From NCBI GenBank assembly GCA_014871385.1, contig CM026431.1, forward strand, positions 10,507,594 through 10,571,593: a stretch of 64,000 bases of DNA. The letters are read 5' to 3'. The first letter of the stretch is position 1. Each line of letters starts with the position of its first letter. Under the pieces are notes generated by a model. The model was not told where the DNA came from. It did no database searches and saw nothing but the letters and a program-made list of their open reading frames with translations. This DNA is from Ceratodon purpureus (Eukaryota; Streptophyta; Bryopsida; Pseudoditrichales; Ditrichaceae). This document shows positions 1 through 64,000 of the stretch, piece after piece. The translations under genes and the position numbers were made by a program.

Positions 1-1045
1 AGTGGATTAGCACACAGACGCCAGAAAGCATCAGTCGACGGGTTCGCACTCTGGAGGCTCCGCCCACCTGTGCGATGGAAGCATTGAGGAGCATCCGCCT
101 CTCCATCTCTCAGGCGACTCGCTTTATTCTGAGGAAATTAGGGTTCTAGAAGACAGCCGACAATTGATTGGGGCTGGTAGTCACCTCACATCTATTGCTC
201 CCTGTCATAATATGATGCTGAAATCCAATGCGTGACGGGTGTGGATACGCCACGATGGTCATTGTGTCACTAACCTGTCAATTCTCCACAACACCTTCCA
301 CTCATTGACGATACAGCGAGGCAGACTGCTGCTAATTACAGCCCAGAGGTGACAGAATAATGACATGTGAAACTAGAAGGAGCCGCCTCGCTGATGGGAT
401 GCTATGCGTACTCATGTCTACTTCAGTGCCCCATGACGGCATGACCTACGCCTACTTTGATGGAATGGACTCGAAACGGCTGGAACTGACATGCGTATGT
501 ACTCGTCCTCTGGATTATGATTGATTAGATGGACTTCCTGAATAGACAAACAGGCTAAGATTTTGTGACAGGTGAAAGAGGCTCCGCCTACTCAGTGTCC
601 GGTGCTGGTGAATGACCGTCCTCCGTCAGAACCTTGGCTCGTACGTGAAGCAAGTTCTGACAAGTCAGTACATGGGACGAGCCTCTGACTCAGTTTGGAC
701 GTGTGAACATATTACCTAAGAGGGATGTGGAATTACTAAACCGTGGACCTACTGATGCCCCATGGCCAGAGAAGCACACGGTATTTCTCTGAACAGAACT
801 AGAATATAGAGGTTGCGGAAAAACTTTTGGGGAGTTATTCAGTTACTGACCCTCAGAGAGTAACCTCAACTGATCAGTTTTGCAGAATGCTGTGAGAGAC
901 TGTAAATGAAGGATTCATTCGCTGAATTGACGTACCAATGTCTTAGGAATGCCGTAGTAACACCGAGTTCAAGCTCTGCGTGAAGGGCTGATGGCATTTC
1001 AAAATCGTTAGAGTTATGCATCGTCAATCGCATTAGGTACGGGAA
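1..1045. other. Intergenic, no gene seen
   Basis: No reading frame with recognisable protein content is seen on either strand. The stretch lies downstream (3') of the minus-strand transposase remnant and may hold the unrecognised end of that CACTA element. I could not find a clear CACTA terminal repeat in it. Confidence 0.4.
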
Positions 1046-4000
1046 TCACTGGAACTGCTTGCCTCGTCGTTGGGGATGTCGTCCTCTGAATCGGAATGGA
1101 TGTGGTCCGTTTGCATGTAAGCTGCTTCTTCGTCGACCTCTTCGTGTGCCATGACATGCCACCACGTCGGCCTCTAGTACTGGCTGCCTCTGAGGCTCAG
1201 CTGCAGCCTCGCCCTTGTCCTCTAGCAATGTTAAGCTCGGTGGCAGTGGTCCGACCTGGTGCGCTAAGAGAAGCGTCTGGTAGCCCATCAGTGACCCGCC
1301 GTGATCTCGGCTCCTTGTACCTCACAACCTTCCATTCTTCATTGTATGGATCATCGACAAAATAAACCTGTTCGGCATTGGGTAGTCCATAATGACGACT
1401 GTGATAAGTGATACGATGCTCATGATGCAATTCAGAGGTTCAGCTTAGACCGGAATGCAAAACTTGGGAGACTGTACGAATGAAAGGGAATTGCGTCGAT
1501 TAACTGACCTGACGGGCATGTGCGGCCATGAGATACGGCTCGACGTCTGCCACTCTGTCGAGCAGCGTGTTTTACGAGCCAAAAACCGTCTTGGTCTACT
1601 TTGATTGTCGGCTCCCCTGCGAGATCAGGCTTGATCCATGAACTCACCTCAATACGTTGAACTTCAAATGTCCGTAGTCAACGCGCAGTATGTCCTTAAT
1701 AATCCTACATAAAGGAGCTCCGACTCAATTTGGTTCACATCCGACACTGAAGAACGGCAGGTTTGGTTATTGATGGCTGCCACTCCAGCGTCGAAGGTTA
1801 CGTGTTGTTTCCCGTCCTCTTCGTCAGTTCTGAAGTGGTAGCCGAAAGCCCACATCGAGTTATGATGCTTACGTACGGAGACGGAAGTCTGGACATAGTC
1901 ACCAGATCTGGAGAGGGGTTATGACCATCGATTCCCATTTGACGCACTCTCTCTTCGATCCAGTCTGCGAATGGAACGAGTCTCCTTGGATTGCGACCCC
2001 TAAGCGATCTTCTTTCCTCTGAGAAAATACTGCAACAGAAACGGCTGTAGAGTTAAAAGTACTCTACGTACTCGTTTTAATAAACAGTTAGAGCACTCTT
2101 TATTAGTCACCAATGCGATGACACTGACCCCAAACAGTACGCATGAGGGTAGCATACCTATAGAGGTCCTCCGTGTGGACGCAGTGACGCAAAACATGTT
2201 CGTGAAGTTTCTTCAATTCAATGTCGTCCCAGAATTGCTCACGACCCTGCCCCTCCATCACCTCCCCTGCGTCCTGTTCGTCTTCTTCCATGTCCCAGAG
2301 TAGTCTCGCAACTCCTGGATACATTTGGAAATGCTCTGTGACGAATCCGATGGCTTCCGTATACATATAACCCTGGGCAATGGATCCTTCGGGTCTGGCC
2401 TTATTACGCACGAGGCTCTTCAAGTGACCTAAGTACCTTTCCACGCTATACATCCAGCGGGCATGAACGGGCCCGCACCAGTAAAGCTCCCTTGGCAAGT
2501 GAAGTACGAGATGGGGCATTATATTCCAATACGCCAGTGGGAAGTATATCTCCAGCAGAGAGCAAGTTTCGGCAATGTAGTTCAATAAGTTCGGGAGCTC
2601 ACTCACGGTTACTTGTTTCTCGCAAATCTTCTTGAAGCAGTGCCCTAGTCGAATAACAGCTACCCGAGGTCCATCTGCGAGCGACCCTCTCAAGGCGGCA
2701 GGTAACACCTCCTCTAGAACAACATGCCAGTCGTGGCTTTTCATGAACTGGAACTTCCCTTTATCCAAGTTAACTACCTTCGACAAGTTCGAACAGTGAC
2801 CAGTCGGTGTTTGAACATTCTTGATCGTCTGTAGGACTCGTCGTTCTCACCGGGGCTAAGAACGTAGGGTGCCTGCGGCATCAGGTAGCTATCGGTTAAC
2901 TCATCCCGCACAAGATGCAGACTAGGCATGACCCCTTGATCCTGTAGGTCCTTTCGCACGGCTATCGTGTCTTCTTCACCGAGTAAAATCCAGTAATTGT
3001 AACCGCTATATTCTTTTCCACATTGCATGACGTCGAGTGTGTGCCTAACTGGAAGTTCCTATCACAGCACCATGAAGAAAGTTGTGAGACTTCAGCTGAA
3101 AATATAAGAATGGGGGATCAGCAAGCACGACTGACCATTGCACCGAGAAACATAGTCTGCTACATATTCATCTGGGTCACACAGTACCAGATCATGCGCA
3201 GGTGAGCATCGACATGTGCAATTCATGTCGTCGAACAGCATGATCATATAATCCAATTCCAGCAGTCATTATACGCTATCTAAGAGAACAATACGCTAAA
3301 TGAATGGTTTAGAAGTCCCGGTGGACAGAGCCTGGTAGTTCGAACCCCATTCACCAGCAAGTTTATCGACACCGAAAAAAAAGGCTGGGCTAAACTTCAA
3401 TGACATATGTTAAGGACAGCTACATCACCCCGACGTCTAGACATAGAGTCCCAAGTGATCATGCAATGAAGCCACTGGAGCCACACAATATCGAGACGTC
3501 GAAGACAACATGTGCAGACTGTAACAAGGATCAGGGGCGGCTCAGTGGCACTCTTACCTTCCAGTAAGGAAGCCTATATAGTGAGGAAACTCGCTTGATG
3601 CCGTGCCCTTCTGACGGGGTCATTTTCCTTCGGTCTTCCATACTCTCTAAGCCACCTGACACGCTCCTCTCCCCTCTGCAATGCTTCACTTCCGGTAACG
3701 GGAGTAGGGGCCACTCGGTGCTCCTCATCTATGAAGTTTGAACTGTCGCCCCTGAAGGGATGGTCTGCCCTAACAAGGAACCTGCGGGCACATCCACAGA
3801 AGACGTTCTGTGTAAACCTTAGAACGCCGTGATCTAAAGCCCTCCCCGCACACTGGGCAGCCAACGAACCCATTGGTTGTGCAACCAGCTAAACGCCGTA
3901 GGCTGGGAAGTCGCCAATTGTCCAGATGATCATCGCCTTCAATATGAAATGAGACGACTCCTTATAACGGGCGACATCCATGCAGTACACCCCTTCTTCC

Positions 4001-5695
4001 CAAAGATGTAAGAGTTCTTCAATCAGTGGCTCCATATAGATATCGAAGTAATCAGCTGTTACGGATTTAGGACCGGGATTAGGATCCCCAACATAATAAA
4101 ATAATTCTTCGTCGTAAGCCACGGTGCAATGTTGTAGTTCATGAGGAGAATAGGCCATATAGAGTAAGTACTCCTCTTGTCTGCGTGGGGGGTTTGAATC
4201 CATCTGTAACAAGAGCCATTCGCACGTTTCTATCGTCATGGCCAAACTCTGCATGAAATCTCTCCGAGATCCACTTCCATTGCGCTGAGTGAGAGACATG
4301 AGACATCACACCGTCCGTGACTGCGAGGGTCGCCCACCATGTCATTGCAGCTGCCTGAAGAGCACTTCGAAACATCCGTTTGAGTCGCGGAGTAAGAGGG
4401 AAGGCCCTCGTAACCTTGAACGGCACTTCTGATCTCCCTGCTCTTCTTTTTCTCGGAGCCCTGCAATGTGGACAAACACGAGCGTCCTTCAGGTCCTTCC
4501 GATACAGGCAACAATTGTTGGGGCAGGAGTCGATTGACTTGTAAGTGTGGCCCAACTTCCTCAAGTACTCGGATGCCTCTCTGTAAGTCTTGGGTAAGGT
4601 ATTCGGCTTAGGAAGAATGGTAGTGCTTAAGGTCCGGAATAGCTCATCCAGGTAGACGTCGGAACAGCCGTGCAGCTTTCCACTACTTAGAAGCACATAC
4701 GTCGTTCCCATGCTAGAGTATTCTGATCCTGGGAACAAGGGAGTAGTCGCTGCCTCCTCTAGGGCCGCGATGGAAGCGTCTGTCTCGTCGTCAGAGTCTC
4801 CCCACTGGTGCGCCCCCTCGTCTCCAGAGCTATCATCAGAAACGTCGACTGACGGTGCATCGGAGATGTCACGGCCGTCTTCACCTGCTGCATTACCTTC
4901 CTCGCGTAAGGGGATTGCCGAGTCACTGCTTCTCTCCGGACTAGGAATCCCCCCACCCCGACCTGCTCCTACGGGTGATGCTCTGTTCTCCTGCCCTAAG
5001 TCGTCGCTGACTCCATTCGGAAATCTCTGTTGGTGCGGATCTCCTCTCGGATGCTCTCCAGCATGAACCTGGTCCACCATCACCTCTTCATGAATTCTGT
5101 CCACGATATCATGAGCTTCGACTACCATCTGCGTCACATCAATCCCCGGGTCTAAATCCCTCCGCCGTAGTGCGTTTGGACGCATTCTCGCCTGCGCTCC
5201 ATAGTACCACGTAATGTGGTCCTCCCACTCGACGTCGGAGTCGTCGTCCTCGTATCCCTGGTACAACAGAACATCTTCGACTGTTAGGCAGGAGGTGCTT
5301 CATGACATGCGATATCCCAATTCATAGCATCAACCAATCGGTATTGTGTTCTTCTACTGTGCATGGAAGGTGAAGGCTCTAAGTGAATTTTCAGAATTCG
5401 AGTTCCTGAGTTGTCGTGGTTAATCTTACATATGAGCACCACATCAACACACGAAGGAAAATATGAGACATACCTCTGTCCTTCCATAGAACCACACATG
5501 CCTTCCATTATCCCTCAGGCATCTCCGGTATGAGTCGAGAGTGAGTTCCGCCTCCCGCATGTGGATTTGACATGGACATGGCAGTTTCGTCCAACTCATC
5601 CGCCTCGCGTACGCCAACTCCCGCCTGAGTAATTTCGCTCTCCGAGACAGGATGCGAGCCTCCCCCGGTGGATTCCTTCGAATGCCCTCTTCCAT
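1046..5695 (-). pseudogene. CACTA (En/Spm) TNP2 transposase, degraded copy A
   Basis: This is a TNP2-family transposase of a plant CACTA DNA transposon. In 5' to 3' order on the minus strand, exon 1 (from the ATG at 5,695) holds a transposase-associated domain with a CPCQxH motif and ends at a GAG|gtatgt donor near 5,475. Exon 2 starts at 5,280 after a taacag acceptor. It has an acidic N-terminus, a CPHC pair and a PRLKRMF stretch leading to VTDGF, then the IIWTIGDFPAYG core. An intron with a GTAAGA donor runs from about 3,557 to 3,059. The next exon carries LPVRHTLDVM, KSHDWH and CGPVHARWMYSVERYLG (DUF4218 region). A DUF4216-like end follows (MWAFGYH, WIKPD, DGFWLV, VYFVDDP). These match copy B block by block. 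The product is broken: related segments lie in different frames near 4,190, 3,870, 3,700, 2,780 and 1,650-1,430, so I see about five frame changes. The far 3' end is uncertain. Confidence 0.85.
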
Positions 5696-5943
5696 TCTAA
5701 GAACATGAAGAACGACGACAGCGGTTCTTCAGACTCACGCACTGTCAATGAACAGCCATGTACATCACGGTAACTACGTAATTAAGCACTTTCTACCCAC
5801 CGAAAACTCCTTAATCACAATTGGTGCCCAACGGGTCAAGGAATGGCAGCATACCTAAATGCTTCACCTCGCAAACCCAACAAATGTAAGCGTCTGAGCG
5901 AAATCCCCTTTTCTGTGCAGAACTATTCTGACCAGCATTGGTC

Positions 5944-6432
5944 CTATCCAAGGCGATACACCTCCTCCAAGCCGTCGAATTCAATCCGAACCAAGTCCGC
6001 TGGAAAATCAGAGCTAGAGACTTCTGCAGAAGGCTCTTCGTATTCTTCGGGACGTGTACTACCTTCCGACGGATTGTATTCCTGCGTAGGGAGTAGTAAA
6101 AGACACTTGCAGAATAGAGAGGCCGACGTCGCCAATGACGAGAGTGTATTGCACCTGCAACGCAACCACTTCACCCGCATCGCTCCATCCAAGGTGAAAT
6201 ACTTTCCCCACATTTTCCCGAGAGCGCAGTTGCATTTCGGATTATTAAACCACCTAAGTTTCCTACACGAACTGCAATCGCAGAACTCAATGCAGACGTG
6301 ACGAGGACCGAGCACTCCTAACTCATACACCCGGATTGCGCTCTCTAACAGACTTGGTGCCCCACCAAATCGGTCAACGCGTAACGAATCTGTTCCGTAA
6401 TCAGAGCTATATTCCAAATCCTCTCGATGCAT
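5944..6432 (-). CDS. Hypothetical cysteine-rich protein
   Basis: This minus-strand frame has an ATG at 6,432 and encodes about 162 residues. It has a cysteine cluster (CIEFCDCSSCRK, then CNCAL) and later RCRC and CKC, with an acidic serine-rich tail (EEYEEPSAEVSSSDF). The spacing could bind metal but matches no family I recognise. It lies just upstream of TNP2 copy A on the same strand, and a GAG|gtgtat donor-like sequence near its end would let it be a first exon of that gene. It could also be a chance open frame. Confidence 0.3.
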   Translation of the reverse strand: MHREDLEYSSDYGTDSLRVDRFGGAPSLLESAIRVYELGVLGPRHVCIEFCDCSSCRKLRWFNNPKCNCALGKMWGKYFTLDGAMRVKWLRCRCNTLSSLATSASLFCKCLLLLPTQEYNPSEGSTRPEEYEEPSAEVSSSDFPADLVRIEFDGLEEVYRLG

Positions 6433-7498
6433 CCTCTCAGTACTCTCTATCCACTTCAACCACACCACGATCAGAGTAAGCACCTCAGAAATTGTCCGTT
6501 ACTCTGTAAACCCTAATTAGGAGTGTTGGGTGTGCGTCTGCAGTACACTCTTCCGGAACGCAACAGCGCAACAAGGAAAGCAGAGTACATCGGTGAGCGG
6601 GAACGCATGTGCTCTCTTGAAGGGAACGTCCCCCACCTGAACAGCGTTGCAATAGAAATATTCTATGTCTTCCCATGCACCTATAGACCATTCCAAACCT
6701 CCGTAGTGCGTAACCAGAGTACCTTAGTCTCTTGGTGCCATCGTCCGAGGATGACCTTCAGCGACGAGGCTCCTTCAATCCCCGACCCTCGGCCCATCCA
6801 ACCAATGATAGGCGCCGTCATCTGAGGGATTCTCGCGAAAGCTGCTTTTGATCTATATTATCTATTTCTAAGTGGGGAAGTTCGGTTTGTACCTGGTCGG
6901 CCTTGTCAGGTAAACAACCGGGTATATTGGTTAGTTTCTAGTAATCATCGACACGGCGTCACTTCGGAAACCCATCCACGACGTCCATGAGTGAGGACTT
7001 CCACCATTAAACCTAGGATAGCTATGATGCTGAAGATACCTCCTCTGAGACGGAGTTCCCACTCTCCACCACATGCACCACGATGGCGGACAGTATGGTG
7101 ATATTTAGCATACCGTCCCGTTTTTATCTGATTTGCAGACCAGCAGCAGTAATGGTTCAGAGCGCCGTGATCGGGAGAGTTGTGGGCGCTCTTGTCTTAC
7201 TCATCGGGGGGGATTTCCACTTTCTTGCAAGGCTCTAGGGTTTAGGGATGAGATGTCGTCGCCCATGGCTCACGTCGACGGCGGCTGCCCCTGGGGTTCT
7301 CAACTGTGTCACAATGTTATTGAGAGACATTTAATCGGCCTCTGTCAATCGCATTGCTGCGCTCTCTTCCAACCTCAGGTCCACTCCCTAACCCAATGTT
7401 CGTTGTCTGCACTCGTTTGTTTCGTTAGATTCTCTGTTTCTTTTTGGACACTGTTCCATCTGTTAAGTCGCGCACGGAGATCCCCAACCCGCCGTTTA
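6433..7498. other. Intergenic between divergent transcription units
   Basis: The stretch separates the minus-strand TNP2 unit from the plus-strand F-box-like gene. It would be a shared upstream region if both are expressed. I see no convincing gene, RNA or repeat in it. Confidence 0.35.
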
Positions 7499-8050
7499 AT
7501 GGCGATGGACTCACGAGTACCGTCACCGAGCCGCATGTCCGCAAGAAGGATTGCCGAAGGACCGGGAGGCTTACACCACACCATGTTAGATGTAGTCGAG
7601 TTAGCCATCTTCCGCTTGGACAGGTACCTGAAGAGACATCGCATGCCGGTGAAACCGTGGGTGATGGATTGGAAGCGCCCTCGTAGTGGCCCAGAGTCGG
7701 ATTGCGATCCCGCTCATGTCCCCGCGGAGACTTTCTTGGACTCCCTGCCCCGAGAGATAGTGAAGGACAAAATATGGCCATTGCTAATGAATGGAGAAAC
7801 ACCAGTCGATAAATTCAGAATGTTGTGTCATATTAGATGCGTGTGCGTCGGGTGGATGGTATACGCTGAAGGTAGCAAGGAGTGGCCTTTAGGATTAGAA
7901 GCGTGGATTCAGGGTGATCATCGGGTTGTTGCCGCAACAGGGGAAAATCCGTTCCATGACACAGACTCCGAATCCGACCCGGACTGGGCTAACGCAGATT
8001 GGGACTGGGACGAAGAGAGGTCCACAAGCGGCACTGACGATGAGGAATAG
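7499..8050 (+). CDS. F-box-like protein with acidic tail
   Basis: I chose the ATG at 7,499 (MAMDSRVPSPSR), which gives about 183 residues; the open frame upstream of it reads like untranslated sequence. The core runs LPREIVKDKIWPLL, then CHIRCVCVGWMVYAEGSKEW and LGLEAW. This has the shape of an F-box helix set: an LPxEI start, an RxVCxxW centre and a W closing segment. F-box proteins tether substrates to SCF ubiquitin ligases through SKP1. No substrate-binding repeats follow; instead there is a strongly acidic end rich in D, E and W. A similar small F-box-like gene lies at 27,519, suggesting a dispersed family. It sits upstream of a TNPA-like gene on the same strand, so it may be CACTA cargo. 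The F-box call is by eye. Confidence 0.5.
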   Translation: MAMDSRVPSPSRMSARRIAEGPGGLHHTMLDVVELAIFRLDRYLKRHRMPVKPWVMDWKRPRSGPESDCDPAHVPAETFLDSLPREIVKDKIWPLLMNGETPVDKFRMLCHIRCVCVGWMVYAEGSKEWPLGLEAWIQGDHRVVAATGENPFHDTDSESDPDWANADWDWDEERSTSGTDDEE

Positions 8051-8416
8051 ATACACATTCTGTAGAATGAGAGGCAAGAGCGGCTGCGGCTAACGTCATT
8101 GTCGTAATCATCTTAGTGGATTTCGGAGTTTGATCCTGTCCTCCTCCCTGTACCGGGTTATGCCCATTGTATTTCGATAATCATATGTCGCACTGCATAG
8201 TGTGACACTTCCACCGATATTGGCTCATTGTCACGTTGTATATGTTCTATACTTTTCTGTTGTGGAATTCCTCATTTTTCGTTTCCACTTTCTATTTCAC
8301 GTGTCATTGAATTAACCTTGTACAGTGGGGTTTGTTATGGCTAACAGAATTTTATCCCGGTGTTATCATCCTCTGGTGGAGCTCAACATTTCGGACCTCC
8401 ACATCTTTCCCAGAAA

Positions 8417-11400
8417 ATGACGTCCACTTCCTCCGGTCAATCGAACATCCCGACACAGGTAACACACTTACGCATTAGTATATCAGATCCGTCCTAAGTT
8501 CATTTTTCTCAGTCCGTGGTGGATAAGCACGTCGCAGCTGCATTTACATTTTTTATATACCTGATTCTAAAACAATGTTATCGGGGTCTTGAACTTGAAG
8601 AGTACATCCTCGGGACAGATGCCAGTGAACTCAAATTACCCTCAACGACCTCCGTACTTGCACCCGTGGGCGTCGCAGATGATGTACTCCGGGGCAGTTC
8701 CTCCTTCGATTGACTCTTCTTCGCAGTTGCAATATCTTTACCAAGGATGTCAGCATCCATCACTCCAGAACAATTCAGTTCCCGTGCCTCACGTCCGCAA
8801 CTCCATGTCCCAATTTGCTCCCACGGGCGCCATGGAGAATTACCGACGACTATCGCTAAGTCACAGTCGCGCTATTCAGCAGAACTCCAGTCAATCACAT
8901 TCTCTAAGCTCTCCTATTTCCAGCCAGCTGCCGAGGTCCCGTGGCGGAGATGGGAGTGCGAGCAAAGACACCGCTAGTGGAAGTAAGGGCCAGGGTAGCG
9001 GTCACACAGCTCGCACTGAGGGATCCGACTCCAGGATGCATAACAGCAATCACTCCGACCTTCCGCCAATACCGCAAGCCCCATATCTCCCAGGCAGTAC
9101 CGTCCCTTGGCCTGGATGGCGTGGTGCCTCAGTGCTATCTCCATTCGACTTCCCACCTCCGGACATGACCTCCCCAAATGTTAGCCAGCAGCAGGTGGTG
9201 TTCGAAGCATTGCCCATCGTACCTCACAATCCAGTGGACGTGACGAGAGAGGAGGACCAGGGCATTCGGTACGAAGAATCCAAGAGGACAGCTCAGAGAA
9301 GAGCTCAACGAGCCCGGAAAGCTTCTTTTATAGAGAAATCTCAGCAGTGGCCCATGACGATCCAATGCACTGCAGAGGGAGGAATTCCGAAGGACGTCCG
9401 ACCATTCGTCCACCGGCAATTCAGGGCATCTGCCCGAAGGTTTCTGAAAATGTCCACTATACATTTCAGAGACCATCCGGACTCTGACATCAAAGTGGTA
9501 GTAGAAGACATCGATCGCAGATTTGTATTCAACCCACCCTTGCGAGCGGGATATATCATGTGGTTTATAGAAAACTCCTTACGTACATCACGGTATTTAT
9601 GGCGTAAACATTGGGTTAAAACAGGACGCGGGGAGAAGCATAAGTGGTGTCCCCAGAAGTATTTTCCAGCCCTTGTTAAGTATTGGAAATCTGCCGAGGC
9701 CGAGGAAGAGAGTAAGCGCATGAAGGAGGCCCGTAACGCAGCGAAAGAGAAGAAGAGACTACTCCTCGAGAGGAAGGACCACAGTAATATTGCAATTGAC
9801 GATGCGTGGGATGTAAGAGTATTTTCTAACCCTCATTTACTGGTGAACTTTCATTGAAGTTTGGTAGAGACTTCGTTCTTCAATGCTTTGCACAGATGTC
9901 TTTGATTTCAGTAATGGACATCTTCTGCTTGAAATCCCGTGATGATTGGAAAAAGATGGACAGTAATGTCTTGGCCGCGTGTTGTTCCTCCATCGAAACA
10001 CCTATTCATCAGAGAGAATCCCCACCTTTTTTTGCCTCACCTCCACTTCCGAGTTGGAGAGCAGCCTACTCTGCAGTTACTCCTATATGTTTCACCTGTT
10101 CTCCCCGCGTCCACGCTAACCTCCTCTCTCACCCTATTGTTTTTCATCCCCACAGTGAACCTCTCTCCTCGTTATCCCACCTCACCGACTGGTATTCCCC
10201 ACTTATTTTCAATTTTAAATAGTGACAAGGCAGAGTAGAGTTGCACAGTTCAGCTCGTAAGTCAGTGAAGTTTTTTCCATTTTTTTCCCCTTAACCATGG
10301 GAGATTCTTCTCTCGGACGAAGAGGGAGTTTGCACGTGGAGGGGATCATGCACGCACAATCTGAGGATAGTAACGACGAATCTTTCATTTTCTGAATGAG
10401 GATCTTCCATGGGTTCACTGGAGCTTTAAGGCCGCGAATTTCTACATTCAGTACTTATGATATTTCGAATATAAATTACCTGACCACCGCGAGAGCTTGT
10501 GCAGCCCCTCGTCGATGAAGATGATGAAAACTTAATTTGGGACGACAGCGACTACAGCGAGAACTCGATCCCCTGCGTGGACTTGACAGACTCGATCGGA
10601 AGAGACGATCCTGAATTCAATGTAAGACCATTTTTTTATCCATTGATTGTGAAATACATTCTCCCGTCGAGTTAGAACTCAGCGGCCGTTCTAGAACGCA
10701 AAATTAAGTGAAGTACATGTTTTCGCTTTTGGTCGTTGCAGAGGGGTGGTTCCAGTACACCTGCTTCCAAAGAGGGAGACTCTTCATGTCAGGTAACAAT
10801 GCGCCAAAAATTTGATGTTGTAAGAAGTCATGTAATCAGTAAATTGAGATTCGGTACACCTGTTTTCACAGTAGTGACGGCGGCAAACTTAGCCACTGAG
10901 TCGATCCGTCAGGTTTGTAATAAAACGCAAGCTCTGATTGGGAGTATGTATTTCCTCTGACACTTGCACGAGCAGGACAACCCGGAAGAGAGAGGCACTC
11001 CCAGCCACGTTCTTGGTAATCTGCCCAGGGTTCCTAGGAACGACAGTGCAGCGAGATCAATCGGCAGAGAGCTAACGGCTCTAAAGAAATCAGTGGACGG
11101 TATCTTGTCTTGGCGCGAGGGCGTCGACGCGCACATGTCGCAGTACAAGGTGGACATGGCAACCGTGAACCAGAAATTAGATCTGCTCATCAATGCCGTC
11201 ATGCCCACGGGAGTCGGCCAGCGATGGGGTGGAGCACAACAAAATTTCCCCTTAGGAGACGTAGGAACTCATCCAGTCGACAACAATGAAGATGTCGCAG
11301 TGAACCCTGGTGTAGTCAACGTCACATCGATTCCCGGAGCAAGTGATCCGTCAGGGACGGCCTCCGGTATGACAGATGAATTAAGCACACGCACAAGATT

Positions 11401-12596
11401 ATTTACCGAACCAGGTGTGCGCCTCTCACGCATCTTTCTGAAGTAGGTCTATTTATTGGGGAATTTTTTTTGTTATTCACAGCGCTTTTCAATGCTCGAC
11501 TGAATTGCCAATAACCGTGGGTACCACGGAGCGACGAGGTCTTCATTCGATCCTTGTCTTCACTAACACTCGATGTTCGTATGTACGCAGTGGAGGGTCC
11601 CGCTGAGTCTGAAGATCGCAGAACCCGGAACAGTGACCCCAGAGCAAGTTCATTCGACCCCCTTACGTCCAGTCACCCGACAAATAGCTCACACCATACA
11701 GTATCAAATCCGACAAACGCTCCGCCAGTTCAGAAGTTGGGACCCGATGCTGGCCTGCAAGCTGCGTTCGGGTTGACATCCGCGGAGACCGAGTTGCTGA
11801 CAAGGAAGCGTCTTCCGGAAAGAGGTAATACGAGTGGCATCCTTACTGCAGTCTTACCGTGTTCATCTTTCTAAACAACATAGGGAATTATTTAACGATA
11901 CATGCGGCATCTATGTCGTTTCAGTGTTGGATGCAACCCAGTTGCCGGACGAAGAAGATAACCCTAAACCGGCGAAAAGGGGACGAGTTCCTCGAAATAA
12001 GGCAACAGTCTTCCCTGCAGCGTTACCTGCGGAGGAGCCATCGCCATCAGTTCAAGGCTCAGTGACTGTGCAACGGCCTAAGCGAGTGAGGAAGAGACCA
12101 TCCAAGTTCATCGACCACGTCCCACCGTCAGAGAACAAGCCGAGGGCTGAGATGGTGAGTGACACAGGAAACTTAACAGGACAACCAACTCTTCATGGAA
12201 ATGCAAACATGTCTACATAGATGTAACTGCTCTAAAGAACATGTGTGGCCTCACGTGCAGTCTGACCCTCTAACCCCCAAGAAGGCAGTCTGGGTACTAC
12301 ATCCGGAGCATCCCAACAAGACAATAGCGTTGGGAAGGTGCGGTCCTCACTGGCGATCGTACAAGAAAAAGGACGTCCCCAACGTGAAGGGCGTCCTCTG
12401 GGTACACGGAATGCAGCAGGTAACGATTGAACATGTGTACCCAGAGTTTGCGACAGCGGAGGTTCTCTACCCAGATCATCAACGAGAGGGGATTAAGAAC
12501 ATTGGTGATGCGCTTAAAGGGGACTTCTCGGAAGACGCCACCATAGTGTGGCAGAGCAGATATCTCAATTACGTGGAGGTCAGCAAGTTGAACTGA
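8417..12596 (+). CDS. TNPA-like CACTA transposon protein, multi-exon
   Basis: The span is a spliced gene model read by eye. Exon 1 runs from the ATG at 8,417 to a CAG|gtaaca donor at 8,458. A large exon follows, from about 8,600 to 9,812 (donor gtaaga), and encodes a Q/S/P-rich N-terminus, then basic RTAQRRAQRARKASF, then FVHRQFRASARRFLK to CPQKYFPALVKYWKSAEAEEESKRMKEARN. The last part has the W-yW-S-E-A-S-R-N-R layout of plant Ptta/En/Spm (Transposase_24) proteins. Further exons have consistent signals: 10,504-10,620, 10,741-10,790, about 10,975-11,410 (coiled coil), about 11,591-11,824, about 11,923-12,155 (basic PAKRGR and RPKRVRKRPSKF, nuclear-localisation-like) and 12,221-12,596. The last exon resembles DUF8039 (KTIALG, VLWVHGMQQVTIEHV, IGDALKG). 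Unlike TNP2 copy A this gene looks intact. It may be the second CACTA protein or a domesticated derivative. Exact exon edges are uncertain. Confidence 0.5.
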
Positions 12597-14444
12597 AAGG
12601 TTTGTTTTCTAACGTTGCATCATATGGTATTACATAATGTATGGTGCAGAGAATATTCATTTCCTTCGAAGTCACAATTCGGTCTTTAATTCATGAGCGG
12701 CGTAAGCCTTCCGGATCCGAGTTCTAACAACTGATATGGGGCTCGTAACGTACCGTGCAGCTCAGGTCGCTTGACAAGGCAGCTGGATTGTGAGATTTGC
12801 AGGCCGAGCTGTTCTGAACAGTTGGCAGTGAGTAGCCATTGCGTCGCAGCACATTTCTAGTTGAGCCGAATCTGAAGGAAACGATACACCGCCACAATAG
12901 ACGCAGAGTGGGCATGTGACATGAGGAGTCCGTGAAGTTCGTAACGGGTACTTGCTGTCGCCGAGCTGCATTGTAAGTTTTTAACCTCTCTCAGGGGTAG
13001 ACGGAATACGTGTTTGCAACGCCCATGTAGGTTTCTCCGCAGTATGTAGTTAGTGTGTGAACGGTGTTTTGAATCGAAGCGACGGGGAACGAAATTACAG
13101 GAGTTTAGGGTCGGATGAAGTGTTAGCCGACAGTGTTTCTATATGAATTTAAACTGCAGGGCTCAAGTGAACCTGTCTCCTTCATTTTCCATACATTTTT
13201 GGGGAAAAGAGTGTGTAATGAAAACCGCTGAAACAAAGAGTACTCCGTGCAAGGTTTGTTTCCTGTAATGCTGGGGTTAATTGATATTGGAATCATGTGG
13301 ACGCACAGGATATGCCGCTCTTTCATGTCGTTCGTCATCACTGCAAATGTGCTGAATGTGTAATAGGAAGTTTAATGTATTAATCCCGTGGAAAATACAC
13401 TTCGGCACACTCATGTACGTCCTCCTGTTTATCAAACCGCATAAACAAGGTCATCCACATTGACCGGCAACATATGTTTGAGCTCTCACACAAATAAACC
13501 GTAAACAGGGCCATTGAACCCTGGAACTGTCCGACTGATATCCGCCTCACCGGACCTAATAACCGCCTCCATACCCGACCATAACCTAATCCCAAACGTA
13601 CAGAATACCCGGCAGATGACCGCACACACATCCAGACCAATATCCGGATCATTATGTCATTCATAACCTGTCTATACCCGGGCATGTAACGAAGGTCATA
13701 TCCATATTGATACCTCAATGTTACCCTCCATCATAACCGCCTATTACCCGGCAATATCCCACCGCACAATGTTCAACATGTCTTAACCTGGATTGTGCCA
13801 CGTGTGGGAACAAGCGTAGCCCGATCATTCCGGAAATCAAGGGGATGGTACCGAAATGGGCTTCTGAAGGCAGGTCCCAAGATCCTCCCCGCAATGTATC
13901 GGACGGTCCCCGCGGGCTGGGACCTCGGAGGAAATTTACCGGATTCTTTCACCCAGCTCTGCTATCCTCATCGCTGACGAGGCAAGTCCACGGTGTACGA
14001 ATGCATCCACGCTGGAATGCTCTCCGCAGAGCCTTCGAAACAGGTACATCGCAGAGCGCAGGGTGCTCCCGGGGTTCGCGATCACGGGGTCCCACTCCTT
14101 GGAGTTTTGTGACGCCCAGCACTGACCAGCTCTCTCTCTCCCCCGCAGTTCGCGTATCTCTTCGGAGAGTCCTCTTTCCGTCGCCTCAGTCGCTTTTATG
14201 CTAATTTTGACAGTGAGAAAAGACCAGTATGCTAGTAGTGACAAAGGCAGAGCGTCACCGAAGGGACAAACATGAGAGCACTAAAACGAATGAAGATGAC
14301 GTGAGAGCGTGCTCAAGCAGTGGATGTAGGACCTGTCTAAACGGATAAGCGCAAGCTACAGGATCAGAGAGCAACGAAACTGAAACGAAGCTCCTTCGAC
14401 TTAACAGAAAAGTTGGAACAGTAAATCCCACCTAAAGCGACGGG
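12597..14444. other. Intergenic, no gene seen
   Basis: No recognisable protein is encoded here. Between about 13,500 and 13,760 short AC-rich phrases such as ATACCCG, ATAACC and ACCGCC recur at irregular spacing. They look like transposon subterminal sequence, but I could not define a unit. Confidence 0.35.
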
Positions 14445-14545
14445 GGTATCTTGAGATGGGGAGGATCAGTGAAAGCTACTGATTGAGAGCACAAGACTTG
14501 TAAGTCGATTCAAAAACCTGTCCGATTCCAAACCCTCGAGGTGGC
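14445..14545 (+). repeat. tRNA-derived SINE-like repeat, copy 1
   Basis: This copy aligns by eye with 15,152-15,262. The shared head is GGTAYCTTGAGATGGGGAGG followed by ATCARTGRAAGCTACYGATT and GAGAGCACAA, and the shared tail is AACCCTCGA then GGTG. The AGCTAC-GATT-GAGAGCAC block resembles a tRNA D-arm (box A). The box B position reads GATTCCAAACC here, weaker than in copy 2. The middle segments of the two copies differ. Confidence 0.55.
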
Positions 14546-15151
14546 GACAGATATCGAAGTCTGATCTAATGATTTAATGAAGTCGAAAGCCGATTATTGG
14601 AAAGCCAGTCCCTTGCACTTCATTGACATAGTGGCCGTCCCTACTTGAGAAGTGGCAGATATGTAATTACTGCCGTGAATGGACTTTGAGGAACACACTG
14701 CACAAAAACCCACCACAATCCTCTCACTCCCAGGGAACGTGCTTCGTATCTGCAATATATTACAGAAACTGGGCACCACCCTTCTCAAAATTACCACTAG
14801 AAATCCGCAGAAGAAACTAGGGATCTGCTACTAGGGATTTCATTCTCACCCATGTGAATCGGCAGTGACAGCAACCCTAGTCTGACAGCATCATATACTA
14901 CATGTCTTTGTACCGTACACAGATCAATACTACAAAGGGCAGACCTGGAGAACAGGTCAACCCAAATTCAAAGTGTCGTGCATAGCCAGTTGCGACCGCC
15001 ACAACAAGAACATGAGCTTGGTCATTGTGAAAGTGAACACGAAGGTCCCTTGCGCTGAAGGCTGTCCGCCGATCACCCAAGCTTCGACCGATGTGCCCTC
15101 CACGAGCATCTATATTCTACACACACAACTGCTCACATCCTCAGCTGTGGA

Positions 15152-15262
15152 GGTACCTTGAGATGGGGAGGATCAATGGAAGCTACCGATTGAGAGCACA
15201 ACTTAGACCCACAAGTGGAGAGTGAGTTCTTCAGTCCGGTTCGAAACCCTCGAAGGTGAGGA
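15152..15262 (+). repeat. tRNA-derived SINE-like repeat, copy 2
   Basis: This is the second copy of the element at 14,445. It has an exact box B (GGTTCGAAACC, 15,238-15,248) about 50 bp after a D-arm-like box A (AGCTACCGATTGAGAGCAC). Internal RNA polymerase III promoters of this type are the hallmark of tRNA-derived SINEs. No clear poly-A tail or target duplication was found, so the true ends may lie further out. Confidence 0.6.
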
Positions 15263-16503
15263 CATGCAAGCTCATGTGGCGTACGCCGCTGGAAACATGG
15301 GTTACTGTAGCTTCCCACATGACACAGAAACTTGGTCTCATTTGAGCAGGAGCTTTGAATGATACAGTTTGAGGACAACATGAATGGGATGTTGCTATCG
15401 GATGTTGCTGTTTACAGAAGGCGCCGTGGAGGTTTTGGGCATTGGTGAATTCATGAGGAGCTTTAGAAGATTTTGAACTATCGAAGCACTAGTAGAAATG
15501 ATGACAGTTTACACCGAAGGTTTACACCAAAAACTGTGTATGGTGTTCATCTATTCATGGTTCTGCAACGTGATTGGATACAGAGAGTTCTCGGTGTTCA
15601 AGCGGAGGGAATCTGAATTCCGAGGTTAATTTTGGGGCGGACATGTTCTGAGCGTTGGGACAGACCCCGAGAATAGGCCTTTCTGTTGTGGGCCCCGCGA
15701 TTCGAACTCATGTTTCGCGACTTTTACAGAGTTTTCACTGAATATTATTGACCGGACTCTTTTGGTAAGTCATTCCGGCTGTAAAAGCAAAGCAGCTTGG
15801 TGAATATCCAGAATTGGATGAAGAACTGCTGCCTGGATCTAGGGATGTCCTCCTTCGTTCACTGCGTGATATTACCGAGAGGGTTAGGGTCCCCATTCGG
15901 CGACACGTGTCTCGCCCTTGAAGTTTTACTTACTATGGCGTCTATGCTGCCGGGTATGTTCTGTTACATGCGGGTATGTTTGGACTCGAAACATTGCATG
16001 TGTGAACAGGGTTACTCATTGGGATTGAGTACTGCGTTTCTCAGCGCTGCGCGTTTCTAGTAGGGGACGGCTTCATGTAGGTGATTGTTTTTTGCCTTCC
16101 TCGAATTATGGTAGACTGCTAATCCAAAGAGTACTACATCTTTAATTCATACATAACCTTTGCAAGTAAACGTACGTTAATGTAGTATATTAGCGGCACG
16201 TTTTCAAACAGTCATTGGATTTACAGAGTTGGATCAATATCGTCTGTACTGAGAGCGCAAAATCAGCTAATCACCGCGCCCATTCTCCCAAAACTAAATC
16301 ACTCTGTCAATGGGCGTGGTAGAGACCAGTCACCACATACAACCCATCGGAACTAAAAATTCCAAAGTTCAGTCCCTACTACATTACCGAAGGTGCAACT
16401 GTACATACATGCCGACGTAAAGAAATACAAGAGAGAGAACTAAACGTCATTTCCTACTTGTGTGTTACTGTGTCTTCATCAGGGGGCTGGTGTAGCAAGG
16501 TAT
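15263..16503. other. Intergenic, holds one possible CACTA terminus
   Basis: No gene is recognised. The only notable item is a CACTAGTAGAAA sequence at 15,487-15,498, listed separately. Confidence 0.35.
15487..15498 (+). repeat. Possible CACTA terminal inverted repeat
   Basis: CACTAGTAGAAA fits the usual 5' terminus of plant CACTA elements. It is followed at once by a short direct repeat (GTTTACACCGAAG / GGTTTACACCAAAA) like a subterminal repeat. If real, it would be the left end of the element carrying TNP2 copy B and the coiled-coil gene at 16,504. I did not find the matching inverted end (TTTCTACTAGTG) on the right, so this remains tentative. Confidence 0.3.
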
Positions 16504-17988
16504 TCAAGCACGGTGGCGCTCTAGCAACTCCGACAGCGTTTGGAGATGAGCTGTGTCCTTGTCTATCATAGTGCAGGTCTTCTGGAATTCAACCTCCGCC
16601 GCATGAGCTACGTCTGTGAGTTTTCCAACAAGTTCGATCTGCCGTGTAACCTTGAACTCCCAAAGATTAAGGCTCTCTCGATGAGTGCAGAGGTTTTCCC
16701 CCCATGATTTCTCCAGTGCCTCGCAATTGCTCAAGTATTTTATTTTTTCGTTTTTCTCTTCAATGGACATTGGTCCAGTTCGAGCATTTCGAGCTGCTGT
16801 TAGCACCGCTCTCGCCCTCTCGTACTATTCAGTTGCCCGAGCATGTTTAGCTCTTTTCTCTGCAACCTTCCTTTCGAAGAATCGGAGCCTGTTCTTCTCT
16901 TCTTCCTGACGGTCCTTTGCTCGGTGAACGCAGTTAGCAGCGCTGTGGCGGTTCTCCATGAGGAACATTCGTTGCGAGGATATCAGAGGTAGAATGGCCG
17001 CTTTCAGAACGTACAGTCCGGGGATGACAGCGGCAACGGCGTTGGAGATGCGACAATTCTCGATTTCTTCCGCTGACAAACGGGCTCCCGTAGAAGGTTC
17101 CCCTGTTTCGTGATTAGTCGGAATAGAACCCGTGGCGGGATTTGCTCTGCGAGGACCCGTATCAGTTTTGGGAAGTGGGTTCGCTGCCGGGGAAGAGATG
17201 TCCCCAGCGGGCGGTCCTGCGGTACGTGCAGCTACGGATTGGGGGAGTCCATGATCGGGAGGGAGTGCTCGCTCAGTTCTGACGTCCTCCGCTGTAGCGA
17301 TCTGCATGGCGACAAGAATGGGCCCGGATCAGGAGGGGGAAACGTACGATTTCCGCAATTGAGGCATATCCCAGCAACGGTATTCCACGTTACGGATTTA
17401 GAATAAACGCTTGGTATTCAAGCTCTCTGTAACTCAAACCTAAAGTAGAATAAGAAGCTGACTCGGTGGACATATCAATGACGATAAAAACGGCACTTGG
17501 AACTAAATTTACAGAAACTAGAAACCCTGTGAGTGAGGAGTGGCGCGTACCTGGAACGGAGTGCGAGGGATGATTTTCGTGAGGGGCTCTAATGGGTGTG
17601 ATAGCGATTCGAACTCCGGCAGGATCCTTACCATGCCAGCCCTGGATTGATGAGGATGCGTGCACTTGTATCCGAACTCAGACCAATTCACCTCGAGGTT
17701 CATCGCCTCAGCCAAGAGACCACGGGCGAAATGGAAGGGGACCACTGAATTCAGGGGGCAATGCTGTTGATAAACTCGTGTATAGAGCGCTTTCACATAC
17801 TGCTCGTACTGAAGGTCTCCATGGTTTTCAAACGAGTATCCGCTGTTGTATTTCGGTCCAAAAAACTCTGCCAGTGCAGGTCGACTCGGGAGGAATTCTG
17901 ACGGGGTCACCGTAGGGACAACACCGGTGTTAGGAAGATGCATGACGGTGACAAACCAACAAAGCGATGATGCTTCTGGGAAAGCCAT
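16504..17988 (-). pseudogene. Broken coiled-coil protein of the VY/VNW family
   Basis: The first exon, from the ATG at 17,988 (MAFPEASS), ends at a CAG|gtacgc donor at 17,551. It contains YVKALYTRVYQQHCP, then VPFHFARGLLAEAM and VNW, then HQSR. The same ordered features, with nearly the same VY-to-VNW spacing, occur in the RING proteins at 28,858 and 34,979. The second exon (from 17,301 after a catgcag acceptor) is proline-rich, then becomes a long charged coiled coil (EEEKNRLRFFERKVAEKRAKHAR, SIEEKNEKIKYL, LQTLSELLERH). One in-frame TAG at 16,825-16,827 splits the coiled coil while the frame continues correctly to 16,504. No RING finger follows. It lies downstream of TNP2 copy B on the same strand, the position of TNPA in standard CACTA elements. 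Its function is unknown. Confidence 0.55.
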
Positions 17989-19669
17989 AGCCACGAAACC
18001 GCGAGGAATAAAGAAAATAGCGAAATCAGAGAAAGCAAGGAATGCACGCACGGACAGAATGCGGGGGACTCGAGAATGGCGAAGGGAGTTTGGGAGTGAG
18101 ACCAAAGTGAAGAACTAAGGGCTCAGACATACGTTTTTGTTCCACAAACATTAGGGTTGGGATTACTTGCTGATTTGAGAGATGGAGAAAAAGGTGACTG
18201 ACCTTGATGGTGGACGTGGTGGAGAGGCTGCGCATTTTCACAGGATTTCGCCTCAATCCTGGGTGCACAATGATGGAAAATTCATGGGTTCTGTGGGAGA
18301 CGCCTCCACATGATTGAGTATTGAAGTAGGTTGTCATGTCCCCTGATCTGGGAAGATCTTCCAGAATCCACTTGGATTTGACAATTTTCAGGTAGTGACA
18401 AGTAGTCACTAAAACTCCCGATTAGTAAGACTTGAGCTCGAAAATTAAACGACTTCGTACAGAGTAATGTCTGTCAAAGAAAAAAAATCCAGTGGTATTA
18501 GATGAAACAGTTTCCATAATCCGAGAACGAAAGGAAATAAACGGGAGGCAATCTTAAACAACTAACGTACAATTAGATGAGTGCATGGTAACAAGCATAT
18601 GAGCAAACAAGAATTCGATTACTGTCGGTTTAGTACATTGCAATTGTAGTGGCATATCCTAAGAAACAAAAGAAAAGACATGGTCTGAAACGATCAAAAA
18701 TGAGTTTAGAAGTACGTTACGGACCGTAATAGCTTCGATTAATATTGCCCGGGGTTTGCAGCAGTGATTTCGAGTAAGTGTATTGCCAAAGGGTTATTGT
18801 GTTGCACCATGAATCTGTTAAGACACAGACATACATAAAGGCTCACCGTATTCAGTATCTGAGATGGACGTCGACTGGAAATTCATGTTTTTATATCCAG
18901 ATTCGAAGAAATTCCAACATCCACGGAGATTAATTACTCACTGTCCTCGGCAGATGGATAGACGGGGACCAATGGCTGCATACCAATTCCATCATACGGA
19001 ATACTATATCATAGATCATGGAAGAGAACGATCCAATGGGGCTACATACGAATGACAGGACGCAGAGGTTTTAGGTATTGTAAACACCATAACTGGAAAA
19101 ATTCCAGAAACTATTAAAATGGAAAGAGATATCGCTACAAAAGGGTGGCAGCACCACGAACGATACACAGAAAGCATATTAGAATGGGACATTCTGATAC
19201 TTGATTATCAAAGTGATCGAAACAGTACCTTCGTTTCGCAGACAGACACACAAATCTCTCCGATCATGGGCTATTAGTAATACCTTCGCACGACAGATAT
19301 GCCCGACATCAGTGCCATATAAAGTCTGTAAAATCAAACGCATACAGATTAATTTGTATAACTTCGAGTGCGGCACAAAGACTCACGTTCGATAACGTTC
19401 TCTGGTAATACAGTAGAGAGGTTAATCAAATATAACTGGATTAATATACACCGAATAATGCATATCGTATAAGGTAACGGTGGTAATTAATGATGGATAC
19501 TGATTCAAACAAGGCGCAATTATGATGACACTTCCGTACTGAGTAATCCGTCTGGTACATTCCAAGAGTTTTGCATCGTACCTGCATAGGCCATGCCGTC
19601 TGCCTTCAGGTGGAACTCCGGTAAGTCTTTTACAGATTCGGACAATAGTAAAATGGAGGCCATGGGCGT
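17989..19669. other. Intergenic, no gene seen
   Basis: From about 18,420 to 19,560 the sequence is AT-rich with no recognisable coding content on either strand. It would fall inside the second CACTA element if that element runs from 15,487 to about 26,900. Confidence 0.35.
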
Positions 19670-21573
19670 CTATTCGACGTATTGAAGCTCCATGGCATCC
19701 ACAAATTGAGTGTCGTCCAAGTGGCGGTCATCATCGGGATGTTCTTCGCCTCGAAGAAAAGCATTAAACTGTTCTGCAAGTACCTCCTCTCCTATTGGGA
19801 TGGTCGCTGAGACAGATGGAATATCCGGATTATTTGATATTGTGGATAGCATGGGTCTCGCTGAACCCGAAGCCCCAAATATATGAACCTCCCTATCCCC
19901 ATGCACTCGCTTACTGCGAGGGTCGTGGCGTAGGACAACTTTCCAAGCGGGATCTGTGCTGTCTCCAACAAAAAAAACCTGAGACACCGTGGATGGATAA
20001 ACGTATGGATTGTCTTTTTCAGACCTTTCTCGGCTCGTGTAGTGCACTGTCCAGAAGCCGTATGCATCCTTCTTCACGACCCTACGCCCTTGATCAATTG
20101 CCTTGATCCAGGAGGCCTCCATGACGACGCAACTTAAGTCAAGGTACGAAATCAACAGAATTCGTTTCAGAATGCCGATGTCGATCGCAGTGCACGTCTG
20201 GGAGGGTGGGATAGAGGCAATGCCCGAGTCGAATGAGACAGTAGAAGGAGCCGTCTCACTATTGCAGGAGTAATGGCACCCAAATGCCCACATGGCACCA
20301 AAACTGAATGCATGATCCGATGGGGGACAGTGTAGAGAGTCAAGTTCGTGAGAGACAGGGAAACCTTCTTCCTTCAGCATTCTCACGTGCGTATTAAGCC
20401 AAGAATCAAATTTTGGGAAAGGGGACGACAGCTCCGGAGGATACTGTACGGGATTGCCACCACGTCTTCGTTGTCTGTTCACATGTGCAGCTCTTCTGTG
20501 CTTGTAATCTCGTTTCTGCTCACTCCATTCACTGTGGAGCAGAACAAGACATCCCATATTTGGGCGCCAATGGGGGTCAGAAATCACAACATATCAATTA
20601 TCAGAAGGGAATTAGAATGAAGCCGGATGGAAATAAAGGAATTATCGCAAAATATAGCTTTTCTAATTAGAACAGCTTACCTCAAGAGCTCCTCGGTATG
20701 GACTGAATGTTTTATCACATAATCGTGAATAAAGCTAACTTCCGATGGAGTGAGACGTTTAGGCCTTGGCTTCCCTAACAAGCATTCTCCAGAGTCTTTC
20801 AATTCCTCCTCAGGATCCCACACCCTGCTCTTAGAGTGTTCGTACAGCGAAAAATATTCTGTGCAGAAACCTAAACTCTCGTCTATCATGTATCCGGAGG
20901 CCATTCCAGCCTCGGGTTTAGATTTGTCACGTACATACTTTGTAAGAACTCCCAAATATCTCTCGACAGAGTAGCACCAACGAGCATGTACTGGCCCACA
21001 AATCTCTAATTCGTCTACTAGATGAACTACTAGATGTATCATGATATCAAAAAATCCAGGTGGAAAATTAATCTCCAGTAAACACAGTACCTCTGCAGCG
21101 CAAGTACGAAGGGCAGGTATTTCAGAAATTCTAATCACTTTGGAGCAAATGCGTTGAAACAAATTACCTAGTCTGATAATGGTTTCACGAACGCCGCGGG
21201 TGAGATAATTCCGAATAGCTGCAGGTAGAAGCTGTTGAATGAGTATGTGATGGTCATGACTCTTGAGTCCATTAAGTCTCCTCTCTCCTATATGCTTTGT
21301 CAATGTACTACTGTACCCGGTGGGCAGTTTCGTGGATGATACAAGTGTCAGAAACCCGCGCTTCTCAGATTCAGTAAACACATAAGGGGCCTTGGGCTTT
21401 ATGTAGTTCCCCAATGCTCCCGGCACTAAATGAAGATGGTGCATGACGTTGGCGTGTTCCATGTCCCTTCGTGTTTCGAGAGAGTCCTTCTCACCAAACA
21501 GATGCTTGAGTACGTTATCTGATACGTTGCGTTCGATGTGCATAACATCTAGTGTATTCCGAATGGGCAATTC

Positions 21574-22653
21574 CTGAAAAAAAGTATCATAGGTGAATTA
21601 GTTTAATGAGATTGCAAAAACAAAATACTCAATCGAATGTTAGCATTCTGAAGCATACAAGTTGAGATATCAGTTAGAAATCCTGCTCAGCAGTCCAACG
21701 TGGTTACATGGATATCCACGTCATGAGAAGACGATGATTATCTAATGTGAACGGGAATTCACGCTGAGTCTCCACCGAAACTTCGAACATGATACGCAGT
21801 CCTCTTCCTTACAAAAATTATATGACATCTACCACAATTAAAACTGAGAGAAGACCAAGATTCCAGCTAACACTGCAGTTATTAGAGATCCAGCAGTTCC
21901 TATACGATAATGCCAGTGTACAACATGGACTTCCGGAATAGAAGATACTCTAAAATGAATTTAGAACGAGACAGTGCAATATCACATCAGGAATTCGTAA
22001 CCAATGTATAAAACATGTATATGCCACAAGGGACAGATTAAAAGTAGACGACGGCTAATATCGGGTTTGGTCATAATCACGCCGAAGATCCTGAGAGGGC
22101 ATAAAATAAATCATGGCATACTATGATACGAGACCCACAATTGGAGCCCACAATTGAAACCAGAGAATTCGGTACTTAGAATTCACTGCTTCTGCGGACT
22201 TGTTAAGAAACTACTAACAGTAAGTTTGATGGTTTCTCGAACTAAAACCTGGACTGCAGGATGTTATAAAAGATATTCATTCTAAAGAACGAATATCCAT
22301 GGCGAGATCTTGCGGTATGCACCGTCAGCTGGCAATGGAAATAAACGACACAACTACAAGATCAAACACCGCCATTTTAATCGAACTACTGAGCTGTACA
22401 CGAATCGAATTCTAATCTACACAGAACAGCCATCTCAGGTAATCAACGTCGGCTAATCCAAGCAGAGGCGTCTTAGTAATTCACAGATGGAAACGTCGCT
22501 AGTGGTAGCTCAAGGAGAAATGAGCCGTAGTACAACTGGAACGATTTAGCCAAAGCGATGTCGCCGAAGTCAAACATAGACAATGCGATTGACTGTCTGC
22601 ATAAAATAAACAAATCCACAAACCATACGAATTACACACAGTTTGACATGTAC
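21574..22653 (-). other. Long intron of TNP2 copy B
   Basis: The stretch is bounded by an AAG|gtacat donor and a ctttttttcag acceptor on the minus strand. The equivalent intron in copy A is about 500 bp, so this one has roughly doubled. I see no gene or recognisable repeat in it. Confidence 0.6.
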
Positions 22654-24411
22654 CTTCCAATATGGCAAATCAAACAATGCTGGAACTCGTTTAATGCCAA
22701 ACTGCCGAGATGGGTCAGATGATGCCGGTACTCCTCCATTTGCCAACCAACTCTCTCTTAACTGTCCCCACCTGATGATATCAGCGGCGGTGGCTTTCAC
22801 GGGTGCCTCTCGACTTTCTCCTACTCCACTGAATTTGGGGCGTGGCTCGCGCCATGGATGATCACAGGGAAGAAATCTACGATGTTGATTGTCATAAACA
22901 TTCTTGTGAAGGGACAAAGATCTTCTCGAAATTGTATTTTCGCCACAAATTGGACATCCCCTGTATCCCTTAGTAACACATCCTGCTACAATCCCATATG
23001 CTGGGAAATCGTGAATTGTCCATAACAATATGGCTTTCATGTTGAATATCGGACTGCCGTTAAACATAGCTGCATCAGCCGTAGGTATTCCGGTACTCCA
23101 CAAGACTTGGAGCTCCTCCAAAAGAGGTTGTAAATAAACATCAAAATTCTCACCGGTTACAGACTTTTTACCTGGAATTATCAGAGATAGCATGATAAAA
23201 TGCTTCTTTGTTGTCATCTAAGGCGGCAAGTTGTAGTTCATGATCAGAACAGGCCATGTGCTCCAAGTAGACCTCTTGATTGAAAATGGGTTCACTCCAT
23301 CCGTTGCCAATCCCAGTCTCAAATTGCGAGGCTCGAATGCAAACTCTGCATTCCACCTCCAGTCCACAAACTTCCACTGGTAAGAATCCATTGCACCCCT
23401 CATGATACCATCCTCACTGGCGTGTCGAGAATGCCAAGTCATGTAAGATGCCTGTACCGGTGTACTATACATCCGCTGAAGCCTCGGTATCAGAGGAAAA
23501 TGACGCAATACCTTAACAGGTACCCGTGATTTACCCACCTGTCTATACCTCTGAGCTTGGCAACGTGGACATTGAGACAGGTCCTTGTACTCATCACCTC
23601 TAAATAATACACATGTTGATGGGCCAGGACAACAGTGTATAGTTTCATATCTCAATCCTAGATCCCTCAATACCTTCGAAGCGTGGTACTCATTCGAGGG
23701 TAGGGAGTTCACCGCAGGCAACATACTCTTGCTGAGTATGGCAAATACTTCATTTACTAGCATGTCTGAAGCTCCGTGAGTTCTCAAACAATTGAGCATG
23801 AGCAAAGTGCCGCCCAATTGCGTCAATCTTGAACCTGCAAAAAGAGGCGTACTGGCGCTTTCTTCTAGTAATTGATGTCTTGTAGGTCGCCCCTGTTCCA
23901 TCCCAGGCAGATCGTCATCTGCCATTTCTTCTTCCCCTGGAACTTGATTTCCTGCTGCGTCAGGTTCTCTCGAAGCAGGCATTTCCCGTGGTGATTGCGG
24001 TTGGACTGGTTCTTCAGGAAGCCCCTCGGCCTGGACTACATAATCCTCAGTATCCCCTGAGTCTACATCTGCGTTAGTGTTGTCTTGACCACCGGCACGC
24101 ATCTCATGTAGATTACCAAGACGGCCTTGGAGACTGTCGTAGAGATGGAAAACATGCTGTACCATTCCCTCCATATCGAGACCGCGATCAATCTCCGCCA
24201 TTAGGTGCAAAATGGGGTCAAAATAAGGCCGTGTAAGCCTGCCCTTTCTAGGTGAACTCCCTGCTTTGGGCACCTCTGCCGCTGGCAGCGGATGCCAGAG
24301 TTGCTGCCCGCACAGGACTGCGTGGCGCACTCACAACAAAGGTCCTCGGAATATTAGTTGAGACATGAATGATCGGCTTGGGGTTTGGTCCCAAATGGTC
24401 AGATTATGTCA

Positions 24412-24481
24412 ACCCGGCACTGTAGCTTGTGCCCTCCACACGCCTCGCGGAGAGGTCATTGGTTCGAGCCCCCGTGGCGGT
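24412..24481 (+). repeat. tRNA-like (SINE-type) sequence in a TNP2 intron
   Basis: The stretch contains TGTAGCTTGTGCCC, a loop flanked by CTCC and GGAG arms, then AGGTC and an exact box B (GGTTCGAGCCC, 24,461-24,471). This is the layout of a tRNA D-arm, anticodon arm, variable loop and T-arm. The acceptor stem does not pair, so it is not a working tRNA. It lies inside the first intron of TNP2 copy B, on the opposite strand, most likely as a SINE fragment. Confidence 0.4.
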
Positions 24482-25469
24482 TGCTGGCACCACGGTGGCA
24501 CCTCACATGCCATGTCAAAAAGTACGCGGGCAGCCCCGTTTTTTTCTCTCACGTGCCGCTTACACGGCCTTTTTGTGACCTGAATTTGCACCTAATGATT
24601 CTCTCCCCCCTGTAAACCTGCGCCTCTATTACCAAACTCCTGTCGAATATCGGAGTCCCATTCATTGTCCGAGTCGTCCGGCTCAAAACCCTAATTCAAA
24701 ATAATACGCATGTATTACAACCCCTCTCCTTACGAATTAAGGCCCTGTATAAAATTGAATTTCTAAACCGAATAACAATTGTGCACTCAAAGAATGGTTC
24801 AAAAAAACGACGGGGTCATGACGAAGCATACCTCTGTGGATCCGCGATAAAAAGGATGTCGACCATATTTTCGCAGGTGCTCCCGAACCACCACCCTGTA
24901 TCGCAGCGATCGAATCTCCCCAAGGCAGACGTTACAGGGACAGTAGCGCTTGACTTTGTGGGTTCTATCTGCACGCAATTCTTCTCTAAAAATTAGTTTT
25001 GCATCGCGGGTGTCCAAACGCCTCTTGTCCCGTAGAGAGAACCTAGTCTCCTGCACCATTTCCGCCCGTGCGCAATGGCCTTCTCCAAGGTGTCTGGGTT
25101 CCACGCACGATTTGTACTTGGCAAAACACCGCCCCCCTGCCGAATGGATTTCATGGAAGAGAAACGAATGCTGTAGGTGAATGAGACCAACGGTATTGCC
25201 AATTAATAAAATGCAGTCATCCGGTGCGCTGGACTACATACGACGGATGATATAGGAATCGAGCTTTATTTATGAATAAGGCGGATGAATTACACCGCAA
25301 TGAAAGAACACATAGAGTGGCCTGAGTCTTTCCTAAGAACAGCTCTGTCTGTTAGCTGTACTGGTCTATTGCATTGTCTACAGAGAGTTGGACTTTTCGA
25401 GGTTGCTCCACCATAACAGTGCGAAATTTAACGTAATTCAGATGAAGATGATCACAGCGGCAATCAATT

Positions 25470-26342
25470 CTAAGTCTGCCTATAGCCCTGAACATAATAG
25501 TGAAATAACCGCTGGAAGAGCACGTAGCAATCGCAAGGCGCAATTTGAAACTTGAACACAATCAAACTTAATAAGATAACATTGCTAAATAGAAGCTTGT
25601 GATCATCTCCGTTTCCACTCGCCCTCCGGAGCGTGTATGTTTTGGTAGCGGCCGACTCGGTTCCATTTCCGTCCAGCATGTCCTGTCGAGAAGGTGAGTT
25701 CATGAATGATGCGAGAAAAGGATCGTCGAACATTCTCTCGAGCCTTGGCAGGAACGGAAGATGAGCAATTCCCTGACCGAGTGGACGCGAAGGTAATCCG
25801 CACGTCTGTAGGTCTTCGCATTCCTCGGTATCCTGAACATGACTTTCCAGTGCCGGCATGTCATGCGGCGCATGCCCCAAATCCAGACTACGTTCCAGGT
25901 GAGGCATGTCTTCGTAGAAATCTGCAGGTAGCTCAAACTCGTAATTGGGTCTTTCCCGCCACTCTCCCATATCCGCCTCAAATCCGTGAGCACACACTGA
26001 ATGAAGAAGATCCAGAAACTCGGTCGAATCCGCTCCAGCAATATTATGGACTGGATCGTGAATCCGGTCTCCGCCGGAAATATGAGTATCCTCCAAGCCG
26101 GATCCACGTTCGACAGTAGACAATTCTGCAGACAATCTTCGGGGTGTTATATCTCGAAACCGATCCATCGATATCGTCTCTATTCCTTCCACTACCTCCA
26201 CCCCGATTTCAGAACTATCTGTCTCCACTGAGTCTAATATCCTCTGTAGATCACCGAAATTCCATATACTGACAATTTCGCCCTCGTCCGTGAGTTGGCT
26301 GAATCCTAAACGCAACGAGGTACGCGGGCTATACTCCGCCAT
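25470..26342 (-). CDS. Hypothetical acidic protein with a TNP2-like block
   Basis: The ATG at 26,342 (MAEYSPRTSLRLGFSQ) opens a frame of up to 290 residues. Most of it is acidic and unfamiliar (FELPADFYEDMPHLERSLDL). Near residues 190-230 it reads CEDLQTCGLPSRPLGQ and then LPFLPRLERMFDDPFLASFM. This parallels the CPRC to FPLIPRLQRMYSTPVQASYM block of TNP2 copy B, although the cysteine pair is incomplete. The last 35 or so residues look like read-through into an intron. It lies directly upstream of TNP2 copy B on the same strand. It could be a diverged TNP2 fragment joined to another sequence, or an upstream exon set. Function unknown. Confidence 0.4.
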   Translation of the reverse strand: MAEYSPRTSLRLGFSQLTDEGEIVSIWNFGDLQRILDSVETDSSEIGVEVVEGIETISMDRFRDITPRRLSAELSTVERGSGLEDTHISGGDRIHDPVHNIAGADSTEFLDLLHSVCAHGFEADMGEWRERPNYEFELPADFYEDMPHLERSLDLGHAPHDMPALESHVQDTEECEDLQTCGLPSRPLGQGIAHLPFLPRLERMFDDPFLASFMNSPSRQDMLDGNGTESAATKTYTLRRASGNGDDHKLLFSNVILLSLIVFKFQIAPCDCYVLFQRLFHYYVQGYRQT

Positions 26343-27518
26343 CGCTACCGATCTTCAGGAACAGAATAAGTACTTGATCTACACTCGAACTCTACAGCAC
26401 TCCACTTCTCCGCGAAACATAACAAGGAGAAGTAATGCATGGCTTTTAGTCCACTCACAGTACGCTCGAGCTCCCACAAAGACGACGTTCCCCGCTTTCG
26501 TATCGAGAAGTGATCGTCGTTCCCAGCAGTTGTACTAAACACCTGGCCCTGAATCCACTCTAGCCGTCAGAAGACGATCAAGCCTGCAATGAGCGGCGAC
26601 TCACGATTCCTTTCTCTCTATACAGAGCACATCGGAGTTTAGCTGCTAGGCCCTCAAATAGCACAGATCTGGCACGCCCTGTACGAAGTCCACATCTTTC
26701 AGTATCTAGTTTAGAATTTTCGTCACTTTTCGCCGCACTTGTTACACGCACCGCTTTAATATTTCTTTACATTCCCAGTATCTACTCACTAGATCGTGCT
26801 CCTAGATCGGCGGATCTAGAACCCTAATGGGCCGCCATGGGGAATGTCAATACAAAGCAGTGTCCTTCTTCGATCCATGTTTTTCACCTGTCTCGTCTAC
26901 GGGGAAAGTTAGCATGCGTGCGGCGAGCGGCGAGCGGAGAGCGGCGAGCAGAGATGGGAGAGCAGAGATCTGACATTTTACCAAGTTTTTGGAAAAAGAA
27001 ATGCACCCTATAACCGTGGTGAAGTACTAAAATTAGTGTATTATTTTTAGGAATCAGCTAAAAAAAGATAATTAATTTCGTTGTATTATTTTTTGAAACT
27101 ACTTTATTTCTCTTTCACTTATAAACGACATTTATATAGGGAAAGCAAATTAGGGCTGACGTCGTGATGACGTCATGTTTATAGCTAATAAGTGAGAATA
27201 TGTAGAGTTAAATGAGGTCCAGGTCTTCTTCGCTTCTGGTACAGTGAAAGGAATTTTTCATAGCAGATAATATACCTTTGAAAACTTCTTTGGATATTTC
27301 AGAATAGATGTACAATAATGCTTATAATGAATCCAAAATTATATACCTCCTAGAAATGCCTGAAATTATTGATAAATTCTTTGTCTTCGGATAGGATCTA
27401 GTGTACCTTTTTAAGTCTAGTATTATACCATATAAACCTAGGTGGGTTGAGTTCAACTTAATTCAATCAGTGGTTTGTTGAACTGAGTGTTGCTTATGGT
27501 AGACATAGTTTTGAGAGT
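26343..27518. other. Intergenic; composition boundary
   Basis: No gene is recognised. At about 26,926-26,955 there is a short run of GCGGCGAGC/GGAGAGC units. To the left the sequence is of mixed composition; from about 27,000 it turns AT-rich. This may mark the right edge of the CACTA-rich block. Confidence 0.4.
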
Positions 27519-28031
27519 ATGAGCAATTCCTTTGAAGTCATAGCTTGTGAAACAATTCTTCAGGATTTGCTACAAAGGATGGCAGATGGACCTAACCCTT
27601 GGGAGTCACAGGGATCTTGTACAGGACAGTCTTGGTCTCCTCCACCAGTAATTACATTTCAAGATGTTGAGAATGCTCGTGCTGTTTCGAAACTTTGGAG
27701 ACGGGAGATTGATAGCAGTACAGAATACGCTTGCCTTCGACTTGCCAAGTGGGATTATGATTCATACACGGGAGGGCACTGGACTTCCAGGGATGAGTTT
27801 CAAGCGGTTCGCTTCAATGTGAACTGGAACATTTTTAAGAATTCTTGGTCATTAGCAAATCCAATTGGAAATGACAGGCTAGAGACAGCGTCACTTGGGA
27901 AACTTAGCTGTAGTGAGTTAGATCAATTGAGGACATTGTTAAGTAGCAATGGTAACCACTCTCTGTGGCTTGAACCTGGAGAAAAACTTATTCCAGGTGA
28001 TGGTATTTGGGTCTCACCTAAACATAGATGA
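27519..28031 (+). CDS. Small F-box-like protein
   Basis: The ATG at 27,519 gives a single open frame of 170 residues. Residues about 9-85 read ETILQDLLQRMADG, then VITFQDVENARAVSKLWRRE and TEYACLRLAKWD. The A-V-S-K-L-W centre and closing W-D segment match the layout of the F-box-like protein at 7,499 (VCVGWM, then LGLEAW). F-box proteins bring substrates to SCF ubiquitin ligases. The rest has no recognisable substrate domain. A RING-type gene follows about 830 bp downstream on the same strand. The frame looks whole; the domain assignment is by eye and moderate. Confidence 0.5.
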   Translation: MSNSFEVIACETILQDLLQRMADGPNPWESQGSCTGQSWSPPPVITFQDVENARAVSKLWRREIDSSTEYACLRLAKWDYDSYTGGHWTSRDEFQAVRFNVNWNIFKNSWSLANPIGNDRLETASLGKLSCSELDQLRTLLSSNGNHSLWLEPGEKLIPGDGIWVSPKHR

Positions 28032-28857
28032 GATAGGTATAATTATCAAATTATGAATGCAAGACTTCTGTCTATTAGAAACAGAAAGTCGATAATTATA
28101 AAAACTAAAATTCCTATTTGAATTTTAGTTTATTAAATGTATTCACATTTACTTCTTGTATGCGTTTGAATTGGACAGGAATCCAATCATGTAATTCTCT
28201 TTTTTTTTCAATTAAATGAAAGAAAAATTGTAACACTTCATTCTTATTGTTATTTTATATGGAATAGATTTGATTTGTATTATGTATCGTCGTATCACTT
28301 GCCATTCAAATAATTTTTTTTTGTTTGTGTATCCTTTTGAGAAAAATATATTTATTTTTTAAAACTATTTGTACCATATATTCATTTGTATTCTACTACT
28401 CATTGGTTATTCTTCATCCCTTGATTCTTTTATTCGTTATTGTTGTTTTTTCTGTTTTGTTGCCTTTCTTCCTCAATCCTTTTGTTCAACATGATGTTAG
28501 TCATCATCGAATTCATTGTGTTACCGGTTTTATGATATGTATTTTGAAGGTTTCATTATAAATCTGTCAATTGAGAGAGTCCTCGAATGCATCAACATCC
28601 AACAATGATGCCTACCTTACCTTGTGATTATCCAGGACAACTTCTAATGAATGCACTCCCTTCATGTACACAAGAAAAATGATTTCCGACAACTCCAATG
28701 AATAGAATTAATTGCCTCATGCGGCTGTTTGCAACACTAGTCATCACTTTGTGCTTGGTTATGTCTTGTCTTCCAGCATTCCATAGTTCAGCATTGTATG
28801 CTGAGCATCGTCGTTTACTTGTAGTGAAGATAGAAGTGAGTACTGAAATTCAAGAAG
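28032..28857. other. AT-rich intergenic
   Basis: This is low-complexity T-rich sequence with no convincing gene. A 65-codon frame at 28,698 begins with a hydrophobic stretch but overlaps the next gene's start in another frame and is not supported. Confidence 0.4.
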
Positions 28858-30342
28858 ATGACATCAAAGAGAAAGAAAGGTTGCAAGCATCCTAGGACCC
28901 GGCAACAGAGTGCTGGGCAGCGTGTAGTTGATGTTAGTGACGACAATAGCGGATCTCGGAGTGATGGAGAGGGTGGAAGTGATCGTGTTTTTAGCACAGA
29001 GGAGTTTGGAGACCCGTTTAACCTGAATGACATCGAAGAGGGACTTAGACAGCGTATGATAGTTGCGGCCCCAATGCTCATGGGGCGAGATGCTGTCTAT
29101 GGTAGTGATTTCTTTACTAATGTTGTTGGTCTATGTGATCAGGGCCCGGTTTTGAGGGATGTTTCTAAGGTTTACAGCTTCATAACTGATGAGGAGGTGA
29201 CAAGTGTGTGGAAGGAGGGAGTCTCAAAGGGCCGTTACGACTTCTCAAGGTGCGAGGATGAGGACCAGCTGAAGAAGTTCGGACAGCAGTACTTCAAGGT
29301 GTATGGTAACAGGCCCCATAACAATTACTTCTGTCTTCGTTTTTTAAAAGCTTGTTTCGCAACTTTTATTCATCAGAAGCCAGTCAATTGGTGTGCGGAA
29401 GCACTGGATCGACACCAATCTCGTATAAAGAGCGCATCCCGAAACCCATCTAAGTTAGGACCAGTCGCCACTAGATGTCAGGTGGAGGGTCTGCTGAAGA
29501 TAATCAAGGAATTCTCAACTATAGATAAAGTCGAAGCAAGACCTGATCCTAATGCTCGTGAGCTTCTAGTAGCACTAGAACTAGAGAAGGAAAAGGCGGA
29601 CACTGTGAAGATTGTTGAAGAGCGGGTTCAGAACTTACGCCAGAGGTACCACGATAGTCTTGAAAGGATGAGTGCAGAGTCTTTTGAGATTGCAGAGGAA
29701 GATATGAATAGCAAGTATGTCACAAAGTCAAAGGAAGCTCGACAGATTCTACGTAATGCGGGATCCACAATACAGTACAAGACAGCTGTAGCAGAAGCTG
29801 AGTTCCTCTTTCAGCAAGTGGCAAATATGAGAGAGGCAGATGCTCACATCCGAGAGACTGTTGTTCAGTCGGAAATGGAGCTTGCTGATGAAGTTAAGGC
29901 CCTGGAAAAAGCCAAAGTCGACTTGCATTCTTCTGGAGTAGCAGTCGCGATTGCTAGGGGGCAGATGCTCACTCTGAAAACTCCTCGGGTCTTTCAATAT
30001 CCTAAGGCTCCATCTGTACCACCACTAGGCTATGCTGGTAAGGACACTTGTGCATACTGTGGCATGGGATTTGTCTGGAAAGCTGCTGTCCTCTCCTCTT
30101 GTGGGTGTTTCTTGCACCCTCCGTGTGTTGCAGAAATTATCTTATGCCAGCTTTACCGATGCAAGGTATGCAAGGATGTTCTCCTAGCGTCGTCTCCTAT
30201 CCATCTAACCGAGGCATGGGTTGCCCAGTTCGGTGGCGAATTAAATCCACAGCAGCAAATAGAGTGTGCGAGCTTCTCGGCAGTATTGGAAGCTGCAAGT
30301 GATTCTACTAATGCGCCCAAAAGTCTTGGAAGCAAGAGTTGA
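28858..30342 (+). CDS. Coiled-coil protein with C-terminal C4HC3 RING-type finger
   Basis: A single open frame of 494 residues starts at the ATG at 28,858. The N-terminus is basic (MTSKRKKGCKHPRTRQQ), then acidic. Residues about 140-190 carry the family block: QQYFKVYGNRP, then CLRFLKACF, VNW (176-178) and DRHQSR. Residues about 230-380 form a charged coiled coil. The finger lies at 398-438 with C398, C401, C415, C417, H420, C423, C435 and C438, a C4HC3 pattern as in RING-CH or PHD fingers. RING-type fingers usually act as E3 ubiquitin ligases, so that role is likely but inferred. Related N-terminal blocks occur at 16,504 and 34,979. The frame looks whole and intronless, as an expanded or retrocopied family member might. 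Confidence 0.7.
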   Translation: MTSKRKKGCKHPRTRQQSAGQRVVDVSDDNSGSRSDGEGGSDRVFSTEEFGDPFNLNDIEEGLRQRMIVAAPMLMGRDAVYGSDFFTNVVGLCDQGPVLRDVSKVYSFITDEEVTSVWKEGVSKGRYDFSRCEDEDQLKKFGQQYFKVYGNRPHNNYFCLRFLKACFATFIHQKPVNWCAEALDRHQSRIKSASRNPSKLGPVATRCQVEGLLKIIKEFSTIDKVEARPDPNARELLVALELEKEKADTVKIVEERVQNLRQRYHDSLERMSAESFEIAEEDMNSKYVTKSKEARQILRNAGSTIQYKTAVAEAEFLFQQVANMREADAHIRETVVQSEMELADEVKALEKAKVDLHSSGVAVAIARGQMLTLKTPRVFQYPKAPSVPPLGYAGKDTCAYCGMGFVWKAAVLSSCGCFLHPPCVAEIILCQLYRCKVCKDVLLASSPIHLTEAWVAQFGGELNPQQQIECASFSAVLEAASDSTNAPKSLGSKS

Positions 30343-32572
30343 AATTTGAAGGACTCTTGTCGTGAAGACCAATATGTTTTGATCAATTATCTTTCCCTTC
30401 TGAAATATAGATATTATCGGTTATTTGTTGAGGCATTAGTATAGGCTCTAAAACTGACTTTTACTTGGCTGTTACTGCAAGTTAGGTCGGCAGGATTATA
30501 CTAAGTTGAATAGAAAGTGTTTATAAGACATTTACTTTATCCTTCAGGCTTTTATCTTTAATTGAGAATTTTTTTTTGTATCAGTACATAAAATAACAAT
30601 TTTCCATTTTATATATGGCTAACAAGGCATGTAACTTTATTTGTTGAGGCATGGCTTAAGGGAAAATTACGATGATTCCAAGATATATTTATGTGCTTTT
30701 CCAGGTTGGGCTTAGAAAACATGTCACAAGGTTGCACAACTGTTTGAGAAATGATCGCATTATATATGAGAATAGAACATTTACCAGGATATTATGGTAT
30801 AAATGAGAATGCAACCATTCCTTCTGGAAGTCAGGATTTTACAGGAAATTGTCACTGATTTTTTTTTGGTGCGTGGCCAAACATTACAGTATTTACTTAC
30901 CAGTATACAATAAGGCGATGCATAGGGTAGAGGAAGTCTATCTGATAGTTATGTGGACTTGTAATCTTGTCGAGTTGTAATATTTCGGATCCAGCATCCG
31001 AGCTAACCTATTTCATAAAAAAAACGAGCCCAGAAGTTATATGAATCTTGCATATGGTAGAAAATTACATACCCCTTATGAATACTTCATACCCGAAGTA
31101 GTAACACAAAACGTAAATCAATACTTATTGCTGCTTTATTTTTTGGAACAATATAAACTGATATAGTTAAAACGTCCATGGCACGTTCAAGATAATGAGT
31201 AAAAATAAAGTGCAAAGCCCTAAGAAATCGTTTATTATGTCCACGAAGTGATAGAACTAATAGGCGCTTTCATAGCGACTTTCATGTCTAAAAAATTAAC
31301 TGCAATTGAATGTCCCTGCAAAACATGTGTGCTCAATGTGAGCTACGTTCAATTTACAGTTCCTAATGAGATAGTACACTGCAGTCTATGATAGACTGAT
31401 ACTTCTATAAATGTCATACACCGACCAGATTTTTTTCACCGCTAGCTCACATATTCTATCCAGAAAGCTTCCTGTGAAAAATGTGAAAATGAATTTTGCT
31501 GGAAGAAAAAAAGATTCAATACACGTCGTGCAAGCAAAAGCACTTTTAGATTTTATCAGCCCTGAAACAACTTATTTAACTATGTTTATAGCTCAATACC
31601 TAATTGCAAAATTTTGTACTTCTCCCTTAAGATTCGGAATGTGGATCTGCAGAAACTAAGGTTTCAGATTTTTAATAATGCATTTCAATTGAGTTTAATG
31701 CCAATGGATTCCTCTGGGAATAGGAGGCAAGATTGCTATCCTACATAGAACGCATTAAAAGCTGTATTTATTCTTCGGTTACCTGCTTTGCTTCTGGGGC
31801 ACATATTTAAGGTGACGAGTGATTTGCCAAACATGAATGTATTTGCGACAAACATGTTTTGACTAACCTTCTAACGATCAAGCCCATTGAAAACATCTGA
31901 CCATGTATGAGCTTGTTCGGAGGTACACTACAAGTGCAAATTATAAATAGCCCAGGACAAAACCATTAGTTAAGATGTCAATTGTATTTCAGCCTGAAAT
32001 TGTGAAGTTACAAATCCTGAGAAATGACGTGTACCTGTGGGCAGGTGCAAGGGACTTACTTAAGCGACTTAGTTTGACGTATGGCTTGTCATGTGTGTAT
32101 GAGACAGTAATTGAAACTTTGTAATTTTTAACTCTATCTCCTGAACTCATTAGCTCTATCTCCTGAGAAGGTATTACTGATTGTCAACCAAAAATGCTTC
32201 TTTGTGTTCAATAAACTAGAAAGCATATGGAGACATTCTGAGAACTCCGTTGGTTCTATGACCTCGTGAACCTGCGCAATACTGTGAAAATTAAAGGAAA
32301 CCAACTTATCATAGCAGAAAATTAAAGAACCAAAGGGGTATTTAAGTAATTATGGACAAAACGCTCAATTATGGACTACTTTGCATCATCAGTAGACGTC
32401 CAATTCATGTGTTATCCCTCAAATTTAAAGACAAAGATGTCAAATATTTATGAAAAAATGCATTCCGTTTACAAGGGATAAAATCATTTGAGTGAATTTA
32501 TTATAATGTTGAATAGAGGACATCCCAGTCCCACTGTCATGGCCGAATCTCTCGGCGAGTGGCTGACTGAGA
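30343..32572. other. AT-rich intergenic, no gene seen
   Basis: About 2.2 kb without recognisable coding content on either strand. No clear repeat unit or RNA gene is visible. Confidence 0.45.
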
Positions 32573-32627
32573 ACCCTAAACCCTAGAAACCCTAAACCCT
32601 AGAAACCCTAAACCCTAGAAACCCTAT
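32573..32627 (-). repeat. Interstitial telomere-type repeat
   Basis: Three tandem copies of a 16-bp unit, CCCTAAACCCTAGAAA, plus a partial copy. Each joins a perfect plant telomere heptamer (CCCTAAA) to a CCCTAG variant. Such telo-box tracts occur in plant promoters and at old telomere insertions. Here it stands about 750 bp upstream of the small gene at 33,389. Confidence 0.7.
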
Positions 32628-32912
32628 CCTTAGAAATCTATCTGTTCTAATAAAAGGAAATACTTGCTCTGCAAAATGTGGATCTGTGAAGTGAAGCGGG
32701 TGAAGGGAAGATCGTCGGCGACCCGCTGAGTGGACACGACTGCCAGGCATCTCACATTGGGGTGTCCGTCTGTGAGGACTCCGGAGTCGTCGTTTAGAAT
32801 GAACAGTATTCACGGTCACAACGAATGGAAGTCCTTTGTAGTCGGCTGGCCGCCGACTAGGAGAGCCAACCTCTTCCTCACTGAACCGACCTCTGGAATC
32901 TGAAATACATAT

Positions 32913-33210
32913 AAAGATGATGAGGAAATAAGTCCTAGTCCTCGTGATAAAAATGATGAGTAAGCTAGTCCTAGTCGGCTATCAGCCGAGTAGGAGAGTA
33001 GGGGCTACTAGTCCTAATGATGAGTAAATAAGTCCTAGTCCTAATGATGCAAATGATGAGTAAGCTAGTCCTAGTCGGCTACCAGCCGAGTAGGAGAGTA
33101 GGGGCTACTAGTCCTAATGATGAGTAAATAAGTCCTAGTCCTAATAATGCAAATGATGAGTAGGCTAGTCCTAGTCGGCTACCAGCCGAGTAGGGGAGTA
33201 GGGGCTACTA
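32913..33210. repeat. Three-copy 100-bp tandem repeat
   Basis: Three units with an exact 100-bp period. Each contains AGTCCTAGTCCT, GATGAGTAAGCTAGTCC and a hairpin-forming TCGGCTACCAGCCGA, ending GAGTAGGGGCTACTAG. Units 2 and 3 are nearly identical; unit 1 is slightly diverged at its start. Confidence 0.85.
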
Positions 33211-33310
33211 GACTAGGTCGACGTTGGCAATTAGTCGTCCAGAAAACCCTAGAGAAGTGGATTACTAGAACGTTTAGCAGTTTACTAGACGAACTCGTCG
33301 GCTGTCCACT

Positions 33311-33370
33311 GTAGAAGAAGGTCGCATACTGTAGAAGCAGGTCGCATACTGTAGAAGTTAGTCGGATATT
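33311..33370. repeat. Three-copy 20-bp tandem repeat
   Basis: The unit is GTAGAAGCAGGTCGCATACT. The first two copies differ by one base and the third is more diverged. It ends just before the ATG at 33,389 and would lie in that gene's leader. Confidence 0.8.
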
Positions 33371-33388
33371 GTCCAATATTTTGTCGTT

Positions 33389-33910
33389 ATGGTGAGGCGT
33401 GGTAGCAATGTGAGACCACTGGGTTATCAGGAGTCACCGGCTGACCTCGAGGAGCTCCGGCCATGGTATAGGGCGGTGGTCGCCCGTTCTCGCAACACCG
33501 CCATTCCACGTTTCAAGTACATCACACGCCTTCTGCAGCCAGGTGCGGTGTGGTTTTGGAGTATTGCTCACACCATAGAGTTGTTGGAGATCGCTGACGC
33601 TTCCGGCATCGCCTTCCCACTGACATTCGAGGAGTCCGAGGAGTCTGAGGAGTCCGAGAGTGTTGGCAGCATTCACTTCAGCCACACAGGGGAGGTGTCA
33701 ACGCAGACCATGTCAACGGCAGGGTGGCTCCGCATTGTTGGCGAAGCATACGACAACTTGGAGGGTGCTGGAAGTCGGTGCTCTGGCCAAGATCAGTGGT
33801 GCGGAGGGAACGCAAGCCCGCAGTCCACGTATTCGTCGTTTGGATCCGTGCATCCATCCGTCGATACTGGGTGTAGTGCTGTCCGAGCCAAGTCTACTGC
33901 GAAGGACTGA
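33389..33910 (+). CDS. Hypothetical small protein
   Basis: The ATG at 33,389 (MVRRGSNVRPLGYQ) opens a 173-residue frame. The first half looks protein-like (DLEELRPWYRAVVARSR, RFKYITRLL, FWSIAHTIELLEIA). A short run of EESEESEESE follows, then an S/G-rich end of low information. I recognise no family. Codon use is GC-richer than the surrounding sequence. The second half could be intron or a shifted frame, and the true end is uncertain. Confidence 0.4.
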   Translation: MVRRGSNVRPLGYQESPADLEELRPWYRAVVARSRNTAIPRFKYITRLLQPGAVWFWSIAHTIELLEIADASGIAFPLTFEESEESEESESVGSIHFSHTGEVSTQTMSTAGWLRIVGEAYDNLEGAGSRCSGQDQWCGGNASPQSTYSSFGSVHPSVDTGCSAVRAKSTAKD

Positions 33911-34464
33911 TCGCTTCATGGCGTTGGCGACCATCTGCAGCTTTTTGGTTTTTTGGCTTTAGGGTGAATTACTGTGTGTTAGAACTGTCCAGCTCGTTTT
34001 CAATAGAGCTGCTTCACACACTCGGATAGTTGTAGAATTCATGGTTAGTATTTGTTACTGAGGCTTTAGGAGTAGTGGCATCTCTGATGTATACACAATA
34101 CAAAGTAACATGTAAAGGGCGGAACACTACCGTTGTACTCCGATAAGAATATAATGAAATGGATAAATATTTTTTCCCAGTTTCCCAAAGCGCATAGTGG
34201 TTCTACCAATGTTGTGGAAAGCGTCGGCGGGCAGCCGACTACAGGGTTGTCTATTCGGACGGACATGGGCAAAATTTCCGGACATAGACGGACGGACGGA
34301 CGGACCGGTCGGTCCCCGGACACAATCGGACATTGAGGGGAGGAGGAAAATTACTAAGTTAATTTTTTTTTTTTACAACTTACCTATAGGGGAAACATAT
34401 TGATGACATGGACAACGAACGATGACGGGGAATTCCACATATGCAAAAGGGGTGCCAGCATGTG
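33911..34464. other. Intergenic with a GGAC microsatellite
   Basis: No gene is recognised. Around 34,256-34,325 there is a run of GGAC units with irregular spacers. Confidence 0.5.
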
Positions 34465-34727
34465 TAGGGGGCGAGAGCGGGTACAGGGGGGGGCGCGAGC
34501 GGGTTCAGGGGGGCGCGAGCGGGTTCAGGGGGGGGCGCGAGCGGGTTCAGGGGGGGGCGCGAGCGGGTTCAGGGGGGGCGCGAGCGGGTTCAAGGGGGGG
34601 CGCGAGCGGGTTCAAGGGGGGGCGCGAGCGGGTTCAGGGGGGATGGGCGCGAGCGGGTTCAAGGGGGGGCGCGAGCGGGTTCAGGGGGGATGGGCGCGAC
34701 CGGGTTCAGGGGGGGCGCGAGCGGGGT
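34465..34727 (+). repeat. GC-rich G-run array 1
   Basis: About twelve units of the type GGGGGGCGCGAGCGGGTTCA, with G-runs of varying length and small changes in the last bases. The G-tracts are closely spaced enough to form G-quadruplexes. The array ends about 250 bp beyond the stop codon of the RING-H2 gene at 34,979. Open frames across it (RERVQGGARAG repeats) are artefacts of the repeat. Confidence 0.9.
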
Positions 34728-34978
34728 AGATAGTAAATTTTTGACAATGCAAAACAACCTAACATTTTCATCAAAATAATATATTCGGGCTAAGCGCAAT
34801 GACAAAAGTGTAAATTCAGCATAGAAAAAATGAGATACTCGTGAGCCAAAATACATGGACTTTGCAAAGTTGTATACATTTATGAAAGTAAAAGCATTTC
34901 ATTACCAATTCAAACCAAAACATTACAAAAACTGTAGTATATGAAAACTAGTCACTTAGTACTAAGTTGTAACTATTC

Positions 34979-37360
34979 CTATTCATCTGCATCTACTCCC
35001 GCTGTGCCACTTGGTCCCGCTCCATCGTCCAGCGTCAAGCTGCGCCTGGCTCTCGTCCGTGTTCGCCGGAATGGGCCATCACTTTCACTGAGAGAACGCA
35101 AAATTTGCGAGTTCCTCAATTCTCTCAATGTACGCAATGTCTGTGGAGAGTGTTCCTCCAGAAGAAAGTCAACAGCCTCATGTTTGAAAATTAACTTCCA
35201 CTCCGAAAGAGACATTTGGACTGCATCACGGGCGGTCAAAGACATGAATTGACCTTCGAGGTCTGTAACCAATTCCCCGTCCTTGTTCCATATGAGGCCT
35301 TTTGGGTGATTACCAAGTTGGAACTTCCTATGCTTCGGATCCCAGTATCCATTCAAAGTCTGATAGAAGAAATTTCGTTTTCCTTGGTCCTCCTTCTTTG
35401 ATCCAATTATCTTCTTTGCCACCCTCACAATCTGATTGGGGTCATCCTCCCATCCCAACTCGTCACTTACATTGCTCTTGAAGACCGAGTGAGTCTGGGC
35501 CCGCCAACTCCAAATCAAATCTTCCCCCCACATGTTGCGGTACTGTTCACCTGGTGTGTTTTCGGGATTTTTCTCATGGCTTGGTGGCATGTATGGAGTG
35601 AGTCCAAAAACCTCGTACAAGCGTTCATGGAACGGGGATTTGCACACCGGGCAAAATCTCCTTACCAAAAAAATGTTAATTAAACACATAGGATGGAACA
35701 TGTGGGTACATGATCCAACTGCCCATCCACCCTCAGGACCAAATGGATTTATACACACAGGGCATTCTTTTGAACCATCCATCACCCACGGTTGAGGATT
35801 TGGCCAAAGCTTTCTGCTATTAACTCCTTCCTTCATTTGAAGATCATGGCACGAAGTTGCGTTCTTCACATCGAAATTCAACTTGGCCCAATCTATGAGT
35901 TCAGGATTCGATTCTTGCTTTGCCATGGTATCTGGATACATATCATCTGCGTTAGTCCATGAAGTGAGGCCAAAATTCCTTCGTCTGTTGTGTTGCAAGT
36001 ACGATTCATCGATCTTCTTGAACTCTAATGCAATTTGGCGACCGCGATCAACGCTCAGAATGGTTGCCACTTTCCACTCGTAGTATGCTTTAGCAAACTT
36101 AGAAACAAGGAGCCGCAAATCATTATTGGCTCTCTTCAATGTCTCCACTTCTCCCGTTAGAGCATCGGGTGGAAATGACAAGGAATCTTGACTTAATGGT
36201 CCATCGATGTCCACATAGGCTCGCGGGTATGGGGCTGGTGGAGGCAATATCACTCCAACTCGTCGTCGTTTTGCTGGAGTGGAAATATTCTCCAACACAC
36301 CGGCCGTTGCAACATCAACCGTGTTGTTGATGTAAGATTCATCCACCAACATTGGATCTTGAACTACAGGTATATCATTGGCTTGAGAAGACTGAGGTCT
36401 TTCTCGTTCTTGCAATTGATTGCGCAAATCTGATATTACTGCATCTTTTGCTGCTGATTCCAATCGTAGTTTTCGGATGGTCTCTTGTAACTCTGCAATG
36501 AAGCCATCCTTTTCTATTAGCTGTAATTGTAACTCCCCGACCTCCTCGGTCTGGTTAGACTGGTCATTTCTAACTAGAACCGGCATGCCAAGAACCATCG
36601 TAGGTTCAGTTCCGACCACGTCCAAATTAGCTGCCGTATTTGGATCGTTTTCCACGAAGATGGTGTTCGCATCGTCATGAGGTTCTATGACGTCCGCTGG
36701 ATGGTTCATTGGAGGCTCTACAGCCATATTTGCTGGTGCTACAATTCTACGTGGTGGACGTTCTCCACGACGACCATCGGAATCAGAATCTGGTTCAGAC
36801 TCTGCTGTATCAGGCTCCCGTACTTGTGTTTTTTCCTTCATTTTTTTCCCCAGGCCACCATCTGCGTATTTCCTTTGTTTGGGAATGTCACGCTCTGTCG
36901 GCGCCCTAACACTCGGCGTGGATTTGATGGTGGACCAATCCACCACTTTGTGAAGCACCACCTCAGCATACACCATTCTGCAAATGAACAATGGTACTTC
37001 ATTGCGTTCAACACATCGTTGCTTGTATAGATGCTGGTAAACTTGTATAGAACGTTCAACAAACTCCGCATTCAAGCAATAATAGAGGTTAGCCTTGTCT
37101 GAGATCCTGTGTTTTCTGTGCCGATCATGTGGAAATATTTTTGTGATGTGGCACCACTCAATGAATTCCTCGCATGTGGAATATTTCTACGGTTCCGGCT
37201 CATCTTGCCAACCTCTAAATGCCAACTTTGTGGGGTTGTTCAGCACATGAAGCCGCTTCTTCATCTTCTTGCCACCACGCTTCCGTTCACGATCTCTGAT
37301 TTTCTTCTTTTCGGCCTTGGTCAGTGGCCTTTCCTCCGCCGGATCTGGGTTTCCCTCCAT
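34979..37360 (-). CDS. Coiled-coil protein with RING-H2 finger
   Basis: The uninterrupted part (37,186-34,979) encodes more than 700 residues. Counted from the TTG codon at 37,075, it carries the family block near its start (SIQVYQHLYKQRC, VPLFICRMVYAEV, VDW at 45-47). Coiled coils follow at about 178-225 and 308-350, then a RING finger at C438, C441, C456, H458, H461, C464, C475 and C478 (C3H2C3, RING-H2). RING-H2 fingers usually recruit E2 enzymes, so an E3 ubiquitin ligase role is inferred. Upstream the same frame reads back to an ATG at 37,360 (MEGNPDPAEER, basic KAEKKKIRDRERKRGGKK) except for one TAG at 37,187-37,189. This is either a nonsense change or a mis-seen intron. A TATA box lies at 37,695-37,705. 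C-terminal blocks after the finger (TLNGYWDP, NHPKGLIWNKDG) are unfamiliar. Confidence 0.65.
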
Positions 37361-37694
37361 CGTGGTGTACTGGTAAAGTTTTCTGTGTTAAAAAACACAC
37401 CAACTCCTCAAAACTTCCCCCAATTGATTTTAAAATTTTCCTCCGTGGTTGATTATGGTATTGTAACTATACTTTGTGGCCCACCCAAGTATTCAGCAAT
37501 AAGCCACCATGAGGTAGTTTAGGGCCCGAATTCCCGGATGAGCGTACAAAATAAGGCTGAAAGCTGGTACGTGGCGTTGTCAAAATACTGTAGACCCCAC
37601 CCAAGTACTCAGCAATAAGCCACCGTGAGGTAGTTCAAGGCCTGAGTGCCAAGGTGGAGCTAAAAAAAGTGGAGGGGGGAGGGCGCCCCCTTCA

Positions 37695-37705
37695 CTTATA
37701 TAGTC
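37695..37705 (-). promoter_or_regulatory. TATA box of the RING-H2 gene
   Basis: On the minus strand this reads GACTATATAAG, about 335 bp before the ATG at 37,360. The same 11 bases occur upstream of the kinase gene at 43,525. A GC-rich array directly abuts it on the upstream side. Confidence 0.6.
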
Positions 37706-37831
37706 GGGGGGGGGGGGGGGGGGGGGGGGGGGGCGCGAGCGGCTGAGGGGGGGCGCGAGCGGCTGAGGGGGGGGCGCGAGCGGGATTAAGGGGGGGCGCG
37801 CGCGGGTTTAGGGGGGGGCGCGAGCGGGTCT

Positions 37832-37862
<31 letters not shown>

Positions 37863-37945
37863 CGCGAGCGGGTTCAGGGGGAGGTGCGCAAGCGGGTATG
37901 GGGGGGGCGCGAGCGGGATCAAGGGGGGTCGCGAGAGGGTCCCCC
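37706..37945 (+). repeat. GC-rich G-run array 2
   Basis: The same GGCGCGAGC core as array 1, with variable tails (GGCTGA, GGATTAA, GGTTTA, GGTCTC). Two homopolymer G-runs of about 28 and 30 bases are included. It starts at the edge of the TATA box of the RING-H2 gene. The lengths of the G-runs may not be reliable in the assembly. Confidence 0.9.
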
Positions 37946-38330
37946 CCTTAAAACAAACTCTCATTTCCTTAGGAGTACCATTGAAGAAGGTTGGAAGACA
38001 ATAATAAAAACAAATGCAATGGATTTTTTCACCATTTCTCTCTAAAATAAAATTAAAAATTAAAAATTAAAAAGGGATATGAAAATAAGGAATACTGATT
38101 TGAATAATTTGGGGATGAGAAATCAAATTATAGAAAAACAATCATGACTATAATAAGGGACTCGGGATAAAAAGGGATGAATAACATGGGATGAAAAAAG
38201 TTATCAAGATGAATAAATGTCATGGTGGTTAGAAACTGAGTTATCCCATAACGGAATACTGATCTAATGCACCATGAATAATATAATGTTGACTACCATA
38301 GGTCATTAGTGTATTAATATTAGAATAAAA
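37946..38330. other. AT-rich spacer before the satellite
   Basis: No gene and no clear diverged satellite unit are visible. The sequence is rich in A-runs and short TAAAAATT repeats. Confidence 0.45.
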
Positions 38331-41300
38331 TAAAAAGAATAGCATGGTGTGGAAGAGAGTTCGATTAGAGTTTAAAAAAATAAAAAATATAATGCATTGA
38401 ACATATGGATCCTACAATGCTCTAACATATAATTAAAAATATAAAGAATCATAAAGAAGGGCTCGATGCAATTGGTTTGGCATATAAACGGAATAAAATT
38501 AAATCAATAGCATGGAGTGGAAGAGATAAAGGGAATAAAATAAAAAGAATAGCATGGTGTGGAAGAGAGTTCGATTAGAGTTTAAAAAAATAAAAAATAT
38601 AATGCATTGAACATATGGATCCTACAATGCTCTAACATATAATTAAAAATATAAAGAATCATAAAGAAGGGCTCGATGCAATTGGTTTGGCATATAAACG
38701 GAATAAAATTAAATCAATAGCATGGAGTGGAAGAGATAAAGGGAATAAAATAAAAAGAATAGCATGGTGTGGAAGAGAGTTCGATTAGAGTTTAAAAAAA
38801 TAAAAAATATAATGCATTGAACATATGGATCCTACAATGCTCTAACATATAATTAAAAATATAAAGAATCATAAAGAAGGGCTCGATGCAATTGGTTTGG
38901 CATATAAACGGAATAAAATTAAATCAATAGCATGGAGTGGAAGAGATAAAGGGAATAAAATAAAAAGAATAGCATGGTGTGGAAGAGAGTTCGATTAGAG
39001 TTTAAAAAAATAAAAAATATAATGCATTGAACATATGGATCCTACAATGCTCTAACATATAATTAAAAATATAAAGAATCATAAAGAAGGGCTCGATGCA
39101 ATTGGTTTGGCATATAAACGGAATAAAATTAAATCAATAGCATGGAGTGGAAGAGATAAAGGGAATAAAATAAAAAGAATAGCATGGTGTGGAAGAGAGT
39201 TCGATTAGAGTTTAAAAAAATAAAAAATATAATGCATTGAACATATGGATCCTACAATGCTCTAACATATAATTAAAAATATAAAGAATCATAAAGAAGG
39301 GCTCGATGCAATTGGTTTGGCATATAAACGGAATAAAATTAAATCAATAGCATGGAGTGGAAGAGATAAAGGGAATAAAATAAAAAGAATAGCATGGTGT
39401 GGAAGAGAGTTCGATTAGAGTTTAAAAAAATAAAAAATATAATGCATTGAACATATGGATCCTACAATGCTCTAACATATAATTAAAAATATAAAGAATC
39501 ATAAAGAAGGGCTCGATGCAATTGGTTTGGCATATAAACGGAATAAAATTAAATCAATAGCATGGAGTGGAAGAGATAAAGGGAATAAAATAAAAAGAAT
39601 AGCATGGTGTGGAAGAGAGTTCGATTAGAGTTTAAAAAAATAAAAAATATAATGCATTGAACATATGGATCCTACAATGCTCTAACATATAATTAAAAAT
39701 ATAAAGAATCATAAAGAAGGGCTCGATGCAATTGGTTTGGTATATAAACGGAATAAAATTAAGTCAATAGCATGGAGTGGAAGAGATAAAGGGAATAAAA
39801 TAAAAAGAATAGCATGGTGTGGAAGAGAGTTCGATTAGAGTTTAAAAAAATAAAAAATATAATGCATTGAACATATGGATCCTACAATGCTCTAACATAT
39901 AATTAAAAATATAAAGAATCATAAAGAAGGGCTCGATGCAATTGGTTTGGCATATAAACGGAATAAAATTAAATCAATAGCATGGAGTGGAAGAGATAAA
40001 GGGAATAAAATAAAAAGAATAGCATGGTGTGGAAGAGAGTTCGATTAGAGTTTAAAAAAATAAAAAATATAATGCATTGAACATATGGATCCTACAATGC
40101 TCTAACATATAATTAAAAATATAAAGAATCATAAAGAAGGGCTCGATGCAATTGGTTTGGCATATAAACGGAATAAAATTAAATCAATAGCATGGAGTGG
40201 AAGAGATAAAGGGAATAAAATAAAAAGAATAGCATGGTGTGGAAGAGAGTTCGATTAGAGTTTAAAAAAATAAAAAATATAATGCATTGAACATATGGAT
40301 CCTACAATGCTCTAACATATAATTAAAAATATAAAGAATCATAAAGAAGGGCTCGATGCAATTGGTTTGGCATATAAACGGAATAAAATTAAATCAATAG
40401 CATGGAGTGGAAGAGATAAAGGGAATAAAATAAAAAGAATAGCATGGTGTGGAAGAGAGTTCGATTAGAGTTTAAAAAAATAAAAAATATAATGCATTGA
40501 ACATATGGATCCTACAATGCTCTAACATATAATTAAAAATATAAAGAATCATAAAGAAGGGCTCGATGCAATTGGTTTGGCATATAAACGGAATAAAATT
40601 AAATCAATAGCATGGAGTGGAAGAGATAAAGGGAATAAAATAAAAAGAATAGCATGGTGTGGAAGAGAGTTCGATTAGAGTTTAAAAAAATAAAAAATAT
40701 AATGCATTGAACATATGGATCCTACAATGCTCTAACATATAATTAAAAATATAAAGAATCATAAAGAAGGGCTCGATGCAATTGGTTTGGCATATAAACG
40801 GAATAAAATTAAATCAATAGCATGGAGTGGAAGAGATAAAGGGAATAAAATAAAAAGAATAGCATGGTGTGGAAGAGAGTTCGATTAGAGTTTAAAAAAA
40901 TAAAAAATATAATGCATTGAACATATGGATCCTACAATGCTCTAACATATAATTAAAAATATAAAGAATCATAAAGAAGGGCTCGATGCAATTGGTTTGG
41001 CATATAAACGGAATAAAATTAAATCAATAGCATGGAGTGGAAGAGATAAAGGGAATAAAATAAAAAGAATAGCATGGTGTGGAAGAGAGTTCGATTAGAG
41101 TTTAAAAAAATAAAAAATATAATGCATTGAACATATGGATCCTACAATGCTCTAACATATAATTAAAAATATAAAGAATCATAAAGAAGGGCTCGATGCA
41201 ATTGGTTTGGCATATAAACGGAATAAAATTAAATCAATAGCATGGAGTGGAAGAGATAAAGGGAATAAAATAAAAAGAATAGCATGGTGTGGAAGAGAGT

Positions 41301-43146
41301 TCGATTAGAGTTTAAAAAAATAAAAAATATAATGCATTGAACATATGGATCCTACAATGCTCTAACATATAATTAAAAATATAAAGAATCATAAAGAAGG
41401 GCTCGATGCAATTGGTTTGGCATATAAACGGAATAAAATTAAATCAATAGCATGGAGTGGAAGAGATAAAGGGAATAAAATAAAAAGAATAGCATGGTGT
41501 GGAAGAGAGTTCGATTAGAGTTTAAAAAAATAAAAAATATAATGCATTGAACATATGGATCCTACAATGCTCTAACATATAATTAAAAATATAAAGAATC
41601 ATAAAGAAGGGCTCGATGCAATTGGTTTGGCATATAAACGGAATAAAATTAAGTCAATAGCATGGAGTGGAAGAGATAAAGGGAATAAAATAAAAAGAAT
41701 AGCATGGTGTGGAAGAGAGTTCGATTAGAGTTTAAAAAAATAAAAAATATAATGCATTGAACATATGGATCCTACAATGCTCTAACATATAATTAAAAAT
41801 ATAAAGAATCATAAAGAAGGGCTCGATGCAATTGGTTTGGCATATAAACGGAATAAAATTAAATCAATAGCATGGAGTGGAAGAGATAAAGGGAATAAAA
41901 TAAAAAGAATAGCATGGTGTGGAAGAGAGTTCGATTAGAGTTTAAAAAAATAAAAAATATAATGCATTGAACATATGGATCCTACAATGCTCTAACATAT
42001 AATTAAAAATATAAAGAATCATAAAGAAGGGCTCGATGCAATTGGTTTGGCATATAAACGGAATAAAATTAAATCAATAGCATGGAGTGGAAGAGATAAA
42101 GGGAATAAAATAAAAAGAATAGCATGGTGTGGAAGAGAGTTCGATTAGAGTTTAAAAAAATAAAAAATATAATGCATTGAACATATGGATCCTACAATGC
42201 TCTAACATATAATTAAAAATATAAAGAATCATAAAGAAGGGCTCGATGCAATTGGTTTGGCATATAAACGGAATAAAATTAAATCAATAGCATGGAGTGG
42301 AAGAGATAAAGGGAATAAAATAAAAAGAATAGCATGGTGTGGAAGAGAGTTCGATTAGAGTTTAAAAAAATAAAAAATATAATGCATTGAACATATGGAT
42401 CCTACAATGCTCTAACATATAATTAAAAATATAAAGAATCATAAAGAAGGGCTCGATGCAATTGGTTTGGCATATAAACGGAATAAAATTAAATCAATAG
42501 CATGGAGTGGAAGAGATAAAGGGAATAAAATAAAAAGAATAGCATGGTGTGGAAGAGAGTTCGATTAGAGTTTAAAAAAATAAAAAATATAATGCATTGA
42601 ACATATGGATCCTACAATGCTCTAACATATAATTAAAAATATAAAGAATCATAAAGAAGGGCTCGATGCAATTGGTTTGGCATATAAACGGAATAAAATT
42701 AAATCAATAGCATGGAGTGGAAGAGATAAAGGGAATAAAATAAAAAGAATAGCATGGTGTGGAAGAGAGTTCGATTAGAGTTTAAAAAAATAAAAAATAT
42801 AATGCATTGAACATATGGATCCTACAATGCTCTAACATATAATTAAAAATATAAAGAATCATAAAGAAGGGCTCGATGCAATTGGTTTGGCATATAAACG
42901 GAATAAAATTAAATCAATAGCATGGAGTGGAAGAGATAAAGGGAATAAAATAAAAAGAATAGCATGGTGTGGAAGAGAGTTCGATTAGAGTTTAAAAAAA
43001 TAAAAAATATAATGCATTGAACATATGGATCCTACAATGCTCTAACATATAATTAAAAATATAAAGAATCATAAAGAAGGGATCGACGCAATTGGTTTGG
43101 GAGATAGACGTTTTAAAATTAAATCAACAGCATGGAGTGGAAGAGA
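38331..43146. repeat. 210-bp AT-rich satellite, about 23 units
   Basis: The period is 210 bp, as shown by GCTCGATGCA recurring at 38,461, 38,671, 38,881 and so on to 42,871. The units are almost identical; the few changes I see include TATATAAACG near 39,740 and AAGTCAATAG near 39,760 and 41,650. The last unit (from 43,081) is clearly diverged, as expected at an array edge. Each unit holds an internal imperfect duplication of about 38 bp (GAATAAAATAAAAAGAATAG / GAATAAAATTAAATCAATAG, each followed by CATGG-GTGGAAGAGA). No coding content is seen. Confidence 0.95.
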
Positions 43147-43306
43147 GGCTAGAGCTGCATGAGAGGTTGTGCAAGTATAAAATCCCAATACTTTGTATTT
43201 TTTAATTTGTTTTATTTTATTTTTTTCTCTTAGAAAGTAGTGTAGAGATTTCACTATTTCCAGAAGAGAAATAGAAAATAAAAAATGAGTTCGAAAACAA
43301 ATGGAA

Positions 43307-43524
43307 GGGGGGGGCGCGAGCGTGTCCGAGGGGGCGCGAACGGGTGGGGGGGGGCGCGGACGGGTACGGGCGCGAGCGGGTACAGGGGCGCGAGCGGGTG
43401 GGGGGGCGCGAGCGGGTACGGGGGGGGGGGGGGGGGGGGGGCGCGAACGGGTATAGGGGGGGCGCGAGCGGGTACAGGGGGGCGCGAGCGGGTTCAGGGG
43501 GGGGGGCGCGAGCGGGTCCGTGGG
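43307..43524 (+). repeat. GC-rich G-run array 3
   Basis: Units of the type GGGGGGCGCGAGCGGGTACA, with one G-run of about 22 bases. The array ends at the TATA box of the kinase gene. The core GGCGCGAGC is the same as in arrays 1, 2 and 4. Confidence 0.9.
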
Positions 43525-43535
43525 GACTATATAAG
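43525..43535 (+). promoter_or_regulatory. TATA box of the kinase gene
   Basis: GACTATATAAG lies about 160 bp before the ATG at 43,692. It is identical to the TATA segment of the RING-H2 gene. A pyrimidine-rich CTCGCCCCCCTCACTCC follows at the expected start-site distance. Confidence 0.65.
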
Positions 43536-43691
43536 GTGGGGAGAAGCTCTCGCCCCCCTCACTCCTTCCCACTGCGGCTCCTTGTCCTGACGTGTGAAAA
43601 CACGCCTTGCTTGGAACTGCTTATGTGGGAAGTCTTCATTGGGGCGGGGGGGGAAGTTGTTTATTTTTTTTTTTCAGGGTTTTTCTTTGCG

Positions 43692-45272
43692 ATGTCTTCT
43701 AGACAAGGCTCCGGCAAGCGGCCTATGTATGTGGACTTGGATGCTCCAGATGCGGTGGACCCTATGAGTTGCGTAACACCTCATGGTTCTAGTGGTTCTA
43801 CTCCTTCATCTAGCTCGAAGGGTAAAAAGAAGAAGAGTATTCCAGCGCACGAGAAGGATGACGGTTATCCACCATTGGAGTATACGCATTTCATCAGGAA
43901 GGTGGCCGTCGAGTACTACAAGGCCCGTTCCATACGAATGTTGAAGGCAATGTACCTTGATCACGGAGAGGATGGTATCTACAACCTCCAACGTGATTTG
44001 GAAAGGGAATTTGGGAGCGCATTGGAAGGATCAGAGATGTACATGGATTGCATGACGAAGTATTTTCACAGCCCGAAGTGGTTGACACAACAAGTGAGTA
44101 GTGCTACGACAAATGTCATTCATGTGTTTGAATCACATGTCAAGAAACCACAAGGCGAAGAATGGAGCAACCAAGACAAAGTGTTTATTCAAAAACTGAC
44201 AACGGTTCAGGAGGCATGTCAGAGATGTTCTAAGGGGAAAACAAAGATTATGCCTTGGAATGAGCAAGCATTGAACTCAGCATTGGAAGCACACATGTAT
44301 GGTGCATTGATATGGATTCCGGTTACGGCCAAGGTTGTGCCATTATCTGGCTTCAATGCCGAGGGGGGGTATGGCAAAGTGCGAAAAGTGCGAATAGCCA
44401 ATATGAAGAAAATTCCAATTCACATAGAATTTGCGGGAAAACTTTCCAAGGCTAAAACCGAAGTGAAGAAGCGAGAGGAACGGGCGATTGAGGCCACGGT
44501 TAACCCCGTAGAGCATCCGGGTGTGATAAAATTTTGGGCCATTCACGCTAAGACCATGGAAGCTTATACCCTGTGGTGGAATGGAGATTGCCTCCGCAAC
44601 TTCCTCAAGATAAATGAGAAGGCATCCGAGGCAACAGATTACAAAGAAATTTTGAAGTCGAGGGATATGCCCATGGAAGAGTGCCAAAGAATTGTTGCCT
44701 ACCGAAAGAACCGGGGAATGTTGGCGTGGAGTCTCATCTACGTTATGGACATAGTCCATAAGGCTGAAATCCTCCACAACGACTTAACGCCATCCAACAT
44801 TCTACTCCACTTTCCACCTCATGACAAGAATAAAGTATATATTGGTGTGTGCGATTGGGGTGTGTCAAGCAGAGTCATTGAGAACAAGGCCTCCCCTTAT
44901 GGTGTGATGGACCCCGATGAACTTGTACAAGTAAAGGAGAGGAGGGTAGGAGTTGCACCGGAGTTGTTCTTTTTATATGGCAAAAAAGATGATGAGGAAC
45001 GGAATTTGGAGCGCATGAAGAGGATGCATCCATGTACGACGCTATCTGATGCATTTTCGGTAGGCCATTTGGCAAAGAAGATATGGAGAGAAGAAGATTG
45101 CCCAGAACTCTTCAAGGATTCAATCTCAAAGATTGTATTCTCATCAAAGTTGGATGGCTTGCTTAACGAAGATCCTACAAAGAGGCTTTCACTTGCAAAA
45201 GTTGTGAATGATTTGATGAGCCCCCCTTACAACTTCCAAGCTCCCAATGGTTGTTTTAGATACACATTGTAG
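43692..45272 (+). CDS. Divergent protein kinase (HND/DWG type)
   Basis: I chose the ATG at 43,692 (MSSRQGSGKRPMYVDLD), giving 526 residues; the open frame upstream only translates the GC-rich array and leader. Residues about 60-210 form an unfamiliar helical N-terminal region (HFIRKVAVEYYKARS, WNEQALNSALEAHMYGALIW). The kinase domain follows: a glycine loop (EGGYGKVRKV), a lysine strand (IEFAGKLSK), a catalytic loop HNDLTPSNILL (H362, D364), DWG at 388-390 and a VAPEL activation-segment end. HRD is changed to HND and DFG to DWG, but both catalytic aspartates and the metal-binding asparagine remain, so it may be active. It resembles a multigene kinase group I associate with mosses; partners and substrate are unknown. 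The frame looks whole and intronless. Confidence 0.8.
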   Translation: MSSRQGSGKRPMYVDLDAPDAVDPMSCVTPHGSSGSTPSSSSKGKKKKSIPAHEKDDGYPPLEYTHFIRKVAVEYYKARSIRMLKAMYLDHGEDGIYNLQRDLEREFGSALEGSEMYMDCMTKYFHSPKWLTQQVSSATTNVIHVFESHVKKPQGEEWSNQDKVFIQKLTTVQEACQRCSKGKTKIMPWNEQALNSALEAHMYGALIWIPVTAKVVPLSGFNAEGGYGKVRKVRIANMKKIPIHIEFAGKLSKAKTEVKKREERAIEATVNPVEHPGVIKFWAIHAKTMEAYTLWWNGDCLRNFLKINEKASEATDYKEILKSRDMPMEECQRIVAYRKNRGMLAWSLIYVMDIVHKAEILHNDLTPSNILLHFPPHDKNKVYIGVCDWGVSSRVIENKASPYGVMDPDELVQVKERRVGVAPELFFLYGKKDDEERNLERMKRMHPCTTLSDAFSVGHLAKKIWREEDCPELFKDSISKIVFSSKLDGLLNEDPTKRLSLAKVVNDLMSPPYNFQAPNGCFRYTL

Positions 45273-45489
45273 TTCCATAGTGAATTACGTTTGGAACATT
45301 TTGATTGCCTATGTGGCCTTGTTTGCACATTTCTAATATTTTAATAAATCGTTTTTTCGGCGTATACATGCCTTGGTGGAACATGAAATGGTATTGTTGG
45401 TTTTGTAATGGAATGAAAAATTGTTTTTAAAAAAAAATTAAAAAACTGTATGGCCCATTCACCGGGACTGCCCCTCGTACAAGGGTGCC

Positions 45490-45968
45490 TCCCCCTGAAC
45501 CCGCTCGCGCCCCCCCCCTCTGGAAGCTCGCGCCCCCCCCTTCCAGAAGCTCGCGCCCCCCCTCTGAGAAGCTCGCGCCCCCCCTCTGAGAAGCTCGCGC
45601 CCCCCTTTGCAGTAGGTTGCGCCCCCCCCCTTGAAAAAGCTCGCGCCCCCCCTTGGAGAAGCTCGCGCCCCCCCCCCCCCCCCCCCCCTTGGAGAAGCTC
45701 GCGCTCCACCCTGGAGAAGCTCGCGCCCCCCCCTTGGAGAAGCTCGCGCCCCCCCCCCCCCTCGGAGAAGCTCGCGCCCCCCCCCCCCCCTTGGAGAAGC
45801 TCGCGCCCCCCTGGAGAAGCTCGCGCCCCCCCTGGAGAAGCTCGCGCCCCCCCCTGGAAAAGCTCGCGCCCCCCCCTGGAAAGAGAAGCTCGCGCCCCCC
45901 CACCTGGAGAAACTCGCGCCCCCTGCACACGCTCGTGCCCCCCCGCCTGGAGAAACTCGCGCCCCCCC
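45490..45968 (-). repeat. GC-rich G-run array 4, inverted
   Basis: About twenty units, C-rich on the plus strand. On the minus strand the typical unit is GGCGCGAGCTTCTCCAGGGG with a longer G-run, so it keeps the GGCGCGAGC core but has a different tail from arrays 1-3. It begins about 215 bp after the kinase stop codon and ends at the TATA box upstream of the hAT gene. Proline- and glycine-rich open frames across it are artefacts. Confidence 0.9.
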
Positions 45969-45972
45969 TCAC

Positions 45973-45985
45973 GAGTATAAATGCC
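45973..45985 (+). promoter_or_regulatory. Probable TATA box of the hAT gene
   Basis: GAGTATAAATGCC directly follows GC-rich array 4. It lies about 195 bp before the hAT start codon. A cttgcag acceptor just before 46,144 suggests a short spliced leader. Confidence 0.5.
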
Positions 45986-46179
45986 ACCAACTTAGCCCAA
46001 GCCCAATATCATTTGAAATCATGGCCTCTAGTCCCGGAACTCCTTGTGGGCTCCTTGCTTGAGACTATGTGCATCACATTGGCCTGTGGTTGATGTCTAC
46101 ACATACCATTCTTTTCTCACATGTGTCATACTAACACTTGCAGACAGGAGATCATTGTACTTTTTTAGAGACACGGAGA

Positions 46180-47174
46180 ATGGCAGGTCAACAGCGTCAG
46201 TCGACGGCTGAGTGGGCTCCGTGGTGGACGTTCATTGATAAGGACCATGTGAAATGTGTGTGGTGCAATTTCACCTTTCGTTATAAACGACAAAGAGCTT
46301 TCAAGCACTATGGATGGGGTGAAGGTTTAAGCAAGAGTCATTGTACCAAGGCCCCCGCCGCCGTATTTAGGCGCTTTGCCAATTGTGGTAATGTAATACC
46401 AAAAAGAATGACACATGCGGAGATATACGGCACTGATGGTGGTGATGGCGAGGCACACTTGGCACACTTGGCACCATGTTCTAGCCAGTCTATGCCTGCT
46501 GAGCAATCTACGGAAGTGCCTCAGAGAACGGAGGAGGTCCAAGAGGAGAGGATTTCCCAAGTTCAACCGTCTCAGTCAACTCCGCCTATAAGCAGAGGCG
46601 ATTCATGTACACCAAGATCTATGCGGCAACAAAGTTTTACCGAGGCCTATCAGATTGGGATGCGCAATGAATTGGATGAGAAATGGGCGTCCTATTTTTA
46701 TGAAGCGAATGTGCCTTTCAATGTGGTTAGACATCCATCTTTTATCGCTGCTGTGGAGGCAACATCGAAAGCGGGTTTTGTGTACCGTCCACCAGCATAC
46801 AACGCAATGCGAACCAAGCACATCCAGCCAACAAAGCAGCTTCTCAAGTTGAGAATAGAGGAGAAAACGAAGCAGTGTATTAGCTTGTACGGGGCAACTA
46901 TTTGCTCGGATGGATGGGACAACGTTGTTCATCGGCCGTTGATGAATGTCATGCTTGTGTGTCCAGCATGAGATATATTCCTAGGTTCCATTGATACAAC
47001 GGGGTACAAGAAATCAAAGGCATACATAGCTGGGAAATTGAAAGAGTACATCAAAGAAGTTGGACCGCAGAATGTGGTACAGATTTGCTCCGACAATGCT
47101 AGTGCGATGTTGGGAGCCATGGACCAGGTGGTTGAAGCTTATCCTCACATTTACAAGCAAGGTTGTGCAGCTCA
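46180..47174 (+). pseudogene. hAT transposase, 5' part
   Basis: The ATG at 46,180 (MAGQQRQSTAEW) opens a hAT-superfamily transposase. It begins with a BED-type zinc-binding region (CVWCNFTF, later HYGW and SHC). A polar linker follows, then FNVVRHPSFIAAV and the DUF659 domain (ICSDGWDNVVHRPLMNVML, IDTTGYKKSKAYIAGKL, VVQICSDNASAMLGAM). One in-frame TGA at 46,969-46,971 interrupts DUF659 where family members have a glycine or similar residue. At 47,174 the gene is cut by an LTR retroelement, and it resumes at 63,360. hAT elements are plain cut-and-paste DNA transposons. The left terminal repeat was not identified. Confidence 0.85.
47170..47174 (+). repeat. Target site duplication, left copy (GCTCA)
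   Basis: GCTCA stands immediately before the TG of the 5' LTR. The same five bases follow the 3' LTR at 63,360-63,364. A 5-bp duplication is standard for Ty3/gypsy integrases. Confidence 0.95.
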
Positions 47175-48912
47175 TGTGAGCTGACTTTTTTTGAGAAAAG
47201 TCCCTTTTCAGTAAAAACAGTGTAAATAGGACCAAGTTACCATGTCAATTTGAAATCCATGTAGATAGTGGCTGTAGAAATCTGGTTGAGAGTCAAATGG
47301 ACATAGTGTAGAATTCAGGGGACATGACCCTACCTAGAGACACGACTTGTCAAATTGACTCTACGTACAGGCACACCCTTTAGAAATTAAGGCATAACTA
47401 GGAATTAAGGAAGAAGAAAGAATTACTTCACCACACCACACAACACTGTGTGAGTGATAGTCACATTATGTAAAAAATATAAAAATAGAATTCCATTGTC
47501 TAATTGATTGTCAACTTGACTCTGAGTAGCTCACTGTCTAATTGATTCACAATGCTCTTTGTCAATTTGAACTATAGCTTCGATGCATAGCGTATTAATC
47601 TGCAGAACTGTAGAATCAGAATGGAGAACTGGAGCAAACTAATTACTGTCTAATTGATTTGCAAAGCTTACTGTCAAATTGAAACTACAGATCTGCCGAA
47701 GAGTGAATTTATATGTAGTCTATGAGAGATAGAATGAATAGTTTGATCCAATGGCTACTGTCTAATTGACAATTGAATTCATATTGCTTGCTGCATAATG
47801 TCTAGTTAACACTGGTCAAATGGACAAGATGGTGGTTCGGTATGCATCCATGGGCATGCATACATTGTCAACTTGACTTGCATGGACCATGTCTAATTGA
47901 CACAGTGGAGAGTTGGTGAGAGTTACAGTGAATGTGGTGACTCACACTGGATACTGTCTATTTGAAATCGAAGATATTGATGGAGCAAAGTGAACAGTGG
48001 ATCAGATTGTCTATTTGAACTCAGAACGAAGGAAGAGTTACTGAGTGAATAGAAAATAGAAATTCCAGAAAATAAACACAACAGTTTGTCCAATTGACAA
48101 TTGCATTGTTGTGAATGGGAATTATGGAGAATGAGAGTTCCATGTGAGTACTGGAACAGTGAAGTGAGTATTACTTGATAGTCTTTTAAATTGGATTGGC
48201 CATCTGAAATAGAAGACTGAGAATGACTTAGAGTTTATGGAAGCCAGATTGAGTACATTGATGGATAAAAGTGACATTAATTATTAAGGAGTGATCAGCC
48301 TTAGTGATTATTAGTTCTCATTATAATAAAACTTGAATGTATTCAACTGAGCAATAGTACAGTCATTGTAATTGAGTAATACAATTGAGAAGTATAGTTG
48401 TGATGAATGGTAGAGTTGGAGTATGATTGAATGTGAATGAGTAGACAGTGATTACATGTCTATTTGAAATGCGTTGGATGGGAGGAAAAAGATGAAGACA
48501 AGCAAGGAGTTGCTTGAGATAAGTTAATCTATCATAACATATCCCAAAGCATCATTCATAGGCATAAATAGGTTGAACACTAGATTCTAACCTAGTAATG
48601 AATGAACTTGCATATGCATAATAAATGCATTGTCTAATTGAACTTGGAAGGGAGTGATGGCAATAAACCGAGAGATGGTACTTGTCAATTTGAACTCCCA
48701 TTACCCTTGAACCAATTGAGAGTTTGGATTACTTGGGTTTTGTGTGACTTGGGGTAATTAAAGACATTAGAGTTATAAAGAGATTCTTTTAAGGAAATAC
48801 TTTGCATTCTATACATTCTTTACTTACTACAGTGACCTTTAGTTACGTTAAAAGCTAAACGAAAAGACCTATTCCCATGACTTACCACTATTTGTAAATT
48901 TTACCAATTACA
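47175..48912 (+). repeat. 5' LTR
   Basis: It starts TGTGAGCTGAC, ends CCAATTACA and is 1,738 bp long. It contains about twenty copies of the GTCWANTNGAM motif (for example near 47,242, 47,292, 47,348, 47,504, 47,758, 47,868, 48,087 and 48,680). It matches the 3' LTR at 61,622-63,359 on reading. Confidence 0.95.
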
Positions 48913-48915
48913 TTT

Positions 48916-48934
48916 TGGCGCCGCTGCCGGGGAA
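48916..48934 (+). other. Primer binding site, tRNA-Asp type
   Basis: TGGCGCCGCTGCCGGGGAA starts three bases after the LTR. It is complementary to the 3' end of plant tRNA-Asp, with one mismatch to the usual TGGCGCCGTTGCCGGGGA. This site is typical of Athila-like and related plant Ty3/gypsy elements. Confidence 0.8.
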
Positions 48935-49430
48935 TAGGTTCCGGTTAAGCGGTAGCTAAAAGTGTAGATGAAGTAAAGAATAGAAGATCTTTGTGCTTTA
49001 AGCTAGAAGATACCTCGTGTTTCTTTGAGAATTTAAAATTTCAACTTCTTCTTAAGAAAAACTTCTTAAGCAAGTAGTTGTGTATTCTTTTAAGGACAAA
49101 GAGGAAATCTTTATAATCAGCTTTAACCTTTAAAGGAATCCTTTAAGAAAAGAAAGGGTCATAGTAAAAGTAAAACATAGATTAAGTATTGAATTAATTC
49201 AGAGAAGTGTATGGTAACAAAATATTGTACTATACCATGGGTTAATAAAAGAAACTTTAGACTTTTGAAATGTCTTAAGAGGTGAGTTTATGAATTCTCT
49301 TAAAGGTTGATTGAGTGATAGTAATTAACCTTTCTGAGATTGTGAGTAAGAGGTAGAAGATCGTAATTAGAAGATTGCGATATAGGTTTAGAGTATATGA
49401 GTTTTGATTGATGACAATCAATAGTAAATA

Positions 49431-50232
49431 ATGTATCCATTTCCATGGGAAGTCCAACAAAAGGATATTAATCAATTCTTTGAAGGACCCTTCCTATTTG
49501 CTGCACTTTACCGAGTTTATAGGGGAGCATATTTTGGGCAAGGTTTTCAAATTTGTGGTACACACTCTAAATTTGATTCAAACCTTCAAAATAAATTTGA
49601 CCAACTACCCATTGATATCAAAAGAATAATATTAGCAAAAATTTGGGATAATGGAACAAGGTTTAATGCTTTGATAGTTTTCAAAGGAGAATTATTTTTA
49701 CAAAGCAATTTACATTTTCTATTTGCCCAATATGGGAGATTGAAAAATTTAACTTCACCTATAATCTCTAAAGGTTGTGGAGCATGGAATGGATACAAAT
49801 TAGATACCAAAACTTATATCTTTAAATACGGACCTCAGAAACTAGATAGTCAAGTTTTAATTCCAGATTTTCTATCTAGAGAGTCTGATAAACCAATTTC
49901 AATTGCGTTTGGATTATTATGTCTTTAAAGACATGACAATCGAGAGTGAAACAATTATCGAACAATTAGTCAGATTAAGATGATTGTTGATAATTTATGA
50001 GGGTATACAAAGAAACGAAGAAGCATTGATTCACCTTTTAGCTAAAGAGATAGATCAAATTAGCAAGGAAGGTGAATCAAATTCCGAACAGAACTTCTTA
50101 ATAGAGAGACTGATTAGTGAACATAATTATCCTAGGAATTTTCAAGAGGAAGAGGTTGATGAGATATTTGAAGTAGAACCTTTCACCTTGAATACTTGGA
50201 TAATCTCTTGGTTTGATACCAATAAGAGTTAG
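49431..50232 (+). CDS. Leader reading frames of the retroelement
   Basis: Between the primer site and gag there is a 165-codon frame (49,431-49,928; MYPFPWEVQQKDINQFFEG) and a shorter one (49,984-50,232; acidic). Neither matches a family I know. Some Tat-lineage elements carry an extra frame upstream of gag, so they may be real element parts. The larger one has ordered hydrophobic and aromatic content typical of a folded protein. Confidence 0.4.
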
Positions 50233-50534
50233 TCTTTATTCTAATTGAATGGAATAAAGAAAATGGTAAAATTAGAGGAGGAAAGATTAAGGGAATTAGC
50301 CAAACTTGGGCGACAAAACTACTATAGACAATTCAGAGCACCTGTAAAACAAAACAAGGTTGGGAGAATCATAAAAAAAAAAAACTTTCTTAAGAGAAGT
50401 AGGGAAGTAATAGTAAAAAGAAATAGATAGAGCGAACAACAAAAATAAGTGATCCTTTTTCTTTAAGTAAAATTGGGGATAGAAGATCATTTAGGTCTAA
50501 GCTTCAATGCTTAAAGCCTAAATGGCATTTATCA

Positions 50535-53500
50535 ATGTCTGAAAAGGATAAAGAATTGAGAGAAAAACAAAATATTGCAAGAAATGAACGTTTGAAAAAA
50601 CGGATTGAAAGGAAAGAAAAACAGATCTTAACATTAGTATCTGCCAATCCTGTTTACAATTCAACACCATCCCCAGTACTTAAAGAAGAATCTATTCCCT
50701 CAAATCTTAATACCTCAACTAGCCAAGTTAGTGAAACAATTCAAAATCCACTTTCTATAGAAGAACAACACCAAAGTTCTCTAAAGAATGAGGATTCAGA
50801 ATTACGAGAGGAAGGTTTGAGAAGATCGCATTATTTATGTTGTCACTCACCACCATTTAGGAGGTTAACCTGGGGATCTTCAAGTGAAGTAAACCCACTT
50901 CAAATTAATTCTGAAAAGGGAAAGAAGGTAGAAGAATTAGTCACACCTTCTTCCTCAGAATTTGAGAGTTCTTTGAAGAATCCATTTACTACAGAGGTTG
51001 GAGAACCTTCTAACCTACCTGAATTCTCAACACCAACCCAAATTAATTTTGAAACACCAAAACCTTATCTCGACGAAGCTGTACAAACCTTTGTTACAGG
51101 TATAGAGAGTTGGGTTAATGATATTGCAGATATTACTGAGGTAGAAACCACAACCCCTATTGAAACATACATAAGGGAAATTTCATTAGAAGACAATAGA
51201 AAAGAGTGGAATGATGAGGAAGTAGCTTATGAGGCATCTCTTCCAGAAACATTTCCAACTATACAACCTTTTACCAACCCTTATGAACCATCTAATGATG
51301 AAAGTAATGAGGATTGGGAAGGGATAAATTGTTGGAGATTTTCATCAGGAGATTCCTCTGGGAGTAGTAGTAGTGAGAGTAGTGATACAAGGAGAGAAAC
51401 AAGTGAAGAAGAATTGTTAAGATCTTCTTCTTCACCTCCTTCACGACCTCCTCCCAGACCTCCAACTCCTCATCCTAGACCTCCACCACCCCCACCACCA
51501 CTACCACCTCCACCACAGACTTTACCACCTAATATCATGGCACAACAAAGGATTTTAAACATAGCACCATATCCTATGTACCATGGATATCCAGGGTCTG
51601 ACCCCGATAAACATTTGGAAAGATTTAGAGTGGTTGCACAAGCAAATCAGTTACCTGAACATTTATATTTAAGCACTTTCCCAAGCACATTGCTTGATGA
51701 TGCTCATGAATGGTATGTCCAATTGCTAACCGTACCCACAAGATGGGAAGATTTAAGGAGAGCTTTTCTTGATAGGTTTCGACCTAGATCATTTATACCA
51801 GGGTTAATCGATAGATTTCGAACGATAAGAATGGGTATAAATGAGGGTATAGATTCCTATTATACAAGATTTAATGCTCTTTTAAAGAGATGGACAAATC
51901 ATGGGTTAACTGATCAAGTATTAGCATGTACCTTTGTAGGAGGGGTTTGGCCTGATGAGTTAAGAATTTACTTAAAAGAACGAAACCCCCAAGACATTGC
52001 TAGTGCTTATACACAAGCTAAAACTTGGGAAGAGGCTAGAGTAAATACTGATTTTGCACAATATGCAGAAGTATATCCACCTAGGAGAGAAGGTTATGAT
52101 CATGCTCAAGGCATGGATGCTTATGGCCGTGATCATTATCCTTATTTACCTCCAGCTAGATCACAACTACCAGTTTCGACTTATCCTTCAAATCCCACAG
52201 TCATGAATCCTCAACCTTTAGCAATCAAAGCCCCTACAGATGATATATTAATGAACAACATTACTAAATTAGAGAAAAAATTAAATGAACTATCGGTACA
52301 AATAACTCATGGGAAAGATAAACGTTCAAAACCTACAAACATGCGTACCAATATGTGGTGCACTAATTGTAATGGACATGGACATCTTTCCAATGAGTGT
52401 TCTACTCCGATAGGTGGGGAATTTAGTAATAAACCTAAATGTAGTTTTTGTGGAGGACCTCATGACGTATCTAAATGTTGGAATTTGGGGAAAGTAGTAG
52501 CTGCAGTGAGTTCTAATTTGCAGGCAAACGGGACAAATAATAACAAAGCACCTTATAGTGTAACTTCAAAACGTCCGTTTACTAGACCAAATGTAGGACC
52601 ACCCTACAGACCTGGGGATGGGAGACCAAGGTGGAATGATACTTATAATGCTGCACCTGTATGGAATGGACCGCCTACTAATCCTAATACCCATAGATAT
52701 GGAACTCCTGAGAAAGGAAAACACTTAGTGTGTTATAACTGTCAGGAATTAGGACATATGGCGAGAGATTGTCCAAATCCAAAGAAACAAATTGGGTATA
52801 ATCCTTTATGTGGGAGGTGTAAACAAAGTGGTCATATAGCAAATAATTGTACAGCTCCAGCACCTGTGAAGAGTGTTCAATTCAGTGAAATTGAAAACTC
52901 AAGGAATGTAAATCAAATAACACAATATGAAAGAGATAAACCTCAGGAGGTTTATATAACACGTGCACAAGCCAAAAAGGCTATGGTTGAAAGTGATCAA
53001 CATAGCAGCTCTGATAGTGATTATAGAAGTAGTAGAGTGAGAAAAAACAACACACCTTCGAAAGTAGTTAAGGAGAAGGATGTTATAAAATCTAAACCAA
53101 TATTTCCCTTAATACCTCCAAACATTCCTATAAATAGTGAGAAAACAATACCATTAGAAGAACCTAAGGAGAAGGATAAGGGTAAACAACCAGTTGAAGA
53201 AACTACAGTATTACCTCAAGATTTACCAAATAATTTTGCTAACTTGCCTAGTACTTCAAATTCATTACCTACGTTTTATAGACCACCTAAAAAGAAATTA
53301 AAAGAAACACCAACCATTCCTAAGAAAAGGAAGTATAATCGTACAATGAAATTGTCAGAGGGAATGAATCCATATGATATCTTAACAAATATGGATAAAA
53401 TCCAACCTGACATTTCTTTGAGGCAATTGTTAGCAATAGCACCTAAATGTAGAGGTGAACTAAGTTCTTCGTTGGTTAGAAAAAGGAGTAAAATCGTAGA

Positions 53501-56500
53501 TGTGCATGATATATCCTTGGACCCTGGAGCACCTACTGTGGATGTAATCATAGATGGTTCTCTAATTGAAGGAGTCCAAGTAGATAGTGGTTCTAGTGTC
53601 AACTTAATGAATGTTGACACTATGGAAGAACTAGGATTAACTCATATGACTTCCACTCCTATTATCTTAAGAATGGCAGATCAAAGTCGAGTAGTACCAT
53701 TGGGTATTTTGAGAGGAATAGTTACAACTATAGGAGGACTTAACTTTAAGATTAATTATATAATCTTTAAAGTGAGTGAATCCATATCAACATACCCAAT
53801 ATTACTAGGTCGTCCATGGCTTAAATCTGCTAGAGCTAAAGATGATTGGGGAAAGGGAACATTAACTATAAAAGCAAAAGGGAAACGGGTTGTATTACCA
53901 ATGTTTCCAGTCAAATATCATGGTGAGACTCAAGAAGAAGACACAGATGTCACTTCTGAAGCCTCATATGATTCAAATAGCGAAAGTACTAAAGTAGTAG
54001 AACAGGAGAAAATGCCTGAGTTTAGATGTTTAGGGACTGGAGAATATTCCTTTCTGAATAACGAAGTAGATTCAGATGATGCTATTCTAGCATGGGAAAA
54101 TTCGCCAGTACTTAATGTAACCGCCGAAATTGAGTCGGAATTAGAACCTCAATATTTGAGTGATTCTGAAGAATTAATGGAAAACATGTCTCACATAAAA
54201 GGTAGCAATATAAATCCTGTTAAAAGCACTTGCATTGATATGAATTTGGGAACTCCAGAGGAGCCCAAAAACATAAGAATTTATGAAGGACTAAATCCAA
54301 ATGAATATGAACAATGGTTTAAATTCTTTAAAGAATGTAAAGATGCATTTGCATGGACTTATAAGGACCTTAAAGGAATACCTCCAGAAGTCTGTCAACA
54401 TAGAATTATTTTAGAACCTAATACAAAACCGGTAAGACAAAGACAATATCGTATGAACCCAAAATATTCTCTCATGGTTAAAGAGGAAATAGATAAACTA
54501 CTAGAATGTAATTTTATATATCCAGTACCTTATAGTGAGTGGGTATCTCCAATTGTTGTGGTGCCTAAGAAGAACGGGAAGCTAAGGATTTGTCAGGATT
54601 TCAGAAAATTAAATAGTGTTACTAAAAAAGATTATTTCCCTTTACCCTTCACGGATGCAATCCTTGATGGTGTAGCAGGACATGAATGTTATTCTTTTTT
54701 AGATGGATTTTCTGGTTATAATCAAGTACAAATCGCCCCGGAAGATAAACCTTTAACAACATTTACAACTGATTGGGGAACCTTTGCTTATAACGTCATG
54801 CCCTTTGGATTGTGCAATGCACCAGCTACTTTCCAGAGAGCAATGACAACAGCTTTTCAGGAATATTTAAGAAAATTTATTGAAATTTTCTTAGATGATT
54901 TTTGTGTCTTTAGTCCTAAAGCTGAACACCATAAATGTTTAAAGAAATGTTTTGAACAATGTGAAAAATATGGTATTTCAATAAACGCAGCCAAGTCTGA
55001 ATTCGCTGTACCTTGTGGACGATTAGTGGGTCATATAGTTTCAAAAGAAGGTATAGGTGTTGATCCAGATAAAGTAGCTGCTATCAAAAAATTAGAAATA
55101 CCTAAACATATGACAGAACTTAAAGGATTTTTAGGAGCTTCTGGATATTATAGAAGATTTATCTACTTTTATGCAGAAGTAGCAGCTCCTTTAACGCATC
55201 TAACAAAACAAACCGATACTCCTGGTGTTTGGACAGAAGAGTGCACAAAAGCATTTAATAAACTTAAGAAACGGCTTAGTAATGCTCCCATTCTAATACC
55301 ACCAGATTGGGAGAAACCGTTTGAAGTTTATGTAGATGCATCAAATTATGCTATTGGAAGTGTTCTCAGTCAAAAAGACGCAAAAGGTCATGATCGACCT
55401 ATATATTTTTCTAGTAGACAATTAAGTGCTGCTGAGAAAAATTACTCTGTAACGGAGAGAGAAGGGTTAGGAATGATATATTCGGTCCAAAAATATAGAC
55501 ATTATTTATTAGGTTATAAGTTCACTTTTCATGTAGATCATGATGCACTTAAATATATGGTTAATAAACCACAATTGAGTGGGAGAATAGCTAGATGGGT
55601 ATTGTTACTTCAAGATTTTGATTTTACGGTTAATGTAAGGCCTGGCAAAAAACATGCCAATGCCGATTTCTTATCACGGATTAGTAAGGAAGTGAATCCA
55701 GAATCCATAGATGATAGTTTTCCAGATGCGCATATTTTTCAAGTGGATATCATTCCAGCAGAATATGCTGATGTTATTCATTACTTGAGTACCAATACCT
55801 TCCCTCAAGATTATACAGATAAACAAAAACAAAAATTAATATTTAAATCTCAACCATATACATTAATTGCAAAAGTTCTATATAAAAGGGGTAAAGACGG
55901 ACTTTTACGGAGATGTATTAATCCAAGTGAGGTACCATTAATTCTTAAAGGTTGTCATGACGCTGCATGTGGCGGTCATTTTGCCGGAATGGTGACTGCA
56001 CATAAAGCGTTACAATCCGGATATTGCTGGCCAACACTCTTTGGGGATGCACATAGATATACTAAAAAATGTGATCCATGCCAAAGAGTTGGAAAACCTA
56101 CACCTTCAAAGGCAATGCCTTTAAATCCAATTTTAGCTCAAACGCCGTTTGAGAAATGGGGAATTGATTTTGTAGGACCTATAAAACCACCTAGTAGACA
56201 TGGTCGAAATAGATACATATTAATTGCAACTGAATATGTAACTAAATGGGCAGAAGCTCAACCTACGAAAACCGATGATGCTAAAACTGTTGCCAAATTT
56301 TTATATGAAAATATTATTACAAGATTTGGATGTCCAAAAGAATTAATTGGGACGCAAGAGTACCAGATGCATTATGGGCTTATCGATGTGCATTTAAAGT
56401 ATCTACAAAATTTACTCCATTTCAATTAGTTTACGGTCAAGAAGCTATCTTACCAATTGAAATGGAACTCCCGTCTTTAAGAATTGCATTAGATGAACGA

Positions 56501-56836
56501 TTAGGAGATGAAGAATCTTTAAGACATAGGCTTTATATGCTTGAAAAATTAGATGAAACGAGAGCCCAAGCATATCTTAATAATGAAGCTATTCAAAAAC
56601 ATCGTAAAACATATTATGATAGCAAATTGGAACCCAAAGTTTTGAATCCTAATGATTTAGTATTATTATATGATAGCCGATTTCAAAAATTTCCAGGAAA
56701 ATTTAGAATGCGTTGGTTTGGACCATATCGGGTATTAAAATCGTATCCCAATGGTTCAATTGAACTTCAAGATTTTGCAGGAAAAATTCATGCCACAAGA
56801 TATAACGGGTTTCGTTTGAAACCATATATAACTTGA
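50535..56836 (+). mobile_element. gag-pol region of the Ty3/gypsy element
   Basis: Parts recognised, with rough positions: a lysine/glutamate-rich start and a proline-rich linker (to 51,530); gag (about 51,540-52,080, with HLERFRVVAQAN and FLDRFRPRSFIPG); CCHC knuckles (about 52,360-52,860, including CYNCQELGHMARDC and CGRCKQSGHIANNC); protease with VDSGSS (about 53,580); reverse transcriptase (about 54,400-55,150, active site FLDDF); RNase H (about 55,310-55,700, with VYVDAS); and integrase with its HHCC zinc region (about 55,940-56,100) and core. Gag and pol share one frame, as in several plant lineages. The region looks broken by about one break. The 11-bp motif found elsewhere in the element is not seen here. 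Confidence 0.9.
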
Positions 56837-56853
56837 GGACAAGTTCTAGATTT

Positions 56854-56863
56854 AAGAGGGGGG
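56854..56863 (+). other. Internal polypurine tract after pol
   Basis: AAGAGGGGGGCA lies just after the end of the pol region. It is nearly the same as the tract before the 3' LTR (AAAGAGGGGGGCTA). A second polypurine tract between pol and the env-position frame is known from Athila-group elements. Confidence 0.65.
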
Positions 56864-58453
56864 CAGTAAGTATAAAAATTCAAAAATTTTAAAACTGTCC
56901 TACTTAAGTACTAAAAACTGTGAAATTTTGAGGAAATTAAAAAACCAGCGATCTAAAAAACTGAGTTTACAAAGAACAAGTTCAACAAATTTAAATTCTG
57001 AACTTGAGAATTTTTCGAAGCAAATGGAAATTACTAATTGACAAGTAGACACTAACTAAAATGATGAGTAAGTAGTAATGATCAGAAAATACAATTAGTG
57101 AGTGGAAAGACGGCTGATATGATAACATGAATTGGGGGCTGTGATCATGATGACCACGTTGCATGGAAATGAGTGTAAAATCCCACTAACTGTCAAATAG
57201 ACAAAAGGGGAATGGTCGAGTCGAGTAGACCACATCATCTTCTCCAAATGGGAAAACAGAACCTCAAAACAAACACATTTTCTTGAGAGGCACCGGCTGC
57301 GAGTCTGAGAGAAGTGGACGAGGTTTTGTCAAGTAGACAGAGCGCTCCTGTGTGAGTGATCAGGGTTAGGAGTGGAGAAAGATAGTGGTCAAGTGGACAC
57401 GGAAGGAGTCACATTGTGAGGAGATCAGAATGAAGATAGAGTGAGATACCGAGAAGACTGAGAGGAAAAGCAGTTCAGTTGAGGGTCACAATTTGAGTAA
57501 CTGATGTGTGAGGGATACAGAGAGACCCAAGAGAAAGGAAGGAGCAAAACCGAGTGAGTATTGTTGTAATCACAGCAGGTGTGTGTGAGAGAATTGAGCA
57601 ATTGAAAGGGGAGCGAGGTGCGTTTCAGTTACACATTGAAGGTGAGTTGTTGTCAACTTTGCATACTGTTTTGTCAATTGGACAACCTGATTAGCAGTTG
57701 CAGATATCTTAGGTTAAGAAAACACGATGTTGTCGAAGGAAGTGTTGCGATGTTCTCGATGTTAGAAGTAAGTTGATATGATACCTTAGGTCAACTGGAC
57801 CCAGAGTTTCTGATCATTGTGAGTGTCAATTGGAAACAGTGCGACAGAAGGGGAAGACGAAGCATTGCATCTTGAGAAGCATATCTCTCACAGTCAAGTT
57901 GACACATTGCGGGTGAGTTTCATTGCATCCATTCTGTTGTGTCAAGTTGATTACATGTTGTCTTCGCATCTTCTTCTTGCATGTCCAATTGAACTGTTAC
58001 TTGAAAAAATGAGACTGTCCAGTAGACAAGGATGAAGGAATCACAAAACACAACTTGCCGAGAGAAAGAAAGTGTAAGAAACAAGGAACGAAACTGAAAC
58101 ATGGTGCTGTGATGTATGTATGATGATAGTAATGTAGGAAAATATTACAAACTGATTGCCGAGAGAAAGGGAGGAGAAGAACAGAAAGAATGAAGCTTAA
58201 TATTTTCAATGGAATGTATGCTTAGATGATTGTGAAGTAGAAAATTAGGGATAGAAGTGATTGCCGAGTGGAAGAAGTGTTTTATAGTTTTAAAAGTAAG
58301 GAAATAACAAAGATAAAATTCCCGAGAGTTCAAGTAGACAGTGCCGAGAGTTTCAGGGAGAGTCAATGCCGAGAAAAATTTCAATTAGACGAAGTAAAAA
58401 CTGAAGCAAACTAACTGCCGAGTGTGTAGTCTAATAGACAGAAAGAAGGAACC
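56864..58453 (+). other. Noncoding spacer of the retroelement, motif-rich
   Basis: About 1.6 kb without coding content. It holds roughly fifteen copies of the GTCWANTNGAC motif, for example at 57,192, 57,328, 57,388 and 57,673. Many here have the GTCAAGTAGAC or GTCAAGTGGAC form. Confidence 0.7.
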
Positions 58454-61400
58454 ATGGTAAACGAAGGTCAAGTTGACAGAGAAGGCAGAGGAACTGATCA
58501 AGGGAGGCCCCAACCCGAAGTTGCAGGATCGGTCAAATTGACAAGGCCAATTGCTCGGCCCAAGGTGAAGGCAATGAAGAACAAGAAGTCCAAGAAGCCT
58601 GTGCTTGCGGAGGCAATGCAACAGGACCTGTCAAGTGGACCAAGACGTCAAATTGAACACTTGGAATTGAAGAAGATTGACCGGGAGGCATGGCCGCAGT
58701 TTGAAGCCAACCGGGAAAACTTTGTGAAGGCAGGACTTTGGGACTTCGTAATGGTTGTCTTCGAGGAGCAGGATGATGGGAGGATTAATCAATTCCTGAC
58801 TTCTTCGGAGTATGGCTCAAGAGGAATAGCTGTGGTGGATGGAAGAAGCGTACCTTTCAACTCGACCACAATTTCCAAGATGCTGAAGCTGCACCAAGGG
58901 GACAGGTTGTTAACGGAGGAAGTGGGAGGAATCTCCGAGGAAGATTTAGCCAACGTCTTTGACATAGCTGCCAAGACACAGAGTGGCTACAAGTTGGCGA
59001 ATGCGAAAGAGACGTGGAAGGAGTGGTTGTTATTCTTCAATCAGAGAATCATGCTGGCGGAGAAGGGGCCGCTGATCATGTCGAAGGAAGGAGTAGCAGC
59101 CGCGATTTACGGGTGGAATGGTGTCAAATTGAGTTGGGGAAACATTCTATTTGACAACATCAAGGTGGAGATTAGCAAGAAGCATACTAGATATCCCATC
59201 ACACTCTACAGTGCGATTTACCTCTCAGAGCTGACCAAGCCATCAAGTCAAGTGGATTCAGGTGTGTCAACTGGACCGGTGAGAGTGCTTCCAGACTTGC
59301 TCAATTTGACAAGGGATCCAGAGCCGAGAGCTTCGACTCCATCATCCTCGAGGGCCAACAAAGTAAAGAAGAGGAGGGTGGATGACTCCTTACCTCAATG
59401 TCTATTTGAACTGAACCCGAGGTTGGGAAGAGGAGCAAGATCAGCCAGTCAAGTAGACAATCGTGAACCTGCAAGGCAACCCGCGTTGCAGCTCACGCAG
59501 ACTGAGGTGGCTGCACAGCTCAAGGATGCACTAGTGAGAGAAACGCATCTACGGTTGAAGATCAAGGAATTGGAGCGTACAGTGTTCAACTTGACCACTG
59601 AGAACAACCTAGCTGTGGAAGATATACGAAGGCTCAATACACAGTTGGCTAACTTAGCGGAATTGAATGAGGAATTGACCAAGCCTACCGTTGCAGACAT
59701 TGAGATCGACACTGGGAAGTCGTTCCAAGAGTTGTACAACGATGAGAAGCAGCACCGCATCGAACTTCAACGTCAATTTGACCAACTGAATGATGCCAAG
59801 ATCGCCATTTCCAAGCTCTGCACCGAGGAGAGGAATGAGAAGAAAAAGCTCAAGGCAGAATTGGAAAGCTTGAAGAAAAATCCGATGGTGAAGGTTGTCA
59901 ACCCCTCGGATTATGCGACTCTGAAGACCAATAACGAATTGTACCACCGTACTATCGAGATTGGTAAGAAGCAGTTGCAGGAGGCCCGGATGGAGAACAG
60001 GGCGTTGAGAGGAGAACTTTGGAAGGTCGACTTGACATCACCACCAAGTTATTCCCTTTTCCATGCATACGAGTTGCAAAGGGATAACTGGTTGGCTATG
60101 GTGGGGAAAGACAGGGGATGTCTATTGGACAGCGATGATTTTGATGCGGTATGGGCAGCGTCTAGTAGACATGCTAATCAGCAGAATCTCATCTGTGAGA
60201 TGATAGCAAGAGGCGATGTCCAGTTGACCGATCACAAGAAGTTGTTCCTTCCAATAGGACACTTGGGAGCAAGAGTGGTGTTATACTACACCACTCTGGA
60301 AGAGCAGCTACAGAAGAGACGTCAACTTGACATGTCGGTGGAGAGTCACAGACTGGTGAAGATGGGCGATTCGAGTAGACAGGTGGTGGATGTTGCGGAG
60401 AAGGTGCCAAGTGAGGAGCTCAAGGAGTGGACAGCAACTTTGGAGGGGCTGCTCAAGGAGTTCGATGACCGTGATAACATCCTTGTCAAGTTGTCATGTG
60501 TGCTGGAGAGGGAGACTTATGCTCAAAGGGGCGAGTTGACCACAGCACACTATGTCTACGGGATGCACAAGGTCAGGCAGCAGATCATGGACACTTTGAG
60601 GGAGTTGAAGAAGGATCACCTATTCATCACTAGCCATGATCTTCAAGTCGAGTTGACCTTGCCTCCACCCACATACAAGGCACCGGGGTGGCTGTCTATT
60701 CGAACACCGGTTACAGGATCCCCCTTGACAGTCAAGTACTTGGGGAATTATGCGAGTCTATTTGACAATGAAGCGGTTTTTCCGCTACCCACGTGGACTG
60801 CGATTGAGTGGCTGCTGGAGGATTACGGACTGTCTCGAAGGGAGGAGCGGTCATGGGATTTGATCTACAAGGAGATAGTAAATGTCAATTGGACCGATGC
60901 GGCTCCTGAGGCTGTGAGGACAAATGGACATTTCTGCGACTGTAGAAGAAGATTCAAGTGGGCTCCAGACAGTCCAATTGACTCGGTGGAGTATAATTGG
61001 CCATTGATCCCTGGTCAATTTGACACGGCATTGAATTGTGCCACGGCCTATGAGGGCTTCTGGCAGATTCACCACACACACACCGACCCTGTGTGTTTCC
61101 GAGCAGCAATCTTCTCCAAGTTTTTGGCTCGGATTTGCAGGGACTTCAAGGTGGTGGTGAATGTGAACCGCTACGATGAGAGGAGGCCGGAGTTTTTGAT
61201 CAATCTCAAGCTCCGTTACCACTCAAGTCGTTGGGGGAGGATGCTGGAAGTCATGGCCATGACTCATTTTCTTTACGGGTCTAATGGATGCTTCATCAAC
61301 GAATTCAGGGGAACTCGGAAGATAGCCATTGACAACTGGCTAACCTTCCAGCATTCCAATAACACTGAATTACTTCGGAAGGATGATGAAGTAAGGAGGG

Positions 61401-61608
61401 AAGTGTCTAAGCTCATGGTACAGCGGATCCAGAAGGAGAGCCATTACGGTGACCAGCACCGTAATCACCACCGACGTCACCATGTCTAATAGACAGTAGC
61501 TGCAGGGTGTGTGCAAGTCAATCTTTGTATATAATTTTTGAGTCTAGTTGACATAGTATCTAGTGGACAATGCTGTAAATGTGAAACTTGCCGCGAGTCA
61601 AGTAGACA
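57192..61608 (+). repeat. Dispersed 11-bp near-palindrome array
   Basis: The motif is GTC-W-A-N-T-N-GAC with tolerated changes at the ends. I count by eye about 45 good copies here, plus about 20 in each LTR. Examples are GTCAAATAGAC (57,192), GTCAAGTTGAC (58,467), GTCAAATTGAC (58,532), GTCAACTTGAC (60,321) and GTCAAGTAGAC (near 61,598). It continues from the spacer straight through the extra reading frame without regard to codon phase. Confidence 0.85.
58454..61489 (+). CDS. Extra env-position reading frame of the retroelement
   Basis: The ATG at 58,454 (context accATGG) opens 1,011 codons. The N-terminus is basic (RPKVKAMKNKKSKKPVL, nuclear-localisation-like). Residues about 75-260 (WPQFEANRENFVKAGLWDF, SRGIAVVDGRSVPFN, WNGVKLSWGNILFD) resemble the putative plant transposon protein domain found with Athila-type elements. 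Residues about 345-480 form a long coiled coil. The second half (IEWLLEDYGLSRREERSWD and around) is unfamiliar, and the end is His/Arg-rich. No signal peptide or membrane span is visible, so an envelope role is not supported. The DNA carries about thirty copies of the 11-bp motif in all three phases. A DNA- or RNA-binding role is possible but unproven. Confidence 0.75.
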   Translation: MVNEGQVDREGRGTDQGRPQPEVAGSVKLTRPIARPKVKAMKNKKSKKPVLAEAMQQDLSSGPRRQIEHLELKKIDREAWPQFEANRENFVKAGLWDFVMVVFEEQDDGRINQFLTSSEYGSRGIAVVDGRSVPFNSTTISKMLKLHQGDRLLTEEVGGISEEDLANVFDIAAKTQSGYKLANAKETWKEWLLFFNQRIMLAEKGPLIMSKEGVAAAIYGWNGVKLSWGNILFDNIKVEISKKHTRYPITLYSAIYLSELTKPSSQVDSGVSTGPVRVLPDLLNLTRDPEPRASTPSSSRANKVKKRRVDDSLPQCLFELNPRLGRGARSASQVDNREPARQPALQLTQTEVAAQLKDALVRETHLRLKIKELERTVFNLTTENNLAVEDIRRLNTQLANLAELNEELTKPTVADIEIDTGKSFQELYNDEKQHRIELQRQFDQLNDAKIAISKLCTEERNEKKKLKAELESLKKNPMVKVVNPSDYATLKTNNELYHRTIEIGKKQLQEARMENRALRGELWKVDLTSPPSYSLFHAYELQRDNWLAMVGKDRGCLLDSDDFDAVWAASSRHANQQNLICEMIARGDVQLTDHKKLFLPIGHLGARVVLYYTTLEEQLQKRRQLDMSVESHRLVKMGDSSRQVVDVAEKVPSEELKEWTATLEGLLKEFDDRDNILVKLSCVLERETYAQRGELTTAHYVYGMHKVRQQIMDTLRELKKDHLFITSHDLQVELTLPPPTYKAPGWLSIRTPVTGSPLTVKYLGNYASLFDNEAVFPLPTWTAIEWLLEDYGLSRREERSWDLIYKEIVNVNWTDAAPEAVRTNGHFCDCRRRFKWAPDSPIDSVEYNWPLIPGQFDTALNCATAYEGFWQIHHTHTDPVCFRAAIFSKFLARICRDFKVVVNVNRYDERRPEFLINLKLRYHSSRWGRMLEVMAMTHFLYGSNGCFINEFRGTRKIAIDNWLTFQHSNNTELLRKDDEVRREVSKLMVQRIQKESHYGDQHRNHHRRHHV

Positions 61609-61621
61609 AAGAGGGGGGCTA
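61608..61621 (+). other. 3' polypurine tract
   Basis: AAAGAGGGGGGCTA stands directly before the 3' LTR. It is the expected plus-strand primer site for the element. Confidence 0.85.
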
Positions 61622-63359
61622 TGTGAGCTGACTTTTTTTGAGAAAAGTCCCTTTTCAGTAAAAACAGTGTAAATAGGACCAAGTTACCATGTCAATTTGA
61701 AATCCATGTAGATAGTGGCTGTAGAAATCTGGTTGAGAGTCAAATGGACATAGTGTAGAATTCAGGGGACATGACCCTACCTAGAGACACGACTTGTCAA
61801 ATTGACTCTACGTACAGGCACACCCTTTAGAAATTAAGGCATAACTAGGAATTAAGGAAGAAGAAAGAATTACTTCACCACACCACACAACACTGTGTGA
61901 GTGATAGTCACATTATGTAAAAAATATAAAAATAGAATTCCATTGTCTAATTGATTGTCAACTTGACTCTGAGTAGCTCACTGTCTAATTGATTCACAAT
62001 GCTCTTTGTCAATTTGAACTATAGCTTCGATGCATAGCGTATTAATCTGCAGAACTGTAGAATCAGAATGGAGAACTGGAGCAAACTAATTACTGTCTAA
62101 TTGATTTGCAAAGCTTACTGTCAAATTGAAACTACAGATCTGCCGAAGAGTGAATTTATATGTAGTCTATGAGAGATAGAATGAATAGTTTGATCCAATG
62201 GCTACTGTCTAATTGACAATTGAATTCATATTGCTTGCTGCATAATGTCTAGTTAACACTGGTCAAATGGACAAGATGGTGGTTCGGTATGCATCCATGG
62301 GCATGCATACATTGTCAACTTGACTTGCATGGACCATGTCTAATTGACACAGTGGAGAGTTGGTGAGAGTTACAGTGAATGTGGTGACTCACACTGGATA
62401 CTGTCTATTTGAAATCGAAGATATTGATGGAGCAAAGTGAACAGTGGATCAGATTGTCTATTTGAACTCAGAACGAAGGAAGAGTTACTGAGTGAATAGA
62501 AAATAGAAATTCCAGAAAATAAACACAACAGTTTGTCCAATTGACAATTGCATTGTTGTGAATGGGAATTATGGAGAATGAGAGTTCCATGTGAGTACTG
62601 GAACAGTGAAGTGAGTATTACTTGATAGTCTTTTAAATTGGATTGGCCATCTGAAATAGAAGACTGAGAATGACTTAGAGTTTATGGAAGCCAGATTGAG
62701 TACATTGATGGATAAAAGTGACATTAATTATTAAGGAGTGATCAGCCTTAGTGATTATTAGTTCTCATTATAATAAAACTTGAATGTATTCAACTGAGCA
62801 ATAGTACAGTCATTGTAATTGAGTAATACAATTGAGAAGTATAGTTGTGATGAATGGTAGAGTTGGAGTATGATTGAATGTGAATGAGTAGACAGTGATT
62901 ACATGTCTATTTGAAATGCGTTGGATGGGAGGAAAAAGATGAAGACAAGCAAGGAGTTGCTTGAGATAAGTTAATCTATCATAACATATCCCAAAGCATC
63001 ATTCATAGGCATAAATAGGTTGAACACTAGATTCTAACCTAGTAATGAATGAACTTGCATATGCATAATAAATGCATTGTCTAATTGAACTTGGAAGGGA
63101 GTGATGGCAATAAACCGAGAGATGGTACTTGTCAATTTGAACTCCCATTACCCTTGAACCAATTGAGAGTTTGGATTACTTGGGTTTTGTGTGACTTGGG
63201 GTAATTAAAGACATTAGAGTTATAAAGAGATTCTTTTAAGGAAATACTTTGCATTCTATACATTCTTTACTTACTACAGTGACCTTTAGTTACGTTAAAA
63301 GCTAAACGAAAAGACCTATTCCCATGACTTACCACTATTTGTAAATTTTACCAATTACA
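61622..63359 (+). repeat. 3' LTR
   Basis: It has the same length (1,738 bp) and the same sequence on reading as the 5' LTR. It starts TGTGAGC and ends TTACA. Confidence 0.95.
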
Positions 63360-63364
63360 GCTCA
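63360..63364 (+). repeat. Target site duplication, right copy (GCTCA)
   Basis: It matches 47,170-47,174. Without one copy the flanks read GCA GCT CAC ATC ATG GAC, continuing the hAT frame. Confidence 0.95.
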
Positions 63365-64000
63365 CATCATGGACCTCTTACTAGAAGATTGGGGGAAGGA
63401 AGCAACCTTCAAAGAGCTGATTGCCTTGGCAAAACGCATACCAAATTTTATACGTCGCCGTCATGTCACCATGGCTTTGTTTCGCCAATTCAGCCCGAAG
63501 TTGTCTCTGTTGTTACCAGCGGAGACAAGATTTGGATGCTCGTACTTGATGATTGTTCGATTGCTTGAACTGAGGGAGGCACTAATCCAGGTGGTAGCCA
63601 GTCCGAAATGGGACGAATATGTGGGTACTTTATTCAATCGGTCAAATGGGTATCGAGCTCACACCTTAGCATGTCAAGTACGGAGTACCATTCTCGATGA
63701 GACATTTTGGTTACGTTGTGAGAATCTTGTGCATGTTATGAAGCTGGCTGTTGTGACCTTGAAGACATTTGATGGACAAACACCGGCAATGGGGAGGGCA
63801 TGGTTGGCCATGAATAATTTGAAGAAGCATGTGTTCCGTCTACGGGGTGATCCTTTTTTCCTAGACCCCGCTATAGCAGATCGCTTTGAGAAACATTTTA
63901 CGAAGAGATGGAAGATGATGTTGACAGATCTCCATTACGCAGGCGCCATTTTGAATCCCTACATTTTCCCGGAGAGCCACGAGCTATTGACTAACAGTGC
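63360..64000 (+). pseudogene. hAT transposase, 3' part, runs off the window
   Basis: The stretch continues the hAT protein beyond the retroelement: MDLLLEDWGKE (end of DUF659), FIRRRHVTMALFRQF, LLLPAETRFGCSYLMIVRLLELREAL and ILNPYIFPE. The block PAETRFGCSYLMI matches the usual hAT segment before the C-terminal dimerisation domain, which would lie past the end of the window. The open frame here is unbroken up to position 64,000. Confidence 0.85.

Follow-up and report, generated by a model that had tools for sequence, protein, structure and literature searches.

Short motif arrays in transposable elements

In En/Spm, the element-encoded protein TnpA binds many short sequence copies in the termini of its own element and affects methylation; En/Spm differs from the element considered here, a 16.2-kb LTR retrotransposon within the window (the whole 64,000-nucleotide stretch of Ceratodon purpureus DNA that was analysed), in being a DNA transposon with repeats that are subterminal only. 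The nearest described kinds of array are the repeated motifs of Sireviruses and the VANDAL arrays read by VANC proteins. In the Sirevirus account (PMC2829016), the motifs are palindromic and element-specific, number up to 32 copies per element and have a CGG-CCG core except in Tnd-1. They are abundant in the LTR and in a linker leading to an env-like ORF; 117 of 127 LTR copies occupy the upper half of the LTR, ahead of the TATA box, and the start of env carries 1 and 4 extra copies in two elements. For VANDAL21 and VANDAL6, two papers (PMC5735166, PMC10398659) describe non-coding tandem repeats in one orientation; the target of VANC is marked by how densely the motif occurs, not by a motif on its own, and related families carry other motifs.

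The element in the window is assigned to Ty3/gypsy by its LTRs, its target duplication and the order gag, protease, RT, RNase H and integrase. Its two LTRs (1,738 bp each, forward strand) are identical over 47175-48912 and 61622-63359 and are bounded by the target-site duplication GCTCA at 47170..47174 and 63360..63364. A primer-binding-site-like stretch directly 3' of the 5' LTR (48916..48933, +), which we take to be of the tRNA-Asp type, lies within the leader (48913..50534, +), and after it comes gag-pol (50535..56836, +), which encodes gag with zinc knuckles, protease, RT, RNase H and integrase and whose reading frame is interrupted within the integrase part in this copy. The domain search of gag-pol returned Retrotrans_gag, RVT_1, RT_RNaseH and Integrase_H2C2 in that order, the protease call coming solely from matches under the curated cut-off. 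No chromodomain was found in the domain search of the element, which, as far as domain content goes, would fit an Athila/Tat-like non-chromodomain clade; the first organism-named pol relative among the best 120 of 1,190 was P0041 of Riccia sorocarpa (53% over 36%). Downstream of gag-pol lie a non-coding spacer (56837..58453, +), an extra open reading frame of 1,011 amino acids with a coiled-coil-like middle, termed ORF3 (58454..61489, +), and a short stretch (61490..61621, +) that contains a polypurine tract (about 61608-61619, +).

With the Sireviruses, this element has in common a palindromic motif repeated many times in the LTR and again in the linker that leads to an extra ORF. However, the Ty1/copia order, with integrase before RT, is absent, the integrase zinc-binding domain (1796-1853) following the RT (1343-1500); the core is GTC-N5-GAC and not CGG-CCG, which Tnd-1 also lacks; a matrix scan finds 68 sites, 30 of them within ORF3 in all frames; and the synonymous sites of ORF3 are here shown to be constrained. 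With VANDAL and VANC it shares a short motif that is specific to the family and densely arrayed, and it has a candidate element-encoded reader, although no VANC-like protein was recognised in the element. It is an LTR retrotransposon and not a Mutator-like DNA transposon, and its sites, in contrast to the VANDAL repeats as described there, are dispersed and palindromic, have non-homologous flanks and little tandem structure, and lie in ORF3 in 30 of 68 cases. The initial annotation had held that nothing of the kind is standard for Ty3/gypsy, and no comparable array in Ty3/gypsy elements was found described in the literature searched; palindromic repeats in LTRs and ahead of env have nevertheless been published for the Ty1/copia Sireviruses (PMC2829016).

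The motif array and its distribution

The motif, GTC-WANTN-GA(C/A), is an 11-bp near-palindrome. The form GTCWANTNGAM gives 97 strand-hits in the window, where 100 shuffles average 2.13 and never exceed 9; for GTCWANTNGAC the count is 70, against a shuffle mean of 1.01 and a maximum of 6. The original observation is thereby confirmed, and the case for it is stronger than first claimed. Counted as distinct positions, the GAM form occurs 16 times per LTR, 12 times in the spacer, 22 times in ORF3 and twice between ORF3 and the 3' LTR, while the leader holds none, gag-pol one, the 47.2-kb 5' flank two and the 641-bp 3' flank none. With a refined matrix the counts are 20 per LTR, 15 for the spacer, 30 for ORF3 and 3 for the stretch after it, which makes 68 for one LTR plus the 3' third and about 88 per element; outside the array the matrix finds none in the leader and three in gag-pol (3.1 in first-order Markov sequence, hence background level), and the five flank pieces scanned have 1-4 per 8 kb. 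The earlier estimates, about 20 motifs in each LTR and about 45 from 57,192 to 61,608, thus agree with the matrix, which finds 48 from 57,040 on (36 by the strict pattern). The claim that full matches are missing from 48,913-56,836 is correct for the leader and needs a small correction in gag-pol, where there is one GAM match at 55409 on the minus strand, and so does the claim that the rest of the window has none, given two GAM matches at 19668 and 28070.

The GTC and GAC arms are separated by exactly 5 bases: GTC-N5-GAC occurs 33 times in LTR, spacer and ORF3, and each other spacing from 0 to 15 at most three times there. No clear helical phasing or regular spacing of the sites was seen. The imperfect sites are balanced in orientation in the spacer (3:3) and in ORF3 (7:7), as expected of a dyad in double-stranded DNA, and in the LTR 12 of 12 share a single orientation, a bias not expected of a pure dyad. 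The LTR contains TATAAA at offsets 304 and 1600; all 20 LTR sites, at offsets 70-1510, lie upstream of the latter, which is the presumed TATA box. The 13-mer TGTCAANTTGACA is a motif-bearing probe sequence.

The concentration of the motif in one family is judged from the first 3.01 Mb of one contig (C1) together with whole-genome totals, which are 4,076 + 4,116 for the motif and 2,035 + 1,976 for the reversed pattern. Within the 3.01 Mb, 82 of the 100 listed strand-hits fall in four clusters, all of them copies of the element's family; the other 18 are spread over 12 scattered places, a number of hits below the 33 that the reversed-pattern control predicts, and two of these places, when compared with the element, showed no similarity to it. 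The scan of this sample, in line with the check proposed at the outset, thus reveals no excess of the motif outside the family within the 3.01 Mb. Among the related families, also proposed for comparison, six sister-family loci have ORF3 homologues and carry neither the GTC motif (0 matches) nor a comparable conserved array, and it follows that the motif is younger than ORF3. In these loci CTTAAG is enriched after ORF3, on the LTR side, with 3-13 copies against about 1.2 (the 3 of one locus, L025, being within the shuffle maximum of 5); it is not conserved, with 26 of 319 positions changed against 104 of 1,036 (P 0.38), and a swapped motif is for this reason not claimed. The corresponding figures for ACTTAA are 35/524 against 175/1,691 (P 0.013), and for GCATGC P is 0.096.

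Selection on the DNA word

Comparison with other genomic copies, likewise proposed in the initial annotation, shows the motif core to be conserved across seven diverged copies for the spacer and ORF3, and conservation in the LTR was assessed in five. Core positions changed in 11 of 816 cases in the spacer against 362 of 2,769 in the flanks, in 43 of 1,595 against 505 of 5,564 in ORF3 and in 14 of 752 against 164 of 2,626 in the LTR; none of 5,000 random 15-site sets in the spacer matched the observed conservation. The degenerate columns 4, 6 and 8 change more than the core in the spacer (18/306) and in ORF3 (57/600) and are barely freer than it in the LTR (7/282 against 14/752), where the third core column is changed in 9% of cases, the same rate as the flanks. 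One of 28 copy comparisons was reversed: in the spacer of copy L011, sites defined on that copy were changed at 12 of 121 positions against 0.052 outside, while sites defined on the window for the same pair were changed at 0 of 99, and an artefact of gap placement is suspected.

Within ORF3, synonymous change across the seven copies is six-fold lower in the motif core (16/341, 0.047) than elsewhere (1,110/3,881, 0.286), the 22 strict sites compare with a mean of 1.28 in synonymous shuffles (maximum 7 of 2,000), and the sites fall in codon frames 0, 1 and 2 in 11, 12 and 7 cases. Given the low rate of change in the core and at its synonymous sites, selection acts on the DNA word itself. The slow change of the motif between copies, compared with the DNA around it, in turn suggests that some protein uses it to identify the element or to turn it on.

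Putative reader of the array

The sites are probably binding sites of a dimeric, sequence-specific DNA-binding protein, which would make the array a platform for self-recognition, transcription or anti-silencing. Such a dyad-symmetric protein would bind across the U3 of the LTR and the whole 3' third and, the motif being concentrated in one family, would load on the element and hardly elsewhere. Once bound, it would most likely raise transcription from the LTR, perhaps that of ORF3 too, and keep the chromatin of the element open. An array without function, produced by composition bias, peptide repeats or duplication in tandem, is scarcely credible: a divergent 112-bp LTR duplication does carry two sites twice, but the sole motif-bearing tandem array found is an LTR repeat with a 12-bp unit present twice, the flanks of the sites resemble one another little more than random positions do (6.44 against 6.28 of 24), and the use of all codon frames and the strong constraint between copies oppose it. 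Tandem spread is ruled out for most sites, these two repeats being the exceptions, and chance, composition and codon bias are ruled out as the source by the sequence and synonymous shuffles. Host WRKY factors binding the TTGAC halves of GTCTANTAGAC-type sites, the main alternative of the initial annotation, are very improbable readers. TTGAC is present in at least one half of 44 of the 68 sites, but the 24 sites that have it in neither half are at least as conserved (10/776 against 44/1,635 core changes in spacer and ORF3). Isolated TTGAC/GTCAA, moreover, shows no enrichment (0 in the LTR, 2 in the spacer and 7 in ORF3, where 4.1, 4.6 and 6.6 are expected), from which it follows that WRKY half-sites fail to explain the array, and the two isolated spacer copies are not conserved (11/48 changed).

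Given that the sites of spacer, ORF3 and the U3 of the 3' LTR would form one continuous block in genomic RNA (57040..63141, the RNA layout being deduced), they may serve an RNA-binding protein, dimerisation or packaging, and the single orientation of the LTR imperfect sites would suit such a signal. This is improbable, as the consensus is dyad-symmetric, the imperfect sites of spacer and ORF3 stand 10:10 in both orientations, as in double-stranded DNA, and an 11-nt palindrome with one central base should hardly fold on itself. A host transcription-factor enhancer, in which the element has collected sites for tissue or stress expression with neither a reader of its own nor anti-silencing, is a realistic if less favoured possibility. 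It accords with the position of all LTR sites upstream of the TATAAA at offset 1600, with the greater age of ORF3 and with the nearest parallel, the Sirevirus motifs, being discussed by their authors as regulatory stress-related boxes (PMC2829016). An enhancer should, however, presumably work without 30 sites in a coding frame and with fewer than about 88 per element, and within the sampled 3.01 Mb the motif shows no excess outside the family.

If a dimeric DNA-binding protein does read the array, it is about even whether this is ORF3 or another element product or a host factor. The earlier proposal of a factor that recognises the element's own DNA is supported by a motif that is concentrated in the family, dyad-symmetric and under selection at the DNA level; its extension to an element-encoded reader is weakened, since ORF3 has no recognisable DNA-binding domain and the sister families have ORF3 homologues without the motif. 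Domain and fold searches with ORF3 recognised no known domain and gave weak coiled-coil matches alone, and its AlphaFold2 model is unusable (mean pLDDT 31). The genome holds 46 matches to ORF3, of which 30 of the 39 full-length ones are stop-free; protein searches returned one relative, 98% identical, and none was found in the viral and bacterial/archaeal contigs scanned, from which records of the host genome were possibly left out. It is tentatively suggested that the dyad code over U3, spacer and the ORF3 coding sequence is read by the ORF3 protein itself or by a complex containing it, and that the element is thereby marked for expression against silencing.

At this locus, selection for a DNA word within the gene of a transposon can be seen cleanly and in numbers, and retrotransposon self-identification and escape from silencing become open to direct test through a single LTR probe and a single candidate protein. 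Should the ORF3 reading be true, this protein would be a retrotransposon counterpart of VANC, and a DNA-binding code would overlay the gene, bending its codons and residues.

Architecture of the element and form of the motif

The window holds a single, nearly complete Ty3/gypsy element (47175-63359), and both the identity of its LTRs across 1,738 bp (47175-48912 and 61622-63359) and the GCTCA target duplication on either side indicate a young insertion. It is inserted in a sequence which we take to be hAT-like and which is itself interrupted (ORF 46138-46971, with a weak DUF659 match, E 0.0018, under the curated cut-off); beside the element lies a region of tandem repeats rich in proline and arginine (45341-46062), in which several frames are open on each strand. 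The order is LTR, leader, gag-pol, a 1.6-kb spacer (56837-58453), a 1,011-aa frame termed ORF3 (58454-61489), polypurine tract and LTR. A domain search identified gag, zinc knuckles, RT, RNase H and integrase, the last of which is broken, and two other copies (loci L007 and L011) carry some 175 extra bases there. A second polypurine-like stretch, AAGAGGGGGGCAG (56854-56866), lies shortly after pol and resembles the tract preceding the 3' LTR, and the spacer contains six copies of another short repeat, TGCCGAG (58056-58423), against 0.04 expected. The CpG observed/expected ratio is 0.23 in the LTR (47175-48912), 0.44 in gag-pol, 0.61 in ORF3 and 0.84 in the flank; the LTR may have been hit hardest by methylation-driven CpG loss.

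The LTRs, spacer and ORF3 carry an 11-bp near-palindrome, GTC[A/T]A N T[T/G]GA[C/A], of which columns 1-3, 5, 7, 9 and 10 are near-invariant and columns 4, 6 and 8 degenerate, while C (60%) and A (28%) predominate in column 11. The distance from GTC to GAC is exactly five bases (33 pairs, against at most three at any other spacing). With both LTRs counted, an element has approximately 88 sites (68, and another 20 in the second, identical LTR), placed at random with a mean spacing of 76 bp in the LTR and 97 bp in the 3' third, and no clear helical phasing was found in either. Site flanks resemble one another barely more than chance would give (matches at 6.44 of 24 positions, against 6.28 for random positions), and a 112-bp duplication multiplied some of the LTR sites. 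A T precedes 18 of the 20 LTR sites, and all 20 lie upstream of a TATAAA at LTR offset 1600. All 12 imperfect LTR sites keep the GTC left arm and have a degenerate right arm, a bias absent from ORF3 and spacer, where the orientations of imperfect sites are balanced (10:10).

Selection on the motif and its distribution in the genome

A search of the same genome with ORF3 (45 of 186 candidates scored) gave at least 46 matches, two of them parts of one place; 39 are full length, of which 30 are stop-free. Eight of the 15 stop-bearing matches lie on contig C6 (110.5 Mb of the 362-Mb genome), which fits the U/V sex chromosome of Ceratodon purpureus. One copy (L024:1636-3626, contig C8) lacks approximately 1 kb inside ORF3 and keeps its spacer and LTR sites.

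Comparison of seven copies with the window (five for the LTR, one of them partial) indicates that the motif is under selection. Motif positions are less changed than the rest in 14 of 14 comparisons when sites are defined in the window (Fisher P 4.3e-6 to 0.044) and in 13 of 14 when defined in the copy. Pooled changes, which are not independent events because the copies have common ancestry, number 11/816 in core, 18/306 in degenerate columns and 362/2,769 in flanks for the spacer, 43/1,595, 57/600 and 505/5,564 for ORF3, and 14/752, 7/282 and 164/2,626 for the LTR. None of 5,000 random 15-site spacer sets was as conserved as the real sites, and in ORF3 the core changed less than elsewhere at both synonymous (16/341 vs 1,110/3,881) and non-synonymous positions (27/1,254 vs 550/14,031). 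Divergence depends on the alignment: outside the window-defined sites, the L011 spacer differs at 35/1,296 positions in one and 80/1,318 in another. Given that pS in four copies (L007, L008, L011 and L014) is 0.04-0.06 in gag-pol (50535-56300) and 0.12-0.18 in ORF3 (58454-61489), the 3' third appears to have had a history of its own, older than that of gag-pol, likely through recombination between subfamilies.

Across the genome, the strict pattern has 4,076 + 4,116 matches against 2,035 + 1,976 for the reversed-pattern control. Among the 100 matches listed, spanning the first 3.01 Mb of contig C1, four clusters account for 82, each cluster being a copy of the family (L007, L008, L009 and L011), and the remaining 18 strand-hits, at 12 places, are below the 33 expected from the control; at two of these places (L015) similarity to the element was not found. 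On these counts the motif is concentrated in this family.

ORF3 and its sister families

Within ORF3 the motif is a DNA word and not a peptide: frames 0, 1 and 2 hold 11, 12 and 7 of the 30 matrix-scored sites, the encoded peptides differ, and 22 strict sites are observed against a mean of 1.28 and a maximum of 7 in 2,000 synonymous-codon shuffles preserving protein and codon usage.

Through a pol relative (P0007), with 36 of 3,484 candidates scored, two loci (L022 and L023) were reached that have related pol and an ORF3 no more than 34-35% identical, and the L022 ORF3 as query gave at least 64 matches (43 of 354 candidates scored), yielding further loci. Six sister loci were compared, each approximately 8 kb from the pol end through ORF3 into the LTR side. 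The six represent fewer families than loci: L022 and L025 group together (94%), as do L023, L026 and L027 (91%), and L028 has a distinct ORF3 yet an LTR side close to that of L026. The motif, a count of which in related families the initial annotation had envisaged, does not extend to these loci, with no GTCWANTNGAM and 0-2 GTC-N5-GAC, and these motif-free homologues indicate that ORF3 is older than the motif. In the C-terminal part, residue identity to the sister proteins is lower at motif codons, at 25/68 against 177/367 elsewhere (L022) and 26/68 against 169/367 (L023); over the whole length, it is 34/116 against 307/852 in one comparison and 27/82 against 214/628 in the other, the latter no real difference. 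The motif seems to have been superimposed on an already existing protein.

No clear replacement code was found at the six loci by 3-mer pair scan and word conservation. Among all 3-mer pairs, GTC-N5-GAC reaches log10 P -52.8 in the 3' third and -15 in the LTR of the window element; the best sister value is -7.3, aside from G-runs in L027 (-10.8). CTTAAG occurs 6, 13, 3, 10, 8 and 12 times on the sister LTR sides against about 1.2 expected (~3-10x) and shows no higher conservation than the adjoining sequence (26/319 against 104/1,036, P 0.38); ACTTAA and GCATGC gave P 0.013 and 0.096 in the conservation test.

The putative reader and the proposed role of the array

The dyad symmetry, the exact spacing, the tolerance at the central, fourth and eighth bases and the balanced orientation in spacer and ORF3 suggest that the motif would be read by a protein dimer on double-stranded DNA. 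WRKY binding to the sites as W-boxes, initially named as the main alternative, is disfavoured. ORF3 is one candidate reader. In its favour, the protein is conserved (outside motif positions pN/pS is about 0.14) and its gene lies in the block that carries the motif; against it, it has no known DNA-binding domain, with no Pfam or NCBIfam match and PDB matches at chance level or coiled-coil at most, and sister ORF3s exist without arrays.

Motif arrays are known from other groups of elements. Sireviruses (Ty1/copia) carry palindromic repeated motifs in the LTRs and before env, up to 32 per element, and two elements have one and four additional copies at the env start (PMC2829016), whereas the window element has 68 in one LTR plus the 3' third, 30 of them in ORF3. 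VANDAL arrays are non-coding tandem repeats (PMC5735166, PMC10398659), whereas the sites here lie partly in a coding frame. No Ty3/gypsy counterpart was recognised among the papers listed in literature searches that took in few subscription papers, which agrees with the initial view that such an array is not standard for these elements.

The LTR sites, being upstream of TATAAA, are where a transcription regulator would bind, and approximately 88 sites per element would exceed an ordinary enhancer and recall VANC21, a VANDAL protein for which motif density marks the target (PMC5735166). Given these two points, the reading favoured, with moderate confidence, is that the array would be a self-recognition platform for the element, promoting its expression and countering silencing.
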